From: Alteromonas macleodii
GTDB lineage: Bacteria > Pseudomonadota > Gammaproteobacteria > Enterobacterales > Alteromonadaceae
NCBI RefSeq assembly: GCF_903772925.1
Contig: NZ_LR812090.1
Location: 4,541,902 to 4,605,901, forward strand
Reading direction: 5' to 3'
DNA length: 64,000 nt
A program made the translations under genes and the position numbers. Shown one piece after another: positions 1 through 64,000 of the stretch. The notes under the pieces are model-generated. The model had not been told where the DNA came from. It worked only from the letters and a program-made list of their open reading frames with translations, and did not search any database. Position 1 is the first letter of the stretch; each line of letters starts with the position of its first letter.

Positions 1-500
1 AACACCCACCTTGAAGGTAGTGAGCAATTTCGTTGTTGTAAATTTGTCCGATGAGTTAGCCAAAAGGTTAACTGTTGTTTTTTAGAGACAGTTTCCCATG
101 CCAATGTGTTTACTTTTTAAACTCCACACAGCCTTTAGCTGCTTCAACATTTGCATAGCGCCTCTTCTTGCTTTTAATTTCTCCATACTTATTAGATAGA
201 TAGCAACTTCTTGTTTGATTTTCAGCTGATATTTTTTCGAAGTTGGCAGACGCTTTGCACTTCACGATTTTGATAAATACATCGGACACGATTTCTGAAA
301 AGAAATAATTGAGATGACATAAAGACGTTTCTAGCTTTGTGTTCATCAACAAAGTAACCCACTGCAGAGCGACGTATAAGGGCAGCGCGATGTAGAAGAG
401 CGGCGCATCGCAAAAGCGCTGACTCCCGACACGCCTTGCAAACTTATTGAACGTTTGCGCTGCAGACGGTGGGCTACTGAAAATACTAAGGAGTTATCAC
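1..500. other. Left-edge region with no convincing gene
   Basis: The first 500 bases hold only weakly supported reading frames. A plus-strand frame is open from base 2 to a TAG at 83-85 and could be the last 27 codons of a gene entering from the left. A minus-strand frame at 110-346 is listed separately. The region just before 501 carries a good ribosome binding site (AAGGAG at 488-493) for the outer-membrane protein gene, so its promoter should lie around 380-470, although I see no clear -35/-10 pair. Confidence 0.4.
110..346 (-). CDS. Possible small hypothetical protein, weakly supported
   Basis: A 78-codon open frame reads leftward from an ATG at 346. The product is lysine-rich and has four or five cysteines, with a basic stretch KSKKRR near the middle of its C-terminal half and no signal peptide or membrane segment. 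I do not recognise it. The upstream sequence has no clear Shine-Dalgarno motif, and another minus frame (222-413) overlaps it, so it may be a chance opening in an AT-rich intergenic stretch. It is listed because it fills an otherwise empty region. Confidence 0.22.
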   Translation of the reverse strand: MNTKLETSLCHLNYFFSEIVSDVFIKIVKCKASANFEKISAENQTRSCYLSNKYGEIKSKKRRYANVEAAKGCVEFKK

Positions 501-1055
501 ATGCGTAAATCAATCACACTTATTGCAGCGGCACTTACTGCGGCAACAATTCCTCTTACAGCAATGGCCGACAAGCCAGACTGGCGTTACGTAGAAGGTG
601 GTTACACCAAAATGGACTTTGACGACAACGAGTCTTTCGAGCCAGACGGCCTGACCGTTAATGGTAAATACCTTTTAAACAGCAACTGGTACTTAAACGG
701 CGAGTACAGCTTCTTTGAAGAAGGTAACTTCGATTTTGATATGCTTACACTGGGTGCAGGTTACCGCTTACCTGTAAACGCCACGACAGATGCCTACTTC
801 GGTGCGAATCTAGAGCGTATTGACGGCGACGTAGACGACGAGACTGGTTACAGCATTAATGCAGGTCTTCGCTCAATGATTACAGAGCAGGTAGAGCTTG
901 CTGGTGAAGTGGGCTATTACGATGTAGACGATGGAGAAGCGACATTCAAAGTAGGCGCTAACTACTACATCACGCCACAGTGGGCAGTTGGTGCAAACTA
1001 CAAAATCATTGATGATTTAGACATTATGCAGGTAACTGCACGCTACGCTTTTTAA
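501..1055 (+). CDS. Small outer-membrane beta-barrel protein
   Basis: The product is 184 residues. The start at 501 is chosen over the upstream in-frame start at 447 because AAGGAG lies 7 bases before it and a classic signal peptide follows (MRKSITLIAAALTAATIPLTAMA, cleavage after AMA at about residue 22, before DKPDW). The mature part is acidic and made of alternating short beta-strands (YVEGGYTKMDF, LNGEYSFFEEG, LTLGAGYRL, VGANYYI) ending in VTARYAF. A C-terminal phenylalanine with alternating hydrophobic residues is the usual Bam recognition signal, so an eight-stranded barrel in the outer membrane is likely. The exact function is unknown. It stands alone, followed by its own terminator at 1078. 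Convergent with yheU. Confidence 0.85.
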   Translation: MRKSITLIAAALTAATIPLTAMADKPDWRYVEGGYTKMDFDDNESFEPDGLTVNGKYLLNSNWYLNGEYSFFEEGNFDFDMLTLGAGYRLPVNATTDAYFGANLERIDGDVDDETGYSINAGLRSMITEQVELAGEVGYYDVDDGEATFKVGANYYITPQWAVGANYKIIDDLDIMQVTARYAF

Positions 1056-1077
1056 GCCTTCCTCTCCTCAGGTAGGT

Positions 1078-1104
1078 AGCCGGGTTGCTCGACCCGGCTT
1101 TTTT
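1078..1104 (+). terminator. Intrinsic terminator after the barrel gene
   Basis: AGCCGGGT (1078-1085) pairs perfectly with ACCCGGCT (1092-1099) around a 6-base loop, followed directly by five T residues. It lies 23 bases past the stop at 1055. The minus-strand side has no T-run, so it appears to serve the plus-strand gene only. Confidence 0.9.
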
Positions 1105-1147
1105 GTGTCTGCATTTCAAGAAGACGTCTATTTTTTCGCTTCGTTTT

Positions 1148-1381
1148 CTATTCAGCTGTGTCGCTGGGCTCAATATCTTCTTTTCTTTTTATATCCACAC
1201 TTTCGTGAAGCTCTGAGTATACTAGTACAGCCTCGCCCGACTTTAACCTGTCTAGCACCTGCTGAACTTTTACTTCTAGCTCAACTTCCTCAGCGCCATA
1301 GTCGGTGCCTTCGCGTAATACAAAAGATTCAGCCAAGCTATAAAGCGTATCGCCTTCTAACGCGTCGATGGGAATTATCAT
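1148..1381 (-). CDS. yheU: YheU family protein (UPF0270)
   Basis: A 77-residue protein of the YheU/UPF0270 family, recognised from the family core [11 protein letters not shown] (about residues 19-29) and [12 protein letters not shown] (about 49-60). E. coli YheU has the same blocks. No enzymatic function is known. The C-terminus is a charged tail ([13 protein letters not shown]). The ATG at 1381 follows AGGAG at a good distance (ccAGGAGagtga). It is the last gene of the minus-strand run yheS-TIGR02444-yheT-yheU, 63 bases after yheT, matching the E. coli yheSTU order, so co-transcription is likely. Confidence 0.92.
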
Positions 1382-1444
1382 TCACTCTCCTGGGAAAAAC
1401 GATTTATAAAACTCAAACCACACCAATATAATATCACTGCGGTA

Positions 1445-2479
1445 TTAGCGGCTAACATAACCACAGGTTGAGTTTACCGGTAAGGCTTCGCTAACAAAGC
1501 GTTTTACGCGCTCGTGCAGCCAAACCTTCGGATTTAATACAGAGCCTTGCATGAAGCCAACATGACCGCCGCGTTCACTCAACTCTACGGTGACATTACG
1601 CGCAAGCTCTTCTTCTTTCGGCACAATTAAGTGGTTCATAAAGGGGTCATCAATGCTATGCAATACTAACGTTGGGCAGTGGATGGCGCTTAAAAAGTGA
1701 TACGCGCTACACTTTTCATAATAGTCTTGCGCATCTGCAAAACCGTGCAGGGGAGCCGTGATCTTTTCGTCAAATTGAGTAAAGCTAGTAATGCCTTCTA
1801 CATCACTTTTTGTAAGCTGAATAAGCTTACGATAATCAATGTATTCCATCTTCTTACGCAAAGTATCTTTCATGCTAGTAAGTAAATACTTTTGGTATAC
1901 CCGCGAAAACCCCTGATTAATTGACTTTGCGCACTCAGATAGCTTAAGTGGAGAAGAGATGGCAACAGCCGCCTTCAGCCACTTTTGTGCCGGGTTTTCA
2001 CCCAACAGTTTCAACAGCATATTACCGCCAAGCGAAAAGCCAATAGCGACTTTGGGAATACGAGGAAATTTATCGTGCAGCCACTCTAAGAAAAAACTAG
2101 GGTCTTCTGTTTCGCCACTGTGATAAGCGCGCGCTTTTAGATTTGGCACACCGCTACAGCCGCGATAATGCATCATTACCACCTGCCAACCATTCACAGA
2201 CAGTTGGGCCATCATATCGTTCGCATAATGCGACTTGATGCTGCCTTCCAATCCGTGAAACATCACCACTATCCCTGATGTTTCTTGTGGTTTGGGGCCC
2301 CATGCTACGTCAACAAAGTCGTCATCCGGTAAGGTTAAACGCTCCATGTCATAAGAAAGGGGCAAGCGCTTTTGAATAAAACGCGGCCATATGGTTTGCA
2401 CATGTCGGTTCTTTGCCCATCCTGGCACTTTAAAGCTACTTTTTATTATCTTTCCATGCGATAGCGCTGATTTGCTCAT
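1445..2479 (-). CDS. yheT: YheT family alpha/beta hydrolase
   Basis: A 344-residue cytoplasmic alpha/beta hydrolase of the YheT (AB-hydrolase YheT-like) family. Visible landmarks are the oxyanion motif MFHGLEGS (73-80), the characteristic HYRGCSG (104-110), the nucleophile elbow GFSLGGN with Ser149, an acid at Asp278 in HSIDDPF, and His306 in ERGGHVGF. This gives a complete Ser-Asp-His triad. The substrate in bacteria is not established; relatives are esterases. The gene starts 20 bases after the TIGR02444 gene, with only a weak A-rich ribosome site, and precedes yheU. The length is normal for the family. Confidence 0.93.
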   Translation of the reverse strand: MSKSALSHGKIIKSSFKVPGWAKNRHVQTIWPRFIQKRLPLSYDMERLTLPDDDFVDVAWGPKPQETSGIVVMFHGLEGSIKSHYANDMMAQLSVNGWQVVMMHYRGCSGVPNLKARAYHSGETEDPSFFLEWLHDKFPRIPKVAIGFSLGGNMLLKLLGENPAQKWLKAAVAISSPLKLSECAKSINQGFSRVYQKYLLTSMKDTLRKKMEYIDYRKLIQLTKSDVEGITSFTQFDEKITAPLHGFADAQDYYEKCSAYHFLSAIHCPTLVLHSIDDPFMNHLIVPKEEELARNVTVELSERGGHVGFMQGSVLNPKVWLHERVKRFVSEALPVNSTCGYVSR

Positions 2480-2499
2480 TGTATTTTCTTATTGTGTTT

Positions 2500-3006
2500 T
2501 TACGATAATTGATTAACTACAAGGCTCACTAACTGGCGCGCCTCGTTGTTGTCGCGTAACTCGTATGCATTAATGAACGCAGCGATAGACGCGTTAAATA
2601 TATTAGCTGGCGAGGCCTGCTGACCCAATTGCGTAACCGCCTGCTCATTAAAAGACGCAACGATGTCTTGCTGTTGTTGCCTTTCAAGCTCTAATTCTTG
2701 CGCTTTAAGTGCATCGTAGGTTGTTTGCTCACCACCTTTCTCTGGGCTTGCTGCTTTGCGCTTCTCGCGATGCTGCTTTAACTTTTCGTCAGTGCTCGCT
2801 GATGCCGCTATAACCGACTTAAGCTGAGGCAAATTTATAATGACATTATTCTCTAAACACCAGCAAATCAGCAAGAGAACGTTTACATTCACCTTGTGGT
2901 TGTCCTGAAGTAAAAGCGCGAGCGGTGCCATATCGCCTTTCGTATAGCGAGATACGCTGTACTCCCAAAACACACTGCTTTTTATATTAGGCGCTGACAT
3001 TGTCAT
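2500..3006 (-). CDS. TIGR02444/DUF2390 family protein
   Basis: A 168-residue protein of the TIGR02444 (DUF2390) family, recognised from the N-terminal FWEYSVSRYTKGDMAPLALLLQ-type block and the LLLICWCLE segment, features seen in the gammaproteobacterial proteins that sit beside yheS. The middle part is charged and glutamine-rich (ELERQQQQD). There is no signal peptide or membrane segment, and its function is unknown. The start overlaps the end of yheS by 20 bases (the alternative ATG at 3000 also overlaps), so translation is probably coupled to the ABC-F gene. This gene is absent from the E. coli version of the cluster. Confidence 0.85.
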   Translation of the reverse strand: MTMSAPNIKSSVFWEYSVSRYTKGDMAPLALLLQDNHKVNVNVLLLICWCLENNVIINLPQLKSVIAASASTDEKLKQHREKRKAASPEKGGEQTTYDALKAQELELERQQQQDIVASFNEQAVTQLGQQASPANIFNASIAAFINAYELRDNNEARQLVSLVVNQLS

Positions 3007-4960
3007 ACTCTTCTCGTTTTTGCTCTATCTGCTCTTGGGCATCTAGCCATGCCATCTCTTCCTCTTCAAGCTGTTGCTTAAGCTGAGTTTGCTTGTCGAG
3101 CAAGCCCATGAGTTCTGCTTTTTTGTCGTCGCTGTAAAGCGAGGTATCGGCGAGTGATGCTTCTACCTCTGCCAAGGCGGCACTGCATTTCTCCATGGCT
3201 TTTTCGTGTTTTTCGATGGCTTTTTTAAGTGGCGCTACGCTTTGTCTGAACTCGGCTTCGCGGCGCTTTTCTTCTTTACGATCTAACTTGCGTTCCGGCT
3301 TACTGTGCGCTCCGGCCTCGTGCTGCGCGCTGTTTTTAGCGTCGCTGTTGGCACTTTTAGCCTCGCTGTTGGCCTTGGCTTTTTCTGCCGCCTGCTGTTT
3401 TAAAATCCAGTCGCGATAGTCATCCAAATCGCCTTTAAATGGCTCAACTTCACCGCTGTCTACCAAATAGAAATCTTCACAAACCGAGGAAAGTAAGAAG
3501 CGGTCGTGCGATACCAGCACCATAGCGCCTTCAAAACCTTGAAGAGCAATATTAAGCGCGTGGCGCATTTCTAAATCTAGATGGTTGGTAGGCTCATCGA
3601 GCAGCAATAAGTTAGTTTTTTGGTAAACAATTAACGCCAACACCAAACGCGCCTTTTCACCACCTGACATAGGTGCCACGGGCGCCAATGCTTCATCGCC
3701 GTTAAAACCAAAACCGCCCAGATAGTCGCGAAGCTGCTGTTCAGTCGCTTTTTCATCAATGCGTTGCAAATGTAAAAGGGGAGTGGCGTTAGCGTCTAGT
3801 GTTTCTAACTGATGCTGCGCAAAATAACCAATTTTAAGACCTTTAGCGGTATTAAAAATGCCCTGCTTGGGCGCATGAACGCCCGCTAACAGCTTAATTA
3901 ACGTTGACTTACCTTGGCCATTTCTGCCTAAAAGACCTATTCGGCTACCGGGTACTAAATTCAGTTTTACCTGTTGGAGAACTATATGGTCATCGTACCC
4001 CAGCTGTATTTTTTCCATTTGAACCAGCGGGTTAGGAAGCGCTGTTGGCGGCGCGAAAGAAAAGCTAAACGGGCTAGCCATATGGGCTGGCATTAACGTT
4101 TCCATTTTCTCTAGCTGCTTAATACGGCTTTGCGCTTGCTTTGCTTTACTAGCCTTGGCTTTAAACCGCGTAATAAACGAGTTTAGATGGGCTACCTTTT
4201 GCTGCTGCTTTTCATACTCAATGTTTTGTAAACGTATACGCTCAGCACGCTGGGTTTCGTAAGATGAATAATTACCTGTGTAAGTAACAAGCTTCTGTTG
4301 CTCAACACTGATAATTTGCGCCACCGTATTATCGATAAATGCTTTATCGTGAGAAATAAGCAACAAGGTGCCTGTATAGCGTTGAAGCCATTTCTCTAAC
4401 CAAATCACGGCGTCTAGATCTAAGTGGTTAGTGGGCTCATCAAGCAGCAACAGGTCTGATGGGCAAAGTAGTGCTTGTGCAAGGTTTAAGCGCATGCGCC
4501 AACCACCGGAAAAGTCACTCACTGGTGCACTTAACTGCACATTAGTAAATCCGAGGCCGGAAAGTATAGTCGCTGCGCGTGATTCTACATCGTAGGCCCC
4601 AGCCTGTTCTAGTTGCCCATGAATTTGGCCAATTTTCACGCCATCTCCGCTTTTTTCAGCGGCGTCCAGCTTAGCCTGTAAATCACGTAAATGTTTGTCG
4701 CCGTCTATCACGTAATCTATCGCAGTTCGATCAGTTGCTGGCGTTTCCTGAGCCACGCTCACAATTCGCCAATCACTTGGAACGCTGCAATCTCCTGCAT
4801 CGACGCTTAGTTCACTGCGCAACAGTGCAAACAGCGTAGACTTTCCGCAGCCATTGCTGCCTATAAGCGCCACTTTGTGGCCTGGAAAAACCTGTGCCGA
4901 CGCTTCTTCCAGCAGCATTTTGCGGCCGCGAAGTAGCGATACATTTGAAAGCTTAATCAT
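2987..4960 (-). CDS. yheS: ABC-F ATPase YheS
   Basis: A 657-residue duplicated ABC ATPase without membrane domains, of the ABC-F YheS/Uup class, a group of ribosome-associated translation factors. The first nucleotide-binding domain has Walker A GSNGCGKST (34-42) and signature SGGWRMRL; the second has GRNGQGKST, signature SGGEKARL and LLLDEPTNHLD. Between them is the helical arm and linker typical of ABC-F. The C-terminal 130 residues are a highly charged coiled-coil tail. The ATG at 4960 is preferred to the longer frame from 4981 because MIKLSNVSLLRG matches the usual family start and AGG lies upstream. It heads the minus-strand yhe operon and diverges from yheV. Confidence 0.95.
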   Translation of the reverse strand: MIKLSNVSLLRGRKMLLEEASAQVFPGHKVALIGSNGCGKSTLFALLRSELSVDAGDCSVPSDWRIVSVAQETPATDRTAIDYVIDGDKHLRDLQAKLDAAEKSGDGVKIGQIHGQLEQAGAYDVESRAATILSGLGFTNVQLSAPVSDFSGGWRMRLNLAQALLCPSDLLLLDEPTNHLDLDAVIWLEKWLQRYTGTLLLISHDKAFIDNTVAQIISVEQQKLVTYTGNYSSYETQRAERIRLQNIEYEKQQQKVAHLNSFITRFKAKASKAKQAQSRIKQLEKMETLMPAHMASPFSFSFAPPTALPNPLVQMEKIQLGYDDHIVLQQVKLNLVPGSRIGLLGRNGQGKSTLIKLLAGVHAPKQGIFNTAKGLKIGYFAQHQLETLDANATPLLHLQRIDEKATEQQLRDYLGGFGFNGDEALAPVAPMSGGEKARLVLALIVYQKTNLLLLDEPTNHLDLEMRHALNIALQGFEGAMVLVSHDRFLLSSVCEDFYLVDSGEVEPFKGDLDDYRDWILKQQAAEKAKANSEAKSANSDAKNSAQHEAGAHSKPERKLDRKEEKRREAEFRQSVAPLKKAIEKHEKAMEKCSAALAEVEASLADTSLYSDDKKAELMGLLDKQTQLKQQLEEEEMAWLDAQEQIEQKREEYDNVSA

Positions 4961-5044
4961 GACTAACCTGTGATAGAACAATCTAGGGCGCGTATAGTAT
5001 CAAAAACTTAAGGTAAAAGCTGATCAACACATGCCATTTCAAGG

Positions 5045-5050
5045 TATAAT
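5045..5050 (+). promoter_or_regulatory. Likely -10 element for yheV
   Basis: A perfect TATAAT sits 34 bases before the yheV start, in the 118-base gap between the divergent yheS and yheV. No good -35 hexamer is visible at 16-18 bases upstream (about 5022-5027), so promoter strength is uncertain. Confidence 0.55.
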
Positions 5051-5078
5051 ACTGGCGAAATTCCCCAAAGGTGTATGT

Positions 5079-5285
5079 ATGTCAAAACGTGTAAAACGTC
5101 GCTTTGTAGCAGGGGCTACGTGCCCAAAATGCCAAGAGCTAGATACTATTTCGTTATATTTTGAAAATAACGTGGAAAAGCTGGAATGCGTCGCATGTGG
5201 GTACAACGAAGCGCAAACTGACGAAAAGGTCAGTGCCGCCACTCGCTCCAACGAAAACGTGATTGGTATTTTCAAACCTCACTAG
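5079..5285 (+). CDS. yheV: YheV family zinc-ribbon protein (TIGR02443)
   Basis: A 68-residue protein. The start at 5079 is preferred to the in-frame ATG at 5031 because AAAGG lies 7 bases upstream and the product then begins MSKRVKRRFVAGATC, as in E. coli YheV; a TATAAT also falls between the two starts. Two CxxC pairs (CPKC and CVACG) make a treble-clef or rubredoxin-like zinc site, and the ending VIGIFKPH is the family signature. The role is unknown. In E. coli yheV lies near kefB/yheS; here it diverges from yheS and no kef genes are present. Confidence 0.92.
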   Translation: MSKRVKRRFVAGATCPKCQELDTISLYFENNVEKLECVACGYNEAQTDEKVSAATRSNENVIGIFKPH

Positions 5286-5463
5286 CATTCCTACTCACTG
5301 TTAAGAAAATCTTACCATCAGGCCTGTGTAACACCTTATCATACTGTACTCAGGCTTTTTAAAACCTTCTCTGGATACCGCGCCAGTAGCGACTAACGCC
5401 CTTACCGAGGAAAAAAGCTCTCCAAGGCATGTTTTTTGTATTCCTTTCTCTAAGGAGTGAAAT

Positions 5464-6573
5464 ATGAAACACGCTAAAAAACGATTTTGCTATGTAGTAT
5501 CAGGGCTATTGCTCATGCTCATCGCGTTTAGGTTGTACCTTCCTTATGCCGCAGCCACATATATCAACAACACACTAAGCCAATCGGACCAATACAATGG
5601 TCGTGTGGGCGATGTTGATTTAATGCTGTGGCGAGGTGCCTACAGCTTAGAATATGTGTTGCTGTATAAAGCGAACGGACAAATAGATAAGCCGTTGTTT
5701 AAGGCTGACTATGTGGAGTTTACACTATCGTGGTCACAGCTTTTTAAAGGTGCGGCCGTTGGAAGGGTGGTGGTAAATTCTCCCGAAATTAACTTTGTAG
5801 ACGGAAACACGGAAGAAAAGAGTCAGTCGGGTAAGAACGAAAATTGGCTGTCTATTGCCGACCAATTATTTCCTCTGCGTATAGATAAACTCACCATTAA
5901 CAAAGGGAAAATTGCCTTTCACAATCCTGATACTTCTCCGGCTATCGATATTGCGCTGCACGACATTCATCTTGAAGTGAATAATTTGGTAAACAGCGAC
6001 GATTTATCGGACACCCGCGTGGCCACAGCTACAGCGAAGGGCCAGACGGCCGAGCAAGGTACTATTTCATTAAACGCCAAGCTTAATCCAGCAACCAAAG
6101 CTCCTACCTTTGATTTAGACATTCAAGCTGACAACGTTGGCCTGGTGAATTTTAAAAACCTGCTTGATACCTATGCACCTTTTGACTTAGAAGCCGGGAC
6201 GCTTACGCTTGCTGCCGAGGTCGCGTCTAACGAAGGGCAGGTAAAAGGCTATATAAAACCTATTTTGGATAACGTTGAGGTATTTTCTTGGAAAGGCGAC
6301 ATTGAACGTGACGGAGACGGTTTTATTGAAGGCAGTATTGAAGCGATTTCCGCGTTTGTCACTGAACTGTTTGAAAACCAGAGCCAAGACCAAATTGCCA
6401 CACGTATTCCTATTGAGGGCGATTTATCTAGCCCAGATACACAGACTTGGGAGGCATTTACGGCGATATTAAAGAACGCATTTGTTAAAGCATTTCAAGG
6501 CGATGTAGAGGAAAGTGTAGAGCTCGACAGATTGGAATTAGATAGACTGGAAAACCCTGAGAAGTCTAATTAA
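5464..6573 (+). CDS. DUF748 envelope protein
   Basis: A 369-residue protein with one N-terminal membrane anchor (about residues 8-30, YVVSGLLLMLIAFRLYL) and a long periplasmic part. The mature sequence has the DUF748/AsmA-like repeating pattern: GDVDLMLWRGAYSLEYVLL near the start, then IDKLTINKGKIAFHNP, a domain that in AsmA-like and LPS-transport-related proteins forms lipid-binding beta-grooves. The function here is unproven; an envelope maintenance role is an inference from the family. AAGGAG at 5452-5457 supports the start. It ends in a low-complexity LDRLELDRLEN stretch with a duplicated LDRLE. It is followed by the tandem-repeat tract and is convergent with the small gene at 6756. Confidence 0.85.
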   Translation: MKHAKKRFCYVVSGLLLMLIAFRLYLPYAAATYINNTLSQSDQYNGRVGDVDLMLWRGAYSLEYVLLYKANGQIDKPLFKADYVEFTLSWSQLFKGAAVGRVVVNSPEINFVDGNTEEKSQSGKNENWLSIADQLFPLRIDKLTINKGKIAFHNPDTSPAIDIALHDIHLEVNNLVNSDDLSDTRVATATAKGQTAEQGTISLNAKLNPATKAPTFDLDIQADNVGLVNFKNLLDTYAPFDLEAGTLTLAAEVASNEGQVKGYIKPILDNVEVFSWKGDIERDGDGFIEGSIEAISAFVTELFENQSQDQIATRIPIEGDLSSPDTQTWEAFTAILKNAFVKAFQGDVEESVELDRLELDRLENPEKSN

Positions 6574-6600
6574 AGTCGCTGAGGTTTTTTTTCGCTCTGC

Positions 6601-6727
6601 TCAGGGCTTTAACCGCTAAGGGCTATTTAACCGCTAAGGGCTTATTTAACGCTGAGGGCTTATTTAACGCTGAGGGCTATTTAACCGCTGAGGGCTTACT
6701 TAACGCTGAGGGCTCTGCATGAGCCCT
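6601..6727. repeat. Six-copy imperfect tandem repeat of 17-19 bp
   Basis: After a partial copy at 6601-6610, six head-to-tail units start at 6611, 6629, 6648, 6666, 6683 and 6702. The consensus is about AACCGCTGAGGGCTTATT, with lengths of 18, 19, 18, 17, 19 and 13 (truncated) bases. The copies vary mainly at CCGC/CGC and at AAG/GAG. The array ends in a 7-bp hairpin, AGGGCTC (6709-6715) with GAGCCCT (6721-6727) around TGCAT. It lies between two convergent genes. Stop codons occur in every unit on both strands, so it is not coding. There are no spacers, so it is not CRISPR. Confidence 0.9.
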
Positions 6728-6755
6728 AACCGTTATAGCTGCTGTTATAAGGTAC

Positions 6756-6914
6756 TTATATGGTACAGCTATCACCACAATCGTTGGCACCGTCGCGCAT
6801 GCCTTCAATTTCTTGGCTTTCTTGCTTGTCTTTTTCAGCCTGTTTTTCGGCTACTGACTGCTCAACTGAGTCAAAATCGATGCTGTCAAACGCATCCATA
6901 TCAAAATCACTCAT
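6756..6914 (-). CDS. Small acidic protein with a Cys-containing tail
   Basis: A 52-residue protein, not recognised. It begins MSDFDMDAFDSIDFDSVEQ, an aspartate and phenylalanine rich segment, continues through a charged helix (AEKQAEKDKQESQEIEGMRD) and ends in NDCGDSCTI, a CxxxC pair close to the C-terminus. The ATG at 6914 is chosen because AAGAGAG lies 6-7 bases upstream and because the longer frame from 6986 would run through a terminator-like hairpin at 6935-6961. The composition suggests a soluble cytoplasmic protein; the cysteines could bind metal or form a disulfide. It is convergent with the DUF748 gene and lies downstream of slyX on the same strand. Confidence 0.65.
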   Translation of the reverse strand: MSDFDMDAFDSIDFDSVEQSVAEKQAEKDKQESQEIEGMRDGANDCGDSCTI

Positions 6915-6934
6915 AATTTTCTCTCTTAAATAGT

Positions 6935-6961
6935 AAAAAGGCTTCTTTAACTGAAGCCTTT
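6935..6961 (-). terminator. Terminator or attenuator hairpin before the 52-residue gene
   Basis: On the minus strand AAAGGCTTC and GAAGCCTTT pair perfectly over 9 bp around a 7-base loop and the second arm runs into five T residues. It ends only 20 bases before the ATG at 6914. It can be the end of the slyX transcript (slyX stops at 7165) or a transcription attenuator in the leader of the small gene; the sequence alone does not decide. Confidence 0.75.
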
Positions 6962-7128
6962 GTATCGGGGCGCAAGTGTAAATCAATTAGACTGTCAGGA
7001 TAAATGCAGTCTTAACCTAACTCATAACAAGATAAACTAGTGTTTAACCCGAAGCTTATGCAGTTTGGTTTTATAAACCTTTGATTTTTTCTAATTTGTC
7101 GACTGCCTATGAGGCGCCCCCTTCAAAC

Positions 7129-7144
7129 CACAGGCGCGCCTGTG
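7129..7144. repeat. Perfect 16-bp palindrome after slyX
   Basis: CACAGGCGCGCCTGTG is a perfect inverted repeat, 20 bases beyond the slyX stop on the minus strand. An adjoining small hairpin (GCCAT at 7144-7148 with ATGGC at 7155-7159) lies between it and slyX. Neither has a T-run. It could be a protein-binding site or an mRNA 3' end structure. Confidence 0.6.
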
Positions 7145-7164
7145 CCATTTAAAGATGGCTATTA

Positions 7165-7413
7165 TTAATAGTGCGGGGGCGGGGTTTCTTCTGATTGCTT
7201 AGCAATATTAGACGGTTCTATGCTTTTAACACGGTCTATTACGTGACTTACTTTAAACGCCAAATCATCAAGTTGCTTTTGCTGTGAAGCCAGCGCTTCG
7301 TTTAGTGCCTCGATAGTGTGTTCTTGAAAGGCTACTTTCATCTGTAACTCTTCAATATAGCTATTGGCGCTATTTATTTGCTGCTCTAACTGCTCAGCGC
7401 TTTTGTCTGTCAT
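7165..7413 (-). CDS. slyX: SlyX family protein
   Basis: An 82-residue SlyX-family protein: an almost continuous coiled coil (EQLEQQINSANSYIEELQ, then EHTIEALNEALASQQKQLDDL) followed by a short linker and the diagnostic C-terminus PPPHY. Biochemical function is unknown. It starts 9 bases after the WD40 lipoprotein gene, so the two are almost certainly one transcript. In many gammaproteobacteria slyX sits beside fkpA, as it does here two genes away. Confidence 0.93.
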   Translation of the reverse strand: MTDKSAEQLEQQINSANSYIEELQMKVAFQEHTIEALNEALASQQKQLDDLAFKVSHVIDRVKSIEPSNIAKQSEETPPPHY

Positions 7414-7422
7414 GTAAATTCT

Positions 7423-8400
7423 CTATCTCTCTCGTTGCCATTCTTCGGCAAGGCCACTGCTACTTATAGACAGTATATTATCATTGGGAAGGAAGCCGAC
7501 GCCATAAACAACTGCGGTTGGCGGTGAAATAGACTCTCTCGATGCCACTTGAATTGACTGAACTTGCTCGCCGTTTTTCAAATTCCAAAGATAAACCTTT
7601 CTGGCTGGCGAGCCTGTTAGTAAATACTGGCCATCTTTTGAAAACTCGACGTCGGTGAAGATTTTTTGTCGTGAAGCAAACTTCAGTGAAGTCACGGGCT
7701 GCCCGGTTTGTACATTCCACACTTGCGACTTACTTTGACTGTCGGCAGTAAAAGCAAACCGGCCTTCATCATCAAGCGCAACTTTTGTCACTCGGGTTGG
7801 GTGGGTGAAGGTATGAATTATTTGCCCAGTCTCAGTACTCCACAAATAGGCAATATAGTCATTGCCACCAGTAAGGGCAAACTTGCCATTAGGTGAGATA
7901 TCAATGGAATTAACTTTTTCCTGATGTCCAAAAAATTCGAGGCGACGAGAGGTGCGCGGCTCAAAATACATCACCTTGCCATTTGAGCGAGCGACGAGTA
8001 TGCCATTACCATTATTGGTGACTACCACGTCGCGAATAGAGGACTCATCTATTCGCCAAAACCCTTCTGGTTCGCCAGTTTCTAAACTCCAAAGAGCAAA
8101 CGCTTCACGGTCAGCAGTTACCACATAGCGCTTGTCTGCACTAATGTGCACTGACATCACTAAGTTGTTGCCTTCCCCTTGATGACTCCAATGATAGAGC
8201 GGTTCGCTCTGCCCAATTCGCCATACATTGACCCCATTGTTCACGCCAGATACCACCGCTAACGTGCCGTCGGTGGATATATCTGCCGCGTATGCGCCCT
8301 CTTCTACATGACGCCACTGCTGTATTGGCGTAGTATCAGGGACAGAACATCCCATGGAATTGCCAATAAGTAAGGTGAGTAACACTATTCTATGGAACAT
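7423..8400 (-). CDS. WD40-repeat lipoprotein
   Basis: A 325-residue protein that starts with a lipoprotein-like signal (MFHRIVLLTLLIGNSMGC) with Cys18 as the likely lipidated residue; the lipobox SMGC is imperfect. The rest is a series of WD40-type blades, each with a DISTDG- or FSKDG-like turn and a closing VWRI, LWSL, LWST, VWNV or LWNL strand. About seven blades can be counted, giving one propeller. The start at 8400 is preferred to 8415 because TAGG lies upstream and the signal peptide then has a normal length. The partner is unknown. It is co-directional with slyX (9 bases) and diverges from fkpA. Confidence 0.8.
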   Translation of the reverse strand: MFHRIVLLTLLIGNSMGCSVPDTTPIQQWRHVEEGAYAADISTDGTLAVVSGVNNGVNVWRIGQSEPLYHWSHQGEGNNLVMSVHISADKRYVVTADREAFALWSLETGEPEGFWRIDESSIRDVVVTNNGNGILVARSNGKVMYFEPRTSRRLEFFGHQEKVNSIDISPNGKFALTGGNDYIAYLWSTETGQIIHTFTHPTRVTKVALDDEGRFAFTADSQSKSQVWNVQTGQPVTSLKFASRQKIFTDVEFSKDGQYLLTGSPARKVYLWNLKNGEQVQSIQVASRESISPPTAVVYGVGFLPNDNILSISSSGLAEEWQRER

Positions 8401-8552
8401 TTGAGGCCTAAACATAATCAAATGGGTTTCGCTTTGTAAACGCTAGGTTTAACATAGCATGGATCACGCATCTTTAACTATCGTGCAAACTGCCTTAGAT
8501 GCAGCAGTATAGACATAGACGCATGATGATAATAATTAATGGAGACGTTTTT

Positions 8553-9338
8553 ATGCAGAAGTCGCTCGTTGCCTTATCTACTATCGCTGCGCTAGGCCTT
8601 TTCGCTTGCCAGCCAAACACATCTGATGAGGCCGCTTCTACAAGCGCTGATAGTGCAAAAACAACTGCTGTTGCAGCAGAAGAAATGACAGATACACAAA
8701 AGCAAGCTTACGCCATGGGCGCGAGTATGGGTCTGTTCGTTAGCAACCGTGCCGAACAACAAGAGCAGCTTGGTTTAACCCTAGACCAAGATGCACTACA
8801 ACAAGGCTTTAAAGACGGCCTGAACGACACCCTTAAGTTTACGCCAGAGCAAATTCAGCAAATCGCTCAACAGGGCGAAGAAGAATTGCGTGCTAAACAG
8901 CAAGAAATGGCTGAACAAGCTGCTGAGAAAAACATTGAAGCAGGTCTTGCTTACCTAGAAGAAAATGGTAAGAAAGAAGGCGTGACGACAACAGAGTCTG
9001 GTCTTCAATACGAAGTACTTGAAGAAGGCGAAGGCGCAAGCCCAGAAGCAACAGACATGGTAAAAGTTCACTACCGTGGCACCTTGCTTGATGGTACAGA
9101 GTTCGACTCTTCTTATAAGCGTGGCGAGCCAGCTGAGTTTCCACTTAATCGCGTAATCGCGGGTTGGACTGAAGGCGTACAGCTAATGAAAGAAGGCGCG
9201 AAATACCGCTTCCACATTCCATCAGAGCTTGCTTATGGCGCACGCTCAACAGGCGCGATCACGCCTAACTCAACGCTAATTTTTGATGTTGAGCTTCTAG
9301 AAGTGGTTAAACCTGAAGCCGAAGCGCAAGCTGAATAA
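8553..9338 (+). CDS. fkpA: FKBP-type peptidyl-prolyl isomerase, lipoprotein form
   Basis: A 261-residue Mip/FkpA-type isomerase that catalyses cis-trans proline isomerisation in the periplasm. The start at 8553 follows GGAG at 8541 and gives a signal peptide with lipobox LFAC at Cys19, so the protein is probably membrane-tethered, unlike soluble E. coli FkpA. Residues about 45-150 are the N-terminal helical dimerisation domain ([12 protein letters not shown] onwards). Residues about 165-252 are the FKBP domain with [30 protein letters not shown] and IPSELAYG. A strong terminator follows at 9362. It diverges from the WD40 lipoprotein gene. Confidence 0.95.
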
Positions 9339-9361
9339 ACCAGCGAATTGGGCATAAGAGA

Positions 9362-9388
9362 AAGCCGACGCATAGCGTCGGCTTTTTT
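9362..9388 (+). terminator. Intrinsic terminator of fkpA
   Basis: AAGCCGACGC (9362-9371) pairs with GCGTCGGCTT (9375-9384) around ATA, followed by a T-run to 9388. It starts 23 bases after the fkpA stop. Confidence 0.93.
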
Positions 9389-9604
9389 GTTTTAGTGAGT
9401 CAGCGTGATCCTTGCTTACCTTTTCCCTACGAGCTAGTGGATTTTCACCACGCGCGTACCCAAATAGTAATGTGGGTTATTCAATATGCTTGGTGCCTCG
9501 AATTACACTTTAAAGCATAGCTTAAAATCGCAAAATTTCACGGCCCTAACAAAGCTTTTTAGGAACAATTAAACCTTAAAAACTAGGGCTTAAAACTAAA
9601 GGTT

Positions 9605-9874
9605 TTAACGGTTAGGTGCGCGTCGTCTTTCCGTATGGACTTTGAACGTCGCAAAGTGGTTAAGCAATGAGTGCCCTACTTTATACATGGCACACGCTAA
9701 GATAAGGTATATCACAGTTCGTACACTATTTAAGCGAACAACTATATCAAGTAAGGCATACAACAATAACAGCGCGCCGCTTAAAAACAGCATAAAACCT
9801 ATGATAGTGCCGCTGGTTTGAAGCGGATCGCTCCCCGACCGTCGGCGGTTCAACACAGGCATTCTGTTACGCAT
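9605..9874 (-). CDS. Small two-pass membrane protein, unknown
   Basis: An 89-residue protein with two hydrophobic segments (about residues 24-45, IIGFMLFLSGALLLLYALLDIV, and 54-70, VIYLILACAMYKVG) and basic ends (NRRRSG near the start, HTERRRAPNR at the end). It is not recognised. By the positive-inside rule both ends should face the cytoplasm. AGGGG lies 7 bases before the ATG at 9874, which supports translation. It stands alone between fkpA and greB, diverging from greB. Confidence 0.7.
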   Translation of the reverse strand: MRNRMPVLNRRRSGSDPLQTSGTIIGFMLFLSGALLLLYALLDIVVRLNSVRTVIYLILACAMYKVGHSLLNHFATFKVHTERRRAPNR

Positions 9875-10048
9875 TCATTTCCCCTAATGGCTAGTATGAT
9901 ATTGATACTACGACACTGACAGAAAGGTTTATGTTCAATAATTATTCAATCTGTCTATTTTGTCACTTTTTACCTTATCGAAAGATTGCGTTTTGCCTTA
10001 TTACCCACATAAAGTAGGGGTAATTAGCTGGATTATTTATAGGACATT

Positions 10049-10534
10049 GTGAAAACACCGCTTATCACTCGAAAAGGCTATTTAAAGCTTAAACAAGAAC
10101 TGGATTTCTTGTGGCGTGAAGAACGGCCAGAAATCACTCGCAAGGTAACTTGGGCAGCCAGCCTGGGCGATAGGAGTGAGAATGCTGACTACCAATACAA
10201 CAAAAAGAAGCTTCGCGAAATTGACCGTCGAGTTCGTTACTTACGCAAATGCTTAGAGAACCTAAAAGTTGTTGATTACGATCCACAGCAAGAAGGGAAA
10301 GTGTTCTTTGGTGCTTGGGTGGAAATTGAAAACGAATCTGGCGCTGTTATGGAGCTTCGCTTAGTTGGCTATGATGAAATATTTGGCCGTAAGGACTATA
10401 TCTCTATTGATTCACCCATGGCCCGTGCTCTACTTGGCAAAGAAGAGGACGATGAGTTTATTGTTAAAACTGAGGCGGGTACTAAAGAGTGGTGGATAAA
10501 CCGTATTTGGTACGACGCAACAGATAAACTTTGA
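10049..10534 (+). CDS. greB: Transcript cleavage factor GreB
   Basis: A 161-residue GreB. It rescues backtracked RNA polymerase by inserting its coiled coil through the secondary channel and stimulating cleavage of the 3' RNA end. The N-terminal coiled coil (about 1-78) has the tip acidic motif DRSENADYQYNKKKLREIDRRVRYL, with the two acidic residues of the tip visible as D and E. The C-terminal FKBP-like domain has GAWVEIENE, LVGYDE and ISIDSPMARALLGK. The start is GTG at 10049 with AGGA just upstream. The length matches E. coli GreB. It precedes tex, as in other gammaproteobacteria. Confidence 0.95.
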   Translation: MKTPLITRKGYLKLKQELDFLWREERPEITRKVTWAASLGDRSENADYQYNKKKLREIDRRVRYLRKCLENLKVVDYDPQQEGKVFFGAWVEIENESGAVMELRLVGYDEIFGRKDYISIDSPMARALLGKEEDDEFIVKTEAGTKEWWINRIWYDATDKL

Positions 10535-10598
10535 ATAAAGAGATGGTCTTCTTAACTACCCAGTTGTAACACAATGATCAGACGACTTTCCCTACACC

Positions 10599-10627
10599 GC
10601 GGTGATATACTCACCGCTCTTATTTTC
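10599..10627 (+). terminator. Probable weak terminator after greB
   Basis: GCGGTG (10599-10604) pairs with CACCGC (10612-10617) around a 7-base loop, followed by TCTTATTTT. The T-tract is interrupted, so efficiency is doubtful. Confidence 0.45.
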
Positions 10628-10712
10628 ACTACTAACGCTGTGTATGTAAGCCTGTCACACACCGTTTATTCGCCATTGCCTAACGCGAACTTTTAGTATC
10701 TTAGAGCGACTT

Positions 10713-13103
10713 ATGATTACCAATAAAATTGCAGAAGAGCTTAGCGTTCAACCCTCGCAAGTAACTGCCGCAGTAAAACTTCTCGATGAAGGGGCAACCG
10801 TTCCTTTCATTGCCCGATACCGCAAAGAAGTAACCCAAGGCCTTGATGATACGCAGCTGCGTAATCTAGAGCAGCGCTTGACCTACTTACGTGAGCTAGA
10901 AGAACGCCGCGACGTTATTCTTAAATCTATCGAAGAGCAGGGCAAACTAACTGACGAACTTAAAAGCAGCATTGCCGGTGCTGACAGCAAAACAACCCTT
11001 GAAGACTTGTACTTACCGTATAAGCCTCGTCGACGCACTAAAGGACAAATTGCTATCGAAGCAGGTTTAGCGCCACTAGCCGATGCATTGTTTGGCAACC
11101 CTGACACAGACGCTGAAAGCAAAGCGCAAGAGTTTGTAAATGCAGACAACGGCGTTGCTGATACTAAAGCCGCGCTAGAAGGTGCTCGCTATATCCTTAT
11201 GGAAAGGTTTGCTGAAGATGCCGCTTTGCTAGCGAAAGTGCGCCATTACCTTACTGAAAATGCTCACGTAAAAAGTACGGTTGTACCAGGTAAAGAACAA
11301 GAAGCGGCCAAATATAAAGACTATTTTGAACATAGCGAGAAATACAAAAAGGTACCCTCGCATCGCGCATTGGCCATGTTCCGAGGTCGCAATGAAGGCA
11401 TGCTTCATATTCAGCTAGATGCAGATCCACAATCAGAAGAAAAGGGGCCATCTCATTGCGAACACATTATCGCAAGCCACTACGATATCATGCACCGCGG
11501 TCGTGGCGCGGATGATTTCTTAGCTCAGGTTGTGCAGTGGACGTGGAAAATCAAAATTGGTTTACACATGGAAACAGAGCTATTCAGTGCCCTTCGAGAG
11601 CGTGCTGAAGAAGAAGCCATTGAAGTATTTGCTAAAAACTTAAACGACCTGTTGATGGCTGCACCTGCAGGTGCAAAAACCACTATGGGACTAGATCCAG
11701 GTTTAAGAACCGGCGTTAAGGTAGCAGTAGTAGACAGTACAGGTAAGGTGGTAGCAACCAACACCATATTCCCACATGCTCCGCAAAATCAGTGGGATAA
11801 GTCTATTCGCACGCTAACAACCTTGTGCAAACAATACAAAGTAGATTTAATCAGCATTGGCAATGGTACAGGTTCGCGCGAAACAGACAAACTTGTTGGC
11901 GAAATGCTCAAAAACAATAGCGAGCTTACTGCACAAAAAATTATGGTCAGTGAAGCTGGCGCTTCTGTATATTCAGCGTCTGAGCTTGCCTCGAAGGAAC
12001 TGCCTGACCTTGACGTGTCAATTCGCGGCGCGGTGTCTATCGCTCGACGCTTGCAAGACCCACTCGCAGAACTCGTTAAAATTGAGCCTAAAGCCATTGG
12101 TGTAGGCCAATACCAGCACGATGTAAGTCAAAGCCAGCTGGGTAAATCCCTTGACCGTGTTATTGAAGACTGTGTGAACGCCGTTGGCGTTGACCTAAAC
12201 ACCGCATCGCCTGCGCTATTAAGCTATGTATCAGGCTTAAATAAAACTCTAGCGCATAACATTGTTAATTTTAGAGACACCAATGGTGCTTTCCCAGACC
12301 GTAAAGCACTGTTAAAAGTTGAGCGTTTGGGTCCAAAAGCTTTTGAGCAAGCGGCGGGTTTCTTGCGTATTGTAAACGGCACCAACCCACTTGATGCCTC
12401 TGCGGTTCACCCCGAAGCATACCCGGTAGTCGATAAAATTGTAGATACCACTGCGGTTGCAGTTAATGACATTGTCGGCAATACCGAGTTACTTAAAAGC
12501 TTGTCGCCAGATACCTTTACCAGCGATGCATTCGGCTTACCTACCGTTAAAGACATCCTTAAAGAGCTCGACAAGCCAGGTCGTGACCCTCGCCCTGAAT
12601 TTAAAACAGCGGCGTTTAAAGAAGGCGTTGAAACTATTAACGACCTTAAGCCGGGTATGATTTTAGAAGGCGTAGTGAGCAATGTAGCTAACTTTGGCGC
12701 ATTTGTTGATGTGGGCGTGCATCAAGATGGACTGGTACATATCTCTGCATTGACCAACAAGTTTATCTCAGACCCTCGCGAGGTAGTTAAAGCCGGCGAT
12801 ATCGTGAAAGTAAAAGTGCTGGAAGTAGACGTACCGCGTAAGCGTATTTCTTTTACCATGCGCTTAGACGACACACCAAATCAAAGTAATAATGCCGGTG
12901 GCTATAGCTCTTCAAGTAAGGGCTCTTCAGGTAAAGGTGCGAATAACCAAGGCTCAGGTAAAGATCAAAACAAAGGGGCTGGACGTGCCAACGGTAAAGC
13001 AAATCCGCGCTCGAATAAGGGAGGCGGCAATCGCAACAGCCAGCCTCAAAACAGCGCCATGGGCAATGCCTTTGCTGACGCGTTTGCTAAGGCGAAAAAG
13101 TAA
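10713..13103 (+). CDS. tex: RNA-binding transcription accessory protein Tex
   Basis: A 796-residue Tex (YhgF) protein. Domains in order: N-terminal helix-turn-helix core ([34 protein letters not shown]), YqgF/RuvC-like domain with [17 protein letters not shown] at about 328-344, helix-hairpin-helix domain ([22 protein letters not shown]), and an S1 RNA-binding domain at about 648-720 ([24 protein letters not shown]). The last 70 residues are a glycine, serine and asparagine rich basic tail ending in [10 protein letters not shown]. It acts on nucleic acids and transcription in the cytoplasm; the precise reaction is unsettled. A terminator follows at 13141. Confidence 0.96.
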
Positions 13104-13140
13104 ACCCTAGCCATTCATTATCGCTTATTTTGTTTTATAA

Positions 13141-13169
13141 AGGGCTTGTCGCAAGACAGGCCCTTTTTT
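13141..13169 (+). terminator. Intrinsic terminator of tex
   Basis: AGGGCTTGTC (13141-13150) pairs with GACAGGCCCT (13155-13164) with one T-G wobble and a GCAA tetraloop, followed by a T-run. Confidence 0.9.
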
Positions 13170-13499
13170 GTTGCTCTTCCATTTATCCTTTCGCTTTTGC
13201 TACATTAGTTATGGTGCAATTGAGAGTATTAACGCTCAACAATACTTGCGTAAAAAGCATTAATACCAATCCGTATAGTTAAAGATACCGAAACAATGAA
13301 AAGGTGTGGGTCACACCGAAACCGAAGTTCGTATGTTAGTAGCGTTTAACGAAGGTAATGTTGCTCATTTGACCTCAGCCTTTTTCTAGGCAGTACTTTC
13401 GGACGACCATAATGAGTTAACGGCCAACGACCTTTGATGTACGCGTGTTTCATCTAGCTCTACAGCAAAGATCACCTGCCCTAATCAGAGGATGATGTT
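13170..13499. other. Intergenic region before the dual-hydrolase gene
   Basis: No gene is seen in these 330 bases. A short hairpin GGTGTG (13303-13308) with CACACC (13312-13317) around GGT is present without a T-run and could be an operator. GAGGA near 13489 is the ribosome binding site for the gene at 13500. The base composition resembles the rest of the window and no decayed gene could be translated. Confidence 0.5.
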
Positions 13500-15278
13500 A
13501 TGAACTTACCTGTTTCAGAAAGCATGCTAAATGTCAGCGCAGACTTCCCCGACCTTCGGGATCGCTATTACCAACCCAACCTCACCCCGCTTAAGCCTTT
13601 TATCGATCCGCCGGGTAACTTGGGTATATTAGACCAAGGCCAAGACGGCGCCTGTACAGGCTTTGCCTTGGCCGCCACCATAAATTTTATCTATCGCCAA
13701 CAAGGCCGAAAACATACCGTGAGCCCATGGATGCTTTATGCCATGGCAAAGCGTCACGATGAATGGTTGGGCGAAGCCTATGACGGTTCGAGTTGCCGCG
13801 GCGCTATTAAAGGCTGGTATAACAGTGGGGTGTGCAGCGACTCTCTGACAAAAGATATTAATCACAGCAACGAATTTGAAATGACCCTCGCCATAGCTGA
13901 TAACGCCAGTAATCATAGGCTTGGCGCATACTACCGGCTTGAACGGGAAATTAGCGATTTTCATGCTGCACTTAATGAAGTGGGTGTTATTTTTGTGTCA
14001 GCAAGAATACATGAAGGCTGGAAAGACGCCGAGGGCGACGCGATAAAATTAAGGCCTGAGCCCATGGGAGGCCATGCGTTCGCCATTGTTGGCTATAACG
14101 ATGAAGGCTTTTGGATTCAAAATTCGTGGGGTACGGATTGGAAAAAGTCAGGGCTGGCACTCTGGCGATACGATGACTGGGCGTTAAATGTTATGGATGC
14201 TTGGGTGGTGCAACTCGCACTCCCTATTTCAGGTACGGGTACCTACCATCAGGCTACGCGCTCTATCGCACAGGGGCTGTTCTATCGCTCTACACCACGA
14301 GTAAGTATTCAAGATCACTTCGTCCATTTTGATGACGGGCACTTTGATACTAAAAGTAAATATTGGAGCAACAAAAACCACGTCGATACCATTATTGAAA
14401 AGCTCTCTGACAGTAATCATCAGCATGTAATGCTGTACGCGCACGGTGGCTTAAATAGCATTAAAGCCTCGGCTAAACGCATTGCCGCCATGAAAGACAC
14501 CTTTCTTAAAAACGATGTGTACCCCATTCACTTCATGTATGACACAGGCATGCTTGAAGAGCTAAAGGACATTTTGGGCTTTAAGAATGAAGAAATTAGC
14601 GCCAAAGTCGGGGCATTTACCGACTACACCGATCGCATTTTAGAATGGGCGACACGTAAAGTGGGCGGCGCACTGTGGCGTGAAATGAAATCAGACGCTT
14701 GCTCGCCTTTTACCCGTACCACGTCCGACGGCACCTACTTTTTGACCAAGTTAGCTGGCTATCTTAAAAACAACCCAAGGATACAGCTGCATGTTGTGGG
14801 TCATTCGGCAGGCTCTATTTTTCATGCACACAGTCTATCAAGGTTATTCAAAGTTGATGAAAATATAAAAGTAACAAGCCTGCATTTAATGGCCCCAGCC
14901 ATTAGCTACTCACTATTTAACGAAAAGCTTTCGGAGTTTATAGAGGGAGAACATATCAAGTCGACCACGATTTACAACTTATCCGAAGCATTAGAAAAAG
15001 ATGATCACGTGGCGCGTATTTACCAAAAATCATTACTTTATTTAGTATCAAATGCATTTGAGCCTAAACCGGAGATGCCATTATTAGGTATGGCCGTGTT
15101 TAATCAGCCGCTGTCTAACGTAACGTTTGAATACAGCGAAGGAAAAGAAGGTGATGCGACGGCAGCTACATCCCACGGTGGATTTGATAGCGACGTAGAT
15201 ACCATGAACTCGGTACTTTCAGATATCACTGGCGGTACACCTAAATATCCGTTTACAAAGGCGATATTAGATTATTGA
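13500..15278 (+). CDS. Papain-like protease fused to a serine alpha/beta hydrolase
   Basis: A 592-residue protein with two apparent enzyme domains and no signal peptide. Residues about 15-240 are a C1-like papain fold: Gln46 and Cys52 in LDQGQDGACTGFA (the 6-residue Gln-Cys spacing of papain), His192 in MGGHAFAIVGYN, and Asn208 in WIQNSWGTDW. There is no obvious inhibitory propeptide. Residues about 305-592 look like an alpha/beta hydrolase: HGG (315-317) after a hydrophobic strand VMLYA, nucleophile elbow GHSAG with Ser436, and a likely catalytic His559 in TSHGGFDSD. GAGGA supports the start. It is a single transcription unit. The substrate is unknown; domain 1 is confident, domain 2 moderately so. 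Confidence 0.85.
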   Translation: MNLPVSESMLNVSADFPDLRDRYYQPNLTPLKPFIDPPGNLGILDQGQDGACTGFALAATINFIYRQQGRKHTVSPWMLYAMAKRHDEWLGEAYDGSSCRGAIKGWYNSGVCSDSLTKDINHSNEFEMTLAIADNASNHRLGAYYRLEREISDFHAALNEVGVIFVSARIHEGWKDAEGDAIKLRPEPMGGHAFAIVGYNDEGFWIQNSWGTDWKKSGLALWRYDDWALNVMDAWVVQLALPISGTGTYHQATRSIAQGLFYRSTPRVSIQDHFVHFDDGHFDTKSKYWSNKNHVDTIIEKLSDSNHQHVMLYAHGGLNSIKASAKRIAAMKDTFLKNDVYPIHFMYDTGMLEELKDILGFKNEEISAKVGAFTDYTDRILEWATRKVGGALWREMKSDACSPFTRTTSDGTYFLTKLAGYLKNNPRIQLHVVGHSAGSIFHAHSLSRLFKVDENIKVTSLHLMAPAISYSLFNEKLSEFIEGEHIKSTTIYNLSEALEKDDHVARIYQKSLLYLVSNAFEPKPEMPLLGMAVFNQPLSNVTFEYSEGKEGDATAATSHGGFDSDVDTMNSVLSDITGGTPKYPFTKAILDY

Positions 15279-15325
15279 GGCTTGCTGAAGCGAAGAAGCC
15301 TTTGCATAAATGAAAGTGCCGTTCT

Positions 15326-15348
15326 TGCGATTTAGCTCGCAGTTTTTT
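15326..15348 (+). terminator. Probable terminator of the dual-hydrolase gene
   Basis: TGCGA (15326-15330) pairs with TCGCA (15337-15341) around TTTAGC, followed by GTTTTTT. The stem is short. A second, looser hairpin, AGGCTT (15278-15283) with AAGCCT (15296-15301), overlaps the stop codon. Confidence 0.5.
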
Positions 15349-15441
15349 GGGCTAGATCGTGATTTATTCTGTAAGCTAAATTGTTGGTGTAATGTGAAGC
15401 AGCCAGCGCTAACTTGACGCTATTATGCTTGAAGCCGGCTA

Positions 15442-16392
15442 TTATGCTTGGAGAGATATACCTTCTCTTGACGGGGTGTAAGCTTGCAGATAAGCATTTT
15501 GAATGCGGCCTATTCTTGTCTGCATGGCGTCAGGCGCATTTGCCTCTAACCCCTGCGAAGATATAGCGTTTGCGGGGTTAGACGCACTATCCAACACTTC
15601 GTCTGCCGCCGCTCCTATTCTTGGGCCAGTGTTAATTTCGGACTCAGTGATAGTTTCAATACCTGAAACTGTATCGACACTATCAGTTGGAGTCTGCTCT
15701 GTAATAGATTCCACTGTTGGTGGGTTATCAGCTTGCGCTTTAGCAATCTCACTTCGCGCCTCTGTCGCTTTTTGAGATGCCTCTGCGGCCACCTTTAAAT
15801 CTTGCGAAGAAGGCTCAGCTGGTGCGAGCGCTGCGGCGCGCACCTGTTCCATTTTTTGCAGCGTTTCTTCTGGCGTTTTTTCTTCTGAGACGTCAATAGA
15901 CACCTCGCCATCGGTAACATAGCGCTTATTATCTGGGCCTGTAGTGTATTCATATCGCGGTGCACCAGCGTACTGCCCACCTGTTGTCGCATGCGCCTGC
16001 TCGTGAACTCTTACTTCCTGATCGCGAGCTTTTAACTGTTCAATTTCCGAAGCTTCTTGCTTCTCTTGTTGCTGTTGCTGCCTGTCTTTCGCGTCTTGCT
16101 TGCCTGCACTCTCGTCCTGCGCATTGTCTTTTTCTTGCCCAAACACGTTTTGGAAAGCGGCTTGAAGCTCGGTTTGTATTTGAGGACGTTCGTAGGTGAC
16201 AGGAGCTGGCGGCTGACCCGGGCTTTTAGCCTTATCAGTTTCAGAACCTAAACCTTTTTGAGAAGCGCCTTGCTGGGAGTCTGATGCTTGGGGAATAGTT
16301 TCCCGCTGCACGTTATCTCTACGGGCAGATTCTGTATTTATGTTCGCCGTGGGATAAGCAATGGCGTTAAGGATTGGCGTTACTATATTCAC
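15442..16392 (-). CDS. SprA-related putative metalloprotease
   Basis: A 316-residue protein of the SprA-related family (also called putative metalloprotease CJM1_0395 family). The family core is at about 118-165: LKARDQEVRVHEQAHATTGG, in which H130, E131 and H134 form an HExxH zinc motif, then GAPRYEYTTGPDNKRYVTDGEVSID. Both flanks are low-complexity, glutamine, serine and alanine rich, and look disordered (RQQQQQEKQE; ATEARSEIAKAQ). There is no signal peptide. Catalysis has not been shown for this family as far as I know. It starts 14 bases after the rod-like gene at 16407, so the two form an operon. Confidence 0.85.
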   Translation of the reverse strand: MNIVTPILNAIAYPTANINTESARRDNVQRETIPQASDSQQGASQKGLGSETDKAKSPGQPPAPVTYERPQIQTELQAAFQNVFGQEKDNAQDESAGKQDAKDRQQQQQEKQEASEIEQLKARDQEVRVHEQAHATTGGQYAGAPRYEYTTGPDNKRYVTDGEVSIDVSEEKTPEETLQKMEQVRAAALAPAEPSSQDLKVAAEASQKATEARSEIAKAQADNPPTVESITEQTPTDSVDTVSGIETITESEINTGPRIGAAADEVLDSASNPANAISSQGLEANAPDAMQTRIGRIQNAYLQAYTPSREGISLQA

Positions 16393-16406
16393 CGTACCTG
16401 CTCCAC

Positions 16407-16724
16407 TTAAGCCAATACGTCAATGATAGTGCCAAGCATCTCGTCGGCCACCCCTAAAACTTTGGCAGAAGCTTGGGCATTACGCTCGTTTACATTAAGC
16501 GCAATTAAGTCGTCGGTTAAACGCGTAGTGCTAGAAGCGGAGTTAGAAGAAGCGTTGTTTGTTTCGCTGCTAGCCACTGTAGGTTGAGCGGGTGCAATCG
16601 CATCTTCAGCTGTGCGCTGAGCAATATTTGCCGCTGCCTGCGATACGCCGTCGCTTGCACTTTGTAACCCATACTGAGCCGCTGCAAATGCAGAGCCTGC
16701 ACTTAAACCATCAATATTAGTCAT
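16407..16724 (-). CDS. Mini flagellar-rod-like protein
   Basis: A 105-residue protein not assigned to a named family. Its two ends resemble the two terminal helices of flagellar axial proteins (FlgB, FlgC, FlgG): the N-terminus SAFAAAQYGLQSASDGVSQAAANIA has the pattern of the rod-protein N-terminal helix ending in a NIA-like motif, and the C-terminus LIALNVNERNAQASAKVLGVADEMLGTIIDVLA has the pattern of the C-terminal helix. The middle (about 45-68) is a short serine, asparagine and alanine linker instead of a folded domain. No other flagellar gene is in the window. It is the first gene of a two-gene operon with the SprA-related gene. The resemblance is from reading only. Confidence 0.7.
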   Translation of the reverse strand: MTNIDGLSAGSAFAAAQYGLQSASDGVSQAAANIAQRTAEDAIAPAQPTVASSETNNASSNSASSTTRLTDDLIALNVNERNAQASAKVLGVADEMLGTIIDVLA

Positions 16725-16900
16725 ACACTACCCCTAACCTCTCATGTGCAATTATTGACCAATTTCACACAAATGGAAAGACATGTATCACACACTGCCA
16801 TTAACTTATTGTAAGCAGGCGACTTTTAATTAGCTGTAACGAAAGAAAAAGCTTCAAACCACTGATTAATAGCAGTTTGAAGCCCTGTTAAGGCGTTAGA

Positions 16901-17710
16901 TCAAGACGCTTTCTGTTGGTAAATTCCCGCAGCAAAACGAAATAGAATATCGGCGGTTTGCTGAGGATGAGAAATAAACGGTGCATGGGAGGCGTGTGGC
17001 AGTACGACGGTATCAGCTTGCGGATGGAGCTCGCAAATTCGGTCTATACCGCTTGTAGGCACCAAACTATCTAATCTGCCGTACAATCGTAATGTAGGCG
17101 TAGTTATGCGTCCTACATCGTGTCGCATGTCTTCAGTAGACAATATACGTAAGCCTTTCTTAAGCGCTTCCTCAGCGGGTTCTGGAAATTGAGTGACCTG
17201 CTCTCTTATTGCCTTAATATCTTGCTTTGCCGTTTCACTACCCATAGCCTGAATTGCCAAAAAGCGTTCGAGTGTCTTTTGGTAATTCTTCTCCAGCTGT
17301 GTTTCAAACATAGTAAGTAAATCAGCCGCAATGCCTGGCCAACAAGGTCCAGCTATAAAACGAGGCGTTGAAGCAATAGTAACCAGTCCATTAAGCTTTT
17401 CTGGTGCTAATAACGCGAGCTTTTGAGCTACCAATCCACCTAGTGACCATCCAACCAACACGCACTGGTCTGGCAGTTTGTCTACAATAGCTTGGGCAAG
17501 GGACTCAACATTGTAAGGTGAAGGCACGATTTCCGCGTTTTCTCCAAATCCAGGAAGGTCGATGGTGGTAACGCGAAAATTATCACTAAGGTAAGGGATA
17601 AAGGATGTGAACGCGCCGCTGTTCATACCCCAACCGTGAAGAAATACAACATCTACGCCTGTACCCTGAGTACGGGTGACAAGCTCGCCATTTGTATGCA
17701 AAATTTCCAT
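16901..17710 (-). CDS. bioH: Pimeloyl-ACP methyl ester esterase BioH
   Basis: A 269-residue alpha/beta hydrolase of the BioH type, which removes the methyl group from pimeloyl-ACP methyl ester and so ends the disguised fatty-acid stage of biotin synthesis. Landmarks: FLHGWGMNSG (23-32), nucleophile elbow VGWSLGGL with Ser89, acid Asp214 in YGRLDSLVP, and His242 in PHASHAPF. The GWSLGG and HGWGMN motifs are typical of BioH. The start follows an excellent AAGGAGG. It diverges from comF across 99 bases, an arrangement also seen in E. coli (bioH/gntX). An inverted repeat CGTGTTT/AAACACG (17732-17752) lies in that gap. Confidence 0.92.
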   Translation of the reverse strand: MEILHTNGELVTRTQGTGVDVVFLHGWGMNSGAFTSFIPYLSDNFRVTTIDLPGFGENAEIVPSPYNVESLAQAIVDKLPDQCVLVGWSLGGLVAQKLALLAPEKLNGLVTIASTPRFIAGPCWPGIAADLLTMFETQLEKNYQKTLERFLAIQAMGSETAKQDIKAIREQVTQFPEPAEEALKKGLRILSTEDMRHDVGRITTPTLRLYGRLDSLVPTSGIDRICELHPQADTVVLPHASHAPFISHPQQTADILFRFAAGIYQQKAS

Positions 17711-17809
17711 TTACACCTCCTTAGGCAGAAACGTGTTTTTTGAGGAAACACGAAATGATGAAAATAGGTCGACGTTCGACAATTCAAGGAAGTTGATGGA
17801 ATCAACACT

Positions 17810-18523
17810 ATGAACCTTTCATGCTTGCTATGTTATCAGGCAAGTCCTACGCCAGTATGTCACTGGTGTGAAGATGACATGTTTTTTTTCGAAGCCTCAT
17901 TACATGGGAGTAACCTACTTCAATACGGCCCTGTGGCAGGCCACGTCAAGCATAGCCACTATGACGCACTATCCGTGCTCGGGCTCCATACATGGCCCAT
18001 GTCATCGCTGGTTCACCAGTTAAAGTTTACGCATTCACTGACGGCAGGGAAAGTATTAAGTAACTGGTTTGTCCATAAAAAGCGACAGTGCACTCTATCA
18101 GTGCCAGATGTACTGCTTCCGGTTCCAATTAGTGCATGGAGGCTTGCAAAGCGCCACTACAACCAAGCTACGCTTTTGTGTGAAAGCTTAAGCCGCGAAT
18201 TAGGTATACCCATTAACCAAGCATGGGCTAGCCGCAAAGGCTTTAGTGTGCAGCACCACTTATCCAAGCTGGCCAGAGCAGAGAACGCAAACCGTGTATT
18301 TAATTTATCTAAGCAGTGTATCGATGAGGAGATAGCAACGACGCACGGTAATAAAGATGGCAGCGATTTCACCGTGGCGATAGTGGATGACGTGCTTACT
18401 ACGGGTGTGACCGTAAACACATTAAGTAAAAGACTTAAGCAGCGCTACCCAAATATACAGATTCAAGTGTGGGCAGCGGTATTTACGCCGCCACCCAAAA
18501 GCAGCTTATTGCTAAAGGCGTAA
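17810..18523 (+). CDS. comF: ComF family protein
   Basis: A 237-residue ComF/GntX-type protein. The N-terminus has four cysteines in CLLC and CHWC (5, 8, 17, 20), a probable zinc finger. The C-terminal half is a phosphoribosyltransferase-like domain with LLPVPISAWRLAKRHYNQA (about 102-120) and the PRPP-loop motif VAIVDDVLTTGVT (189-201). ComF homologues are needed for DNA uptake in competent bacteria and for use of DNA as nutrient. The yifB/comM gene is also in this window. The length is normal. It diverges from bioH. Confidence 0.9.
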   Translation: MNLSCLLCYQASPTPVCHWCEDDMFFFEASLHGSNLLQYGPVAGHVKHSHYDALSVLGLHTWPMSSLVHQLKFTHSLTAGKVLSNWFVHKKRQCTLSVPDVLLPVPISAWRLAKRHYNQATLLCESLSRELGIPINQAWASRKGFSVQHHLSKLARAENANRVFNLSKQCIDEEIATTHGNKDGSDFTVAIVDDVLTTGVTVNTLSKRLKQRYPNIQIQVWAAVFTPPPKSSLLLKA

Positions 18524-18590
18524 GGCTAAAAAAAGGAATATAGAAAAATGCGCTGTTAGGCGCGGCATGCACCGCGCCTCATAAACTGAT

Positions 18591-21248
18591 TTAACGAATA
18601 AAATGCGCCTGGTAAATTGCATTAGCTAGCATTTTGTTCGTGCCGTACCAGTAGCCTCTAAATTGCGTATTGTCGGTAAAACCAATGACCACACCACGTC
18701 CCATCTTCTGAGTTGTCACCGCGGTCGATTCAGCCATTAACGCAACCATTCTTTTATCACTAAACCCTGCCACAAGGGGCTCGTCGGTGTAGCGTGCTGG
18801 TGTGACAAACGGCGAACTACTTGCTTCCACGATCATATTGTTCGTTTTAAACATAGGTAGCGTGTCATCGTTATAGCCATAAAAAAGTGGATGAGTATTA
18901 TCAATATCCGCTTCAAATACAGCGCCAGCCACCAACTTTCTGGCATAAAGCGACGAGCCGTCTTCGTAGCTTAAATCGCTTTCATCGAAGGCATTATCTA
19001 TCGTCTCTCTACTGATAATGTCCGCATCTAGCCACTTGTGTTTAGCGAAGTAACGCAGTGCAGATTTCTGGCCTACAATCACGCCACCGGCTTTCACCCA
19101 GTCTTCAATTTTCGCTCTGTCGTTCTCTGTAAAGCGATAGCGACCGCTTGGAAATAGAATGTGAGTGTATGTGATGCTAGGGTCATTAAGCGCACTTAAT
19201 AGATGTTGTTGCTCAACAATGCTTGCAGATAAGCCGACTTTTGTATCGAAGTAGTGCCACATTTCTCCTACTTCGTATTCACTCGTCCCTTCCCCCCCTA
19301 CAATTAATACCTGCGGTAAGCCCACTGGCGCCATACTTCGGCTACCCAAATCATTACCTGTCGGCGTTAATCCACTGCTCAAGCTAAACACAGGTACCTG
19401 AAGTTGTTGCTGCGCTTTGCTCAAAATGGCTACTAAGTTTTCGGGCTGTCCCAAACCTTTAGGCACCACAATACTACCGGGCTGAAGGTCAACGTTTTTG
19501 CCATCGTATTTAATAGCGGAAAACGCTTTTTCACTGCTTCGCACTTTCACACCGGCTTCCAGTAGGGTTTGAAGCATGGCGGGCGCGTAATAGTGCTGCC
19601 ATGAAAACGCGTAGGCATAAGCGTTTTCATGAATATTATTAAGTGTTGCTTGTGCTAGAGCCGAGTTGTCACTTAGCGCAAGGCTTCGCACATCGCCCTT
19701 GTCTAAAGCCGCGTAGTCCAAGTTAAATGCCATAGCTAAATTCCACGTTGAAACATCATAGAAGGTGTTATTTTCAAATGATGTTTGCGTAGAAAAAATT
19801 GATTTTACTAGACGGTATTGAGGTTGGTTAGTAGGGATAAATATTGCCTTCCCAGCCTTGTAGCTAATCTTGTTCGCATCGAAGTTCTCTGTAAGCACTT
19901 CATATAAAATGTGATGCTGCTCAAGTAATGCGATAAATGCGTTAAAACGAGCGGTATCATTCGATGCACTTACCACAAATCCAGCCTGTGCATCTTGCTT
20001 GGCCAAAGACTGCGTGCTCTTCACAAAGCCCGATTGGTAATCAAGGATTGCAGCCTTATTTGCCAACGCGCCCCTAAAGGTACTCAGAGACGTGGTAATT
20101 TGGTTCGCTATAGTGTCTTTGAAAGCAAGCTTGCCGTTTATAGAGTCTTGCAGGTGTCCCCGTGAACTGGCCTGTTCAAACAGTATACCCACGCTACCGT
20201 GTAAATCTGGATAGGTAGACCCTTTACCAGCGTAGAAATCGTCGAATGCTTCTTCGGTGAAATATAGCTCGCCTTGTTCGTCAAATGCAGCCGCGTGATA
20301 ATGCGCAAGCGCTTCGGTTAAGGTGACGTTCTCGTCTGGCGTTAAAGGGTTTTTGCGCGAGCGTACGCCGGGCTGAAAGAAATAGGTACTGTCTGTGCCC
20401 ATTTCATGAAAATCGGTCAGAATATGTGGCCGCCATTTATGAAACTGTTTAATACGTGCCTGCGACTCTGGGTGCGCCAGCAATAGCCAGTCGCGATTTA
20501 AATCGAACCAGTAGTGATTTGTTCTGCCTGACGGCCACCCCTCGTCATGTTCACGGTGGCGGCTGTCAGAAACTAACTGCTTGCCTTTGTGCATATTTGC
20601 CCACTGAGCAAAACGAGAGAGTCCATCGGGGTTGAAAGATGGATCAAACAGCACAATATTGTTGTTCAACAAGGCATCGATTTCTTCGCCTTCAGCGGCG
20701 GCTAAGTAATAAGCCAGCGCTAGCGAAGCATTGGTACCGGAAGGTTCGTTACCGTGAATACTGTAGCCCATGTAAAAAATCAGTGGAGCGTCGTTACCTA
20801 CTTTTTTGCCACTTTCCATGGCATCAATGTGCTGCTTCCTCATGACTTCAATGTTGTTTCTGTTTGACGGTGCAGTGATAGTCATAAGTAAAAGCGGGCG
20901 ATTTTCGTGGGTACGGCCAGTTTCTTCGATGGTAATGCGGTCAGACTTCTCGGCAAGAAGCTGCATATAGTTTACGACTTGGTCGTGACGTACGTGCCAC
21001 TCACCAATGTTGGAACCAAGTACAGATTCAGGCGTAGGAATAGCTGGGTTGTAGGATACTGTATCAGGTAAGTATGCTGTAACTGGCTGCCCACCTGTAT
21101 CAGGGGTAATACTAACCACTGATGATAAGGCTGGCTGTGCCAATGCTTGCTGGCTGGTCGTCGCTCCAAGGCCGATAGTGCCAAGCGCCAACAATAAAGC
21201 GAGTGATAATGGGTTCTTTTTGGCGGAGTTTTTTAGTTTCGCTAACAT
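18591..21248 (-). CDS. Secreted M14-family zinc carboxypeptidase
   Basis: An 885-residue protein. The start at 21248 is preferred to 21308 because GGGAAG lies upstream and a normal Sec signal follows (MLAKLKNSAKKNPLSLALLLALGTIG, cleavage near ALAQ-PA). The M14 peptidase domain occupies about residues 70-400: zinc ligands His165 and Glu168 in YSIHGNEPSG, substrate-binding FDPSFNPDG and FDLNRDW, and His281 in TDFHEMGTD. The C-terminal half contains a class I glutamine-amidotransferase-like fold region (VLIVGGEGTSEYEVGEMWHYFD; FPSGRYRF; GGVIVGQKSALRYF). The probable role is periplasmic or extracellular peptide degradation. It is alone on its strand, diverging from nfuA. Confidence 0.9.
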   Translation of the reverse strand: MLAKLKNSAKKNPLSLALLLALGTIGLGATTSQQALAQPALSSVVSITPDTGGQPVTAYLPDTVSYNPAIPTPESVLGSNIGEWHVRHDQVVNYMQLLAEKSDRITIEETGRTHENRPLLLMTITAPSNRNNIEVMRKQHIDAMESGKKVGNDAPLIFYMGYSIHGNEPSGTNASLALAYYLAAAEGEEIDALLNNNIVLFDPSFNPDGLSRFAQWANMHKGKQLVSDSRHREHDEGWPSGRTNHYWFDLNRDWLLLAHPESQARIKQFHKWRPHILTDFHEMGTDSTYFFQPGVRSRKNPLTPDENVTLTEALAHYHAAAFDEQGELYFTEEAFDDFYAGKGSTYPDLHGSVGILFEQASSRGHLQDSINGKLAFKDTIANQITTSLSTFRGALANKAAILDYQSGFVKSTQSLAKQDAQAGFVVSASNDTARFNAFIALLEQHHILYEVLTENFDANKISYKAGKAIFIPTNQPQYRLVKSIFSTQTSFENNTFYDVSTWNLAMAFNLDYAALDKGDVRSLALSDNSALAQATLNNIHENAYAYAFSWQHYYAPAMLQTLLEAGVKVRSSEKAFSAIKYDGKNVDLQPGSIVVPKGLGQPENLVAILSKAQQQLQVPVFSLSSGLTPTGNDLGSRSMAPVGLPQVLIVGGEGTSEYEVGEMWHYFDTKVGLSASIVEQQHLLSALNDPSITYTHILFPSGRYRFTENDRAKIEDWVKAGGVIVGQKSALRYFAKHKWLDADIISRETIDNAFDESDLSYEDGSSLYARKLVAGAVFEADIDNTHPLFYGYNDDTLPMFKTNNMIVEASSSPFVTPARYTDEPLVAGFSDKRMVALMAESTAVTTQKMGRGVVIGFTDNTQFRGYWYGTNKMLANAIYQAHFIR

Positions 21249-21339
21249 AGCGCTTCCCGTCTTGTTGTTATGGTTGAGAGTAATAGCGGTGTACGCCACT
21301 CTCAACAAATTCGATTCACTGGAATTATTTATTTAATTA

Positions 21340-21364
21340 ATACCTGACTGTTTTACTCAGGTAA
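21340..21364. promoter_or_regulatory. IscR-type operator upstream of nfuA
   Basis: An imperfect 25-bp palindrome: left half ATACCTGACT, spacer GTTTT, right half ACTCAGGTAA. This matches the type 1 IscR motif known in gammaproteobacteria (ATA-YTGACT ... AGTCARGTAT pattern). Its right end is 6 bases from a TACAAT -10 box, so a bound regulator would cover the -35 region and repress. NfuA is an iron-sulfur carrier, so the target makes sense. Confidence 0.75.
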
Positions 21365-21370
21365 ATTTGA

Positions 21371-21376
21371 TACAAT
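21371..21376 (+). promoter_or_regulatory. -10 element of the nfuA promoter
   Basis: TACAAT, 34 bases before the nfuA start. The -35 position falls inside the IscR-type palindrome and is not a consensus hexamer. Confidence 0.5.
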
Positions 21377-21409
21377 AATCTAAATTTTCAAAATATGTAG
21401 GACTTGCTG

Positions 21410-21988
21410 ATGATAACTATATCAGAAGAAGCCCAGGCTCACTTCGTAAAACTGCTGAGTAAACAAGAGTCTGGCACGAATATTCGTGTATTCGTCGTAA
21501 ACCCAGGCACCTCGTCAGCTGAGTGTGGCGTGTCCTATTGTCCGCCAGACGCTGTCGAAGAAACAGACACTCGCCTTACGTTTAACGGCTTCGATGCCGT
21601 GGTAGACGAAGAAAGTGCACCTTACCTCGATGAGGCGGAAATTGACTACGTTACCGATCAAATGGGCTCACAATTAACACTTAAAGCGCCTAATGCTAAA
21701 GCGCGCAAAGTGGCCGACGATGCCCCTTTAGTCGAGCGAATCAACTACATGATCGAATCAGAAATCAATCCGCAGCTAGCGAGCCACGGGGGTAATGTTG
21801 TACTTACCGAGTTAACTGATGATGGCTACGCTATTCTTCAATTCGGCGGTGGCTGTAATGGCTGCTCAATGGTAGACGTGACGCTTAAAGAAGGTATCGA
21901 GAAGCAAATGATTGAACAGTTTGCTGGCGAGCTTAAAGGCGTGCGCGATGCAACTGAACACCAAGCCGGTGAGCACTCTTACTACTAA
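21410..21988 (+). CDS. nfuA: Iron-sulfur carrier NfuA
   Basis: A 192-residue protein that carries and delivers a [4Fe-4S] cluster to apo-enzymes. The N-terminal part (about 1-95) is the degenerate A-type (IscA-like) domain, [14 protein letters not shown], with the normal family sequence [12 protein letters not shown]. The C-terminal Nfu domain has [17 protein letters not shown] with Cys149 and Cys152, the same positions as in E. coli NfuA. AGGA lies 7 bases before the ATG at 21410; two upstream in-frame codons (TTG, CTG) are not needed. The operator at 21340 suggests control by IscR. Confidence 0.96.
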
Positions 21989-22008
21989 GCGCAATACTGC
22001 GCTTATTT
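21987..22008 (+). terminator. Possible terminator of nfuA
   Basis: AAGCGCA (21987-21993) pairs perfectly with TGCGCTT (21998-22004) around ATAC, followed by only ATTT. The stem overlaps the stop codon. The T-tract is poor, so read-through into the next small gene is likely. Confidence 0.45.
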
Positions 22009-22033
22009 AGGTGCACAGTACAATGCTGCCCCT

Positions 22034-22264
22034 ATGCTGACGCAAGATTTACTCAAGAGCTGGCAACGATTCAAAATAGGCTTAGCTATTTTCGTTGTCG
22101 GCGTCTTGCTGTTGTTTACCCTTAGCGAATTTCATATCGCGCTGCGCTACTTAAGCCTTTTAGTGCTATTTCTTGGCTTTGCTATTGCCATGTTGGGTTA
22201 CTGGGGCATTTTCATTCAGCGCTTCTCGTTCATCAAAAATAAGAAGCCGCCGCCTAAGTTCTAG
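22034..22264 (+). CDS. Small two-pass membrane protein, unknown
   Basis: A 76-residue protein with two hydrophobic helices (about residues 15-30, IGLAIFVVGVLLLFTL, and 37-61, LRYLSLLVLFLGFAIAMLGYWGIFI) and a basic, proline-ended tail (FIKNKKPPPKF). It is not recognised. No clear ribosome binding site precedes the ATG at 22034, and it begins 45 bases after nfuA, so it may be translated from the nfuA transcript. Composition and two clean helices favour a real gene. Confidence 0.65.
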   Translation: MLTQDLLKSWQRFKIGLAIFVVGVLLLFTLSEFHIALRYLSLLVLFLGFAIAMLGYWGIFIQRFSFIKNKKPPPKF

Positions 22265-22467
22265 TCATTGAACTTATCTACTCAATTCCAGCCACTTTTT
22301 CGTATTAAAATATTCACGAAGCGCAAGAGCACCTGTTTAAGCCACCAAAACATAACATTGTTATAATTTGTTTTTTGTATGACTTGCCAGCTTCCTGCCA
22401 CTAGTAGCGGACGCATTTTGTCGGTAACTTAGCGTTTGTCTTAGTGTTTGAAAAAGGAAGCCAAATC

Positions 22468-23175
22468 ATGGAAAACAAACTAAAGAAGCTAGGCTTGCTT
22501 GGCGGTATGAGTTGGGAGTCTACGGTCAGTTATTACCAAGCTATAAATCGCAGCATCAACGCACAGCTTGGCGGCCTGCACAGTGCGCCCATGCTTATAA
22601 GCAGCGTTGACTTTGCTCACATAGAGCAGCTTCAACATAAGGACGAATGGGATAAAACTGCCGACATTTTAATTCATGAGGCAAAGCATTTAGAGGCAGC
22701 GGGTGCAAAAGCAATATTAATTTGTACCAATACCATGCACAAAGTGGCGGCTGAGATAGAGCAAAATATCAGTATCCCCCTTATTCACATTGCCGACGCC
22801 ACGGGCCGTGTATTGCAGCAAAACAAAGTTAAAAAGGTCGGGCTGCTAGGTACACGATTTACCATGGAGCAAACCTTTTATACATCCCGTCTTGAAGAGG
22901 CTTTTGATATTGAGGTTGTTATTCCAAATGCGCAACAACGAGACACGATTCATAACATTATTTATGAACAATTATGCAAGGGCGTGATTTGTGTTGATTC
23001 TCGTGAGGCGTATATTGAAGTAATTAACGCGCTTGCGGCCGAGGGTGCTGAAGGCATTATCCTAGGCTGCACCGAAATTGCGTTATTAGTGCAACAACAG
23101 CATACCAAGATTAGGTTATACGACACTACCGCTATTCATGCTAGAGCCGCGGTAAACTTCGCTTTAGGGCAATAA
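22468..23175 (+). CDS. Aspartate/glutamate racemase family protein
   Basis: A 235-residue protein of the Asp/Glu racemase family, like E. coli YgeA. These enzymes interconvert L- and D-amino acids without a cofactor using two cysteines. Both are visible: Cys86 in ILICTNTMHK and Cys201 in ILGCTEIALL. The N-terminus KKLGLLGGMSWESTVSYYQ is typical of the group. The start at 22468 follows AAGGA; the longer frame from 22444 would contain that ribosome site. Substrate (aspartate, glutamate or broad) cannot be told from the sequence. It is probably its own unit, with the VOC gene 74 bases downstream. Confidence 0.9.
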   Translation: MENKLKKLGLLGGMSWESTVSYYQAINRSINAQLGGLHSAPMLISSVDFAHIEQLQHKDEWDKTADILIHEAKHLEAAGAKAILICTNTMHKVAAEIEQNISIPLIHIADATGRVLQQNKVKKVGLLGTRFTMEQTFYTSRLEEAFDIEVVIPNAQQRDTIHNIIYEQLCKGVICVDSREAYIEVINALAAEGAEGIILGCTEIALLVQQQHTKIRLYDTTAIHARAAVNFALGQ

Positions 23176-23249
23176 ATAAAGTAGAGCAGAGCACGAGTAA
23201 CCTAATTTGATAAAAGGGGGTTACCCCTACTATTTCAGAGGACACAACT

Positions 23250-23633
23250 ATGTTTAGCCACGTTATGTTAGGTGCAAACGACCTTGAAGCGTCAAAAAAA
23301 TTCTATGACGCTATTTTAGGTGTATTGGGTTACGAGCCAGGCGTTTTTGATGAATATGGACGCGTATTTTACTACACGCCCAAAGGTATTTTAGCCCTAA
23401 CCAAGCCAATTAATGGCGAGGAAGCGACACACGGCAATGGAACAACCCTTGGTCTTGCAGCGCGTACACCAGATATTGTAGATGAATGGCATAAAGTTGG
23501 AAGCGAGAACGGGGGAGTTCCATGTGAAGACCCACCAGGCATTCGAGGAAATGGCGAACGCCAATTATACCTTGCTTACCTGCGAGACCCGTCCGGTAAT
23601 AAACTCTGCGCCACGCACTTAGTAAGAAAATAA
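23250..23633 (+). CDS. VOC (glyoxalase-like) family protein
   Basis: A 127-residue vicinal-oxygen-chelate fold protein. Two beta-alpha-beta-beta-beta modules can be followed: FSHVMLGANDLEASKKFYDAIL at the start and YLAYLRDPSGNKLCA near the end. His4 is in the usual first metal-ligand position; the C-terminal Glu ligand of true glyoxalases is not evident (GNKLCATH), so catalysis is uncertain. Members of this subgroup are annotated as glyoxalase/bleomycin resistance-like. GAGGA supports the start at 23250. Confidence 0.88.
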   Translation: MFSHVMLGANDLEASKKFYDAILGVLGYEPGVFDEYGRVFYYTPKGILALTKPINGEEATHGNGTTLGLAARTPDIVDEWHKVGSENGGVPCEDPPGIRGNGERQLYLAYLRDPSGNKLCATHLVRK

Positions 23634-23838
23634 AGCATTAATCCTGATTTTATGTCGAGCAGCCTAATCGGTTGAAATAATGAGAAAAAGTATAGGCGTT
23701 ATCTGTTGGCAGTTTATGACCAAGGCAGGTAGCGTCTTTCCCCTCCCTGCATACACTTCTCTGTATACACTTCCCACTATACATTTTTGCTAGATGAATT
23801 AACCTTAAAGAAGCAAAAGTTCAGCTAACAGATAGCAT

Positions 23839-24513
23839 ATGACTCCTGAAGAAACTGGCAAGGCCTACGACACTATTACTCATCGCTGGACTCGACCCGA
23901 GTTTAATCAGAAAAATGGCATAACTGCCTATCAAAAAGCTCTGTCGTTTTTGCCGCAAGCCCCACAACTAGAGCAGAGCAGAGTGCATAGTAGAGCGCCT
24001 AATGAGGGAGAAGCACAGGACCGCGGCTACGCACTAGACATTGGATGCGGCTGTACCAACCGCTTTGTTCCCATTATCGAAAATAAAGGGTTAACGTACG
24101 AAGGCATTGATGTTTCTAAAGATATGCTGGCTATAGCTAAGTCGCAGGCACCTTCCCATACCTTCTATTGCGCCGACGTTTGCACGTTTACATTAACTAA
24201 GCACTATTCCTTCATTAGCGCTTGGGATAGCTTTTGGCATATCGCTTTGACGCAGCAAGAGCCTTTGCTAAAGAAGCTAATGAATCACTTAAACGATGAG
24301 GGCGTGTTACTTTTTAGCTGCGGTGGCACGGGTGAAAGTGGAGAGCACACAAATAAGGTGATGGGACCAGAAGTCTACTACGCCTCGCTTGGGCTACATA
24401 GATATTTAGAAATACTGATAGAAGCTGGCGGCTTTATTCGCCACGTTGAATTTGATCAGCACCCCGAGCAACACACTATTATCATTGTGCAAAAAAGAAT
24501 AGAGCAAAAGTAA
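23839..24513 (+). CDS. Class I SAM-dependent methyltransferase
   Basis: A 224-residue methyltransferase with a Rossmann fold: motif I ALDIGCGCTNR (about 68-78), an acidic post-I residue in YEGIDVSKDML, motif II-like FYCADVCTF, then FISAWDSFWHI and a post-motif strand GVLLFSCGG. The substrate is unknown; it looks like a small-molecule enzyme of the Methyltransf_25/11 type. Between motif I and the N-terminus is a short variable stretch (about 45-64). No ribosome site stands out before the ATG at 23839, so the exact start is less certain. The 205 bases before it hold only short TATACACTTC-like repeats. Confidence 0.85.
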   Translation: MTPEETGKAYDTITHRWTRPEFNQKNGITAYQKALSFLPQAPQLEQSRVHSRAPNEGEAQDRGYALDIGCGCTNRFVPIIENKGLTYEGIDVSKDMLAIAKSQAPSHTFYCADVCTFTLTKHYSFISAWDSFWHIALTQQEPLLKKLMNHLNDEGVLLFSCGGTGESGEHTNKVMGPEVYYASLGLHRYLEILIEAGGFIRHVEFDQHPEQHTIIIVQKRIEQK

Positions 24514-24600
24514 AGCGGAATAATGCATCAGGAAGACTTAAAGAAGCAGCGTGCTAGGCACGCTCTCCTTAAATAAGGTCAACGATACGCTCTAAAAACG

Positions 24601-25947
24601 CTAGCTTTGCGATGCCGCTAGTTCATTGCGTTTGTCTAAACGATAAAAACTCCACGCCAGTGTTACGCCGCGAGCGAGTAAAAAGGCGAGTAGGGCATAC
24701 CACAGGCTAACGTTACCTTGTTCTTGCGTGAGGAACCAAACAGGGAAATACACAGCTAGTGCACTTATTATCATGGTATTACGCATTGCACTTGCTCGGG
24801 TAAGACCAACAAACACACCGTCGTACAAAAAGCACCAATGGGCTAATAAAGGAAGTAATACCATTAGGCCAAGATAAGGTAGCGCTGCGTCTACAATGTC
24901 ACCATGCTCAGTAAGCAGTTCGACAATGGCTTCACCTGATAACCAGAATATCAGGCTATATATGAGGGCAAACAAGCTTGACCAGGCTAGCCCTTGATAG
25001 GTGCGTCGCTTTACTTCATCGCTGTTTGACGCCCCTTTAGCTTCACCCACCAGCGCTTCAACTCCATAGGCAATACCATCTAACCCCAATGCAATTAAAA
25101 CAAAGAACTGCATAAGTATGGCATTGACTGCCGCCGACGTTTCACCGTAACGGGCCCCTTGAATAGTGAGGAACGCTAGGCAGCCTTGCAGTGCCAGATT
25201 TCGTAGTAACATGTCACCGTTTAACTTCATTAGCACCTTACGGGCCGCACGGTTAAACCAAGACGCACTAACCGCTACACCGCCAACGTGTTTAAATGCC
25301 ACCATTAACGCCATTATGGCCATAGTATATTCAGCAATAACACTGGCTAATGCCACACCTGCTACTGACATATTCAGTGAAAATACGAATACTATATCAA
25401 GTGCAGCATTCAGTAGATTGCCCACAATTTGAATCGTCATAACGCTGCGCGTTTTTTGCTGCCCCACTAGCCATCCTACCAACGCAAGATTAAGCATGGC
25501 AGCAGGCGCGCCCCATACGCGCATAGAAAAATAGCTTTGAAGGTGTAGGGCTACTTCGTTATTAGGTTGAGTTAAGGTTAACCCTATAGAAAGGATAGGG
25601 GATTGAAGAACCAGTACGACTGCACCTAACAATAAGGCCACAGCCACCGTTTGCCACAATACCTTGGCCGATTCTAACCTATTATTGGGCGAGCCTTTCG
25701 CTTGCGCACTTAAGCCTGTTGAAGACATGCGAAGAAACCCGCATACCCAGTATATTTGCGTTAAAATAAGTGCGCCTACCGAAGCGCCAGCAAGCATAGC
25801 AGGCAATGACATGTGCCCTAAAACTGCGGTATCCACTAAGCCCAATAAAGGCGTGGTAACATTCGCTAGGATCATAGGAAGCGCTAGCGCCAACAGACGG
25901 GTATGGTCGTCAAAAAAGGAGCGCTGGCTTACTTCGGCACGGGACAT
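24601..25947 (-). CDS. MATE family efflux transporter, DinF type
   Basis: A 448-residue, 12-helix MATE transporter. It begins with a short cytoplasmic segment followed by LLALALPMILANVTTPLLGLVDTAVLGH, the usual MATE first helix with the conserved P and the DTAVLGH motif of the DinF branch. The second half repeats the fold (LQGCLAFLTIQGARYGETSAAVNAIL; DGIAYGVEALVGEA). These pumps export cationic or other small compounds using Na+ or H+ gradients. DinF genes often sit beside lexA; here lexA is 11 kb away, and I see no LexA box upstream of this gene. It diverges from the deacetylase gene. Confidence 0.9.
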   Translation of the reverse strand: MSRAEVSQRSFFDDHTRLLALALPMILANVTTPLLGLVDTAVLGHMSLPAMLAGASVGALILTQIYWVCGFLRMSSTGLSAQAKGSPNNRLESAKVLWQTVAVALLLGAVVLVLQSPILSIGLTLTQPNNEVALHLQSYFSMRVWGAPAAMLNLALVGWLVGQQKTRSVMTIQIVGNLLNAALDIVFVFSLNMSVAGVALASVIAEYTMAIMALMVAFKHVGGVAVSASWFNRAARKVLMKLNGDMLLRNLALQGCLAFLTIQGARYGETSAAVNAILMQFFVLIALGLDGIAYGVEALVGEAKGASNSDEVKRRTYQGLAWSSLFALIYSLIFWLSGEAIVELLTEHGDIVDAALPYLGLMVLLPLLAHWCFLYDGVFVGLTRASAMRNTMIISALAVYFPVWFLTQEQGNVSLWYALLAFLLARGVTLAWSFYRLDKRNELAASQS

Positions 25948-26107
25948 AAATGATCTCAGTAAAGATTGGTTTCGCTATATACTAACAGGCTATGCATCAA
26001 CATTAGTGAAAGGTGAACTTGTCTATCTGCGTAATAGACAGTTAAGCTCTGCTTCTTGAGAGTTTACCATGCTATTTAATTTAATCAGGCACTCAGTGGA
26101 TGAAGAT

Positions 26108-27289
26108 ATGAAAAACAACTACCTAATTCAAAAAAGAACAAAGCAATCCACGAGTTTGAAAGTTTTATATTCAATGCTTGCGGGGGTTTTCTGTGTATTG
26201 TTAAGCTCACCTGGCTTTGCAACTGATTTGAATGCCAATGCTAATAAGTCTCATCGCACGCAAGAGCAAGGCGCTAAAACCAGCAAAATGAGTGTTAGCA
26301 CCATACCTAACGCGGCCATTTTGCTTTATCACCACGTGTCTTCATCTACACCGGCCAGCACTAGCGTTTCGCCTGAGGCTTTTAAATCGCATATGGAATA
26401 CTTAGATGCACATCACACTGTGGTGTCGATTCAGGACGTTGTTTCAGCTATACAAGACAACAAAACACTGCCAGAAAAAGCAGTGGCTATCACGTTTGAC
26501 GATGGTTACGCGAATATCTTACACAATGCTCACCCAATACTGGCTGACCTAGGTTTCCCGTACACGGTATTTATCAACCCCGATGAAATCGGTGTAGGCC
26601 CGAAGCAGCTGACGTGGGACCAAGTGATTGCCATGCATAACGACGGTGTTACTTTTGCCAATCACACGCTAGATCATCTTCACATGCTAAACGGTGAGCA
26701 AATGATGGGCGAGCGCGCATGGCTGAAAAAAGTGTGGGAAAACGTAGAAAGTGCTGAAAAGAAGATAAAAGACAAGCTAAATATAAGCCTTAGATATCTA
26801 GCGTACCCATTTGGGGAGTACAACACAGCGCTTGCTAATAAGCTCGAAGCAGAAGGTTACATTGGGTTTGGTCAACACTCTGGAGCTGTAGGCCCAAATA
26901 GCAACATGCAAGCGCTTCCACGGTTTCCAGCAGCGGGGCCTTACGCCAACCTTGCAACACTTAAGACCAAGCTAAATAGCCTAGCAATGCCAGTAACACA
27001 CAGTACACACGAAAACCCTCGCATGACGACACGAACCTTGTCCTCACCCATAAGCTTGACGATAGACAGTGACGATGTGCGCCTTACTCAGGTTAATTGT
27101 TTTTTTGGGGGCGATACTATCGAGACAAATCTTGAAGGTAAGGTGCTTTCGTTCACCTTAGATAAGGCACTTCCCGTAGGACGTTCACGGGTGAACTGTA
27201 CAGCACCATCCAATACTCAAGCTGGACGGTATTATTGGTACTCTACGCCTTTCTTTGTAGCAGATGAAAGTGGTAATTATCCTGACTAA
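26108..27289 (+). CDS. Secreted polysaccharide deacetylase
   Basis: A NodB-fold carbohydrate deacetylase. From the ATG at 26108 it has 393 residues; an in-frame ATG at 26069 with GAGAG upstream is an alternative. With 26108 the signal is KVLYSMLAGVFCVLLSSPGFA, cut before TDLN. The NodB domain has AAILLYHHVS, the metal motif ITFDDGYAN (Asp131-Asp132) and FANHTLDH (His186 and His190), and LAYPFGEYN. The arrangement resembles PgaB/IcaB-like enzymes that act on poly-N-acetylglucosamine, but no biosynthesis genes are adjacent. The last 80 residues form a separate beta-rich domain (LTIDSDDVRLTQVNCFFGGD). It acts in the periplasm or outside. Confidence 0.88.
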   Translation: MKNNYLIQKRTKQSTSLKVLYSMLAGVFCVLLSSPGFATDLNANANKSHRTQEQGAKTSKMSVSTIPNAAILLYHHVSSSTPASTSVSPEAFKSHMEYLDAHHTVVSIQDVVSAIQDNKTLPEKAVAITFDDGYANILHNAHPILADLGFPYTVFINPDEIGVGPKQLTWDQVIAMHNDGVTFANHTLDHLHMLNGEQMMGERAWLKKVWENVESAEKKIKDKLNISLRYLAYPFGEYNTALANKLEAEGYIGFGQHSGAVGPNSNMQALPRFPAAGPYANLATLKTKLNSLAMPVTHSTHENPRMTTRTLSSPISLTIDSDDVRLTQVNCFFGGDTIETNLEGKVLSFTLDKALPVGRSRVNCTAPSNTQAGRYYWYSTPFFVADESGNYPD

Positions 27290-27380
27290 GTAAATTAAAA
27301 GTTTTAACTTGGAGTTTGCCTAATGTGGGCTCGCGCGAGTTATCGTCAATGAGCTCGCGCTTATATAAGAAAACGTTTAC

Positions 27381-27968
27381 CTAAACGTTACGGGCGAATC
27401 TTATAAAGCCTTTATTTATCGACTCTTCTTCAAACCCGTGGTGTTGGTAAAAACGAATAGCCGACACGTTCGACACTTCAACATCAAGCACAAGTTTACG
27501 TTTTTTCAATTTTTCCGCTCGTGCGTGCATTGTATCTACCAGCATTGAGCCTACCCCCGTACGGCGTGCACTCTCTTCTACTGAAAGATGACCAATCATA
27601 AGCTCTGTATTGGTGGGGGGTGTAAGGTTTACCGCTACTGTTTGGTTACGCATGAGTACTGTCATAGCTTCATCAAGCGTAAAATATGACGTTATGCTGT
27701 CTAGAGTTGCTCTATCAAATGCAGCACCCAGTTTGCTATGCCAAGCAGTTACCACGCCTAGCACTTCGTCACCACTGCATGCCACCCAATGATTGTTGAA
27801 GCCATACTGACCGCCGCCGAGTTCCCAAGCATGAGCAAGGTAACCATCGGCTGTTTTATTCTTATTATGTCCAAAAATAGACGTTAATAATGACTGCGCC
27901 GCGTTCAATATGAGCGGCGTAGTTTGCGCGGCATCAGATGCCACACCTTGCCTAATTTCTATTTCCAT
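27381..27968 (-). CDS. GNAT family N-acetyltransferase
   Basis: A 195-residue acetyltransferase. The C-terminal half has the GNAT acetyl-CoA pyrophosphate loop SARRTGVGSMLVDTMH (R/Q-x-x-G-x-G/A type) and the following KKRKLVLDVEVSNVSAIRFYQHHGFEEES, the classic GNAT motif B. The substrate is unknown. The gene starts one base after the sco gene ends, so it is the last member of the SURF1-ctaA-ctaB-sco operon by position, though no functional link to oxidase assembly is known. Confidence 0.88.
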   Translation of the reverse strand: MEIEIRQGVASDAAQTTPLILNAAQSLLTSIFGHNKNKTADGYLAHAWELGGGQYGFNNHWVACSGDEVLGVVTAWHSKLGAAFDRATLDSITSYFTLDEAMTVLMRNQTVAVNLTPPTNTELMIGHLSVEESARRTGVGSMLVDTMHARAEKLKKRKLVLDVEVSNVSAIRFYQHHGFEEESINKGFIRFARNV

Positions 27969-27969
27969 A

Positions 27970-28614
27970 CTACTGCTTCGAGGTAATTATCGGCATATCT
28001 GCCAATATTTGCTGAGAATCACTTATCGATAGCTTTCCTGGCTCTCTTTTTGGTTTGAATCTTCCTATCACCCTAGCCTCAGGGTCGACAAGTACAACAG
28101 ATGCACTGTGATCAACTAAATAGTTGGGGTTATCGGTACTTTCAGCAATAGCATACATCATCCCTAAATTACGTACGAACGGGAATAGCGCTTTGTGCTC
28201 TCCGGTAACAGCGATGAACTCCTCATTAAAATAGCTCACATACTCTGAAAGTCTTTCTATTGAATCGCGATTCGGATCAACGGATACAAATACAACTCGA
28301 ATTGGTTCGACAGTATTTAACGCTTTTAGTTCAGAGTATATTCCGTTTAACTCGGCCATGGTAGTGGGACAGATATCTGGGCAAAATGTATAGCCCACAA
28401 ATACTAAGCTCCATTGGCCTTTAAGCGAGGAATTATCGAATACGTCACCTTCATGTGACGTTAGTTTAAAAGGTGATAATGCCCTTGGCTCAGGATAAGT
28501 TTGAAAGTATTCAGGCTGACTTTCAACACTTGGAGGCGCTATGTAAAGCGCCCCGACAATGCCCGCACATAACGCTAAAAATGCAACAAGACCGACAATA
28601 GTTCGTTGGTTCAT
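27970..28614 (-). CDS. SCO1/SenC family copper chaperone
   Basis: A 214-residue, membrane-anchored thioredoxin-fold protein of the SCO family, which delivers copper to the CuA site of cytochrome oxidase subunit II. The N-terminal helix (about 6-25) anchors it; copper ligands are Cys78 and Cys82 in [11 protein letters not shown] and His169 in LVDHSASV. All three are present. The start overlaps the end of ctaB by 4 bases (ATGA), so the two are translationally coupled. The oxidase subunit it should serve, ctaC, is encoded 7 kb upstream on the same strand. Confidence 0.94.
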
Positions 28615-29528
28615 AAACTCAATGGAATGTAATGATCTAGGAGTAATACTACGAACAATACCATGAGATGAATGATAGAGAACCTAAAAGTTTTCATTGC
28701 CGTTTGAGACTGTGCATCAAATTTTAGCTTTAATGCATAATATAAAAATCCAATATTAAGCACGCTTGAGCCAATTAAATAAATGAGGTCGCTCATACCT
28801 GTAAGGTAGGGAAGCAAGCACACAAGCCCTAGTAACACTGTATATAACAATACTGAAGTTTTCGTAAATGAAACACCATGTGTTACCGGCAGCATAGGCA
28901 CCTTCGCTTTGGCATAGTCTTTTTCTCTATGGATGGCGAGGGCCCAAAAATGGGGAGGGGTCCAAGTAAAGATAATTAGTACCAAAAGTAGTGCATGGGC
29001 ATGTATTTCCCCGGTTACCGCCGTCCAGCCTAAAAGTGGCGGCGCGGCACCCGCCAAACCACCTATCACAATATTTTGAGGCGTAGCGCGTTTTAAATAC
29101 ATGGTATAGATGAACGCGTACCCGACTAAGCTCGCTAGGGTCAGCCACGCGGTTAACATATTTACAAATAACGCCAACACCACGAACCCTACCACACCTA
29201 AGATACCGGCAAACCACAGAGCGTTGTTCACACTGACTTTGCCTTTCGCGACAGGCCGGTTAAACGTACGTGCCATGATGCTGTCTATCTTATGGTCGAC
29301 AACGTGATTAATGACTGCTGCAGAGGCCGATAACATACCAATACCCAATAAGCCGCAGATGAGTACCGTTGCATTTACCCATGTAGGCGTAGCTAAACAC
29401 ATTCCCACCAGCGCAGTTAACAACAGTAACATAACCACGTTTGGCTTAGTCATTTCGTAATAGTCGCGCCACGTTACTATATCGTGGTGGCGGGTAGTAC
29501 GTGCAAGTAAAGAGACCGATTTAGCCAT
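28611..29528 (-). CDS. ctaB: Protoheme IX farnesyltransferase (heme O synthase)
   Basis: A 305-residue UbiA-superfamily membrane enzyme that adds a farnesyl group to protoheme IX, the first step from heme B toward heme A. About 8-9 helices. The family motifs are visible: [25 protein letters not shown] in the first aspartate-rich region, and [29 protein letters not shown] in the second. The start at 29528 uses AGGAGG that lies inside the end of ctaA, with an 8-base overlap, so ctaA and ctaB are translationally coupled. The E. coli orthologue is cyoE. Confidence 0.95.
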
Positions 29529-30795
29529 GGAAACCTCCTGGAGCTTTAGGGAGAATGTGCGAGGACGTAGACCCGCTCAAAGGATCTTGAAAAGAGCCGC
29601 GTAAAGATGCGTATTCAGATTCGTGTAGTGATGTATTACGAGCTTGCTGGTTTCTAAAAGCCTGCTGTTTTCTATAGGCGCCTTGCAGCGGTTCAGACAC
29701 CGAGAATGGCGCTTTACTTTGCTTTTCTGAATCGAAAACCTGATCGTTTTCCAGAATTCGGAAAACGGTAAAAATAAGGTTTAGCAAGGATAGTAGCAGT
29801 ACGGCTGCTACTGCGTTATGCATGACGGCGACAGCCAGTGGCAGCATAAAGATAATGTTACTAAGCCCCAGAGCAACTTGAGTACACAGTGCTACCAACA
29901 TAAATGCGCTCACATACTTTTGTTTATTTGTGGCGTAACGGCTAACTAAGACGTTTATACCAAGTGCTAACAAGTATAAAAACGTAACCACTGCGCCAAA
30001 CCTGTGAACGATATGCATAGTGACCCGCTCGCCGTAATCGTGAGCGCCAAATTCATAGTTGTCTGCGTCAGGTACGCTGAATGCACCTGCAATATCGATT
30101 CTGTCCTGCCATCCGCTTTCACAAACCGGCATTTCCGTACAGGCTAACGCAGCATAATTGGCAGAAGTCCATCCACCAAGTGCAACCTGTGTAACAAGCA
30201 CACCAAGTCCAACAAGGGCGAAAAGTTTAAGGTTTCGCTGAAAGATTTTGGCTTGAGGTAGGTCGGTAATGCCCTGATCATGCATAGCTGACGCTATGGG
30301 CGCTTGTTTAGTTTTCGGTGCACCGCCTGCGGTATTGCGCAAGCGAAGATAGAGAATAAATAGGCAGGATATTACGGAGAAGCCTCCTAACAAATGCCCC
30401 ATTACGACAACGGGAAGGAGGTTGAGCGTCACTGTCCACATACCAAGGGCTGCTTGGAAAATAATAAGCACCAGCAGTAACAGAGGTAATTTAACAGGCG
30501 TGCCTTTGTCGCGCTGCCGAACAGCAATAATGGCAATAGCCAGTACACACAGTCCCAGCGCTCCAGCAAAATAGCGGTGAATCATTTCATTCCACGCCTT
30601 AAATGCTTCAACTGGACGTTCAGGAAAAGCAGCGTTGGCTTGCGACACCTTTTCCTCACTCAAAGGCACGGTTAAATTACCGTAGCACCCCGGCCAATCG
30701 GGGCAGCCTAACCCGGCATCGGTCAAACGGGTATAGGCACCTAGAATAATAACAACAGCCGCTAAAAATATACTGAATAGGGTTAACTTTTTCAT
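29521..30795 (-). CDS. ctaA: Heme A synthase (COX15/CtaA)
   Basis: A 424-residue, eight-helix enzyme that oxidises the C8 methyl of heme O to give heme A. The first half starts [30 protein letters not shown], the COX15/CtaA signature, and both halves carry the paired histidines ([33 protein letters not shown]). Cysteine pair CTEMPVC lies in an extracytoplasmic loop. Beyond the last helix (about residue 350) is a charged, serine and glutamine rich tail of about 70 residues ending PGGFHG, which I do not know from typical CtaA. That ending encodes the AGGAGG for ctaB. The upstream gene ends 5 bases before the start. Confidence 0.95.
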
Positions 30796-30800
30796 AGCGT

Positions 30801-31340
30801 TTATCCTATGCGTGATAGCTTTAATAGCTTTCTCATATCCGCCAGCATGTTGCGGCTTTCCATCACCGCGTCTTTCCTATCGTCTTTGATTTCGTAAAAG
30901 AGCATGGCGTTATTTTGGGTATCGACGATATAAACGCTGCTAGAGGCAAGGGCAGTTGGCGTGGTAACAGGCAAGGTTTCTACAAAGGGATAGTCGGCTA
31001 AGGCTGCTATCGCTACTTGATCACTTGAATCACTTGTAACGACTACCGCTTGGGCGCGATCAGACTCTTTACCTAAAGCAAGCCATACCTGGTTAATGCT
31101 AAAAAGTGCGTTTTCGCACACTGCATCGCACTCATTCGGCATGACATAAAGTAAACGCCACTTAGGCTCTGCATCTTTCAAAAGTGCGCTCATGTCGATT
31201 GTTGGCGCAAGCAGCTGACCTTTATTAGTAGCGCCTTTGGTAAACCAATCGTTATCAAGTGCAAGCTTCGCCATAACGACAGGCAAAACAAACACAGCTA
31301 CCATGATAATTAACGTTTTTTTCGAAGCTGCATTACTCAT
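30801..31340 (-). CDS. SCO-like membrane protein of the oxidase cluster, degenerate
   Basis: A 179-residue protein with one N-terminal helix (about 9-27, TLIIMVAVFVLPVVMAKLA) and a periplasmic thioredoxin-like part. LLYVMPNECDAVCENALFSINQVW has a CxxxC pair at Cys71 and Cys75 in the same setting as SCO proteins, but the third SCO ligand His is missing: the matching strand reads ASSSVYIVDTQNN. This is usually annotated as a cytochrome oxidase-associated hypothetical protein. It sits between SURF1 (8-base overlap) and ctaA (5-base gap), so a role in oxidase assembly is likely by context; copper binding by only two Cys is unproven. Confidence 0.8.
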   Translation of the reverse strand: MSNAASKKTLIIMVAVFVLPVVMAKLALDNDWFTKGATNKGQLLAPTIDMSALLKDAEPKWRLLYVMPNECDAVCENALFSINQVWLALGKESDRAQAVVVTSDSSDQVAIAALADYPFVETLPVTTPTALASSSVYIVDTQNNAMLFYEIKDDRKDAVMESRNMLADMRKLLKLSRIG

Positions 31341-32037
31341 AACTACGTCCTTTCTTATTTATTGCAAAACCACCTATCGCCGCAGCGGCAATGGCTAAAC
31401 CGAACCACTGAACGGCATAACCCAGGTGCTTTTCGGGAGACATTACAACGGCCTGATGTTCACGAATAAACGCAGGATCTGGCGTAGTAAGTTGAAGAAT
31501 AAAAGGTAAAAAATTTCGCTCTAAGGCGTCGTTTAATTCGGGGAATTCGATGTGTTGTATAAGTGCGGGGCTTTGCGCCAAGGCCATGTTGGTTTCTTTA
31601 ATTAAAGGGTTATTACCCGGTACACTGATGACACCGGTAAAATCGCGAATTTCGCTCGTAAAGCTTATATCCGGCAAGGTGCGAGTTAAATCTGGTGCGG
31701 GCACCCAGCCAAAGTTCACTAAAAGCCATCCGGCATTGGTATATACCGGCGCTATCACGTCAAACCCTACCCGTTGATTGTAAATCTGGTTGTCTAAAAG
31801 CAATAGGTGATTTGCATCTAAGGAACCACTGAAAGAAACGGTGATATCTCTTGGATCGGTGTGGTTCAGTGCCTCTTCTAAACTCAAGGTTCCATTACTT
31901 TGCTTTTGCGCTATGCTAGCTAAACGTTGTTGCTTTTGGACCATGCGATCAAGTTGCCAGTAACCTAGCCCGCACATAATCGCCACACTAAAACCCGTGA
32001 GTAACCAAGGAATAACGTAGCGAGTGCGAAAAAGCAT
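31333..32037 (-). CDS. SURF1 family oxidase assembly protein
   Basis: A 234-residue SURF1-type protein with two membrane helices, at about 8-28 (VIPWLLTGFSVAIMCGLGYWQLDR) and near the C-terminus (YAVQWFGLAIAAAAIGGFA), around a periplasmic domain. Family motifs: LGYWQLDRMVQKQ near the start, LLDNQIYNQRVGFDVIAPV, WLLVNFGWVPAP, and HLGYAVQWFGLA. SURF1 helps place heme A in oxidase subunit I. It is the first gene of the assembly operon; its promoter must lie in or beside the divergent DUF2909 gene, only 45 bases away. GAGAT lies upstream of the ATG at 32037. Confidence 0.92.
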   Translation of the reverse strand: MLFRTRYVIPWLLTGFSVAIMCGLGYWQLDRMVQKQQRLASIAQKQSNGTLSLEEALNHTDPRDITVSFSGSLDANHLLLLDNQIYNQRVGFDVIAPVYTNAGWLLVNFGWVPAPDLTRTLPDISFTSEIRDFTGVISVPGNNPLIKETNMALAQSPALIQHIEFPELNDALERNFLPFILQLTTPDPAFIREHQAVVMSPEKHLGYAVQWFGLAIAAAAIGGFAINKKGRSYE

Positions 32038-32082
32038 GATTATCTCGCACCCTGCAAAATGAGAATAAAAACAGAGGTGAGT

Positions 32083-32292
32083 ATGTTGATAAAAATAGTC
32101 CTTGTTGCTTTGGTACTGTACATGATTGTTAATCTGTTCATGGCGATGCGCATTATGATAAAAAACGACACATCTAAGGGGCCAATGAGTAAATATATTG
32201 GTCGACGTGTGCTCACTTCTGCCATCATCGTCGTTATCATTCTTATCGCTATTGGTACTGGTTTAATTACCCCAAACCCAAGACCTTATTAA
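32083..32292 (+). CDS. DUF2909 twin-helix membrane protein
   Basis: A 69-residue protein with two membrane helices (MLIKIVLVALVLYMIVNLFMAM and LTSAIIVVIILIAIGTGLI) and a short basic loop between them, matching the DUF2909 family. The start at 32083 has GAGG 5 bases upstream; the longer frame from 32059 does not. It is the only plus-strand gene in the cytochrome oxidase block, convergent with ctaE and divergent from SURF1. DUF2909 genes are often next to ctaE and SURF1, so a role in oxidase assembly is suspected from context only. Confidence 0.85.
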   Translation: MLIKIVLVALVLYMIVNLFMAMRIMIKNDTSKGPMSKYIGRRVLTSAIIVVIILIAIGTGLITPNPRPY

Positions 32293-32310
32293 GTTTGGGG
32301 CGTTATTTTT
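32270..32310 (+). terminator. Terminator overlapping the end of the DUF2909 gene
   Basis: CCCCAAAC (32270-32277) pairs perfectly with GTTTGGGG (32293-32300) around a 15-base loop that contains the stop codon, followed by CGTTATTTTT. The first arm is inside the coding sequence. It also lies directly at the end of the convergent ctaE gene. Confidence 0.6.
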
Positions 32311-33202
32311 AGAGCACGTAAACAAAGATGTAGAGCATGACCCACACCACATCTACAAAGTGCCAATACCAGCTTCCCGCCTGAAAAGCGAAATGGTTTT
32401 CCGGTGTGAAATGCCCCTTCAACACTCTAAAAAACAATACAATAAGAATGATGGTGCCAAGGGTCACATGCATGCCGTGAAACCCGGTCAGCATAAAGAA
32501 GGTGTTGCCGTAAATGCCCGACTGCAGAGTAAGACCTAGGTCGCGATAAGCATGTATATATTCTTCCACCTGTAAAAACAGGAACCCACACCCAAGTAAA
32601 ATGGTAATGCCCAGCATTAGCGTTAACTGCTTGCGTTTGTTTTGCTCTAGACCCACATGGGCGAAGTGCAGTGTAATAGATGAGATAAGCAGGATAATTG
32701 TATTAATAGTCGGTAGCCCAGCAGCGCTCATTTCTTGCGTAGTAATGCCTCCTGGCGTTGATACCAGCGGCCACATGGCCTCAAAAGTCGGCCACAGAAC
32801 TTCATTGGTCATAGCGTTATTCGATGCACCACCAAGCCATGGAACCGAGATAAACCGTGCGTAGTAGAGCGCACCGAAAAACGCAGCGAAAAACATCACC
32901 TCTGAAAAGATAAACCAGCTCATGCCTTGGCGGTACGAACGGCCTAGCTGGTCGCTGTAAAGCCCAGCCATAGACTCATCAATTTGGTTTTTAAACCAGC
33001 CCACTAGCATAACCAGCAATACGGCTATTCCCGCTAAAAGGATATGACCGCCATAGCCGGTTTCGCCTTTGGTTGCCTGCACCACATAGTTTCCTGCACC
33101 TACGGCGATAAGAAATAGAGCAACGGCCCCTACAATGGGCCATGGGCTTTGCGCGGGTACATAGTATTTTTGGTATTCGTGATTCTGTACTTCGGTTTGC
33201 AT
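32309..33202 (-). CDS. ctaE: Cytochrome c oxidase subunit III
   Basis: A 297-residue subunit III of an aa3/caa3-type oxidase with seven helices. Landmarks: HEYQKYYVPAQSPWPIVGA at the N-terminus, GMSWFIFSEVMFFAAFFGALYYARF, FLQVEEYIHA, FFMLTGFHGMHVTLG, and the ending WYWHFVDVVWVMLYIFVYVL. FHGMHV and the E in SEVMFF are the conserved lipid and proton-related features of subunit III. It lies 23 bases after ctaG and is the last gene of the ctaC-ctaD-ctaG-ctaE unit. Confidence 0.96.
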   Translation of the reverse strand: MQTEVQNHEYQKYYVPAQSPWPIVGAVALFLIAVGAGNYVVQATKGETGYGGHILLAGIAVLLVMLVGWFKNQIDESMAGLYSDQLGRSYRQGMSWFIFSEVMFFAAFFGALYYARFISVPWLGGASNNAMTNEVLWPTFEAMWPLVSTPGGITTQEMSAAGLPTINTIILLISSITLHFAHVGLEQNKRKQLTLMLGITILLGCGFLFLQVEEYIHAYRDLGLTLQSGIYGNTFFMLTGFHGMHVTLGTIILIVLFFRVLKGHFTPENHFAFQAGSWYWHFVDVVWVMLYIFVYVL

Positions 33203-33225
33203 TTTCTTCTCCTTATCCCTTCTGC

Positions 33226-33813
33226 TTATTCGCCAGTTGATGGTGTTGAAGCCATAAAGGGATTCGGTGTTGTCGTTAGGTCACTGGCTCGCGCTGTGAC
33301 GTCATAGAGTGTGTACTGCAAGGTAAAAAAGGTTATATCTTCAGGAAGCTGTGGGTCGACGTAGAACTGCATAGGCATATAGGCCTCACTCCCCGCATCA
33401 AGTGGCTGCTGATTGAAGCAGAAGCATTCCGTTTTATTCAGATAGAGCGCTGCTGTGCCGGGGGATACAGAGGGAATGGCTTGAGCGACGATATTACTTG
33501 ATGCAGGATTTCTCACATAAAACGATACCGTGTTTAGCTCGCCAGGGTGCACTTTCACACGCTTAGTTTCGGCGCGAAACTCCCACGGCATACCGGTATT
33601 TGTACGAGTAATAAACTCTACGGTCACTTCTCGCGATTCATCAATCTCAACTGATTGGTAGACGGCTGCCGTGTTCTCGGTTTTGCCATTAATGCCCGCT
33701 ACGTCACAAAATACGTCATACAAAGGAACCAAGGCGAAGCCAAAGCCAAACATGCCAATGACAATAGCAACAAGCTTGATAACCATTTTGTTATTTGCAC
33801 TTTGCTGTGACAT
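33226..33813 (-). CDS. ctaG: Cytochrome oxidase assembly protein CtaG/Cox11
   Basis: A 195-residue membrane-anchored copper chaperone that supplies CuB to oxidase subunit I. The start at 33813 follows GGAGG with a 7-base spacer; the in-frame start at 33837 lacks one. One N-terminal helix (about 10-32) leads to LVPLYDVFCDVAGINGKT, the Cox11 signature with Cys, and the periplasmic beta-domain has the copper-binding CFCF in KTECFCFNQQPL. Length is typical. It follows ctaD after 151 bases and precedes ctaE. Confidence 0.95.
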   Translation of the reverse strand: MSQQSANNKMVIKLVAIVIGMFGFGFALVPLYDVFCDVAGINGKTENTAAVYQSVEIDESREVTVEFITRTNTGMPWEFRAETKRVKVHPGELNTVSFYVRNPASSNIVAQAIPSVSPGTAALYLNKTECFCFNQQPLDAGSEAYMPMQFYVDPQLPEDITFFTLQYTLYDVTARASDLTTTPNPFMASTPSTGE

Positions 33814-33964
33814 CACGCAACCTCCGGGTAACTTCAAAAGTGAAGCTTGGTAAACGCTTGTATAGCCGCTTACCTACTTCACCGTCAGCAATATGTGAAT
33901 ACCATCCTTACCGTTACTGCCTAGCGCTTTACAAGAATGGCTAATTCACAAACCCCACCTATCG

Positions 33965-35608
33965 TTACTTCACGACAGGCGGCGTTTCAAACGTGTGATA
34001 AGGAGCAGGGGATGGAATTTCCCACTCCAACCCTTCAGCGCCATCCCAAACTTGCGCCGATACCGCTTCACCTTGCTTTTTACACGCTTTAATAAGCAGG
34101 GCAAGGAAGATAAGCTGAGATAAACCGAAAGCGAAGCCCCCCAAGCTTATCCATTTATTGAAATCAGCGAACTGTAATGCATAGTCAGGAATACGACGTG
34201 GCATACCCGCTAAACCAACAAAGTGCATAGGGAAGAACAACACATTTACCGATACTAAAGAGCACCAGAAATGCCATTTAGCCAAAGTAGTGTCGTACAT
34301 TTTGCCTGTCCATTTAGGCAGCCAGTAATAAACGGCCGCCATTATTGAAAAGACCGCCCCAGTTACCAGAACATAGTGAAAGTGAGCCACTACAAAATAG
34401 GTATCGTGATATTGGAAATCCACGGGTGTTATCGCCAGCATTAGTCCTGATAGCCCACCGATGGTAAACAGAACAATGAAGGCAATAGCGAACATCATTG
34501 GCATTTCAAAGCTTAGTGAACCACGCCACATTGTCGCTACCCAGTTAAACACCTTAACCCCAGTGGGCACAGAGATAAGCATGGTGGCAAACATAAAGAA
34601 CATTTCCATGTACACCGGCATGCCCGTGGTAAACATATGATGAGCCCACACTACAAAAGAAAGTAGAGCGATAGACGCCGTGGCGTACACCATAGAGGCA
34701 TAACCAAATAGCTGCTTTCTAGAAAAGGTAGGTACAATTTGCGAGATAATGCCGAAAGCGGGCAAAATCATAATGTAGACCTCGGGGTGCCCGAAGAACC
34801 AGAAAATGTGCTGGAACATAACTGGGTCGCCACCACCTGCGGCATCAAAGAAACTGGTTCCGAAGAACTTGTCTGTTAATACCATGGTCACTGCACCGGC
34901 GAGTACTGGCATAACGGCAATAAGCAAAAATGCAGTGATAAGCCACGTCCACACGAATAGCGGCATTTTCATCCAAGTCATGCCTGGCGCACGCATATTG
35001 AAAATAGTCACTATCACGTTAATCGCACCCATAATGGATGAGATACCCATAATGTGAACAGAGAACACGAACAGCGCGGTTGAATCGCCACTATAGGTTG
35101 TTGAGAGCGGCGCATAGAAAGTCCAACCAAAGGCAGGGCCACCACCTTCCATAAATAGCGAGCTAAGCAGAATCAAAAAGGCGCCGGGTAAAATCCAAAA
35201 GCTCCAGTTATTCATGCGCGGCAATGCCATATCTGGGGCGCCAATCATCATTGGAATAAGCCAGTTCGCGAGCCCTGTAAAGGCTGGCATCACGGCACCA
35301 AATACCATGATAAGCCCGTGCACAGTGGTCATTTGGTTAAAAAAGTTAGGCTCAACAATTTGAAGGCCAGGTTGGAATAGTTCAGCGCGAATAACCATGG
35401 CCATTGCGCCGCCAACCAAAAACATTATGAAGGCAAACCACAGATACAGTGTGCCTATGTCTTTATGGTTAGTGGTAAACAGCCAGCGCGTTATTCCTTT
35501 AGGAATATGGTCGTGATGCTCATGGTCATCATGTAGGTGATCGCCATGCACTTGGCCAACATGAGGCGCAGAGGTATCTGGCGAAATAACTTCAGTTGCT
35601 TTGCTCAT
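33965..35608 (-). CDS. ctaD: Cytochrome c oxidase subunit I
   Basis: A 547-residue subunit I, the catalytic heme a / heme a3-CuB subunit with 12 helices. The start at 35608 has AGGAG 7 bases upstream; the longer frame from 35716 overlaps ctaC. Motifs: TTNHKDIGTLYLWFAF, MTTVHGLIMVFGAVMP, the CuB and Tyr-His link region WFFGHPEVYIMILPAFG, WAHHMFTTGMP, and HDTYFVVAHFHYVLVTG. The N-terminal 37 residues contain a histidine and aspartate cluster (HGDHLHDDHEHHDH), which can bind metal and is absent from textbook CtaD. It lies 10 bases after ctaC. Confidence 0.97.
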   Translation of the reverse strand: MSKATEVISPDTSAPHVGQVHGDHLHDDHEHHDHIPKGITRWLFTTNHKDIGTLYLWFAFIMFLVGGAMAMVIRAELFQPGLQIVEPNFFNQMTTVHGLIMVFGAVMPAFTGLANWLIPMMIGAPDMALPRMNNWSFWILPGAFLILLSSLFMEGGGPAFGWTFYAPLSTTYSGDSTALFVFSVHIMGISSIMGAINVIVTIFNMRAPGMTWMKMPLFVWTWLITAFLLIAVMPVLAGAVTMVLTDKFFGTSFFDAAGGGDPVMFQHIFWFFGHPEVYIMILPAFGIISQIVPTFSRKQLFGYASMVYATASIALLSFVVWAHHMFTTGMPVYMEMFFMFATMLISVPTGVKVFNWVATMWRGSLSFEMPMMFAIAFIVLFTIGGLSGLMLAITPVDFQYHDTYFVVAHFHYVLVTGAVFSIMAAVYYWLPKWTGKMYDTTLAKWHFWCSLVSVNVLFFPMHFVGLAGMPRRIPDYALQFADFNKWISLGGFAFGLSQLIFLALLIKACKKQGEAVSAQVWDGAEGLEWEIPSPAPYHTFETPPVVK

Positions 35609-35618
35609 TTGTCTGCTC

Positions 35619-36782
35619 CTAGTTTCCGTTTGCCACTGCATTAACGTCTTTGGCTTGAACCATATCGCCAGTGTTATTGCCCCACGCATTGCGCTCGTAA
35701 GTGACAACCGCAGCAATTTCTTTAAGGCTCAGCATTTTGCTAAACGCCTGCATAGCTGTACCCGCCTTACCATGTAGGACAATGTCGATGTGACCTTGCT
35801 GATCTTCTAACGCCATCTTGCTGCCTTTAAGTGCTGGAAATACACCTGGTAAACCCTCACCATTTGGCATATGGCACGCTGCACACGTGGCGTTGTAAAC
35901 GCGCTCGCCTTCTTTCATCAATTCATCCATGGACATATTCATAGAAAGTAGGCGTTGCTCTTCTTCTTTGGCTTTGCGAACAATTTCTTCTTGTTCGCCC
36001 ATCCATTTATCAAATTCTGCTGGCTCTTTAGCGATAACCACTACTGGCATGTAGCCATGGTCTTTTCCGCAAAGTTCTGCGCACTGCCCGCGATAAATGC
36101 CCGGCTCATTGACCTTGGCCCATGACTCGTTAATAAAGCCTGGGTTTGCATCTTTTTTAACGGCAAAATCTGGAACCCACCACGAATGGATAACGTCGTC
36201 AGAGGTAATAAGAAAACGTACTTTTTTCCCAGTTGGAATGACTAACGGACGGTCAACTTCAAGCAAGTAATTGTCGGTTTTTTGAAATTTGTTCTCTATT
36301 TGCTCACGCTGAGTTGCAAGCAGTGAGTAAAATTCCACGTCGCTGTCCATGTACTTGTAGTGCCATTTCCACTGAGAGCCCGTGACTAACACTGTCATGT
36401 CAGGCTCAGACGTGTCTTCCATTGCAATAAGCGTGTTCGCCGCCGGCACAGCCATAAAAATTAGAATAAGAAAAGGAACAACGGTCCATGCTATTTCAAC
36501 CTTCACATTTTCGTGAAAGTTAGCGGGCTTAGCGCCACGAGACTTCCGATGAAGATACATTGAGGCAAACATCACCCCAAAGACGACTACCGCAATCCCT
36601 ACGCATATAAAGAACATCAGCATATGCAGATCATAAACCTGCCCGCTGATGTCGGTGGCACCGCGTCTTAAATTAAGAGAAGAGACTTCTTCACTAACTT
36701 CTTGCGCAAGAAGTAACGGGGAAAAAAGCAAAAACGGTATTGTTGAACACCACTTTGCGAAAACGGTCGTTAGTTGTTTCAC
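35619..36782 (-). CDS. ctaC: Cytochrome c oxidase subunit II with C-terminal cytochrome c
   Basis: A 387-residue subunit II of the caa3 type. It starts with GTG at 36782, preceded by GGAGG. A signal peptide (cut near LLLAQ), two membrane helices (about 55-76 and 98-120), then the CuA domain: His199, and Cys234, Cys238, His242 and Met245 in QCAELCGKDHGYM. The linker (about 262-290) is a charged helix. A covalent heme c domain follows: CAACH at 300-304 with a likely axial Met344 or Met350. It accepts electrons from cytochrome c, or via its own heme. It is the first gene of ctaC-ctaD-ctaG-ctaE. Confidence 0.96.
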   Translation of the reverse strand: MKQLTTVFAKWCSTIPFLLFSPLLLAQEVSEEVSSLNLRRGATDISGQVYDLHMLMFFICVGIAVVVFGVMFASMYLHRKSRGAKPANFHENVKVEIAWTVVPFLILIFMAVPAANTLIAMEDTSEPDMTVLVTGSQWKWHYKYMDSDVEFYSLLATQREQIENKFQKTDNYLLEVDRPLVIPTGKKVRFLITSDDVIHSWWVPDFAVKKDANPGFINESWAKVNEPGIYRGQCAELCGKDHGYMPVVVIAKEPAEFDKWMGEQEEIVRKAKEEEQRLLSMNMSMDELMKEGERVYNATCAACHMPNGEGLPGVFPALKGSKMALEDQQGHIDIVLHGKAGTAMQAFSKMLSLKEIAAVVTYERNAWGNNTGDMVQAKDVNAVANGN

Positions 36783-37317
36783 TCAGCACCTCCGTAATAG
36801 CAAGACCAAAAACGCTGATTATTTTGCGCACTGCCCTACCAAATGGTTTGCGAACGATTGACCCATCACCTCAACTTGTAAAACAAATTTAGAGCCACTG
36901 TTATTATTTTGTTAACCTCTGTATAAGAATTGCGCAATAATGCCGTGCCGTCTAGTCTTTTCTATTAAAAATTTAATGAAGAGGTTAATTTTTAATCATT
37001 TCATGTAGCAGGGTTGCGTTACAATTTTGGTAGAGTGGGTATAAGGCGTGCTGACGGCGCTTAAAAGATCAAACGCGCATTTTGAACGGGGAGCTGATGA
37101 GGATGAAGCTTTATTTAGTCACAAAATCAACAATTAACACATCGCTTCTCGTGTTTTTCAAACAAATTTTCAAATAATAAATGTGCTTTAGCCACTCTAT
37201 ACTCGGGCCAAATAGCGCATATCTTTCATACAACGGTGATGCCAGATTTCATAATTTTGAAACATACCAATAAACGCTAAACTAAGAAATTTAACTAAAA
37301 TTTGGTACTAAAAGACA
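36783..37317. other. AT-rich intergenic region between ctaC and lexA
   Basis: These 535 bases separate the start of ctaC from the end of lexA. The ctaC ribosome site is at the right place next to 36783 and the oxidase promoter should be here, read leftward, but no clear hexamer pair was found. On the plus strand there are TATAAG near 37040, a GGGGAG at 37088-37093 and a 24-codon frame from 37103 to 37177; this is described in the findings. No larger gene is seen. Confidence 0.45.
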
Positions 37318-37345
37318 TAAAAAAAGCGGCTAATACGCCGCTTTT
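37318..37345 (-). terminator. Intrinsic terminator of lexA
   Basis: AAAAGCGGC (37322-37330) pairs with GCCGCTTTT (37337-37345) around TAATAC. On the minus strand the hairpin is followed by seven T residues. It starts 20 bases after the lexA stop at 37365. The plus side has TTTT, so it may stop transcripts both ways. Confidence 0.9.
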
Positions 37346-37364
37346 GATTGAAGATGCTAAAACC

Positions 37365-37991
37365 TTACATCCAGTCGGCGTTTCTTATAACACCCACGGC
37401 AATACCTTCTATAGCAAAAGGCTCATTAGCAAGGTCTACTTTAATTGGCGAAAACTCTTCGTTTTCAGCATGAAGTAATACTTCACGACCGCGCTTTTCT
37501 AAACGCTTAACCGTAACGTCTTCATCCACCCGCGCTACAACTACCTGACCGTTGTGGACATCAGTCGTGCGATGCACAGCAAGAAGATCGCCATCCAAGA
37601 TACCGATGTCCTTCATACTCATGCCGTTTACACGAAGTAAAAAGTCTGCCTGAGGCTGAAACAAAGCAGGGTCGACCTTGTAGTGCGATTCTACATGCTC
37701 TTGCGCCAAAATTGGCTCACCAGCCGCCACGCGCCCGATTAGGGGCAGGCCTTCTTCTTCTGGTGCAGTGTCCTCAAGGGGGATATTGAGCTTAATACCA
37801 CGAGAGGTACCAGGCAAAATTTCAATTACGCCCTTACGCGCCAATGCCTTCAAATGTTCTTCTGCTGCGTTGGCAGAACGAAAACCAAGTTGACGAGCAA
37901 TTTCCGCACGCGTAGGCGGCATTCCCGTTTCTAGCATGGTTGTTTTAATAAGTTCTAAAACTTCAGTTTGTCGAGCTGTGAGTGGGCGCAT
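37365..37991 (-). CDS. lexA: SOS repressor LexA
   Basis: A 208-residue LexA. It represses DNA-damage genes and is inactivated by RecA-stimulated self-cleavage. N-terminal winged helix domain: [38 protein letters not shown]. The cleavage site is Ala90-Gly91 in GRVAAGEPI, and the catalytic Ser125 (NGMSMKD) and Lys162 (VTVKRLE) are present, each offset by six from E. coli numbering. The ATG at 37991 is followed upstream by two LexA boxes, one across the -10 region, so it should be autoregulated. It stands alone, with dinF-like gene 11 kb away. Confidence 0.97.
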
Positions 37992-37998
37992 AAAAGAC

Positions 37999-38014
37999 CT
38001 GTCTGTTCATACAG
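37999..38014. promoter_or_regulatory. LexA box 1
   Basis: CTGTCTGTTCATACAG, an exact CTGT-N8-ACAG SOS box, 8 bases before the lexA start on its 5' side. Confidence 0.85.
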
Positions 38015-38017
38015 TTC

Positions 38018-38033
38018 CTGTAAGTATATACAC
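38018..38033. promoter_or_regulatory. LexA box 2
   Basis: CTGTAAGTATATACAC, one base off CTGT-N8-ACAG, 19 bases from box 1 centre to centre. It covers the -10 hexamer of the lexA promoter. Confidence 0.8.
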
Positions 38034-38050
38034 CTAAAAACAAATAACAA
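38023..38050 (-). promoter_or_regulatory. lexA promoter
   Basis: On the minus strand, TTGTTA (38050-38045) is a -35 and TATACT (38028-38023) is a -10, separated by 16 bases. Box 2 overlaps the -10 and box 1 the start of transcription, the layout of an autorepressed lexA. Confidence 0.7.
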
Positions 38051-38231
38051 GTAGTAAGCCTTGTGAGAAAAGCTCGAGGTGCCTTTAACATTCTTTATTT
38101 CCTATAAAAAATGTAGCCGATTCGTAACCCCATTATCACGAAACTGACACGCTCAACGCTTAGCGTAATTTTGGGCAGATGTTAATTACCCTACAAATAA
38201 AACTTAATTCATTAATTACAATGGAAAATTT

Positions 38232-39617
38232 ATGAAACTAATTAAAAAAATACTTACGGTATTAGTCGTCACTCTAAGCTTAGCAGCGTGTGATGACGAC
38301 TCTGTAGAAGTCGTTGAGCTAGAAAAACAGGTAGTTGTCGAAAACACAGTAACCGTGGTCGAAACAGTTGAAGTTCCTGTTATCGTTCAAGTACCGGCTG
38401 GAGAGGCCCCGAATATACAGATAGGGGCGCGCCCATCTTTTCTTGTAGAGGATATGGATGATGGAGAGCTAAAGACTGCACTACAACAATGTAGTGAAGG
38501 CCCGTTTTATAAAACAGATTTTTCAATTGGGCACCGTGGAGCGTCACTGCAGTTCCCGGAGCACACGAAAGAAGCCTACGAATCAGCGGCAAAACTTGGC
38601 GCAGGGATAGTAGAGTGTGACGTTACATTTACTAAAGATAAAGCTTTAGTGTGCAGGCATTCGCAGTGTGACTTGCATACTACAACGAATATACTCTCTA
38701 CCGATTTGGCTGATAATTGCTCTGTACCCTTTACACCGGCCGACCCTGAAAATGGCATTGCCGCCCAAGCGCAGTGCTGCACCAGCGATATAACACTCGC
38801 AGAATTCAAAACGCTAAAAGGTAAAATGGACGCAGCGAACCCAAATGCAACCAATGTAGATGAGTATTTAGATGGTACAGCAAACTGGCGCACAGACTTA
38901 TATTCATCAAAAGGTACCCTGTTAACACACGCAGAAAGTATAGAACTGTTCAAAAAGTTAAATGTGAAAATGACACCAGAGCTTAAAACGCCATCTGTTC
39001 AAATGCCTTTTGATGGTTTCACACAGCAACAATATGCTCAAAAGATGATAGATGAATACAAAGCAGCAGGCATTGAACCAGAAAATGTCTGGCCGCAGTC
39101 ATTTAACTTAGCAGATGTGAAATACTGGATTGAGAATGAACCAGCTTTCGGCAATCAAGCGGTGTATCTAGACGATAGATATGGCGCCCAAAGCGCAGAT
39201 GGCGAAGATGGCGTCACCGCTGAGCAATTAGTTAATAATCCCGAACTGTTAACTCCAACTATGGAACAACTTGTTGCAGATGGGGTACAAATAATTGCTC
39301 CACCAATTTGGGTCTTATTGACGGTTGAAAATGAAAAGATAGTGCCTTCCCCATACGCGATTGCGGCGAAAGAAGCAGGGCTTGATATTATTACATGGTC
39401 TCTAGAGCGCTCTGGATTGCTGAATACAGGTGGGGGTTGGTATTACCAAAGCGTTAATGGTTCTTTGGGCACTGATAGCTCAATCGATAACGATGGTGAC
39501 GTTATGACTGTGCTTGATGTACTAGCAAAAGATGTGGGCGTACTGGGTGTGTTTTCTGACTGGCCAGCAACAACAACATATTATGCAAGCTGTATGGGAC
39601 TAGCACCTAGTATATAA
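38232..39617 (+). CDS. Glycerophosphodiester phosphodiesterase family lipoprotein
   Basis: A 461-residue GDPD-fold enzyme. It starts with a lipoprotein signal (lipobox LAAC, Cys20) followed by an acidic segment and a valine-rich stretch (about 33-56, with [17 protein letters not shown]) that looks like a stalk. The catalytic domain has [15 protein letters not shown] (His101, Arg102), IVECDV (Glu128, Asp130) and CRHSQCDLH (His143), the GDPD active-site residues. Glu and His spacing fits periplasmic GlpQ-like enzymes, which split glycerophosphodiesters to glycerol-3-phosphate and an alcohol. A cysteine-rich loop (NCSVPF, QCCTS) follows and may hold disulfides. No glpT partner is next to it. Confidence 0.9.
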
Positions 39618-39628
39618 AAGTTGGAGGG

Positions 39629-39669
39629 CTTAGGGCTGTAAAAAACGTGTTTTCTAGCGTTGCCCTAAG
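39629..39669. repeat. Inverted repeat between convergent genes
   Basis: CTTAGGGC (39629-39636) and GCCCTAAG (39662-39669) pair perfectly over 8 bp around a 25-base loop that itself holds AAAACGTGTTTT. It separates the GDPD gene from the convergent diguanylate cyclase gene and may act as a bidirectional terminator, but there is no T-run directly after the arms. Confidence 0.5.
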
Positions 39670-39675
39670 TTCCCA

Positions 39676-42009
39676 TCACTCTAGAATAACTTGATTTCGG
39701 CCATTCTTTTTCGCCGTATATAGCAGTTTATCAGCTTTAGAAAGTAACCCACTAAAGTCAAGATTCAAGCTATCCTCAGCAAAAACGGCGCCAATACTTA
39801 TTGTTACAGATATCGTGTCTTTCTTGTATTTAACTTCTGTTTTTTCAACAGCCTCTCGAAGTTTGTTAAATCGCATTTCTTCGTCTTTTTTGTTGTCTGA
39901 AATTGCTACTATCGCAAACTCTTCTCCACCAAGACGTGAAACAATATCGGGCTCCACATAATATTCTTCTATGAGGTGGGCTACTGAAATTAGGGCTTGG
40001 TCCCCTGCATCATGCCCATAAGTATCGTTAACTTTTTTAAAGTGGTCTATATCTATTACCGCTACGCTCACTCTATTGCTTTGTGCAGAGAGTTGATGGC
40101 ATTTATCAACAAAAGCTCGCCGATTGTACAGCCCAGTTAGCGAATCAGTCATAGCCAGCTTTCGCAACTTCTCTTCAGCTATCGCACGCGCTTCTTCCAG
40201 CTCTACCGCGTAGAAAAGACCTGCTAATGCGTCTAATAAAGGTTGTAAAAACTCTGCATCATCTAAGGCGTAGGGCTCGAATTTATTGGCTAAACCAATC
40301 ATGCCCACTACTCTATCTTTAACCTTAATCGGTAGCCCTAAAAAACGACTAATGCGGGGGTGCCCTTGCGGTACCCCTTTTGAGCTTGGATGACTTCCTG
40401 AGGCATTACTTAACGTTACCTCACCGGTTAAAATTGTGGTACCAAAAAGGTTATCAAAGTTATCGAAATACAAGTTCCGCTTTTTGTACTCGTTGTATTG
40501 CGAGAAGCTGCTGCTGTCCCACACTATTTCAGAAATGGCATGAATAAACAGCTTCGAGGCATCGCCTTCGCCTTTCATTTGCCCAATGAAAGCAAACTGA
40601 CTATCCGAGATATCAATGAGCTCAGGCAATACTGTTTGGCAGGCCATGGTTAAATCGTTGTTCTGAAGATAAGAGGCACGGGTTTTATTTATAAATTGAA
40701 GTAGCTGGGTTTTCTTTTTCTCATGAAGTTCGCTTTCCATTCTCTGGGTAATGTCGCGATGAATACCAGCAACGCGAATAGCCTTACCCGCAGCGTTAAA
40801 TTCCACAGTTTTTCCATAGGTTTCAACCCAAACCCACGTGCCGTTAGTATGTTTCATGCGAAAGGTAGTATTGAAAACCTTGCTCTCACCAATAATGTGT
40901 TCATTTAACTGCTTTTCTACTTTTACATAGTCCGCAGGGTGAATTAACTGCCTGAAAAAGCGAGAGCTGGTATCATAATACTCATATTCAAGGCCGACGA
41001 TATCACACCAACGTTTATTTACTTGGTTTACATCAGCGGCCAAATTCCAGTCCCACGTACCTAATTCAGAGGCTTCCAATAGCAGGCGCATGCGCTGGTT
41101 CGTTTTGTGAAGTTTGTCTTCAACATATTTTTGATCGCTGGTATCGAAAAGAAATGCTTGCACTGAATACAGCATCCCGTCTTCACGAAAGCTTGCCGTA
41201 GAAATCATGCTCACCCAAATAGTTCGCGTAGGGGTGGCTATTTGAAGGCGGCATGAATGGGTTTCCACACCTTCCATATGCGCCTGCATAGCAAAAGTAA
41301 AGTCGCTTTCAGCGTCTTGAGTTAGAACATCGCCAAGCTCTACAGCGCCGCATAGTAAGTCTTGTGCCGATATACCCAATACACGCTCACTATTTTGAGA
41401 AATATGAACTAGCCGTAACGACGTAGTATTTCTCCAAGTGGCCAACACTATAGGGGACTTTTCAATTAAACCGTGTTCGCGCTTAAGTGCCTCATGTTCC
41501 TTTGATAGAGAAATATGCTGGCTAACAAGCGCACCAATTCTATTCAGCACTTCAAGGTATTGGGCATCGATTTCTCGAGGAACAGTATCAATAAGACATA
41601 CAGCTCCGATAATCTCATCATTAATTTCAATGGGAGTTCCTGCATAAAAGCAGATGTGCGGCTCTCCCGTTACTAACGGATTATCTTTAAATCTGGGGTC
41701 TTCATGTGCATTGTTAACAACAACTTGTTTGCGCTCTTCTACCACATGACTACAAAAAGCATGCTCACGGCTTACTTTAGAAAGAGTAGTTCCATATCGC
41801 GCTTTGAATGTTTCTTCAAATTCACCAACAATTCCTATTAGCGCGATAGGCACCTTATATGCCCCTGCTAACACCATCATAAGATCGTCAAGATCCAACG
41901 GCACCTCATTGCTGAGCAAAAAGTCATCAATCGTCTTCAATCGGTTTTGATCATCCACTACAACATGCTCATATTCGTTAATCTTTATAAAAATAGTAAT
42001 AGTCACCAC
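39676..42009 (-). CDS. GAF/PAS diguanylate cyclase
   Basis: A 777-residue soluble sensor enzyme that would make cyclic di-GMP. In order: an N-terminal GAF domain (about 30-165, with FCSHVVEERKQVVVNNAHEDPRF and CFYAGTPI), a PAS-like segment (about 180-290), a second PAS with PAC (about 300-425, LLLEASELGTWDWNL to VAGIHRDITQRM), a second GAF (about 440-605, FLGLPIKVKDRVVGMIGLAN), and GGDEF (about 610-777). The active-site motif is GGEEF at 694-698 and LTGLYNRRAF starts the domain. The I-site RxxD position, five residues before GGEEF, is not obvious. The start is GTG at 42009 with no clear ribosome site, so the N-terminus is uncertain. Confidence 0.9.
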   Translation of the reverse strand: MVTITIFIKINEYEHVVVDDQNRLKTIDDFLLSNEVPLDLDDLMMVLAGAYKVPIALIGIVGEFEETFKARYGTTLSKVSREHAFCSHVVEERKQVVVNNAHEDPRFKDNPLVTGEPHICFYAGTPIEINDEIIGAVCLIDTVPREIDAQYLEVLNRIGALVSQHISLSKEHEALKREHGLIEKSPIVLATWRNTTSLRLVHISQNSERVLGISAQDLLCGAVELGDVLTQDAESDFTFAMQAHMEGVETHSCRLQIATPTRTIWVSMISTASFREDGMLYSVQAFLFDTSDQKYVEDKLHKTNQRMRLLLEASELGTWDWNLAADVNQVNKRWCDIVGLEYEYYDTSSRFFRQLIHPADYVKVEKQLNEHIIGESKVFNTTFRMKHTNGTWVWVETYGKTVEFNAAGKAIRVAGIHRDITQRMESELHEKKKTQLLQFINKTRASYLQNNDLTMACQTVLPELIDISDSQFAFIGQMKGEGDASKLFIHAISEIVWDSSSFSQYNEYKKRNLYFDNFDNLFGTTILTGEVTLSNASGSHPSSKGVPQGHPRISRFLGLPIKVKDRVVGMIGLANKFEPYALDDAEFLQPLLDALAGLFYAVELEEARAIAEEKLRKLAMTDSLTGLYNRRAFVDKCHQLSAQSNRVSVAVIDIDHFKKVNDTYGHDAGDQALISVAHLIEEYYVEPDIVSRLGGEEFAIVAISDNKKDEEMRFNKLREAVEKTEVKYKKDTISVTISIGAVFAEDSLNLDFSGLLSKADKLLYTAKKNGRNQVILE

Positions 42010-42228
42010 TTATAGCAATTTAAATACTGCTAATGTTGCATTGCTCAAAGGGTAAGTGAGGTTTACTCTAAAAAACGCTTAAATACACAGATACTTTTGA
42101 ACATCTTGAACTTACCGCTAGGTAGGGAGTCTGTAAAACAGGCAAATCAATAACATTGGCTCGTCGCGAGATTGTGACGCGATTGTGTTACACTTCACCC
42201 GTTTTTATTTCATAGGATTACATAATTC

Positions 42229-44682
42229 ATGTCGTGGATGCGAAAAGCCCTTTTGTCGGTATTTCATTATCCTGTTAAGTTACTGGTTAAAGCTCACAGT
42301 ATTCCAGTTAACGTTGAAACCGAATTAGGAATAGATAAGAGCAAGCCTATTGTTTATCTACTTCCCACAAACTCAGTGACCGACCAGCTTGCGCTGAGAA
42401 TGTCGACCAAATACCTAGGCCTTCCTAGCCCAACAGACACACTTACACTGGCAGGTAGAGAGTATTCGTCTACTCTATTTTTACGTAAAACCCAACCTCT
42501 TTTTCGCTCATCAGCCAAAGATACGGGAATTGAAGACGTTTTCACTGACCTTTTTCATTTGCACAGAGATCACGAAAACCTCGACTTACAGGTAGTTCCT
42601 GTTTATGTAACCTGGGGTCGAGCCCCAGGCCGTGGTAATCCGGGCTTAAGCGATTTAATAGCTGATAAGGCTGCACCGAGCTGGCTACGTAAACTTTTCA
42701 TCGTGCTGTTTTTAGGCAGAGATAACTTTATTAATTATTCTAAAGCTGTTTCAGCGCGGGCCATGTCAAATCAACACGGTAGTGATCAGAGCATCGCCCA
42801 TAAGCTTGTACGCGTAGCAAGTACTCACTTTCAACGTAAGCGTCAAAGTATGACGGGCCCTACTCTGCTAGAGCGACAAGAACTCAACAACAGTGTATTG
42901 GGTTCGGATGCAGTACGCCGTGCGATCGCGGAAGAATCAAGAAGCAAAAAGGTCACTCACGAAAAGGCCAAGGAGCGGGCTCAAAGCTATATCACCGAAA
43001 TTGCTGCAGATTATCGTGAAGGGCTTATCCGCTTTGGCGACAGACTGCTAACTCGTATATGGAACAAAATTTATAACGGTATTAGCGTAGGCCACGCAGA
43101 TCGCATTCGCGAGTTGGCAGCTAACGGGCACGAAATTATTTATGTACCTTGCCACCGCAGTCACATGGACTATCTGTTATTAACCTACGTGATTTATCAC
43201 GAAGGTATGGTAACGCCTCACATTGCAGCAGGTATCAATCTTAACTTTTGGCCCGTAGGAAAAGTATTCCGCCGAGGAGGGGCTTTCTTCCTTCGCCGGA
43301 GTTTTGCAGGCAACAAGCTTTACACGGCAGTGTTCAGGGAATATTTAGAGCTGCTGTTTAACAAAGGCTATTCTGTAAAGTACTACCCTGAGGGTGGACG
43401 CAGCCGCACGGGCCGTTTAATACCGCCGAAAACCGGTATGCTGGCCATGACAATTCAAGCCATGCTTAAAGGCGTTAACCGCCCAGTTAGTATTGTTCCT
43501 GTCTACATTGGCTATGAAAACGTGATGGAAGTGAAGAGCTACCTGAACGAACTTAAAGGGTCAAAGAAGAAAAAAGAGTCTAATCTTCAGGTGTTTTCAG
43601 CCATTCGTAAACTTAAGAATTACGGGCATGGGTATGTGAACTTTGGTGAGCCTATCGCTCTTAATCAGTTCCTTGAAAGTCATGTCCCGAATTGGCGCGA
43701 CTGTCGCGATGCCGAACCAGAGAAGAAGCCTGCTTGGTTAACGCCTGCCGTTAATGAATTAGCTAACAACGTCATGACGCGTATCAATCGCGCTGCGGCA
43801 CTTAACGGCATGGCATTAGCTTCGCTATGTCTACTGTCTTCTAAAAGGCAGACTATGAGTGAGGTTGAGCTTAAACAAGCCATGGATGACTTCATGAACT
43901 TGTTTAAAACAGTGCCCTTTAGTGATGACGCCACTATTCCAGATTCATCAGCACAAGAATTGCTTCGGGATACATTAAAGTTAGGTCGTTTTGATGTTAA
44001 AGAAGACGATTACGGTCGTTTGATCAGCCCTCAGCCTAAATCTGCTGTATACCTGACCTACTATCGCAACAATATTTTGCACTTGTTCGCCATACCAGGT
44101 CTTATCATGGCGTCTATCTTCGCTAAGAAGGGCGCAACCAAGAACAGTATTTTCCAACTGATTGCAGCACTTTATCCTTTGCTGCAAAAAGAACTGTTTT
44201 TACATCTAACGCAAGATGAAGCGCTTGCGCATACTGATGCGCTAATCACGGCGATGTTAGACAACGGACTGCTGCGCCAAAAAGACGGTGAGCTTTTACC
44301 ACCAGATGCACACTGCAAGCAGTTCCATTCTGCTTGGTTATTAAGCCGCTGTATGCAAGAAACATTGCAGCGTTATGCCGTAGTGCTGACGATTCTTGAT
44401 AAAGAAAAGGTGATTAGCCGCAGTGCATTAGAGCGAGAAAGTAAACAAGTCGCTGAGCGCTTATCAGCCCTTTATGGCTTAAGCTCTCCTGAGTTTTACG
44501 ATAAGAACGTATTGTCTAGCTTTATCGGCGCGCTGAAAGATAACCATTGGTTAGATTCAGAAAAAGACGGCAGCTTAAAATACTCGGAAGAGTGTGAAGC
44601 CTTGCGGGCTGACGTGATGGCGCTGATATGGCCTGAGATGATTCAGCATTTGGAAAATGTTGCGCTTAACTCGGCAAATTAG
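42229..44682 (+). CDS. plsB: Glycerol-3-phosphate 1-O-acyltransferase PlsB
   Basis: An 817-residue inner-membrane enzyme that adds the first acyl chain to glycerol-3-phosphate in phospholipid synthesis. The acyltransferase motifs are present: VPCHRSHMDYLLL with the HX4D pair His309 and Asp314, GGAFFLRRSF, YYPEGGRSRTGRL, and VPVYIGYE. Length and arrangement match E. coli PlsB (807 residues). The ATG at 42229 is followed by a hydrophilic N-terminus MSWMRKALLS. A palindromic terminator follows at 44722. It is flanked by a divergent diguanylate cyclase gene. Confidence 0.95.
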   Translation: MSWMRKALLSVFHYPVKLLVKAHSIPVNVETELGIDKSKPIVYLLPTNSVTDQLALRMSTKYLGLPSPTDTLTLAGREYSSTLFLRKTQPLFRSSAKDTGIEDVFTDLFHLHRDHENLDLQVVPVYVTWGRAPGRGNPGLSDLIADKAAPSWLRKLFIVLFLGRDNFINYSKAVSARAMSNQHGSDQSIAHKLVRVASTHFQRKRQSMTGPTLLERQELNNSVLGSDAVRRAIAEESRSKKVTHEKAKERAQSYITEIAADYREGLIRFGDRLLTRIWNKIYNGISVGHADRIRELAANGHEIIYVPCHRSHMDYLLLTYVIYHEGMVTPHIAAGINLNFWPVGKVFRRGGAFFLRRSFAGNKLYTAVFREYLELLFNKGYSVKYYPEGGRSRTGRLIPPKTGMLAMTIQAMLKGVNRPVSIVPVYIGYENVMEVKSYLNELKGSKKKKESNLQVFSAIRKLKNYGHGYVNFGEPIALNQFLESHVPNWRDCRDAEPEKKPAWLTPAVNELANNVMTRINRAAALNGMALASLCLLSSKRQTMSEVELKQAMDDFMNLFKTVPFSDDATIPDSSAQELLRDTLKLGRFDVKEDDYGRLISPQPKSAVYLTYYRNNILHLFAIPGLIMASIFAKKGATKNSIFQLIAALYPLLQKELFLHLTQDEALAHTDALITAMLDNGLLRQKDGELLPPDAHCKQFHSAWLLSRCMQETLQRYAVVLTILDKEKVISRSALERESKQVAERLSALYGLSSPEFYDKNVLSSFIGALKDNHWLDSEKDGSLKYSEECEALRADVMALIWPEMIQHLENVALNSAN

Positions 44683-44721
44683 CGTTGTAAGCAACAAAGA
44701 CTATCGCTTTGTTAAAGGCGT

Positions 44722-44753
44722 AAAAAAACCCATGCATCCGCATGGGTTTTTTA
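44722..44753. terminator. Bidirectional terminator between plsB and ilvA
   Basis: A 13-bp stem, AAAAAACCCATGC (44723-44735) with GCATGGGTTTTTT (44740-44752), around ATCC. It has a T-run on both strands, so it should end plsB reading right and ilvA reading left. Confidence 0.9.
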
Positions 44754-44973
44754 TTGAGCGTATTGTTAACTTAAAACTATATTTCGATAGGTACTCAGCC
44801 AGACTTCCATAGAGGCTGATATAGTAAAGTTGAAATAGTGCCGCTTTGTATCGCTCCTCGGTAAACCTGCGCTTAACGTGAAGCAATACAAAGCGAAAAA
44901 AGGTTTAAAACGAGCTAAGTTTCGCTTTTGAATGTATAGCTATCAAAGGCTGCTGTGCATAGCCGGCAAAACG

Positions 44974-46521
44974 TTATGCTGGTTGCGACAGAAAAAAGCG
45001 ATACGCAGGGTTATCCGTTACTTCTTCTACCTTATAGCCTAATTCAGCTACATGCTGGTTAAAGTCATCCCTGCTTTCTGGCGCAATGTCAAAACCAACC
45101 AATACCAAGCCTTCCGCAGCTCCGTGGTTACGATAGTGGAATAAAGTAATGTTCCACTGCTCGCCCAATGTATTTAAGAAGTTTAGTAGTGCACCTGGGC
45201 GCTCCGGAAATTCAAAGCTGAACACCTGCTCGTTTAAAATGGTCGGCGGGCGGCCTCCTACCATATGCCGAACATGAAGCTTTGCTAACTCGTTATCAGT
45301 TAGGTTAACGCAGTCATATCCTTTACTTTCAAGGTCACTTTGAAGGGACGCAAATTCTTGTTGACCGCCCTTTAGCTTAACCCCAACAAAAATATGCGCT
45401 TCGCTCTCACTTGCATAGCGATAGTTGAATTCAGTAATCGCTTTTGCCCCTACGCATTCACAAAACTGTTTAAACGCGCCTTTAGTTTCAGGAATTTTAA
45501 CGGCAAAAACGGCTTCTTTCTGCTCACCTAATTCACAGCGTTCAGACACATAGCGCAGGGTATGAAAGTTGATGTTTGCGCCACATAAAATACCGCCTAG
45601 CTTTTTACCTTTAAGGTCATGTTGCTTGGCATATTTGCGAATTGCCGCTACCGATAATGCACCAGCAGGCTCGGCGATAACGCGAGTATCATCGAAAATA
45701 TCTTTTATAGCCCCGCAAATCTCATCATTGCTAACCGTAATAGTTTCATCAACTAAGCGGTTACACAGGCGAAAAGTTTCTTGCCCCATTACTTTCACAG
45801 CCACGCCATCGGCAAAAATACCTACGCTTTCCAACTCAGTAGGCTCGCCTTGCGCTTTTGCTTTAATGAAACAGGCCGACTCTTCTGACTCAACGGCTAC
45901 AATCTTAATACTGGGTTTGAGTTGCTTTAAGTACACCGCAATGCCTGCGGCTAGACCGCCACCGCCAACAGCAATAAACAAAATATCCAGGTTTGGGTTT
46001 TGCTCTAACAGTTCTCGTGCAACAGTACCTTGTCCGGCGATTACATCGGGGTTATCGAAGGGCGGAACAAAGGTATACCCGTGGGTATCACACAAATCTT
46101 TGGCATGGTTGCTTGCCTGGTCGAAGCTGGTGCCATGCAAGACTACATTTACGTTATCACCACCGAAGCGACGTACAGCGTCCACTTTAATGTCAGGGGT
46201 GGTTTCGGGCATTACGATAGTTGCTTGAATGCCCTTCATTTTTGCACTGTATGCTAAGCCCTGGGCATGATTACCCGCTGATGCGCCAATAACGCCAGCT
46301 TGAAGCTGTGCTTCACTTAACGAACAAATACGGTTGTAGGCACCGCGCAGCTTAAAGCTTTTTACTGGCTGCTGATCTTCTCGTTTCAAAAAGATCTCGT
46401 TGCCAAGCTCCGCTGAAAGCAAAGACATATAAGACAGTTCACTGGCCACCGCCACATCGTAAACGGGAGCGAGTAATATCTTTTTCAGATACTCGTGGTC
46501 GCTAACGTGCTCGTTTTCCAT
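44974..46521 (-). CDS. ilvA: Threonine ammonia-lyase, biosynthetic
   Basis: A 515-residue PLP enzyme that converts threonine to 2-oxobutanoate, the first committed step to isoleucine. The catalytic domain (about 1-320) has the PLP lysine Lys57 in VKSFKLRGAYN and GGGGLAAGIA (phosphate loop). The C-terminal 190 residues form two ACT-like regulatory domains (EKKE/AVFAVKIPETKGAFKQFCE and FSFEFPERPGALLNFLNTLG), which in E. coli give isoleucine inhibition and valine relief. Length equals E. coli IlvA (514). The start codon overlaps the stop of ilvD by one base (TAATG), so they are coupled. Confidence 0.96.
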   Translation of the reverse strand: MENEHVSDHEYLKKILLAPVYDVAVASELSYMSLLSAELGNEIFLKREDQQPVKSFKLRGAYNRICSLSEAQLQAGVIGASAGNHAQGLAYSAKMKGIQATIVMPETTPDIKVDAVRRFGGDNVNVVLHGTSFDQASNHAKDLCDTHGYTFVPPFDNPDVIAGQGTVARELLEQNPNLDILFIAVGGGGLAAGIAVYLKQLKPSIKIVAVESEESACFIKAKAQGEPTELESVGIFADGVAVKVMGQETFRLCNRLVDETITVSNDEICGAIKDIFDDTRVIAEPAGALSVAAIRKYAKQHDLKGKKLGGILCGANINFHTLRYVSERCELGEQKEAVFAVKIPETKGAFKQFCECVGAKAITEFNYRYASESEAHIFVGVKLKGGQQEFASLQSDLESKGYDCVNLTDNELAKLHVRHMVGGRPPTILNEQVFSFEFPERPGALLNFLNTLGEQWNITLFHYRNHGAAEGLVLVGFDIAPESRDDFNQHVAELGYKVEEVTDNPAYRFFLSQPA

Positions 46522-48371
46522 TACAAGTCTTCCAACTTACTGACATCGCGCACTGCACCTTTGTCGGCACTGGTTGCCAGCGCGGCAAAGGTCTTAAGTG
46601 ATGTAGACACTTCGCGTACACGATCTTTCGGTTTCCAAGGCTTATCGCTTGCTTCCATTTTTGCGCGGCGCTCGGCAAGTGCTTCATCAGAAATAACGAT
46701 GTTGATGCTTCGGTTAGGGATATCTATTTCAATCTTATCGCCGTCTTCAACTACGCCAATGCCGCCACCGCTGGCAGCCTCTGGTGAACAGTGACCGATA
46801 GACAAGCCACTTGTACCACCACTGAAACGCCCGTCGGTTACTAGCGCGCAGTGCTTACCTAGGCCCTTCGATTTCAAGTACGACGTTGGGTACAGCATTT
46901 CTTGCATACCTGGACCACCGCGAGGGCCTTCATAGCGAATAAACACGACGTCACCGGCTTTTACTTCATCGCCCAATATGCCTGCCACTGCATCATCTTG
47001 GCTCTCGTAGATACGCGCGGTACCGTTAAACTTTAGGATGGACTCATCCACACCTGCGGTTTTAACAATACAGCCATCTTCGGCCAAATTGCCGTATAAC
47101 ACCGCTAAGCCACCTTCTTGACTAAATGCATTCTCGATAGAGCGAATGCAACCATTTTCACGGTCGGCATCGGCCTCATCCCAGCGACAATCTTGGCTAA
47201 AGGCTTTTGTCGTACGAATACCCGCAGGGCCCGCGCGATAGAAGGTGATAGCGTCTTTGTTCTCTGGGTTGGTTATGTCCCACTCGCTGATAACCTCAGT
47301 AAGCTGCTTGCCTAAGACGTGATTCACATCGGTATTTAGTAAGCCTGCCTTGTTCAACTCGTTCAAAATACCCAGTACGCCGCCGGCACGGTGAACGTCT
47401 TCCATATGATATTTAGGGGTAGAAGGCGCCACCTTACACAAGTGAGGCACTTTGCGAGACAAGCGGTCGATATCATCCATAGTGAAAGGCACTTCACCTT
47501 CCATCGCTGCCGCTAGCAAGTGCAGAATGGTATTGGTCGAACCACCCATGGCGATGTCTAGGCTCATGGCGTTTTCAAACGCTTTAAAGTTAGCAATGTT
47601 CCGCGGCAATACGCTTTCATCATCATCGCCGTAGTAGCGCTTACAAAGCTCTACAATTTGCTTACCGGCTTGCTTAAACAAACCTTCACGGTCGGCGTGA
47701 GTGGCGAGCATAGAGCCATTGCCCGGAAGTGATAGACCTAACGCTTCAGTTAAGCAGTTCATTGAGTTTGCAGTAAACATACCTGAACACGACCCACAAG
47801 TAGGGCAAGCAGAGCGCTCAATTTCGTCAGTGTCGGCATCGCTCACTTTATCATCAGCAGCCGCTACCATGGCGTCAACCAAATCAAGCTTAATCAGCTG
47901 GTCTGAAAGCTTGGTTTTACCCGCTTCCATTGGGCCGCCAGATACGAATATAACGGGCACGTTCAAACGCATAGACGCCATTAACATTCCCGGGGTGATC
48001 TTGTCGCAGTTAGAAATACAAACAATGGCATCCGCGCAATGTGCGTTCACCATGTACTCCACTGCATCAGCAATGATTTCACGAGACGGAAGACTATACA
48101 GCATGCCGCTGTGCCCCATTGCGATACCGTCATCTACCGCTATAGTATTGAATTCTTTGGCGACACCACCGGCTTCTTCCACGCTGCGCGCTACTAGCTG
48201 ACCGAGGTCTTTGAGGTGAACGTGCCCAGGTACAAACTGCGTAAATGAGTTAGCAATAGCAATAATAGGCTTGCCGAAATCAGAATCTTTCATTCCGGTT
48301 GCACGCCATAGCGCACGAGCGCCGGCCATATTTCTACCTTGTGTGGTAGTTGCAGAACGTAACTTGGGCAT
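46521..48371 (-). CDS. ilvD: Dihydroxy-acid dehydratase
   Basis: A 616-residue Fe-S dehydratase that makes the 2-keto acids of the isoleucine and valine pathways. Typical blocks: [27 protein letters not shown] at the N-terminus, [53 protein letters not shown] with the cluster cysteines, and [19 protein letters not shown] near the end. The length matches E. coli IlvD (616). AAGGA precedes the ATG at 48371. It is first in ilvD-ilvA. Confidence 0.97.
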
Positions 48372-48798
48372 AAATCCTTCCCGTTAATTTTAGGTGCTAG
48401 GGTTTAATGCTAGACCTTTGTGTGAAACTTAAAAACAGTGGTAAACCAGTAATGCTTTGGCTTGTTTTCCAATACGCGCTGTTTTACTCAAAATTGCATG
48501 TCATACTGATGATGTATTAAATCATCTTAGGTCGTTTAAGCGAAGGGCGACAAAGCCTTACTGCTTACAGATCAGTAGCGCTTTGTTTTATATGATATCT
48601 TTGACTTACAATGCCGTATTCCGTTGACATTATAAAAATGAAATGTTGTTCGTTAGGGGTTATGGCATTCCCCTACACGCAATACGCGATAAACCGCGAA
48701 TTGGTATTGCGCAAAGAAATAGCATGAAACACACGGTTTGATCAAGTTTTTTGCGGTAGAAATAGCGAGTTCTTAAGAGTAGTAAAAGGGTAATAAGC
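48372..48798. other. Leader and promoter region of ilvD and the TRIC gene
   Basis: These 427 bases separate divergent genes. On the minus strand a TATAAT (48634-48629) is a candidate ilvD -10, giving a leader of about 250 bases. A hairpin (48550-48586, ACAAAGC with GCTTTGT and an inner ACTG/CAGT stem) lies in that leader. The minus-strand frames I translated there (M-I-stop and M-T-C-N-F-E-stop) show no Ile/Val/Leu-rich leader peptide, so classic attenuation like ilvGMEDA is not supported. On the plus strand the same hairpin ends in TTTT. Confidence 0.45.
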
Positions 48799-49416
48799 AT
48801 GTTCGATTGGTTTCACTGGTTAAACCTAGCAGGCGTTGCTGTGTGTGCAATTTCAGGCACCCTTATGGCTTATCAAAAACGCATGGATGGATTTGGCGTG
48901 GTAGTGCTTGCCAGTGCTACAGCCATTGGCGGAGGTACATTGCGAGATGTGATGCTAGATGTACCCGTGTTTTGGATTGCCGATACCGATTACTTGTACA
49001 CCACGCTAATTGCCGCCTTTATACCCATTGTTTGGCTGCGAATTAGCCCACGCTTCCCTTTTCACTACCTGTTAATTGCCGATGCTTTTGGGCTAGCACT
49101 TTTTAATGTAGTAGGCATAGAGAAAGCCTTAGCCAACGACACAGGCATGGCAGTGGCGGTAGCAATGGGCACTATTACTGGTGTGTTTGGAGGGTTGTTA
49201 CGCGACGTCATCTGCCGCGAAGTACCGCTGGTACTAAACGGCGAGCTTTATGCGATGACCTGTATCGCTGGCGGTATTGTATATGGCATCGCACTTGAAT
49301 TTAACCTTGCTACCCAATGGTGCGGTATTGCAGCTCTTGCAACCACCGTATTGTTTAGATTAGGCGCCATGCGCTGGCATTGGCAGCTACCTGTATTTTA
49401 CAACGATCATTATTAG
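48799..49416 (+). CDS. TRIC family cation channel protein (UPF0126)
   Basis: A 205-residue membrane protein of the UPF0126/TRIC family. It has two repeats of three helices plus a seventh. The glycine-rich helix breaks are the diagnostic feature: GGGTLRDVMLDVPVFW (about 47-62) and FGGLLRDVICREVPLVL (about 132-148). Prokaryotic TRIC proteins are potassium-permeable trimeric channels; whether this member is one is not shown here. E. coli YadS/YicG are relatives. It lies between ilvD (divergent) and yifB. Confidence 0.9.
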   Translation: MFDWFHWLNLAGVAVCAISGTLMAYQKRMDGFGVVVLASATAIGGGTLRDVMLDVPVFWIADTDYLYTTLIAAFIPIVWLRISPRFPFHYLLIADAFGLALFNVVGIEKALANDTGMAVAVAMGTITGVFGGLLRDVICREVPLVLNGELYAMTCIAGGIVYGIALEFNLATQWCGIAALATTVLFRLGAMRWHWQLPVFYNDHY

Positions 49417-49619
49417 CATCTAACCTTCGTTGCCGAGCAGGGTAATCAATGACTTAGCTCGGTGAGTATTGGCGATAAATCCCGTCGTTAGTACAGTTAC
49501 ATCTTTATCCCACTCTCACTAGAGTTTATGCCCAAAGCGTTAACTATTTAGCCGCACTTGAGTTTTGAAATTTCAATTAGGCGAACAATGAGTGTGTAAG
49601 AAGAGAGGGTGTTCACAAT

Positions 49620-51134
49620 ATGGGAATGGCTGTTGTTAAAACCTTTGCAGGGCAGGGGGTGTCTGCACCAGAGGTAAGTGTTGAAATTCACTTGGCTAAT
49701 GGACTACCTGCCTTTCAACTGGTCGGTATGGCTGAAACCAGTGTAAAAGAAGCCCGTGAGCGGGTGCGCAGCGCGCTAATTAACAGTGGTTTCGAATTTC
49801 CTGCTAAACGTATAACGGTTAATTTAGCGCCGGCTGATATCCCAAAGTTCGGCGGCCGGTTCGACCTTCCTATTGCCGTTGGCATTTTAGCAGCATCGGG
49901 TTACATTTCAGATATTAGCCTGCTTAATATTGCCTTTGTGGGCGAGTTAGCGCTAAACGGTGAGATTAAACCGGTTAACGGGCTTATTCCTGTAGTGATG
50001 ACGGCAGCGAACGAAGATATAGCCCTGGTGTATCCGGGAGATAACGATGTTGAAGCAGCCTTGGTTTCCCACGCCACACGCTTTCCCGCCTTCGATCTTC
50101 TATCTGTTTATGAACACCTTACTGGTAACAAAAAGCTCGCCAAAGGCCAGCCTTTCACCTCTCATTCATCACGCAAATCCCCAACGGGTTGGGATGATAT
50201 TATCGGTCAAGAGCAGGCTAAACGGGCCCTAATTATTGCAGCTAGCGGGGCTCACAACCTACTGATGGTAGGCCCGCCAGGCACAGGTAAAAGCTTGCTT
50301 GCCAGCCGAATGTTGTCGCTATTACCGGATATGAGTGAAGAAGAAGCCTTGGAAGTCGCCGCTATTCACTCAGTGAAAGGCGAAAAGCTAAATGCTGAAC
50401 GTTTTCTAACCCGCCACCTGCGCTCCCCCCATCACACAAGTTCTGCGATAGCGCTTACTGGCGGTGGTTCTAACCCTGTGCCGGGAGAAATTTCACTGGC
50501 CCACAACGGCATCTTATTTTTAGACGAACTCCCCGAATTTGGCCGAAAAGCGCTGGATGTATTGCGCGAACCGCTTGAAACTGGCGACGTGCATTTATCC
50601 CGTGCATCAGGAAGTGCAACGTACCCCGCTAATTTTCAACTCGTAGCCGCCATGAACCCAAGCCCTACTGGGGATATTGACGACAACCGCCTGACACCTC
50701 AGCAACAACTTAATTACTTAAACCGTTTGTCAGGCCCGCTGCTAGATAGAATAGATATACAAGTCGAGGTGCCTAGACTACCAGACTACGACTTGCCAGA
50801 GCGGGGCAATAGACCTGACGACTCGTTACATGACATGCGGGAAAGGGTGATAGCTGCACGGCAAAGACAGGACTCTCGACAAGGCAAAGCCAATGGCGCT
50901 CTACACGCGGGGGAGCTTGCCGACATCTGTTTGCTAGATGACGCAGATCTCCTCTTTTTACAGGCAGCCGCGAAACAGCTTAATTTATCTATGCGCGTAT
51001 TTCACCGCACGCTAAAAGTGGCTAGAACCATTGCCGACCTTGAAGAAGAAAACACCGTATCAAGGGCGCATATCGCGGAAGCTCTGGGCTATCGAGCTCT
51101 CGATAACCTTATAAAGCAGCTCAGTGCTAGCTAA
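49620..51134 (+). CDS. comM: YifB/ComM magnesium-chelatase-like AAA+ ATPase
   Basis: A 504-residue protein of the YifB/ComM family. The N-terminal part (about 1-180) is the Lon-protease-like domain with VGMAETSVKEARERVRSAL, followed by a Mg-chelatase-type AAA+ ATPase: Walker A GPPGTGKS (218-225), Walker B GILFLDELPEF, and a C-terminal domain with RVFHRTLKVARTIADLE. ComM promotes branch migration during natural transformation in Vibrio and relatives. In E. coli yifB also lies next to the ilv operon. The start at 49620 is preceded at some distance by GAGAGGG; Met3 is an alternative. Confidence 0.94.
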   Translation: MGMAVVKTFAGQGVSAPEVSVEIHLANGLPAFQLVGMAETSVKEARERVRSALINSGFEFPAKRITVNLAPADIPKFGGRFDLPIAVGILAASGYISDISLLNIAFVGELALNGEIKPVNGLIPVVMTAANEDIALVYPGDNDVEAALVSHATRFPAFDLLSVYEHLTGNKKLAKGQPFTSHSSRKSPTGWDDIIGQEQAKRALIIAASGAHNLLMVGPPGTGKSLLASRMLSLLPDMSEEEALEVAAIHSVKGEKLNAERFLTRHLRSPHHTSSAIALTGGGSNPVPGEISLAHNGILFLDELPEFGRKALDVLREPLETGDVHLSRASGSATYPANFQLVAAMNPSPTGDIDDNRLTPQQQLNYLNRLSGPLLDRIDIQVEVPRLPDYDLPERGNRPDDSLHDMRERVIAARQRQDSRQGKANGALHAGELADICLLDDADLLFLQAAAKQLNLSMRVFHRTLKVARTIADLEEENTVSRAHIAEALGYRALDNLIKQLSAS

Positions 51135-51153
51135 GCGTAACTAATAAAATAAC

Positions 51154-52026
51154 TTACCCTCGGGAATGCAGGTTTAGCTGCATAAAGGCATTGATAAGCG
51201 GTTCGTTTTGCTTATCTTGTAAACAGCATAGGCCAAGGGCATAAGGCTCGATATCTTCAACCTGAATTTGGGTTACCGCATTAGCCATACTGGAGTGATC
51301 GAGCACTACCTTTGGCACAAAGCCTACACCACACTCTAGCGCTACCATGCTTACAATAGCTTCGTTACCGCCTACATAGGCATACACGTTAGGCCGAATA
51401 CCGTGCTCGGCAAACCAGTGATAGGCGGTGCGTCGAGTTGGCCCGGTTTCAGGCATTATCACCTGATGCTTGGTCCAATCTAGCTGACTTAGCTGAGTAA
51501 GTCGCCATTCCCTTGGCGCAATAAGAACCAAAGGCACGTTATCAAGAGCGGTGAAATGCAAATCTGTTGGCATGTCAGGGGTATAAATAGCAATAGATAA
51601 ATCACACTGCTTACTTTTAACTTTCTCTATGGCAAGGGCAGGGTCACCGGTTATTAAACGTATATCTACCCCCGGGTGTTGCTGCCTAAACTGCCTTAGC
51701 ATAGCGGGCAAATGGCTTTGACTAGCAGTTACCGAGCAAAATACGCTTAGTTCCCCCTGAAGTGCATCGCTATCTTCTTTTAAATCAATTTTTAATTGCT
51801 GCCAATCAGCTAGCGCTTGTTTTGAGAAGGATAGTAGCTTGTGCCCACTATGAGTGAGCGCGACCTTACGGTTATCTCGTTTGAACAAGGTACAGCCTAA
51901 CTCGTCTTCAAGGCGCTGAATTACGCGGCTTAAAGTAGATGGCGATACATACATGGCCTCAGCGGTAACGCCGAAGTGTAGGCTGGTAGCCAAGTGGTTA
52001 AAGAGCTGTAGACTGCGAAAATCCAT
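51154..52026 (-). CDS. ilvY: LysR-type regulator IlvY
   Basis: A 290-residue LysR regulator matching E. coli IlvY over its length: [44 protein letters not shown] (HTH), [32 protein letters not shown], and [25 protein letters not shown]. It activates ilvC in response to acetolactate or acetohydroxybutyrate. The start at 52026 gives the MDF- start of the family; 52032 is an alternative. It is divergent from ilvC, as in E. coli, and a TGCAA repeat in between is the likely operator. Confidence 0.95.
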
Positions 52027-52041
52027 ATACATTTCACTTTA

Positions 52042-52059
52042 TGCAATATTATCTTGCAA
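52042..52059. promoter_or_regulatory. Candidate IlvY operator
   Basis: Between ilvY and ilvC, TGCAA occurs at 52042-52046 and TTGCAA at 52054-52059, with 8 bases between the TGCAA copies. TTGCAA is itself palindromic. IlvY sites in E. coli are built of TTGCAA-type half-sites. The position near the ilvY start fits autoregulation and ilvC activation. Confidence 0.45.
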
Positions 52060-52183
52060 ATATATCATTTTCCAAAACAAAAGAAATCTTTTAGTCTCAC
52101 TACCAAGTCGTCATAGACGAGGTCTGTCAACGCCAAGGTCGGTGTTTGATATTGACAAAAATGAATGTTGTTCGGAAATTTTT

Positions 52184-53662
52184 ATGGCTAATTATTTCAA
52201 CACCCTGTCACTTCGCCAGCAGTTAGACCAGCTTGGCCGCTGCCGTTTTATGGCACGCGATGAATTCGCTGACGGTTGTCAGTTCTTAAAAGGCAAGAAA
52301 ATTGTCATTGTAGGCTGCGGCGCGCAGGGCCTTAACCAAGGCCTGAATATGCGTGACTCAGGGTTAGATGTTTCTTATGCGCTGCGTCAGGCGGCGATCG
52401 ATGAGCAACGCGACTCTTACAAACGCGCTTCAAGCAATGGATTTACTGTTGGTACATATCAGCAGCTTATTCCAGAAGCTGATGTAGTTTACAACCTAAC
52501 ACCTGATAAGCAGCACGCAAGTGTAGTTGAGGCAGTAATGCCGCTTATGAAAAAAGGTGCAACCCTAGGTTACTCACACGGTTTCAACATTGTTGAAGAA
52601 GGCCAGCAAATTCGTAGCGATATCACAGTAATTATGTGTGCGCCGAAAAGCCCAGGCTCAGAAGTACGTGAAGAATATAAGCGTGGCTTTGGTGTACCAA
52701 CACTAATAGCTGTGCACCCAGAAAATGACCCTGAAGGGAAAGGTTGGGATCAGGCTAAGGCACTGGCAAGTGCAACTGGCGGTGACCGCGCAGGTGTACT
52801 TGAGTCTTCATTTGTGGCTGAAGTTAAATCTGACCTTATGGGTGAGCAAACCATCTTATGTGGTATGCAACAAGTTGCAGCAGTACTTGCGTTCGAGAAA
52901 ATGGTTGATGATGGTATCAACCCAGGTTATGCAGGTGCGCTAATTCAGTACGGCTTAGAAGCCATTACTGAAGCACTTAAGATTGGCGGTGTAACTAACA
53001 TGATGGACCGCCTATCAAACCCTGCAAAAGTGAAAGCGTTTGAGCTTTCTGAGCAGTTAACTGATTTACTTCGTCCGCTATTTGAAAAGCACCAAGATGA
53101 CATCATCAGCGGTGAGTTCTCTCGCACCATGATGGAAGATTGGGCAAATGGTGATGCGAATCTACTTAAGTGGCGTGAAGAAACCGGTGAAACCGCGTTT
53201 GAAAACGCACCAGCTTACGAAGGTGAAATCAGCGAACAAGAATTCTTTGACCACGGCATTTTACTAGTTGCCATGATCAAGTGTGGTGTTGAGGTTGCGT
53301 TTGACGTAATGGTTGAAGCTGGAATTCTGCCTGAGTCTGCGTACTACGAATCACTGCATGAAACACCGCTAATTTCTAACACAATCGCACGTAAGCGTTT
53401 GTATGAAATGAATGTGGTTATTTCAGACACAGCAGAATACGGAAACTATTTGTTTGCTAACGCAGCAATTCCAATTTTGCGTGAGAAATTTATGCCTACC
53501 ATCGATACCAGCGTTATCGGTAAGGGTTTAGCTTCTGCTTCTAACCAAGTAGAGAACAAACGCCTTGTTGAAATTAACGAAGCCATCCGTTCACACGGTG
53601 TGGAATCGGTAGGTAAGACCTTGCGTGGCTACATGACTGACATGAAAGCCATCATAGGATAG
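52184..53662 (+). CDS. ilvC: Ketol-acid reductoisomerase, class II
   Basis: A 492-residue class II (long-form) enzyme using NADPH and Mg2+ to rearrange and reduce acetolactate and acetohydroxybutyrate. The start at 52184 ([18 protein letters not shown]) has CGGAA upstream and matches E. coli IlvC (491 residues); the open frame continues upstream only by chance. Rossmann motif [28 protein letters not shown]; the R and S residues of the NADPH-binding loop are seen. The duplicated knotted C-terminal domain contains the metal-binding [14 protein letters not shown] strong terminator follows. IlvY is the divergent regulator. Confidence 0.97.
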
Positions 53663-53700
53663 GACAGTTTCTGTCGTTAGGTGCTTAACTAAGCCCTCTT

Positions 53701-53727
53701 GCCCGACCATTTTGGTCGGGCTTTTTT
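53701..53727 (+). terminator. Intrinsic terminator of ilvC
   Basis: GCCCGACCA (53701-53709) pairs perfectly with TGGTCGGGC (53713-53721) around TTT, followed by six T residues. Confidence 0.95.
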
Positions 53728-53811
53728 ATGCCTGTAACTCAGTGAGTCACGTATCCTTTACAGCGAACTGCTTAGCTAAATCAAAGCAGTTAATAGCAAC
53801 CACTTATCTCT

Positions 53812-55062
53812 TTAAGAAACAACCACTTCCCGAACGCGTTCAGCGAAGCGAACTGATGCATAAGCTAACGCAAAAAAGATAAGAAAACCCCAACCTATTG
53901 GCATCAAATTCCCGTTTAAAAAACTATCGACAATAAGCGCAACGGGCACTGAGAATAAGCTTGAAAAGCAGCCAATAATGGCAGCACCTAAGCCTGCCAT
54001 ATCGCCAAGAGGCTGCATTGCCATAGCGTTTAAGTTACCAAACAGTATGCCCACGAAGAAAAAGCCAACAAACATAACGGCCACAGTAGGAATTAACGGC
54101 GGCAGGCCATCGTAAGCAAATAACAGTGCCAAATACACCACCGCAAAACAATTTACTCCTTTAAGCGCAAATCGACAGAGCTTGCGCATGCCGAAGCGCA
54201 TTACCATTTTTCCGTTAAAGTAAGAGGCAAGACCGATAGAAAAAGCAAGAGTAGCGAAGATATAGGGGAACCACTCTCCAACATTGTAAAACACAGTGAA
54301 GATGGTCTGTGACGCGCTTAAATATGCTAAAAACGCCCCGAAGATACAGCCCATTGCAAAGGTATAACCCATCACTTCGGGGTGGGTCAGGATAAATTTT
54401 GAGGATTTAAAAAAATGTGCGCGCGAGAATTTTCTGCGCTTCGCCCGAGGCAAGGTTTCTCCCTGGCGAGAGAAAAACCAGATTCCAGCCATAGTAGCCA
54501 CTATGAGGAACATAGTGAAAATATGAAACCATGACGTCAATTCCATCACAGTTTGCCCAATAATTGGGGCCAACATGGGCACCAATATAAACACCATCAT
54601 GATAAACGACATGACTTTTGCCATGGCATCACCCACGTATAAATCACGAATAATGGCCATTGAAGCTATGCGAGGCCCCGAAACACCAAACGCTTGAATA
54701 ACCCGCCCAACCAGCATGGTTTCAAGGTTAGTGGCGAGCATGCATACAAAGGTACCCAACGCAAAAATACATAAACCCACTAAAATGGTAAGACGGCGGC
54801 CGCGGCTATCTGAAAAGGGGCCAAAGAACATTTGACCAAACGCCATACCTAAAAAGAACACGGTGACAATCAGATGAGTTTGATGCGCCTCTTGCACATT
54901 AAGTGATTCACCAATTTGAATAAGTGCGGGCAACATAGCGTCTATACTAAGTGCCACCAGCGATGTCATGGTCGCCATCAAAGCAACAAATTCAACAAGG
55001 CCAAGGGCGGGCTTTTGCACAACTGCAGTATCATCAGATACGCCATTAGATGTCTGGGGCAT
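53812..55062 (-). CDS. MFS drug exporter, Bcr/CflA family
   Basis: A 416-residue, 12-helix major facilitator of the Bcr/CflA subfamily. It begins with a short cytoplasmic stretch (MPQTSNGVSDDTAVVQKPALG) and the first helix FVALMATMTSLVALSIDAMLPAL, followed by MFFGPFSDSRGRR, the conserved MFS loop 2-3 motif. The second half has YFNGKMVMRFGMRKL. Substrates are probably hydrophobic drugs or metabolites; the exact one is not known. No regulator is adjacent. A terminator for the upstream gene lies 33 bases before the start. Confidence 0.9.
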   Translation of the reverse strand: MPQTSNGVSDDTAVVQKPALGLVEFVALMATMTSLVALSIDAMLPALIQIGESLNVQEAHQTHLIVTVFFLGMAFGQMFFGPFSDSRGRRLTILVGLCIFALGTFVCMLATNLETMLVGRVIQAFGVSGPRIASMAIIRDLYVGDAMAKVMSFIMMVFILVPMLAPIIGQTVMELTSWFHIFTMFLIVATMAGIWFFSRQGETLPRAKRRKFSRAHFFKSSKFILTHPEVMGYTFAMGCIFGAFLAYLSASQTIFTVFYNVGEWFPYIFATLAFSIGLASYFNGKMVMRFGMRKLCRFALKGVNCFAVVYLALLFAYDGLPPLIPTVAVMFVGFFFVGILFGNLNAMAMQPLGDMAGLGAAIIGCFSSLFSVPVALIVDSFLNGNLMPIGWGFLIFFALAYASVRFAERVREVVVS

Positions 55063-55095
55063 AAAGTCTCGAATATGAAATTAAGTGAGGGAATT

Positions 55096-55122
55096 AAAAA
55101 AGGCGCGAAACCGTCGCGCCTT
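55096..55122 (-). terminator. Terminator of the S9 peptidase gene
   Basis: AAGGCGCGA (55100-55108) pairs with TCGCGCCTT (55114-55122) around AACCG; on the minus strand a run of six T residues follows. It lies between the S9 peptidase stop at 55202 and the MFS start at 55062, so the two genes are separate transcripts. Confidence 0.9.
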
Positions 55123-55201
55123 GATTAGTATAACTGAAACCTGGTTAAAAAGCCGTCAGATTTGGCTATCTTATCGTAAATACTACGATCTTTAACGAGT
55201 C

Positions 55202-57187
55202 TTATTCCTCTGACAGACTAGCTGTTACCGCCTCGCCGTTCTTAGTCGGTTTCAGATATTGGTCTAAAAATATATCCATTTCTTTAAAGAATAGGTGGCG
55301 ATTGCGCTGAATAGAAAGGCTGTGGTCTCCATTTTCAAGCTCTACGTATTTAAAAACTTTGTCGTAGTCTTCTAACTCATCAGCCATATAGCGGCTGTGA
55401 AGAGGTGGAACAACACGGTCTTCTTCGCCATGCACGAGTAGAATAGGGGTCTTGATCCCTTTTGCGTTGTAATAAGGCGAGCGTGCTTCCAAATCATCGT
55501 AGTCGTCACCAATTTGATTTTTAACAAATTCGTTATTCAGGAAACGGCGAGAATGAATGATGACGTGCTTAAGCGAACTGACACCAGCAAAACTTACAGC
55601 GCATTGAAATAGTTCAGGCGTTTTAACTGTTGCCATTAATGCTGCATAGCCGCCATAACTTGCGCCAACTATGCACATATTATCTTGCTCTGCGTATCCC
55701 TTTTCTACCATCCAACCTGCGGCGTCAGTGATATCGTCTTGCATAGCTAGGCCCCATCCTTTCATTTGGCTTTGCGCAAAACTATAACCATAGCCTCTTG
55801 AGCCTCTAAAGTTTGGCCTCAACACCGCGTAGCCTTTCGAGGTGAAGTATGCAGTCCAGTAATCGAAACCGCTGAAATCCCGAGCCCCCGGTCCGCCATG
55901 AGGATGAATAATGGTTGGGAAGGGCCCGTCCCCCTTAGGAAGGGTTAAATATGCTTCAATCTTGATACCATCTCTGGCTTCGTACTCAATAAGTTTATGC
56001 TCGGAAAGTTTCGTCGAGTCTATTTGGCTGTATTGCTCAAATAGCATGTTCAGCGTGCCTTCCTTGCGGTTACCCAATAAATACACACCGGGCAATATGT
56101 CAGACTCAGAATAAACAATATAAGTTTGCTCATCGTCACTGAAACTAACTAACGTGTTGTTATAATCAGGAAGGCCCTGGTCGATACCGTTTTGAAGTGC
56201 AACATAGCGTTCATCCCAATAAAATCGGCCGTCATGACGCACGCCGATAGCATCTCGCGTAACGGGTGAATAAATAAGGCTGCCGTTGACGTCATAGCCT
56301 TCGTCGGCATATACCTCAGTTCGCTCGTTGGTTTTAAGGTTTAGGCTATATAATGCGCGATAGTCGCCCTTGTAGCCTTTGTAATAAAGAATATTTGGGT
56401 CTTTAGCAAAGCCCACTGGATATTCGCCCTTCTCCGTCATGGCGTTATAGGCAAACAAGGTTCGCCAGCCATCTTCTTCTTTTAGGAAGACCTCGCGCTC
56501 ACCGCTATCATAATTAAGTGAAACGCCAATACGAACGTTACTTTGTTGATCGGTAAGCCAATCTCTGATGCGCTTTTTACCGCGCATAATGCGACTTACG
56601 CCTCCTGTATTAACATTGACTTTATACACTGAAGGTAAACCTAGCACCTCGGCATCTATTGCTATAAGCACATGATCTGGGTCATCAGGTAGCCAATCGA
56701 TAACGTCATCTTGAAATTGAGGAATGTGGTTAGGATTACCGGCACGACGCTTAATTCGTTCCCATTCAACCATATTAAACGCGCCGCCCTCGCCATCGAA
56801 TTTAATACTTAACAAGCGGGTGTCATGCACTTTTGTGGTACCACGGCGAGTTTCATAGCGCGCGCTAACCACGACACGTTCATTGTTCACCCACTTGTAC
56901 CAATTAATCTTTACACGTTCATTGTCAGAGCGAAGTAGGTAATGCTTTTCACCCTTTTCCAAATCGAAGGTGGCGAGCATGGCAAACGCATCTCCTTGTT
57001 CAACATTTTGAACAAAGGCGATTTTTGTTCCATCGGGTGACAAAGATGGCGTCCAATAGGTTGGCAGCGAACTAAACGCATCGTAGGCATTTTTCTGAGT
57101 AGTCGACTCAGCGCTCAACGTAGTTGAAATAGCTAACAATAGTAGAGCAATAAGCGTAGCTGGTGAGAAAGCCTTTCTGTAAGACAT
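55202..57187 (-). CDS. Secreted S9-family prolyl oligopeptidase-like peptidase
   Basis: A 661-residue serine peptidase. A Sec signal (MSYRKAFSPATLIALLLLAIS, cut near LSAES) sends it to the periplasm or outside. Residues about 35-400 form a beta-propeller with repeats such as SPDGTKIAFVQN. The C-terminal alpha/beta hydrolase has HPHGGPGARD, nucleophile Ser510 in VGASYGGYAA, Asp590 in VHGEEDRVVPP, and His622 in NGDHSL. The arrangement fits acylaminoacyl-peptidase or dipeptidyl peptidase-like members of S9. It would release dipeptides from peptides outside the cytoplasm; the specificity is not known. Confidence 0.92.
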   Translation of the reverse strand: MSYRKAFSPATLIALLLLAISTTLSAESTTQKNAYDAFSSLPTYWTPSLSPDGTKIAFVQNVEQGDAFAMLATFDLEKGEKHYLLRSDNERVKINWYKWVNNERVVVSARYETRRGTTKVHDTRLLSIKFDGEGGAFNMVEWERIKRRAGNPNHIPQFQDDVIDWLPDDPDHVLIAIDAEVLGLPSVYKVNVNTGGVSRIMRGKKRIRDWLTDQQSNVRIGVSLNYDSGEREVFLKEEDGWRTLFAYNAMTEKGEYPVGFAKDPNILYYKGYKGDYRALYSLNLKTNERTEVYADEGYDVNGSLIYSPVTRDAIGVRHDGRFYWDERYVALQNGIDQGLPDYNNTLVSFSDDEQTYIVYSESDILPGVYLLGNRKEGTLNMLFEQYSQIDSTKLSEHKLIEYEARDGIKIEAYLTLPKGDGPFPTIIHPHGGPGARDFSGFDYWTAYFTSKGYAVLRPNFRGSRGYGYSFAQSQMKGWGLAMQDDITDAAGWMVEKGYAEQDNMCIVGASYGGYAALMATVKTPELFQCAVSFAGVSSLKHVIIHSRRFLNNEFVKNQIGDDYDDLEARSPYYNAKGIKTPILLVHGEEDRVVPPLHSRYMADELEDYDKVFKYVELENGDHSLSIQRNRHLFFKEMDIFLDQYLKPTKNGEAVTASLSEE

Positions 57188-57463
57188 AACATTCCCTTGT
57201 AATTTTTTATTATGGGCGGAACTTAGCTAATGAGTAAGCCTCAAAACCATGTTAATTCGAGTATACAAATTTGTGACCAAATGTACAAAAAACCAACCCA
57301 TACGGGTTAATATAGATAATATTGACGCAATAATTTGATCTCTCGTCGTACTTTGCGAATACAAAATGCAGATATGGTATTATTAACCACAGATATAATA
57401 TGGATTTTACCCTAAACCAGTAAGCTTCTAAGCCCAGCGTTACCTTAAGGATCTAGCCTTTTC

Positions 57464-59302
57464 ATGCCTTCAACTTGGAGCGGGCTTGCCACTTTGCAAG
57501 GCCTATTTTCACGACAATTAGTGCGCAAAATATCCAAAGCAGACTCTTTATTAGCTAAGGCGTTGTTGTGCGTGCAGCTGTGCTTGCTGTGCACGGTATC
57601 TTTTGCTCAAGAGTCAATTACCTACGATGTTCAAGGTGTAGAAGACGCTAAGCTACGTAACAACATTCGGCTGCATTTAAGCGGACTTGATGTCGAAAAA
57701 GCATTACTAACTGACCCTTATTGGCAAGACGAAGTGGCAGAAGCGGTGGCGACGGCAGTACAACCCTATGGCTTTTACAACAGTGAAACCAAGGTACGCA
57801 TACAAGAAGGGGACAAGGTCACAGTAACGGTTTCTTTGAATACTCCTCTTACTATCAACAAAGTTACCCGAGAAATCATTGGTGCTGGTCGTGAAGATAA
57901 AGCATTCAGAGAGCGTTTTAACTCACTTAAACTCAAAGAAGGTGATGTGTTAAATCAGACCATCTATGAGTCATTTAAATCTTCCATGTTTAATTACGCT
58001 CTTTCCAATGGTTATTTTGATTATTTCTGGCAGGCAACACGGCTAGATTTAGTACGTGACGAAAAACAAGCAAACGTGCTGCTAATTGCGCAAAGCGGAC
58101 CTCAATATAAGTTTGGTGAACTCAAATTCGTAGGTGATGATAAAGCTAAAGCGATTATTAAACGCCTAAAACCTTTTAAAACTGGCGATGCCTATTCATC
58201 ATCAGTGTTAGGCGATTTTAACAGACGTTTAAATCAGTCAGGCTATTTCAACCGGGTCATAGCAAGGCCAGTAGTCAGCGACGCAGAAGGCTTACTGGTT
58301 CCTATTGAAGTCTCGCTTCAACACAGACCTACCGATGCATTTAATGTCTCGGTAGGTGCGGCTACTGATACAGGTCCGCGAGTACGTTTGGGTTGGGAAC
58401 GTCCTTGGGTTAATGACAAAGGGCACTCGGTTTCATCAGATATTTTTATTTCAGAGCCTGAACAATCGGTTACCGCCGACTACCGCATTCCAATGAAAAA
58501 TATCACTCGCGACTATGCCAGTATCGAAGCGGGCTACCAGTTTATTGAGTACGCCAATACGTCATTTGAAAGCGAAACCCTTTCTTTGTCAGCACATAGA
58601 TACACGCAACAAGATGGTTCGCCCTGGCAACATGATTATTCAGTAACCTACCTTAGAGAGACTTACGATCAGGGGGACCTTGATACTAATACCACCTCGT
58701 TAGTTTTACCGGGCTATTCACTAACCTACCGAGATAAAGACGACGAGCTCAACATTGGCAACGGCACCTATGTTCAAGTGCTGGCTCAATATGGCAAAGA
58801 GGGCTTTGGCTCAGACATTGACTATGCTAAAACTGCCGTTGAAGGCATGTTAATTCGTACATTCGCTAATAAGCACAGAATAACTTTACGCGGAGAAATT
58901 GGAGCAATTAAAACAAACTCTTTCGATGACGTGCCTGCTTCACTTCGCTTTTACGCTGGAGGCGACCAAAGCGTTAGAGGGTTTAGCTATCGTGATTTGT
59001 CGCCGAAAGCAGATGTTATTAACCCAGAGACTGGCGAGCTTGACCTTGAATCTATTGGCGGAAAGTACCTAGTCACATCAAGCATAGAATACGCGTACTC
59101 AATTGCAGATAACTGGCGAATAGCCGCTTTCGTAGACGCGGGTAAAGCTGCAAACGATATAAGCGACTCCCTCGCTTATGGTATAGGCCCTGGGGTTCAC
59201 TGGCTGTCACCTATTGGCGCTGTAAGAGTATATTTAGCCAGAGGGCTATCAAAACAAGAAAATGATTGGCGTATTCACATAATCTTGGGGCCTGAGCTAT
59301 GA
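57464..59302 (+). CDS. tamA: Translocation and assembly module protein TamA
   Basis: A 612-residue Omp85-family outer-membrane protein. The N-terminal signal (about 30-48, ALLCVQLCLLCTVSFA) is preceded by a rather long basic region. Three POTRA domains follow (about 50-290, ITYDVQGVEDAKLRNNIRLHL onward), and the 16-stranded barrel starts near 330 (PTDAFNVSVGAATDTGPRVRLGWERPW). The family lid-lock motif lies in GGDQSVRGFSYRDLSPK. The C-terminus ends in HIILGPEL with alternating strands. It couples with TamB to help insert or move outer-membrane molecules. The stop overlaps the tamB start by 4 bases. Confidence 0.94.
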   Translation: MPSTWSGLATLQGLFSRQLVRKISKADSLLAKALLCVQLCLLCTVSFAQESITYDVQGVEDAKLRNNIRLHLSGLDVEKALLTDPYWQDEVAEAVATAVQPYGFYNSETKVRIQEGDKVTVTVSLNTPLTINKVTREIIGAGREDKAFRERFNSLKLKEGDVLNQTIYESFKSSMFNYALSNGYFDYFWQATRLDLVRDEKQANVLLIAQSGPQYKFGELKFVGDDKAKAIIKRLKPFKTGDAYSSSVLGDFNRRLNQSGYFNRVIARPVVSDAEGLLVPIEVSLQHRPTDAFNVSVGAATDTGPRVRLGWERPWVNDKGHSVSSDIFISEPEQSVTADYRIPMKNITRDYASIEAGYQFIEYANTSFESETLSLSAHRYTQQDGSPWQHDYSVTYLRETYDQGDLDTNTTSLVLPGYSLTYRDKDDELNIGNGTYVQVLAQYGKEGFGSDIDYAKTAVEGMLIRTFANKHRITLRGEIGAIKTNSFDDVPASLRFYAGGDQSVRGFSYRDLSPKADVINPETGELDLESIGGKYLVTSSIEYAYSIADNWRIAAFVDAGKAANDISDSLAYGIGPGVHWLSPIGAVRVYLARGLSKQENDWRIHIILGPEL

Positions 59303-62300
59303 GAAAACGTACAGTTTCTGCCATCTTGCTCTCGCCTGTACTGCTATTGGTTGCCATTTATGCGCTACTCATCAGCCCGTTGGGCGGCCCAACAGTAAAA
59401 CTTATCGCGAACAGCTTTGTTACAAACCTTTCCATTGATGATATCGATGGCAGTTTTGCCGATACCCTTGAAATACACAATTTACACTGGGAAAACGCGC
59501 AGTGGCGCGTGGCATCGCAGTACGCCTATATTGATATAACGTGGCGTTGTCTTTTTGAGCCAAAAGTCTGCGTAAATGAACTCACGCTTGAAAATGCCAC
59601 GTTAACGCAACTCGCTGCTGCTCCAGAAACAGTTGAAGAAACCAACACTGGCGATGAATTTTCTTTGCCTATTCCCATTGAAGTAGGGTATCTAGCCCTT
59701 GCAAACATTAACGTTGAGCTTCTTACCACAACCGTTGAAGTGGATGAGCTAGAGCTTGCAGATTTCAGCGGCGACCAGACGCTGGCTCTTGACAGTTTAG
59801 CCACGAAAGGGGTTCGTATAGCCCTGTTAGAACAAAATACAAAAACAAGCTCACCAGCAGCAAATACAGCTTCTCAAGCTCAGCCTTCCACGTCAAAACA
59901 GACACCTAAACAAAGTGCTGAAAAAACAGCAGGGCTAGCGACACCAGATGAAGAAAGCGCCTTGCCTAAGTCATACTCGCTTAGCTACGAGGTGCCTGAA
60001 TTACCAACAATCACCGCTCCTATTCCCATATCGCTTGGTACTTTATTGGTTGAAGACTTACACGTTACCCAAGGCGATAGCACACAACAAATAGCATTGA
60101 TATCGCTGCTCGACGCACAGTTCAAAGACAGTGATATTGCCATTGAAGAAATGGTTGTCGCGCATGAACAAGGGGAAGTAAAAGCAAAAGCGAGCGCCAC
60201 CCTTAGTGGGAACTTCCCGCTAAGCATTGCAGCTAGAGCAAAGACAGTACTTGATGATGCTCCCCTTACCGTAAACTTAAACGCATCGGGGGCACTTGAT
60301 GATTTGGCACTTTCCGTCAACACAACGGGGGCTGTAAACGCCGACGCTAATTTGGCAGCAAACGTTCTTAATACCGAACTCCCCATTGAATTCACTGCAA
60401 AGTGGCAAGAACAACCCATTCCAACAATGGAAAGCGCCACGTTAAAAGCAGGTACGCTGACACTTGAAGGTACTATGGGCGATTACCAGTTAAAAGGCAC
60501 CGGTGCAGCAATCTTGCCAGACATAGGTAATGTGCCTGTATCCCTGGATGTTGTGCTTAAAAAGAACAATATTTATGTCAATCAGGCGAATATTGAGGCG
60601 CTAGAAGGTAGCTTAGTCAATACAGGTACCCTTTACCTAAACGAGAGTATTGCTTGGGAGGGAAAAACCACGCTTTCAAACGTGTCTGCACAGCGTTTCA
60701 GCGCTTACGCACCTGAGAACTTAAGCGGCGAGATAGAGAGCATTTTACAGTACTCAGAGCGTGGCGGGCTGCATATGAGCTTTAAAGATATGCAGGTATC
60801 TGGCGTGCTACAAGGTGAACCACTAGAAATAAAAGGCAACGCCGTGTATGCCGGCCCCAGTGACTTATTCGTTACTAACGTAAACATCGTGCAAGAAGGG
60901 GAAAATGAAAAGAACGTTATTCGAGCTATTGCACAAGTCTTAAACAAGCGTCATTTAAACGCCGATATTACTATTAACGCAAACACAATAAATAATCTTT
61001 ACCCAGAAGTATCCGGTGCGATAAATGGTAAGATATCTGCCTCTGGTCCGTGGCAAAATCCACGTGCTAACGGCACGTTAGATTTATCCAACATCACTAT
61101 ATCACCAAATTTAAATGCCTCTGCTGCGCAGCAAGGACCGTTGAGCGGCGAGATAACACTAGATGGCACTTATAAAGATCACCAAGCACAGCTAAACCTT
61201 TCGTTACCCGATAATCAAATTGCCTTCAGCCTTAACGGTTCATGGGCAAACAATCATTGGATAGGTGAGATAAGCGATACCCAGCTAGAGCTTGCTAATA
61301 TGCAATGGGCGTTATCAAGCCCGTTCACACTTGATATAGGCACCGCGCCTGTGACTGCCAAAATAGGCCAGCACTGCTGGACATCACGTCGCGAAGGAGA
61401 GCTGTGCATCTCGAACGTGAATTATCAAGACAGCAAAGCAAGTTGGGATATCAAAGCAACGTCACTACCTGTAGGGCTGTGGGCGAATGAACTAGTGCCA
61501 ACTATGGTTTCAGCGCCTTCTGAAGCTACATTAAGTATTCAAACAAAAGGCAGTTATTCACAACAAGATCCTATCGATGCGACTTTTACTGCGTCAATGA
61601 GTGCAGCCCCGTGGCAATTAGGTGAAACCAGACCATTAACGCTTACCATTAACTCATTTGAAACTAGCGGTAAAATAAAACAAGGGCAGCTGGAGTCAAC
61701 CTCACTGATCTCCAGTCAAGATATCGGTGATGCAACACTTACGTTAAACACCCGACCGTTTGAAGAGGAAATACCTTTGGACGGTAAGTTGGTCATGGAG
61801 GGACTTGATGTAGCGCCACTGAAACCTCTTTCTCCCGCTATTCGCACCTTAACAGGGGTGCTTAACGGTAATATTACTCTTAGCGGATATGTCAATGACC
61901 CATCCCTAAATGGCGAGCTTACCGTTTCTAACGGCGCAATAGATATTCAAGATACGCCTGTCACATTAGCCGACTGGAATCAAAAAGTAGTGCTTAGCGA
62001 CCAAACTGCAGCGCTTGATGGCAGTTTTATACTCGGAGGAGGTAAAGGTACGCTAGAAGGTGAACTCGACTGGTCATCAGAGCCTAGCGCTAACTTCAAG
62101 TTAAAGGGCAACAGCTTTGAAATAAGACAGCCAAACATTCGTCTGAAGGTATCGCCTAATATTGATGTTGCCGCAACTAAAGAGAAGGTCGATGTAACGG
62201 GCGATATTAATATTCCGTGGGCCCGTATTGAAGTAGAGTCCTTACCTGAAAGTGCAGTGTCACCGTCAAAGGACGTTCACTTGCGCGGAGAGCCAGACAA

Positions 62301-63201
62301 AGAAGAGCCGCTGGATATTGTTCATGCATCTGTGTTGGTTAATATTGATAAAAACAAAACAGAAGAGGTAAAGCTTGAAGCCTTTGGCCTTACGGCTAGC
62401 CTATTCGGCGGTATACGCGTGAACACTCAGCCGGCGTTAGTTGGCTATGGAGACCTGCAAATAATAAACGGGCGCTACAGCGCCTATGGTCAGCAGTTGA
62501 TTATTCAAACCGGCGAAGTGCAGTTCAACGGTCCTATCGACCAACCGCTGTTACTGGTAGAGGCTATAAGAGACCCGGCTAAAACCGACGATGATGTGAT
62601 AGCAGGTATTCGTATTGACGGAGCCGCTGACGCACCAAGCATCAACCTTTTCTCTGAACCCTCTATGGACCAGCAGGGCGTATTATCGTATCTATTAACG
62701 GGGTCTGGGCCAGATTCAGGCAGTTCAGCAGATCCTAACTACGCAGCACTCCTATTAGGTTTTGGGCTGTCGAACACGGAAACCCTTACCGGGCAGTTAG
62801 GTAGTGCTTTAGGCATCGACGACTTTAGCTTGAGTACCAATGAAAACTTGCTTTCTGTTACCGGCCAAATCAACGACCGGCTTTCGGTGGAATACAATGT
62901 GGATGTAGGTATAAAAGATAACGATGCCAATAGCACCTTGAGACGTCGACAACTCCCACCTGATTTGGCACTTAAATATCAGTTACTACCTAGCCTGTAT
63001 TTAGAGGCAATCCAAACCACACTGGAAGATCAATCAGAATTTGCGTTAGACCTTTATTATGAGTTCTTTTTAGGTGATAACAGAACTCGCAAAAGCGATA
63101 ACGATGATGATGACAGTGATGATACCGATGAGGTTGATAATAATTCAGAGTCATCACAGAGAAGCAACGCTGAAACCTCAAGTTCCAGCAAAGACAACTA
63201 A
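59299..63201 (+). CDS. tamB: Translocation and assembly module protein TamB
   Basis: A 1300-residue inner-membrane-anchored protein. One N-terminal helix (about 8-28) is followed by a long beta-rich periplasmic body that should form the AsmA/VPS13-like groove for lipid transport or OMP folding. The C-terminal DUF490 domain (about 920-1260) has VNGRYSAYGQQL-like and VEAIRDPAKTDDD blocks. A serine, alanine and proline-rich linker lies at 185-235. Beyond the usual C-terminus (EFFLGDN near 1255) is an extra acidic tail of about 39 residues, mainly Asp, Ser and Asn. ATGA coupling with tamA. tamA and tamB form the classical TAM pair. Confidence 0.94.
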   Translation: MRKRTVSAILLSPVLLLVAIYALLISPLGGPTVKLIANSFVTNLSIDDIDGSFADTLEIHNLHWENAQWRVASQYAYIDITWRCLFEPKVCVNELTLENATLTQLAAAPETVEETNTGDEFSLPIPIEVGYLALANINVELLTTTVEVDELELADFSGDQTLALDSLATKGVRIALLEQNTKTSSPAANTASQAQPSTSKQTPKQSAEKTAGLATPDEESALPKSYSLSYEVPELPTITAPIPISLGTLLVEDLHVTQGDSTQQIALISLLDAQFKDSDIAIEEMVVAHEQGEVKAKASATLSGNFPLSIAARAKTVLDDAPLTVNLNASGALDDLALSVNTTGAVNADANLAANVLNTELPIEFTAKWQEQPIPTMESATLKAGTLTLEGTMGDYQLKGTGAAILPDIGNVPVSLDVVLKKNNIYVNQANIEALEGSLVNTGTLYLNESIAWEGKTTLSNVSAQRFSAYAPENLSGEIESILQYSERGGLHMSFKDMQVSGVLQGEPLEIKGNAVYAGPSDLFVTNVNIVQEGENEKNVIRAIAQVLNKRHLNADITINANTINNLYPEVSGAINGKISASGPWQNPRANGTLDLSNITISPNLNASAAQQGPLSGEITLDGTYKDHQAQLNLSLPDNQIAFSLNGSWANNHWIGEISDTQLELANMQWALSSPFTLDIGTAPVTAKIGQHCWTSRREGELCISNVNYQDSKASWDIKATSLPVGLWANELVPTMVSAPSEATLSIQTKGSYSQQDPIDATFTASMSAAPWQLGETRPLTLTINSFETSGKIKQGQLESTSLISSQDIGDATLTLNTRPFEEEIPLDGKLVMEGLDVAPLKPLSPAIRTLTGVLNGNITLSGYVNDPSLNGELTVSNGAIDIQDTPVTLADWNQKVVLSDQTAALDGSFILGGGKGTLEGELDWSSEPSANFKLKGNSFEIRQPNIRLKVSPNIDVAATKEKVDVTGDINIPWARIEVESLPESAVSPSKDVHLRGEPDKEEPLDIVHASVLVNIDKNKTEEVKLEAFGLTASLFGGIRVNTQPALVGYGDLQIINGRYSAYGQQLIIQTGEVQFNGPIDQPLLLVEAIRDPAKTDDDVIAGIRIDGAADAPSINLFSEPSMDQQGVLSYLLTGSGPDSGSSADPNYAALLLGFGLSNTETLTGQLGSALGIDDFSLSTNENLLSVTGQINDRLSVEYNVDVGIKDNDANSTLRRRQLPPDLALKYQLLPSLYLEAIQTTLEDQSEFALDLYYEFFLGDNRTRKSDNDDDDSDDTDEVDNNSESSQRSNAETSSSSKDN

Positions 63202-63242
63202 ACGCTCTGTGGTAATGCTTTGAATTTCTAAGGCCCTATTTT

Positions 63243-63863
63243 CTAGCGCTGCTGCGCCATACTTTCTAGCGTTTTGAGCTGCCGCTCGAAGCGCTTTTGC
63301 CTTTTGTGTGCCCATACATACCACACTAGCATTCCGATACTAAGTGATGTCATAACTATCGTCATCTTGGTGATTTTCTCTGGAGCAGGGTCACCGAAAA
63401 AATAACGTTCCAACAAGAAAGCATATCCAAAGAGCACTGCCGTCCACGTTGAGTGCTTAGTAATGAAGGCAATCTTCACGTTATTTTTAATTTGTTTAGT
63501 CAACTTAATGAGATGATCCGCGGTTTGCGTATCTTTTGAAAACGCAGCCACTCTTCTTAGCCATAGCTGATAAATAAGCAAGGGAAGAGCAGTAGTAAGC
63601 ATGAATATAAACATTGCGTGAGCGACAAACGTAAATTTATCCCAATTATTAATAAGCAAATAAACCGCGGGTATAAACGCTAGCGAGTCTATCACCATAT
63701 ACCAACGCTGCTTCGTTCGTTCGCTGCGCAAACTGGACTTTACTTCCTCAACATCGATAGTCGTAACTGGCTGAGTTTGCCATAGCGCAGATAGGGCCTC
63801 GTTTTGTTCGTTACCTACTGATATTGGCGGCGTCTTTTGATTTTCTTTATCTGAATTATGCAT
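63243..63863 (-). CDS. Membrane protein coupled to an ECF sigma factor
   Basis: A 206-residue protein with about 45 soluble N-terminal residues (to VEEVKSSLRSERTKQ) followed by four hydrophobic segments: 56-72, 81-101, 143-156 and 168-185. It ends in a basic, helical tail (AHKRQKRFERQLKTLE). Its start overlaps the end of the sigma gene by 8 bases, and AGGAG inside that gene is its ribosome site, so translation is coupled. Placement and topology suggest an anti-sigma-like partner, but no known anti-sigma domain (zinc-finger ZAS or RsiW-type) is seen. It is not recognised. Confidence 0.75.
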   Translation of the reverse strand: MHNSDKENQKTPPISVGNEQNEALSALWQTQPVTTIDVEEVKSSLRSERTKQRWYMVIDSLAFIPAVYLLINNWDKFTFVAHAMFIFMLTTALPLLIYQLWLRRVAAFSKDTQTADHLIKLTKQIKNNVKIAFITKHSTWTAVLFGYAFLLERYFFGDPAPEKITKMTIVMTSLSIGMLVWYVWAHKRQKRFERQLKTLESMAQQR

Positions 63864-64000
63864 GCGGTTGCTCCTGCATGATACTTTGCTTGGCGCGTTT
63901 TAATATCACACCAACATGATTCTTAGTTAGGCCACATACGTCTGCTATTTCGTCGTAACTTAAGCCTTCAAGGGAAAGGGTAAGCACCTGTCTTGGTTGC
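63856..64000 (-). CDS. ECF-type RNA polymerase sigma factor, partial at window edge
   Basis: A 47-residue C-terminal part of a sigma-70 region 4 domain, read leftward from the window end to a TAA at 63858-63856. The sequence QPRQVLTLSLEGLSYDEIADVCGL followed by TKNHVGVILKRAKQSI is a typical region 4.2 helix-turn-helix of ECF sigma factors, which recognise -35 promoter elements. The rest lies beyond base 64000. The last codons (MQEQPHA-stop) contain the ribosome site of the next gene. The gene's partner is the membrane protein at 63243. Confidence 0.85.
   Translation of the reverse strand, partial: QPRQVLTLSLEGLSYDEIADVCGLTKNHVGVILKRAKQSIMQEQPHA

Follow-up and report, generated by a model that had tools for sequence, protein, structure and literature searches.

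The nearest parallels to the protein considered here are caspase systems. Asplund-Samuelsson et al. (2012) describe a Chitinophaga pinensis protein that harbors a caspase, a GDSL lipase, and an Amidase_2 domain as "a highly destructive weapon" (PMC3501461). According to Kaur et al. (2020), the N-terminal caspases of VMAP proteins always neighbor an alpha/beta-hydrolase gene, and peptidoglycan may be the target of some lysozyme and papain-like domains linked to EAD1 (PMC7159879). DUF900 (PF05990), a family of unknown function, is described as an alpha/beta hydrolase with a helix inserted after strand 7 (PMC11878206).

The window (the whole stretch of DNA analyzed, 64,000 nucleotides) comes from a 4.67-Mb, single-contig genome whose closest named relatives are Alteromonas. 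It encodes a 592-residue protein that couples a papain-like domain to an alpha/beta hydrolase. Tentatively, it is read as a leaderless cell-dismantling enzyme that would act in, or after lysis of, its own cell.

Domain architecture and catalytic residues

The gene and its features are as follows.

13139..13166, + strand, terminator-like hairpin separating tex from the fusion gene (stem of 12 pairs, T tail)
13500..15278, + strand, papain/alpha-beta-hydrolase fusion gene (open reading frame, ATG start, 592 aa)
13539..14219, + strand, papain-like domain (C1A, xylellain-type), residues 14-240
13635..13637, + strand, Gln46 codon (oxyanion hole; 63/63 rows, 56/56 loci)
13653..13655, + strand, Cys52 codon (nucleophile; 63/63 rows, 56/56 loci)
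14073..14075, + strand, His192 codon (63/63 rows, 56/56 loci)
14121..14123, + strand, Asn208 codon (63/63 rows, 56/56 loci)
14220..14282, + strand, linker, residues 241-261, predicted disordered (pLDDT <50 at 243-261)
14283..15275, + strand, alpha/beta hydrolase domain, residues 262-592, with long inserted helices (about 351-404)
14442..14450, + strand, HGG, residues 315-317, probable oxyanion-hole motif (H 60/63, G 63/63, G 62/63)
14805..14807, + strand, Ser436 codon in GHSAG (nucleophile; 63/63 rows; Gly in 7/56 loci)
14994..15005, + strand, Glu499-Asp502, candidate catalytic acids after strand 486-494 (each 63/63)
15174..15176, + strand, His559 codon (58/58 rows with a letter, 5 gaps)
15325..15362, + strand, terminator-like hairpin 3' of the fusion gene (15-pair stem)

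The N-terminal half has the papain fold, with its catalytic Gln, Cys, His, and Asn in the order of family C1A, and matches Peptidase_C1 of Pfam at residues 43-220 (25.2 bits, cut-off 20.7). The closest solved relative by sequence is xylellain from Xylella fastidiosa (PDB 3ois), which covers residues 14-237 only; its solved chain of 268 residues is a protease domain alone, whereas the window protein adds a hydrolase half. Residues 15-21 (DxxDxRD) are conserved and align with the N-terminal part of xylellain, and a long N-terminal extension is absent. A fold search with the whole chain returned matches to the papain half only. Against a viral fold library, papain-like proteins ranked at the top, some of them carrying peptidoglycan-binding or muramidase names. 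Judged by its residues, this domain is best explained as one that cuts proteins.

The C-terminal half has the alpha/beta hydrolase fold and matches DUF900 at residues 416-492 (29.7 bits, cut-off 20.5), the match spanning only profile positions 81-159 of 232; NCBIfam gives no match over cut-off for the protein. The DUF900 proteins treated in PMC11878206 are alphaproteobacterial, one with an N-terminal membrane helix, whereas the DUF900-like part here is the second half of a soluble-looking gammaproteobacterial fusion. The whole-chain model has a mean pLDDT of 86.7 and a pTM of 0.85, and the hydrolase half modeled alone reaches 93.1 and 0.92. When this half is folded and searched alone, lipases and phospholipases are among its fold neighbors. 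A candidate Ser-acid-His triad is in place (S436, E499/D502, H559), in which the acid is probably Glu499 or Asp502. The domain most likely acts as a serine hydrolase on ester bonds, with membrane lipids as its presumed substrate.

A sequence-only reading of this DNA had already described the 592-residue chain with its papain set (Gln46, Cys52, His192, Asn208) and an apparent second hydrolase with GHSAG at Ser436, HGG, and a likely His559. It had called for structure prediction and profile searches of the halves and had named a missing third catalytic residue as grounds for giving up the idea. The two Pfam matches, both over their cut-offs, the conserved residues, and the confident alpha/beta hydrolase model bear out its description, and Glu499 and Asp502, each present in every row, provide candidates for the third residue.

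Conservation and distribution of the fusion

Alignment A1 contains 63 rows including the window protein; relatives are 33-92% identical to it, and 19 of the 62 fall below 45%. Q46, C52, H192, N208, S436, E499, and D502 are invariant (63/63). A comparison of eight Alteromonas copies gives dN/dS ratios of 0.018 (papain half) and 0.039 (hydrolase half), which are rough since dS is about 1.3. Both halves are under strong purifying selection, and both enzymes are kept. Across 56 loci encoding both halves, the four papain residues are kept in all (56/56), and the hydrolase Ser, Glu, Asp, and His are intact in 48; one locus (L182) has a Gly aligned at position 502, perhaps through misalignment.

Among 7998 scored candidates (those sharing most words), 6824 match the window protein at E <=1e-5, and 116 of the best 120 homologs listed are 591-642 aa long. 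The fusion occurs in Gamma-, Alpha-, and Betaproteobacteria, in cyanobacteria, and in one Nitrospinia MAG. Papain-DUF900 is a fixed, widespread architecture, and a rare or chance fusion is rejected because the architecture is fixed in a large family. The sequence-only reading knew of no described family with this order; the order turns out to be common, yet the literature searched yielded no study of the papain-DUF900 fusion, and the family seems unstudied. The NCBI label "C1 family peptidase" hides half of a large protein family.

Within the genus, 12 of 59 genomes, the source genome included, have a match; the counts are 21 of 370 for the class and 23 of 397 for the phylum, both including partial matches. 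The tex gene is present in 58 of the 59 genus genomes. Thirty tex loci were fetched: the fusion follows tex directly in nine (own included), tex is followed by the window's downstream gene in 18 that lack the fusion, and neither arrangement is found in three. The fusion gene is thus gained or lost as one unit within the genus. In two of these last three genomes, about 41 kb separates tex from the fusion gene (G001 C2:317808-358732; G021 C1:4474915-4515835, partly covered by L172-L174); the other directly linked genus carriers have a tex-fusion spacing of about 300-420 bp. The stretch is perhaps an island inserted at the same spot in both.

As phage cargo the protein is discounted, since only 3 of 50,697 phage records match, weakly and over the papain half only. 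The 19 loci confirmed in IMG/VR hold both halves in one case (L121) and the papain half in the others. Plasmid records match in 29 of 72,556 cases, 10 of the 29 over >=80% of the query, and at least 16 come from Sinorhizobium, Rhizobium, or Mesorhizobium. Within the phage, IMG/VR, and plasmid collections searched, the fusion is generally no mobile-element gene. Of note, a 245-kb viral contig (L123 7548-8735) carries the papain half alone behind about 150 unidentified N-terminal residues.

Genomic context in the window

The fusion gene is flanked by Tex on one side and by an opposite-strand SprA-related gene on the other. Seven neighbors between 10049 and 21308 were compared with Pfam: GreA/GreB, Tex, and the SprA-related protein, together with a 105-aa protein without a match, an alpha/beta hydrolase, a phosphoribosyltransferase (sub-threshold), and a Peptidase_M14. 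No defense, secretion, or wall gene is among these seven, and EAD, MoxR, vWA, and STAND domains are absent from them and from the window protein. The fusion-gene region has nine terminator-like sites versus 3.1 in shuffles and no sigma-70-type promoter versus 4.4 in shuffles. The two hairpins at 13139-13166 and 15325-15362 fit the earlier view of a solitary gene that has a terminator to itself. In the window, neither an Rfam nor a tRNA scan gave a match.

No PADLOC model matches the protein at E 0.01, and a known anti-phage defense system is therefore set aside. There is no wall hydrolase in the protein's own chain or operon and no GH108 gene in its genome. Because the window copy has no wall-enzyme partner, it is at most part of a set comprising a protease, a lipase, and a wall hydrolase.

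Likely wall hydrolases linked to relatives

The 56 two-half loci comprise 46 that were fetched first and 10 plasmid loci added to them; one locus (L013, the window's kind) stands for L001-L011 and L014-L019, and loci with one half only (such as L031, L033, L111-L114, L120, and L122-L139) were excluded before counting. Four plasmid loci (L175-L178) were chosen for their likeness to the L119 clade after its loss of the hydrolase triad had been seen. A likely wall hydrolase (GH108, GH19, N-acetylmuramidase, Amidase_2, CHAP, or M15) is linked in 17 of the 56: fused in 4, adjacent on the same strand in 11, adjacent and divergent in 1, and within an adjacent protein in 1. This count is neither a complete nor an unbiased rate, as Pfam was run on part of the neighbors and some genes lie near contig ends. 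Two further loci stand outside the 17, one with an Amidase_2 homolog 2.1 kb away (L026) and one with a PG_binding_1 gene second downstream (L179). On the tree of the 56 loci, the wall-enzyme label needs 8 changes, at least 7 of them forced by well-supported branches, versus 14.8 in shuffles; the label is clustered, yet it arose or was lost several times.

Fused forms were sought by running Pfam on nine proteins, long relatives and neighbors together. An N-acetylmuramidase (PF11860) precedes the papain domain in L096, and 118 of the best 120 matches to its papain-hydrolase part also contain PF11860; the carriers named among these best 120 are Lysobacter, Luteimonas, Pseudoxanthomonas, and near relatives. 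N-acetylmuramidase-papain-hydrolase is thus an established three-enzyme form. A suggestion that L096 has no room for a C-terminal secretion domain was dropped, the significant hydrolase match stopping at residue 819 of 887. The papain-hydrolase protein of L100 harbors a GH19 domain. That of L106 has a PG_binding_1 domain (at cut-off) with a sub-threshold GH19 match, and L103 is a GH19-type fusion, sub-threshold in Pfam and similar to the L106 N-terminus (E 2.8e-64); the GH19 call for both rests on their similarity to each other and to L100. Among the half-only loci, L111 has a homolog of the hydrolase half flanked by Amidase_2 and a caspase, and in L033 a trypsin precedes the papain. L113 (343-3137) has an Amidase_2-hydrolase frame with the caspase part in an overlapping other frame and looks like a broken relative of L111. 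In L021 (1079 aa) and L094 (1350 aa), where Pfam finds Peptidase_C1 only, the extra N-terminal sequence resembles read-through of GC-rich DNA in frames that do not code and is therefore excluded from the fusion count.

Partners are also encoded next door. The gene directly downstream of the fusion belongs to the GH108 family, with a peptidoglycan-binding domain, in L087, L089, and L090; the L089 copy looks broken, and its family placement relies on clustering and on a genome-wide GH108 search. That search, a less selected test than the count of 17 in 56, covered 40 carriers, of which 12 belong to the genus and 28 do not; another 13 genomes, whose matches were weak, partial, or split, were excluded. 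A GH108 gene is present in 9 of the 40 and in none of the 12 genus genomes. Five of the nine have their single GH108 gene immediately after the fusion gene and in the same orientation; the other four have theirs elsewhere. The five linked carriers span three taxonomic families and form one clade (support 87); the window's kind shares a 10-row clade with the GH108-linked ones (support 94, not starred) and has no GH108. Clustering of neighbors across 45 loci yields GH108 as the one recognizable operon partner, the other shared families being unnamed or from close relatives. Directly upstream, plasmid loci have a GH19 gene (L119, L175, L176) or a CHAP gene (L177, L178), and L180 has an Amidase_2/PG_binding_1 gene; L118 has, in divergent orientation, a PG_binding_1 gene that matches CHAP below threshold.

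Some adjacent genes look unrelated: cytochrome c biogenesis (L095), a topoisomerase (L108), an acyl-CoA dehydrogenase (L022), PfkB with a pectinesterase (L115), a glycosyltransferase/methyltransferase (L107), a BTAD regulator (L093), an MscS channel (L091), and a tRNA nucleotidyltransferase (L029).

Several further genes were observed near the fusion. Animal-type haem peroxidase genes adjoin it in L101 (11013-15119), L102 (4910-9017), and L179 (2314-5905), with SGNH-trypsin genes nearby in the first two and S8 peptidase and PAP2 phosphatase genes in the third; in L180 (8753-10378) a haem peroxidase is the second gene downstream, in the opposite orientation. L024 (4083-5849) and L183 (4101-5834) encode, directly upstream on the same strand, a protein of about 580 aa with no match in Pfam; the two loci are near-identical, and the shared gene may be plain synteny. 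FGE-sulfatase/SUMF1-like genes lie near the fusion in L095 (11205-12221), L093 (11133-12050), L107 (1-4418), and L177 (1955-4000); among the partner domains of prokaryotic caspases, FGE-sulfatase ranks fifth by spread (PMC3501461).

The protein might instead have a routine degradative role, scavenging lipoproteins or debris inside the cell or after release by lysis, with no part in killing or defense. The window gene is lone, well conserved, and chromosomal, amid housekeeping genes; a wall partner was not found in 39 of 56 loci, and the fusion is widespread. Against such a role stand its patchy distribution (12 of 59 genus genomes, 21 of 370 class genomes) and its recurrent association with wall hydrolases, caspases, and a YLATT gene. 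An unrestrained cytoplasmic papain with a wall enzyme would also seem ill-suited to scavenging. On balance, routine degradation is an unlikely role.

A clade with a decayed hydrolase

In 7 of the 56 loci (L110, L119, L175-L179), the hydrolase triad is lost, with Ser replaced by Gly, Asp by Val or Leu, and His by Gln; these letters come from a weakly similar alignment, in which position 499 of L119 reads T or D depending on the alignment. All seven have a gene for an SGNH/GDSL lipase plus caspase protein directly downstream on the same strand, an arrangement directly adjacent in none of the other 49. The downstream protein of L110 combines GDSL lipase, caspase, and M15 peptidase. In L179, the fusion gene extends as far as the plasmid record does, and the SGNH-caspase frame lies at the circle's other end (E 4e-94, 6e-23), with a PG_binding_1 gene behind it that matches CHAP below threshold; this SGNH-caspase was looked for last, once the pattern had been seen in six, and the tree labels predate it. 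Loci with intact triads show looser arrangements: an SGNH-caspase gene on the other strand with three genes between (L032), and an SGNH-trypsin protein as the second gene upstream (L101, L102). L032 also has a YLATT protein gene.

The triad loss is one event on the tree, hence a single observation. That the first esterase decayed where a second is present, the protease staying, is suggestive and telling, and the clade is a natural experiment on which activity is needed. It also bears on the idea that the papain half controls the esterase, maturing or releasing it by cutting the disordered linker, so that the halves would form a switch and its output and not parallel weapons. The predicted disorder at 243-261 would suit such a cut, and the VMAP caspases that always neighbor an alpha/beta-hydrolase gene, read as operating together with it, offer a precedent (PMC7159879). 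Linker length and sequence vary widely among relatives, however, with no conserved cut site apparent, and the papain residues persist in the seven loci that lost the triad, which argues that the protease has work of its own. Control of this kind is improbable.

Localization and proposed function

A simple hydropathy test, which is not a signal-peptide predictor, detects no hydrophobic stretch at the N-terminus of the window protein or of any of its listed homologs (0/120), in line with the earlier remark that no signal peptide is visible; the same holds for 117 of 120 muramidase-form homologs (the best 120). The T6SS sheath gene VipB (PF05943) occurs in 6 of 40 carrier genomes and is absent from the source genome (G000) and the other 11 genus carriers; with the sheath gene missing, a T6SS effector is unsupported for the window genome.

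These results weigh on the possibility of an exported enzyme for killing or predation, which would leave the intact cell by an unrecognized route and attack neighboring bacteria, the wall hydrolases of relatives striking the victim's wall. Lysobacter, Luteimonas, and Pseudoxanthomonas are common carriers of the muramidase-papain-hydrolase form (among the best 120 matches named), Lysobacter is known for the lysis of other microbes, and a joint attack on wall, membrane, and protein would suit a killing cocktail. Nevertheless, no leader is visible, 34 of the 40 carriers lack the sheath gene, and clustering of neighbors, with shared families identified in part, reveals no obvious short immunity-like partner. 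Export for killing is considered doubtful. Own-cell action is favored over it because leaders are absent, most carriers lack T6SS, and caspase systems are the nearest parallels.

As a cell-dismantling enzyme, the protein would belong to a wider set in which a protease, an esterase or lipase, and a wall hydrolase are joined by fusion or operon, each of the three jobs falling to unrelated families from one bacterium to another. The protein would help break down the cell that made it, or what is left of that cell, when the cell is dying or infected: the esterase half would damage the membrane from inside, the protease half would digest proteins, and the wall hydrolase, where present, would open the wall. 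Its own cell is the presumed target, and a dying or infected state the presumed trigger.

More tentatively still, the set may be viewed as a widespread, as yet undescribed modular system of protease, esterase-lipase, and wall-hydrolase slots with non-homologous enzymes, stored in the cytoplasm without leaders and used for self-lysis or as a response to infection, of which the window protein would be the minimal two-enzyme form. The slots could be filled by papain, caspase, or trypsin; by alpha/beta hydrolase or SGNH; and by GH108, GH19, N-acetylmuramidase, Amidase_2, CHAP, or M15, sometimes with a haem peroxidase. By analogy, such a system would be a bacterial counterpart of the lysosomal arsenal. 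Of the three roles first proposed for this gene (a processing enzyme, a toxin-like effector, and an amide/ester two-step enzyme), the toxin-like effector fits best with the wall hydrolases, caspases, and SGNH lipases that are fused or adjacent in relatives; a metabolic enzyme confined to an amide/ester two-step reaction is less likely. Should protease, esterase, and wall hydrolase work as a single set whose parts can be exchanged, a testable role would open up for thousands of unstudied proteins, and bacterial cell death or killing would gain an execution stage that hits wall, membrane, and protein together.

Comparison with known conflict and lytic systems

The VMAP ternary conflict systems, as presented by Kaur et al. 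(2020), contain gene pairs of a caspase and an alpha/beta hydrolase (PMC7159879), and the window protein likewise pairs a protease with an alpha/beta hydrolase. It differs in that MoxR, vWA, EAD, and STAND are missing from the protein and its seven neighbors. A caspase-paired hydrolase in L031 is homologous to the hydrolase half (E 9e-22 to an Alteromonas copy); this Mesorhizobium plasmid locus (5194-12669) is an operon-like array of an alpha/beta hydrolase, a caspase, a PLD protein with a trypsin-like stretch, and a trypsin.

The Chitinophaga pinensis protein, in the account of Asplund-Samuelsson et al. (2012), unites protease, lipase, and amidase in one chain (PMC3501461). On sequence and model, the window protein likewise appears to hold a protease and an esterase-like enzyme in one chain, and some of its relatives, with papain, hydrolase, and wall enzyme, resemble the Chitinophaga combination. 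The family has papain in place of the caspase and an alpha/beta hydrolase in place of the GDSL lipase, and the window copy lacks the wall enzyme. By this analogy, the caspase-lipase-amidase "weapon" idea seems to have a further and larger branch in the papain-hydrolase family.
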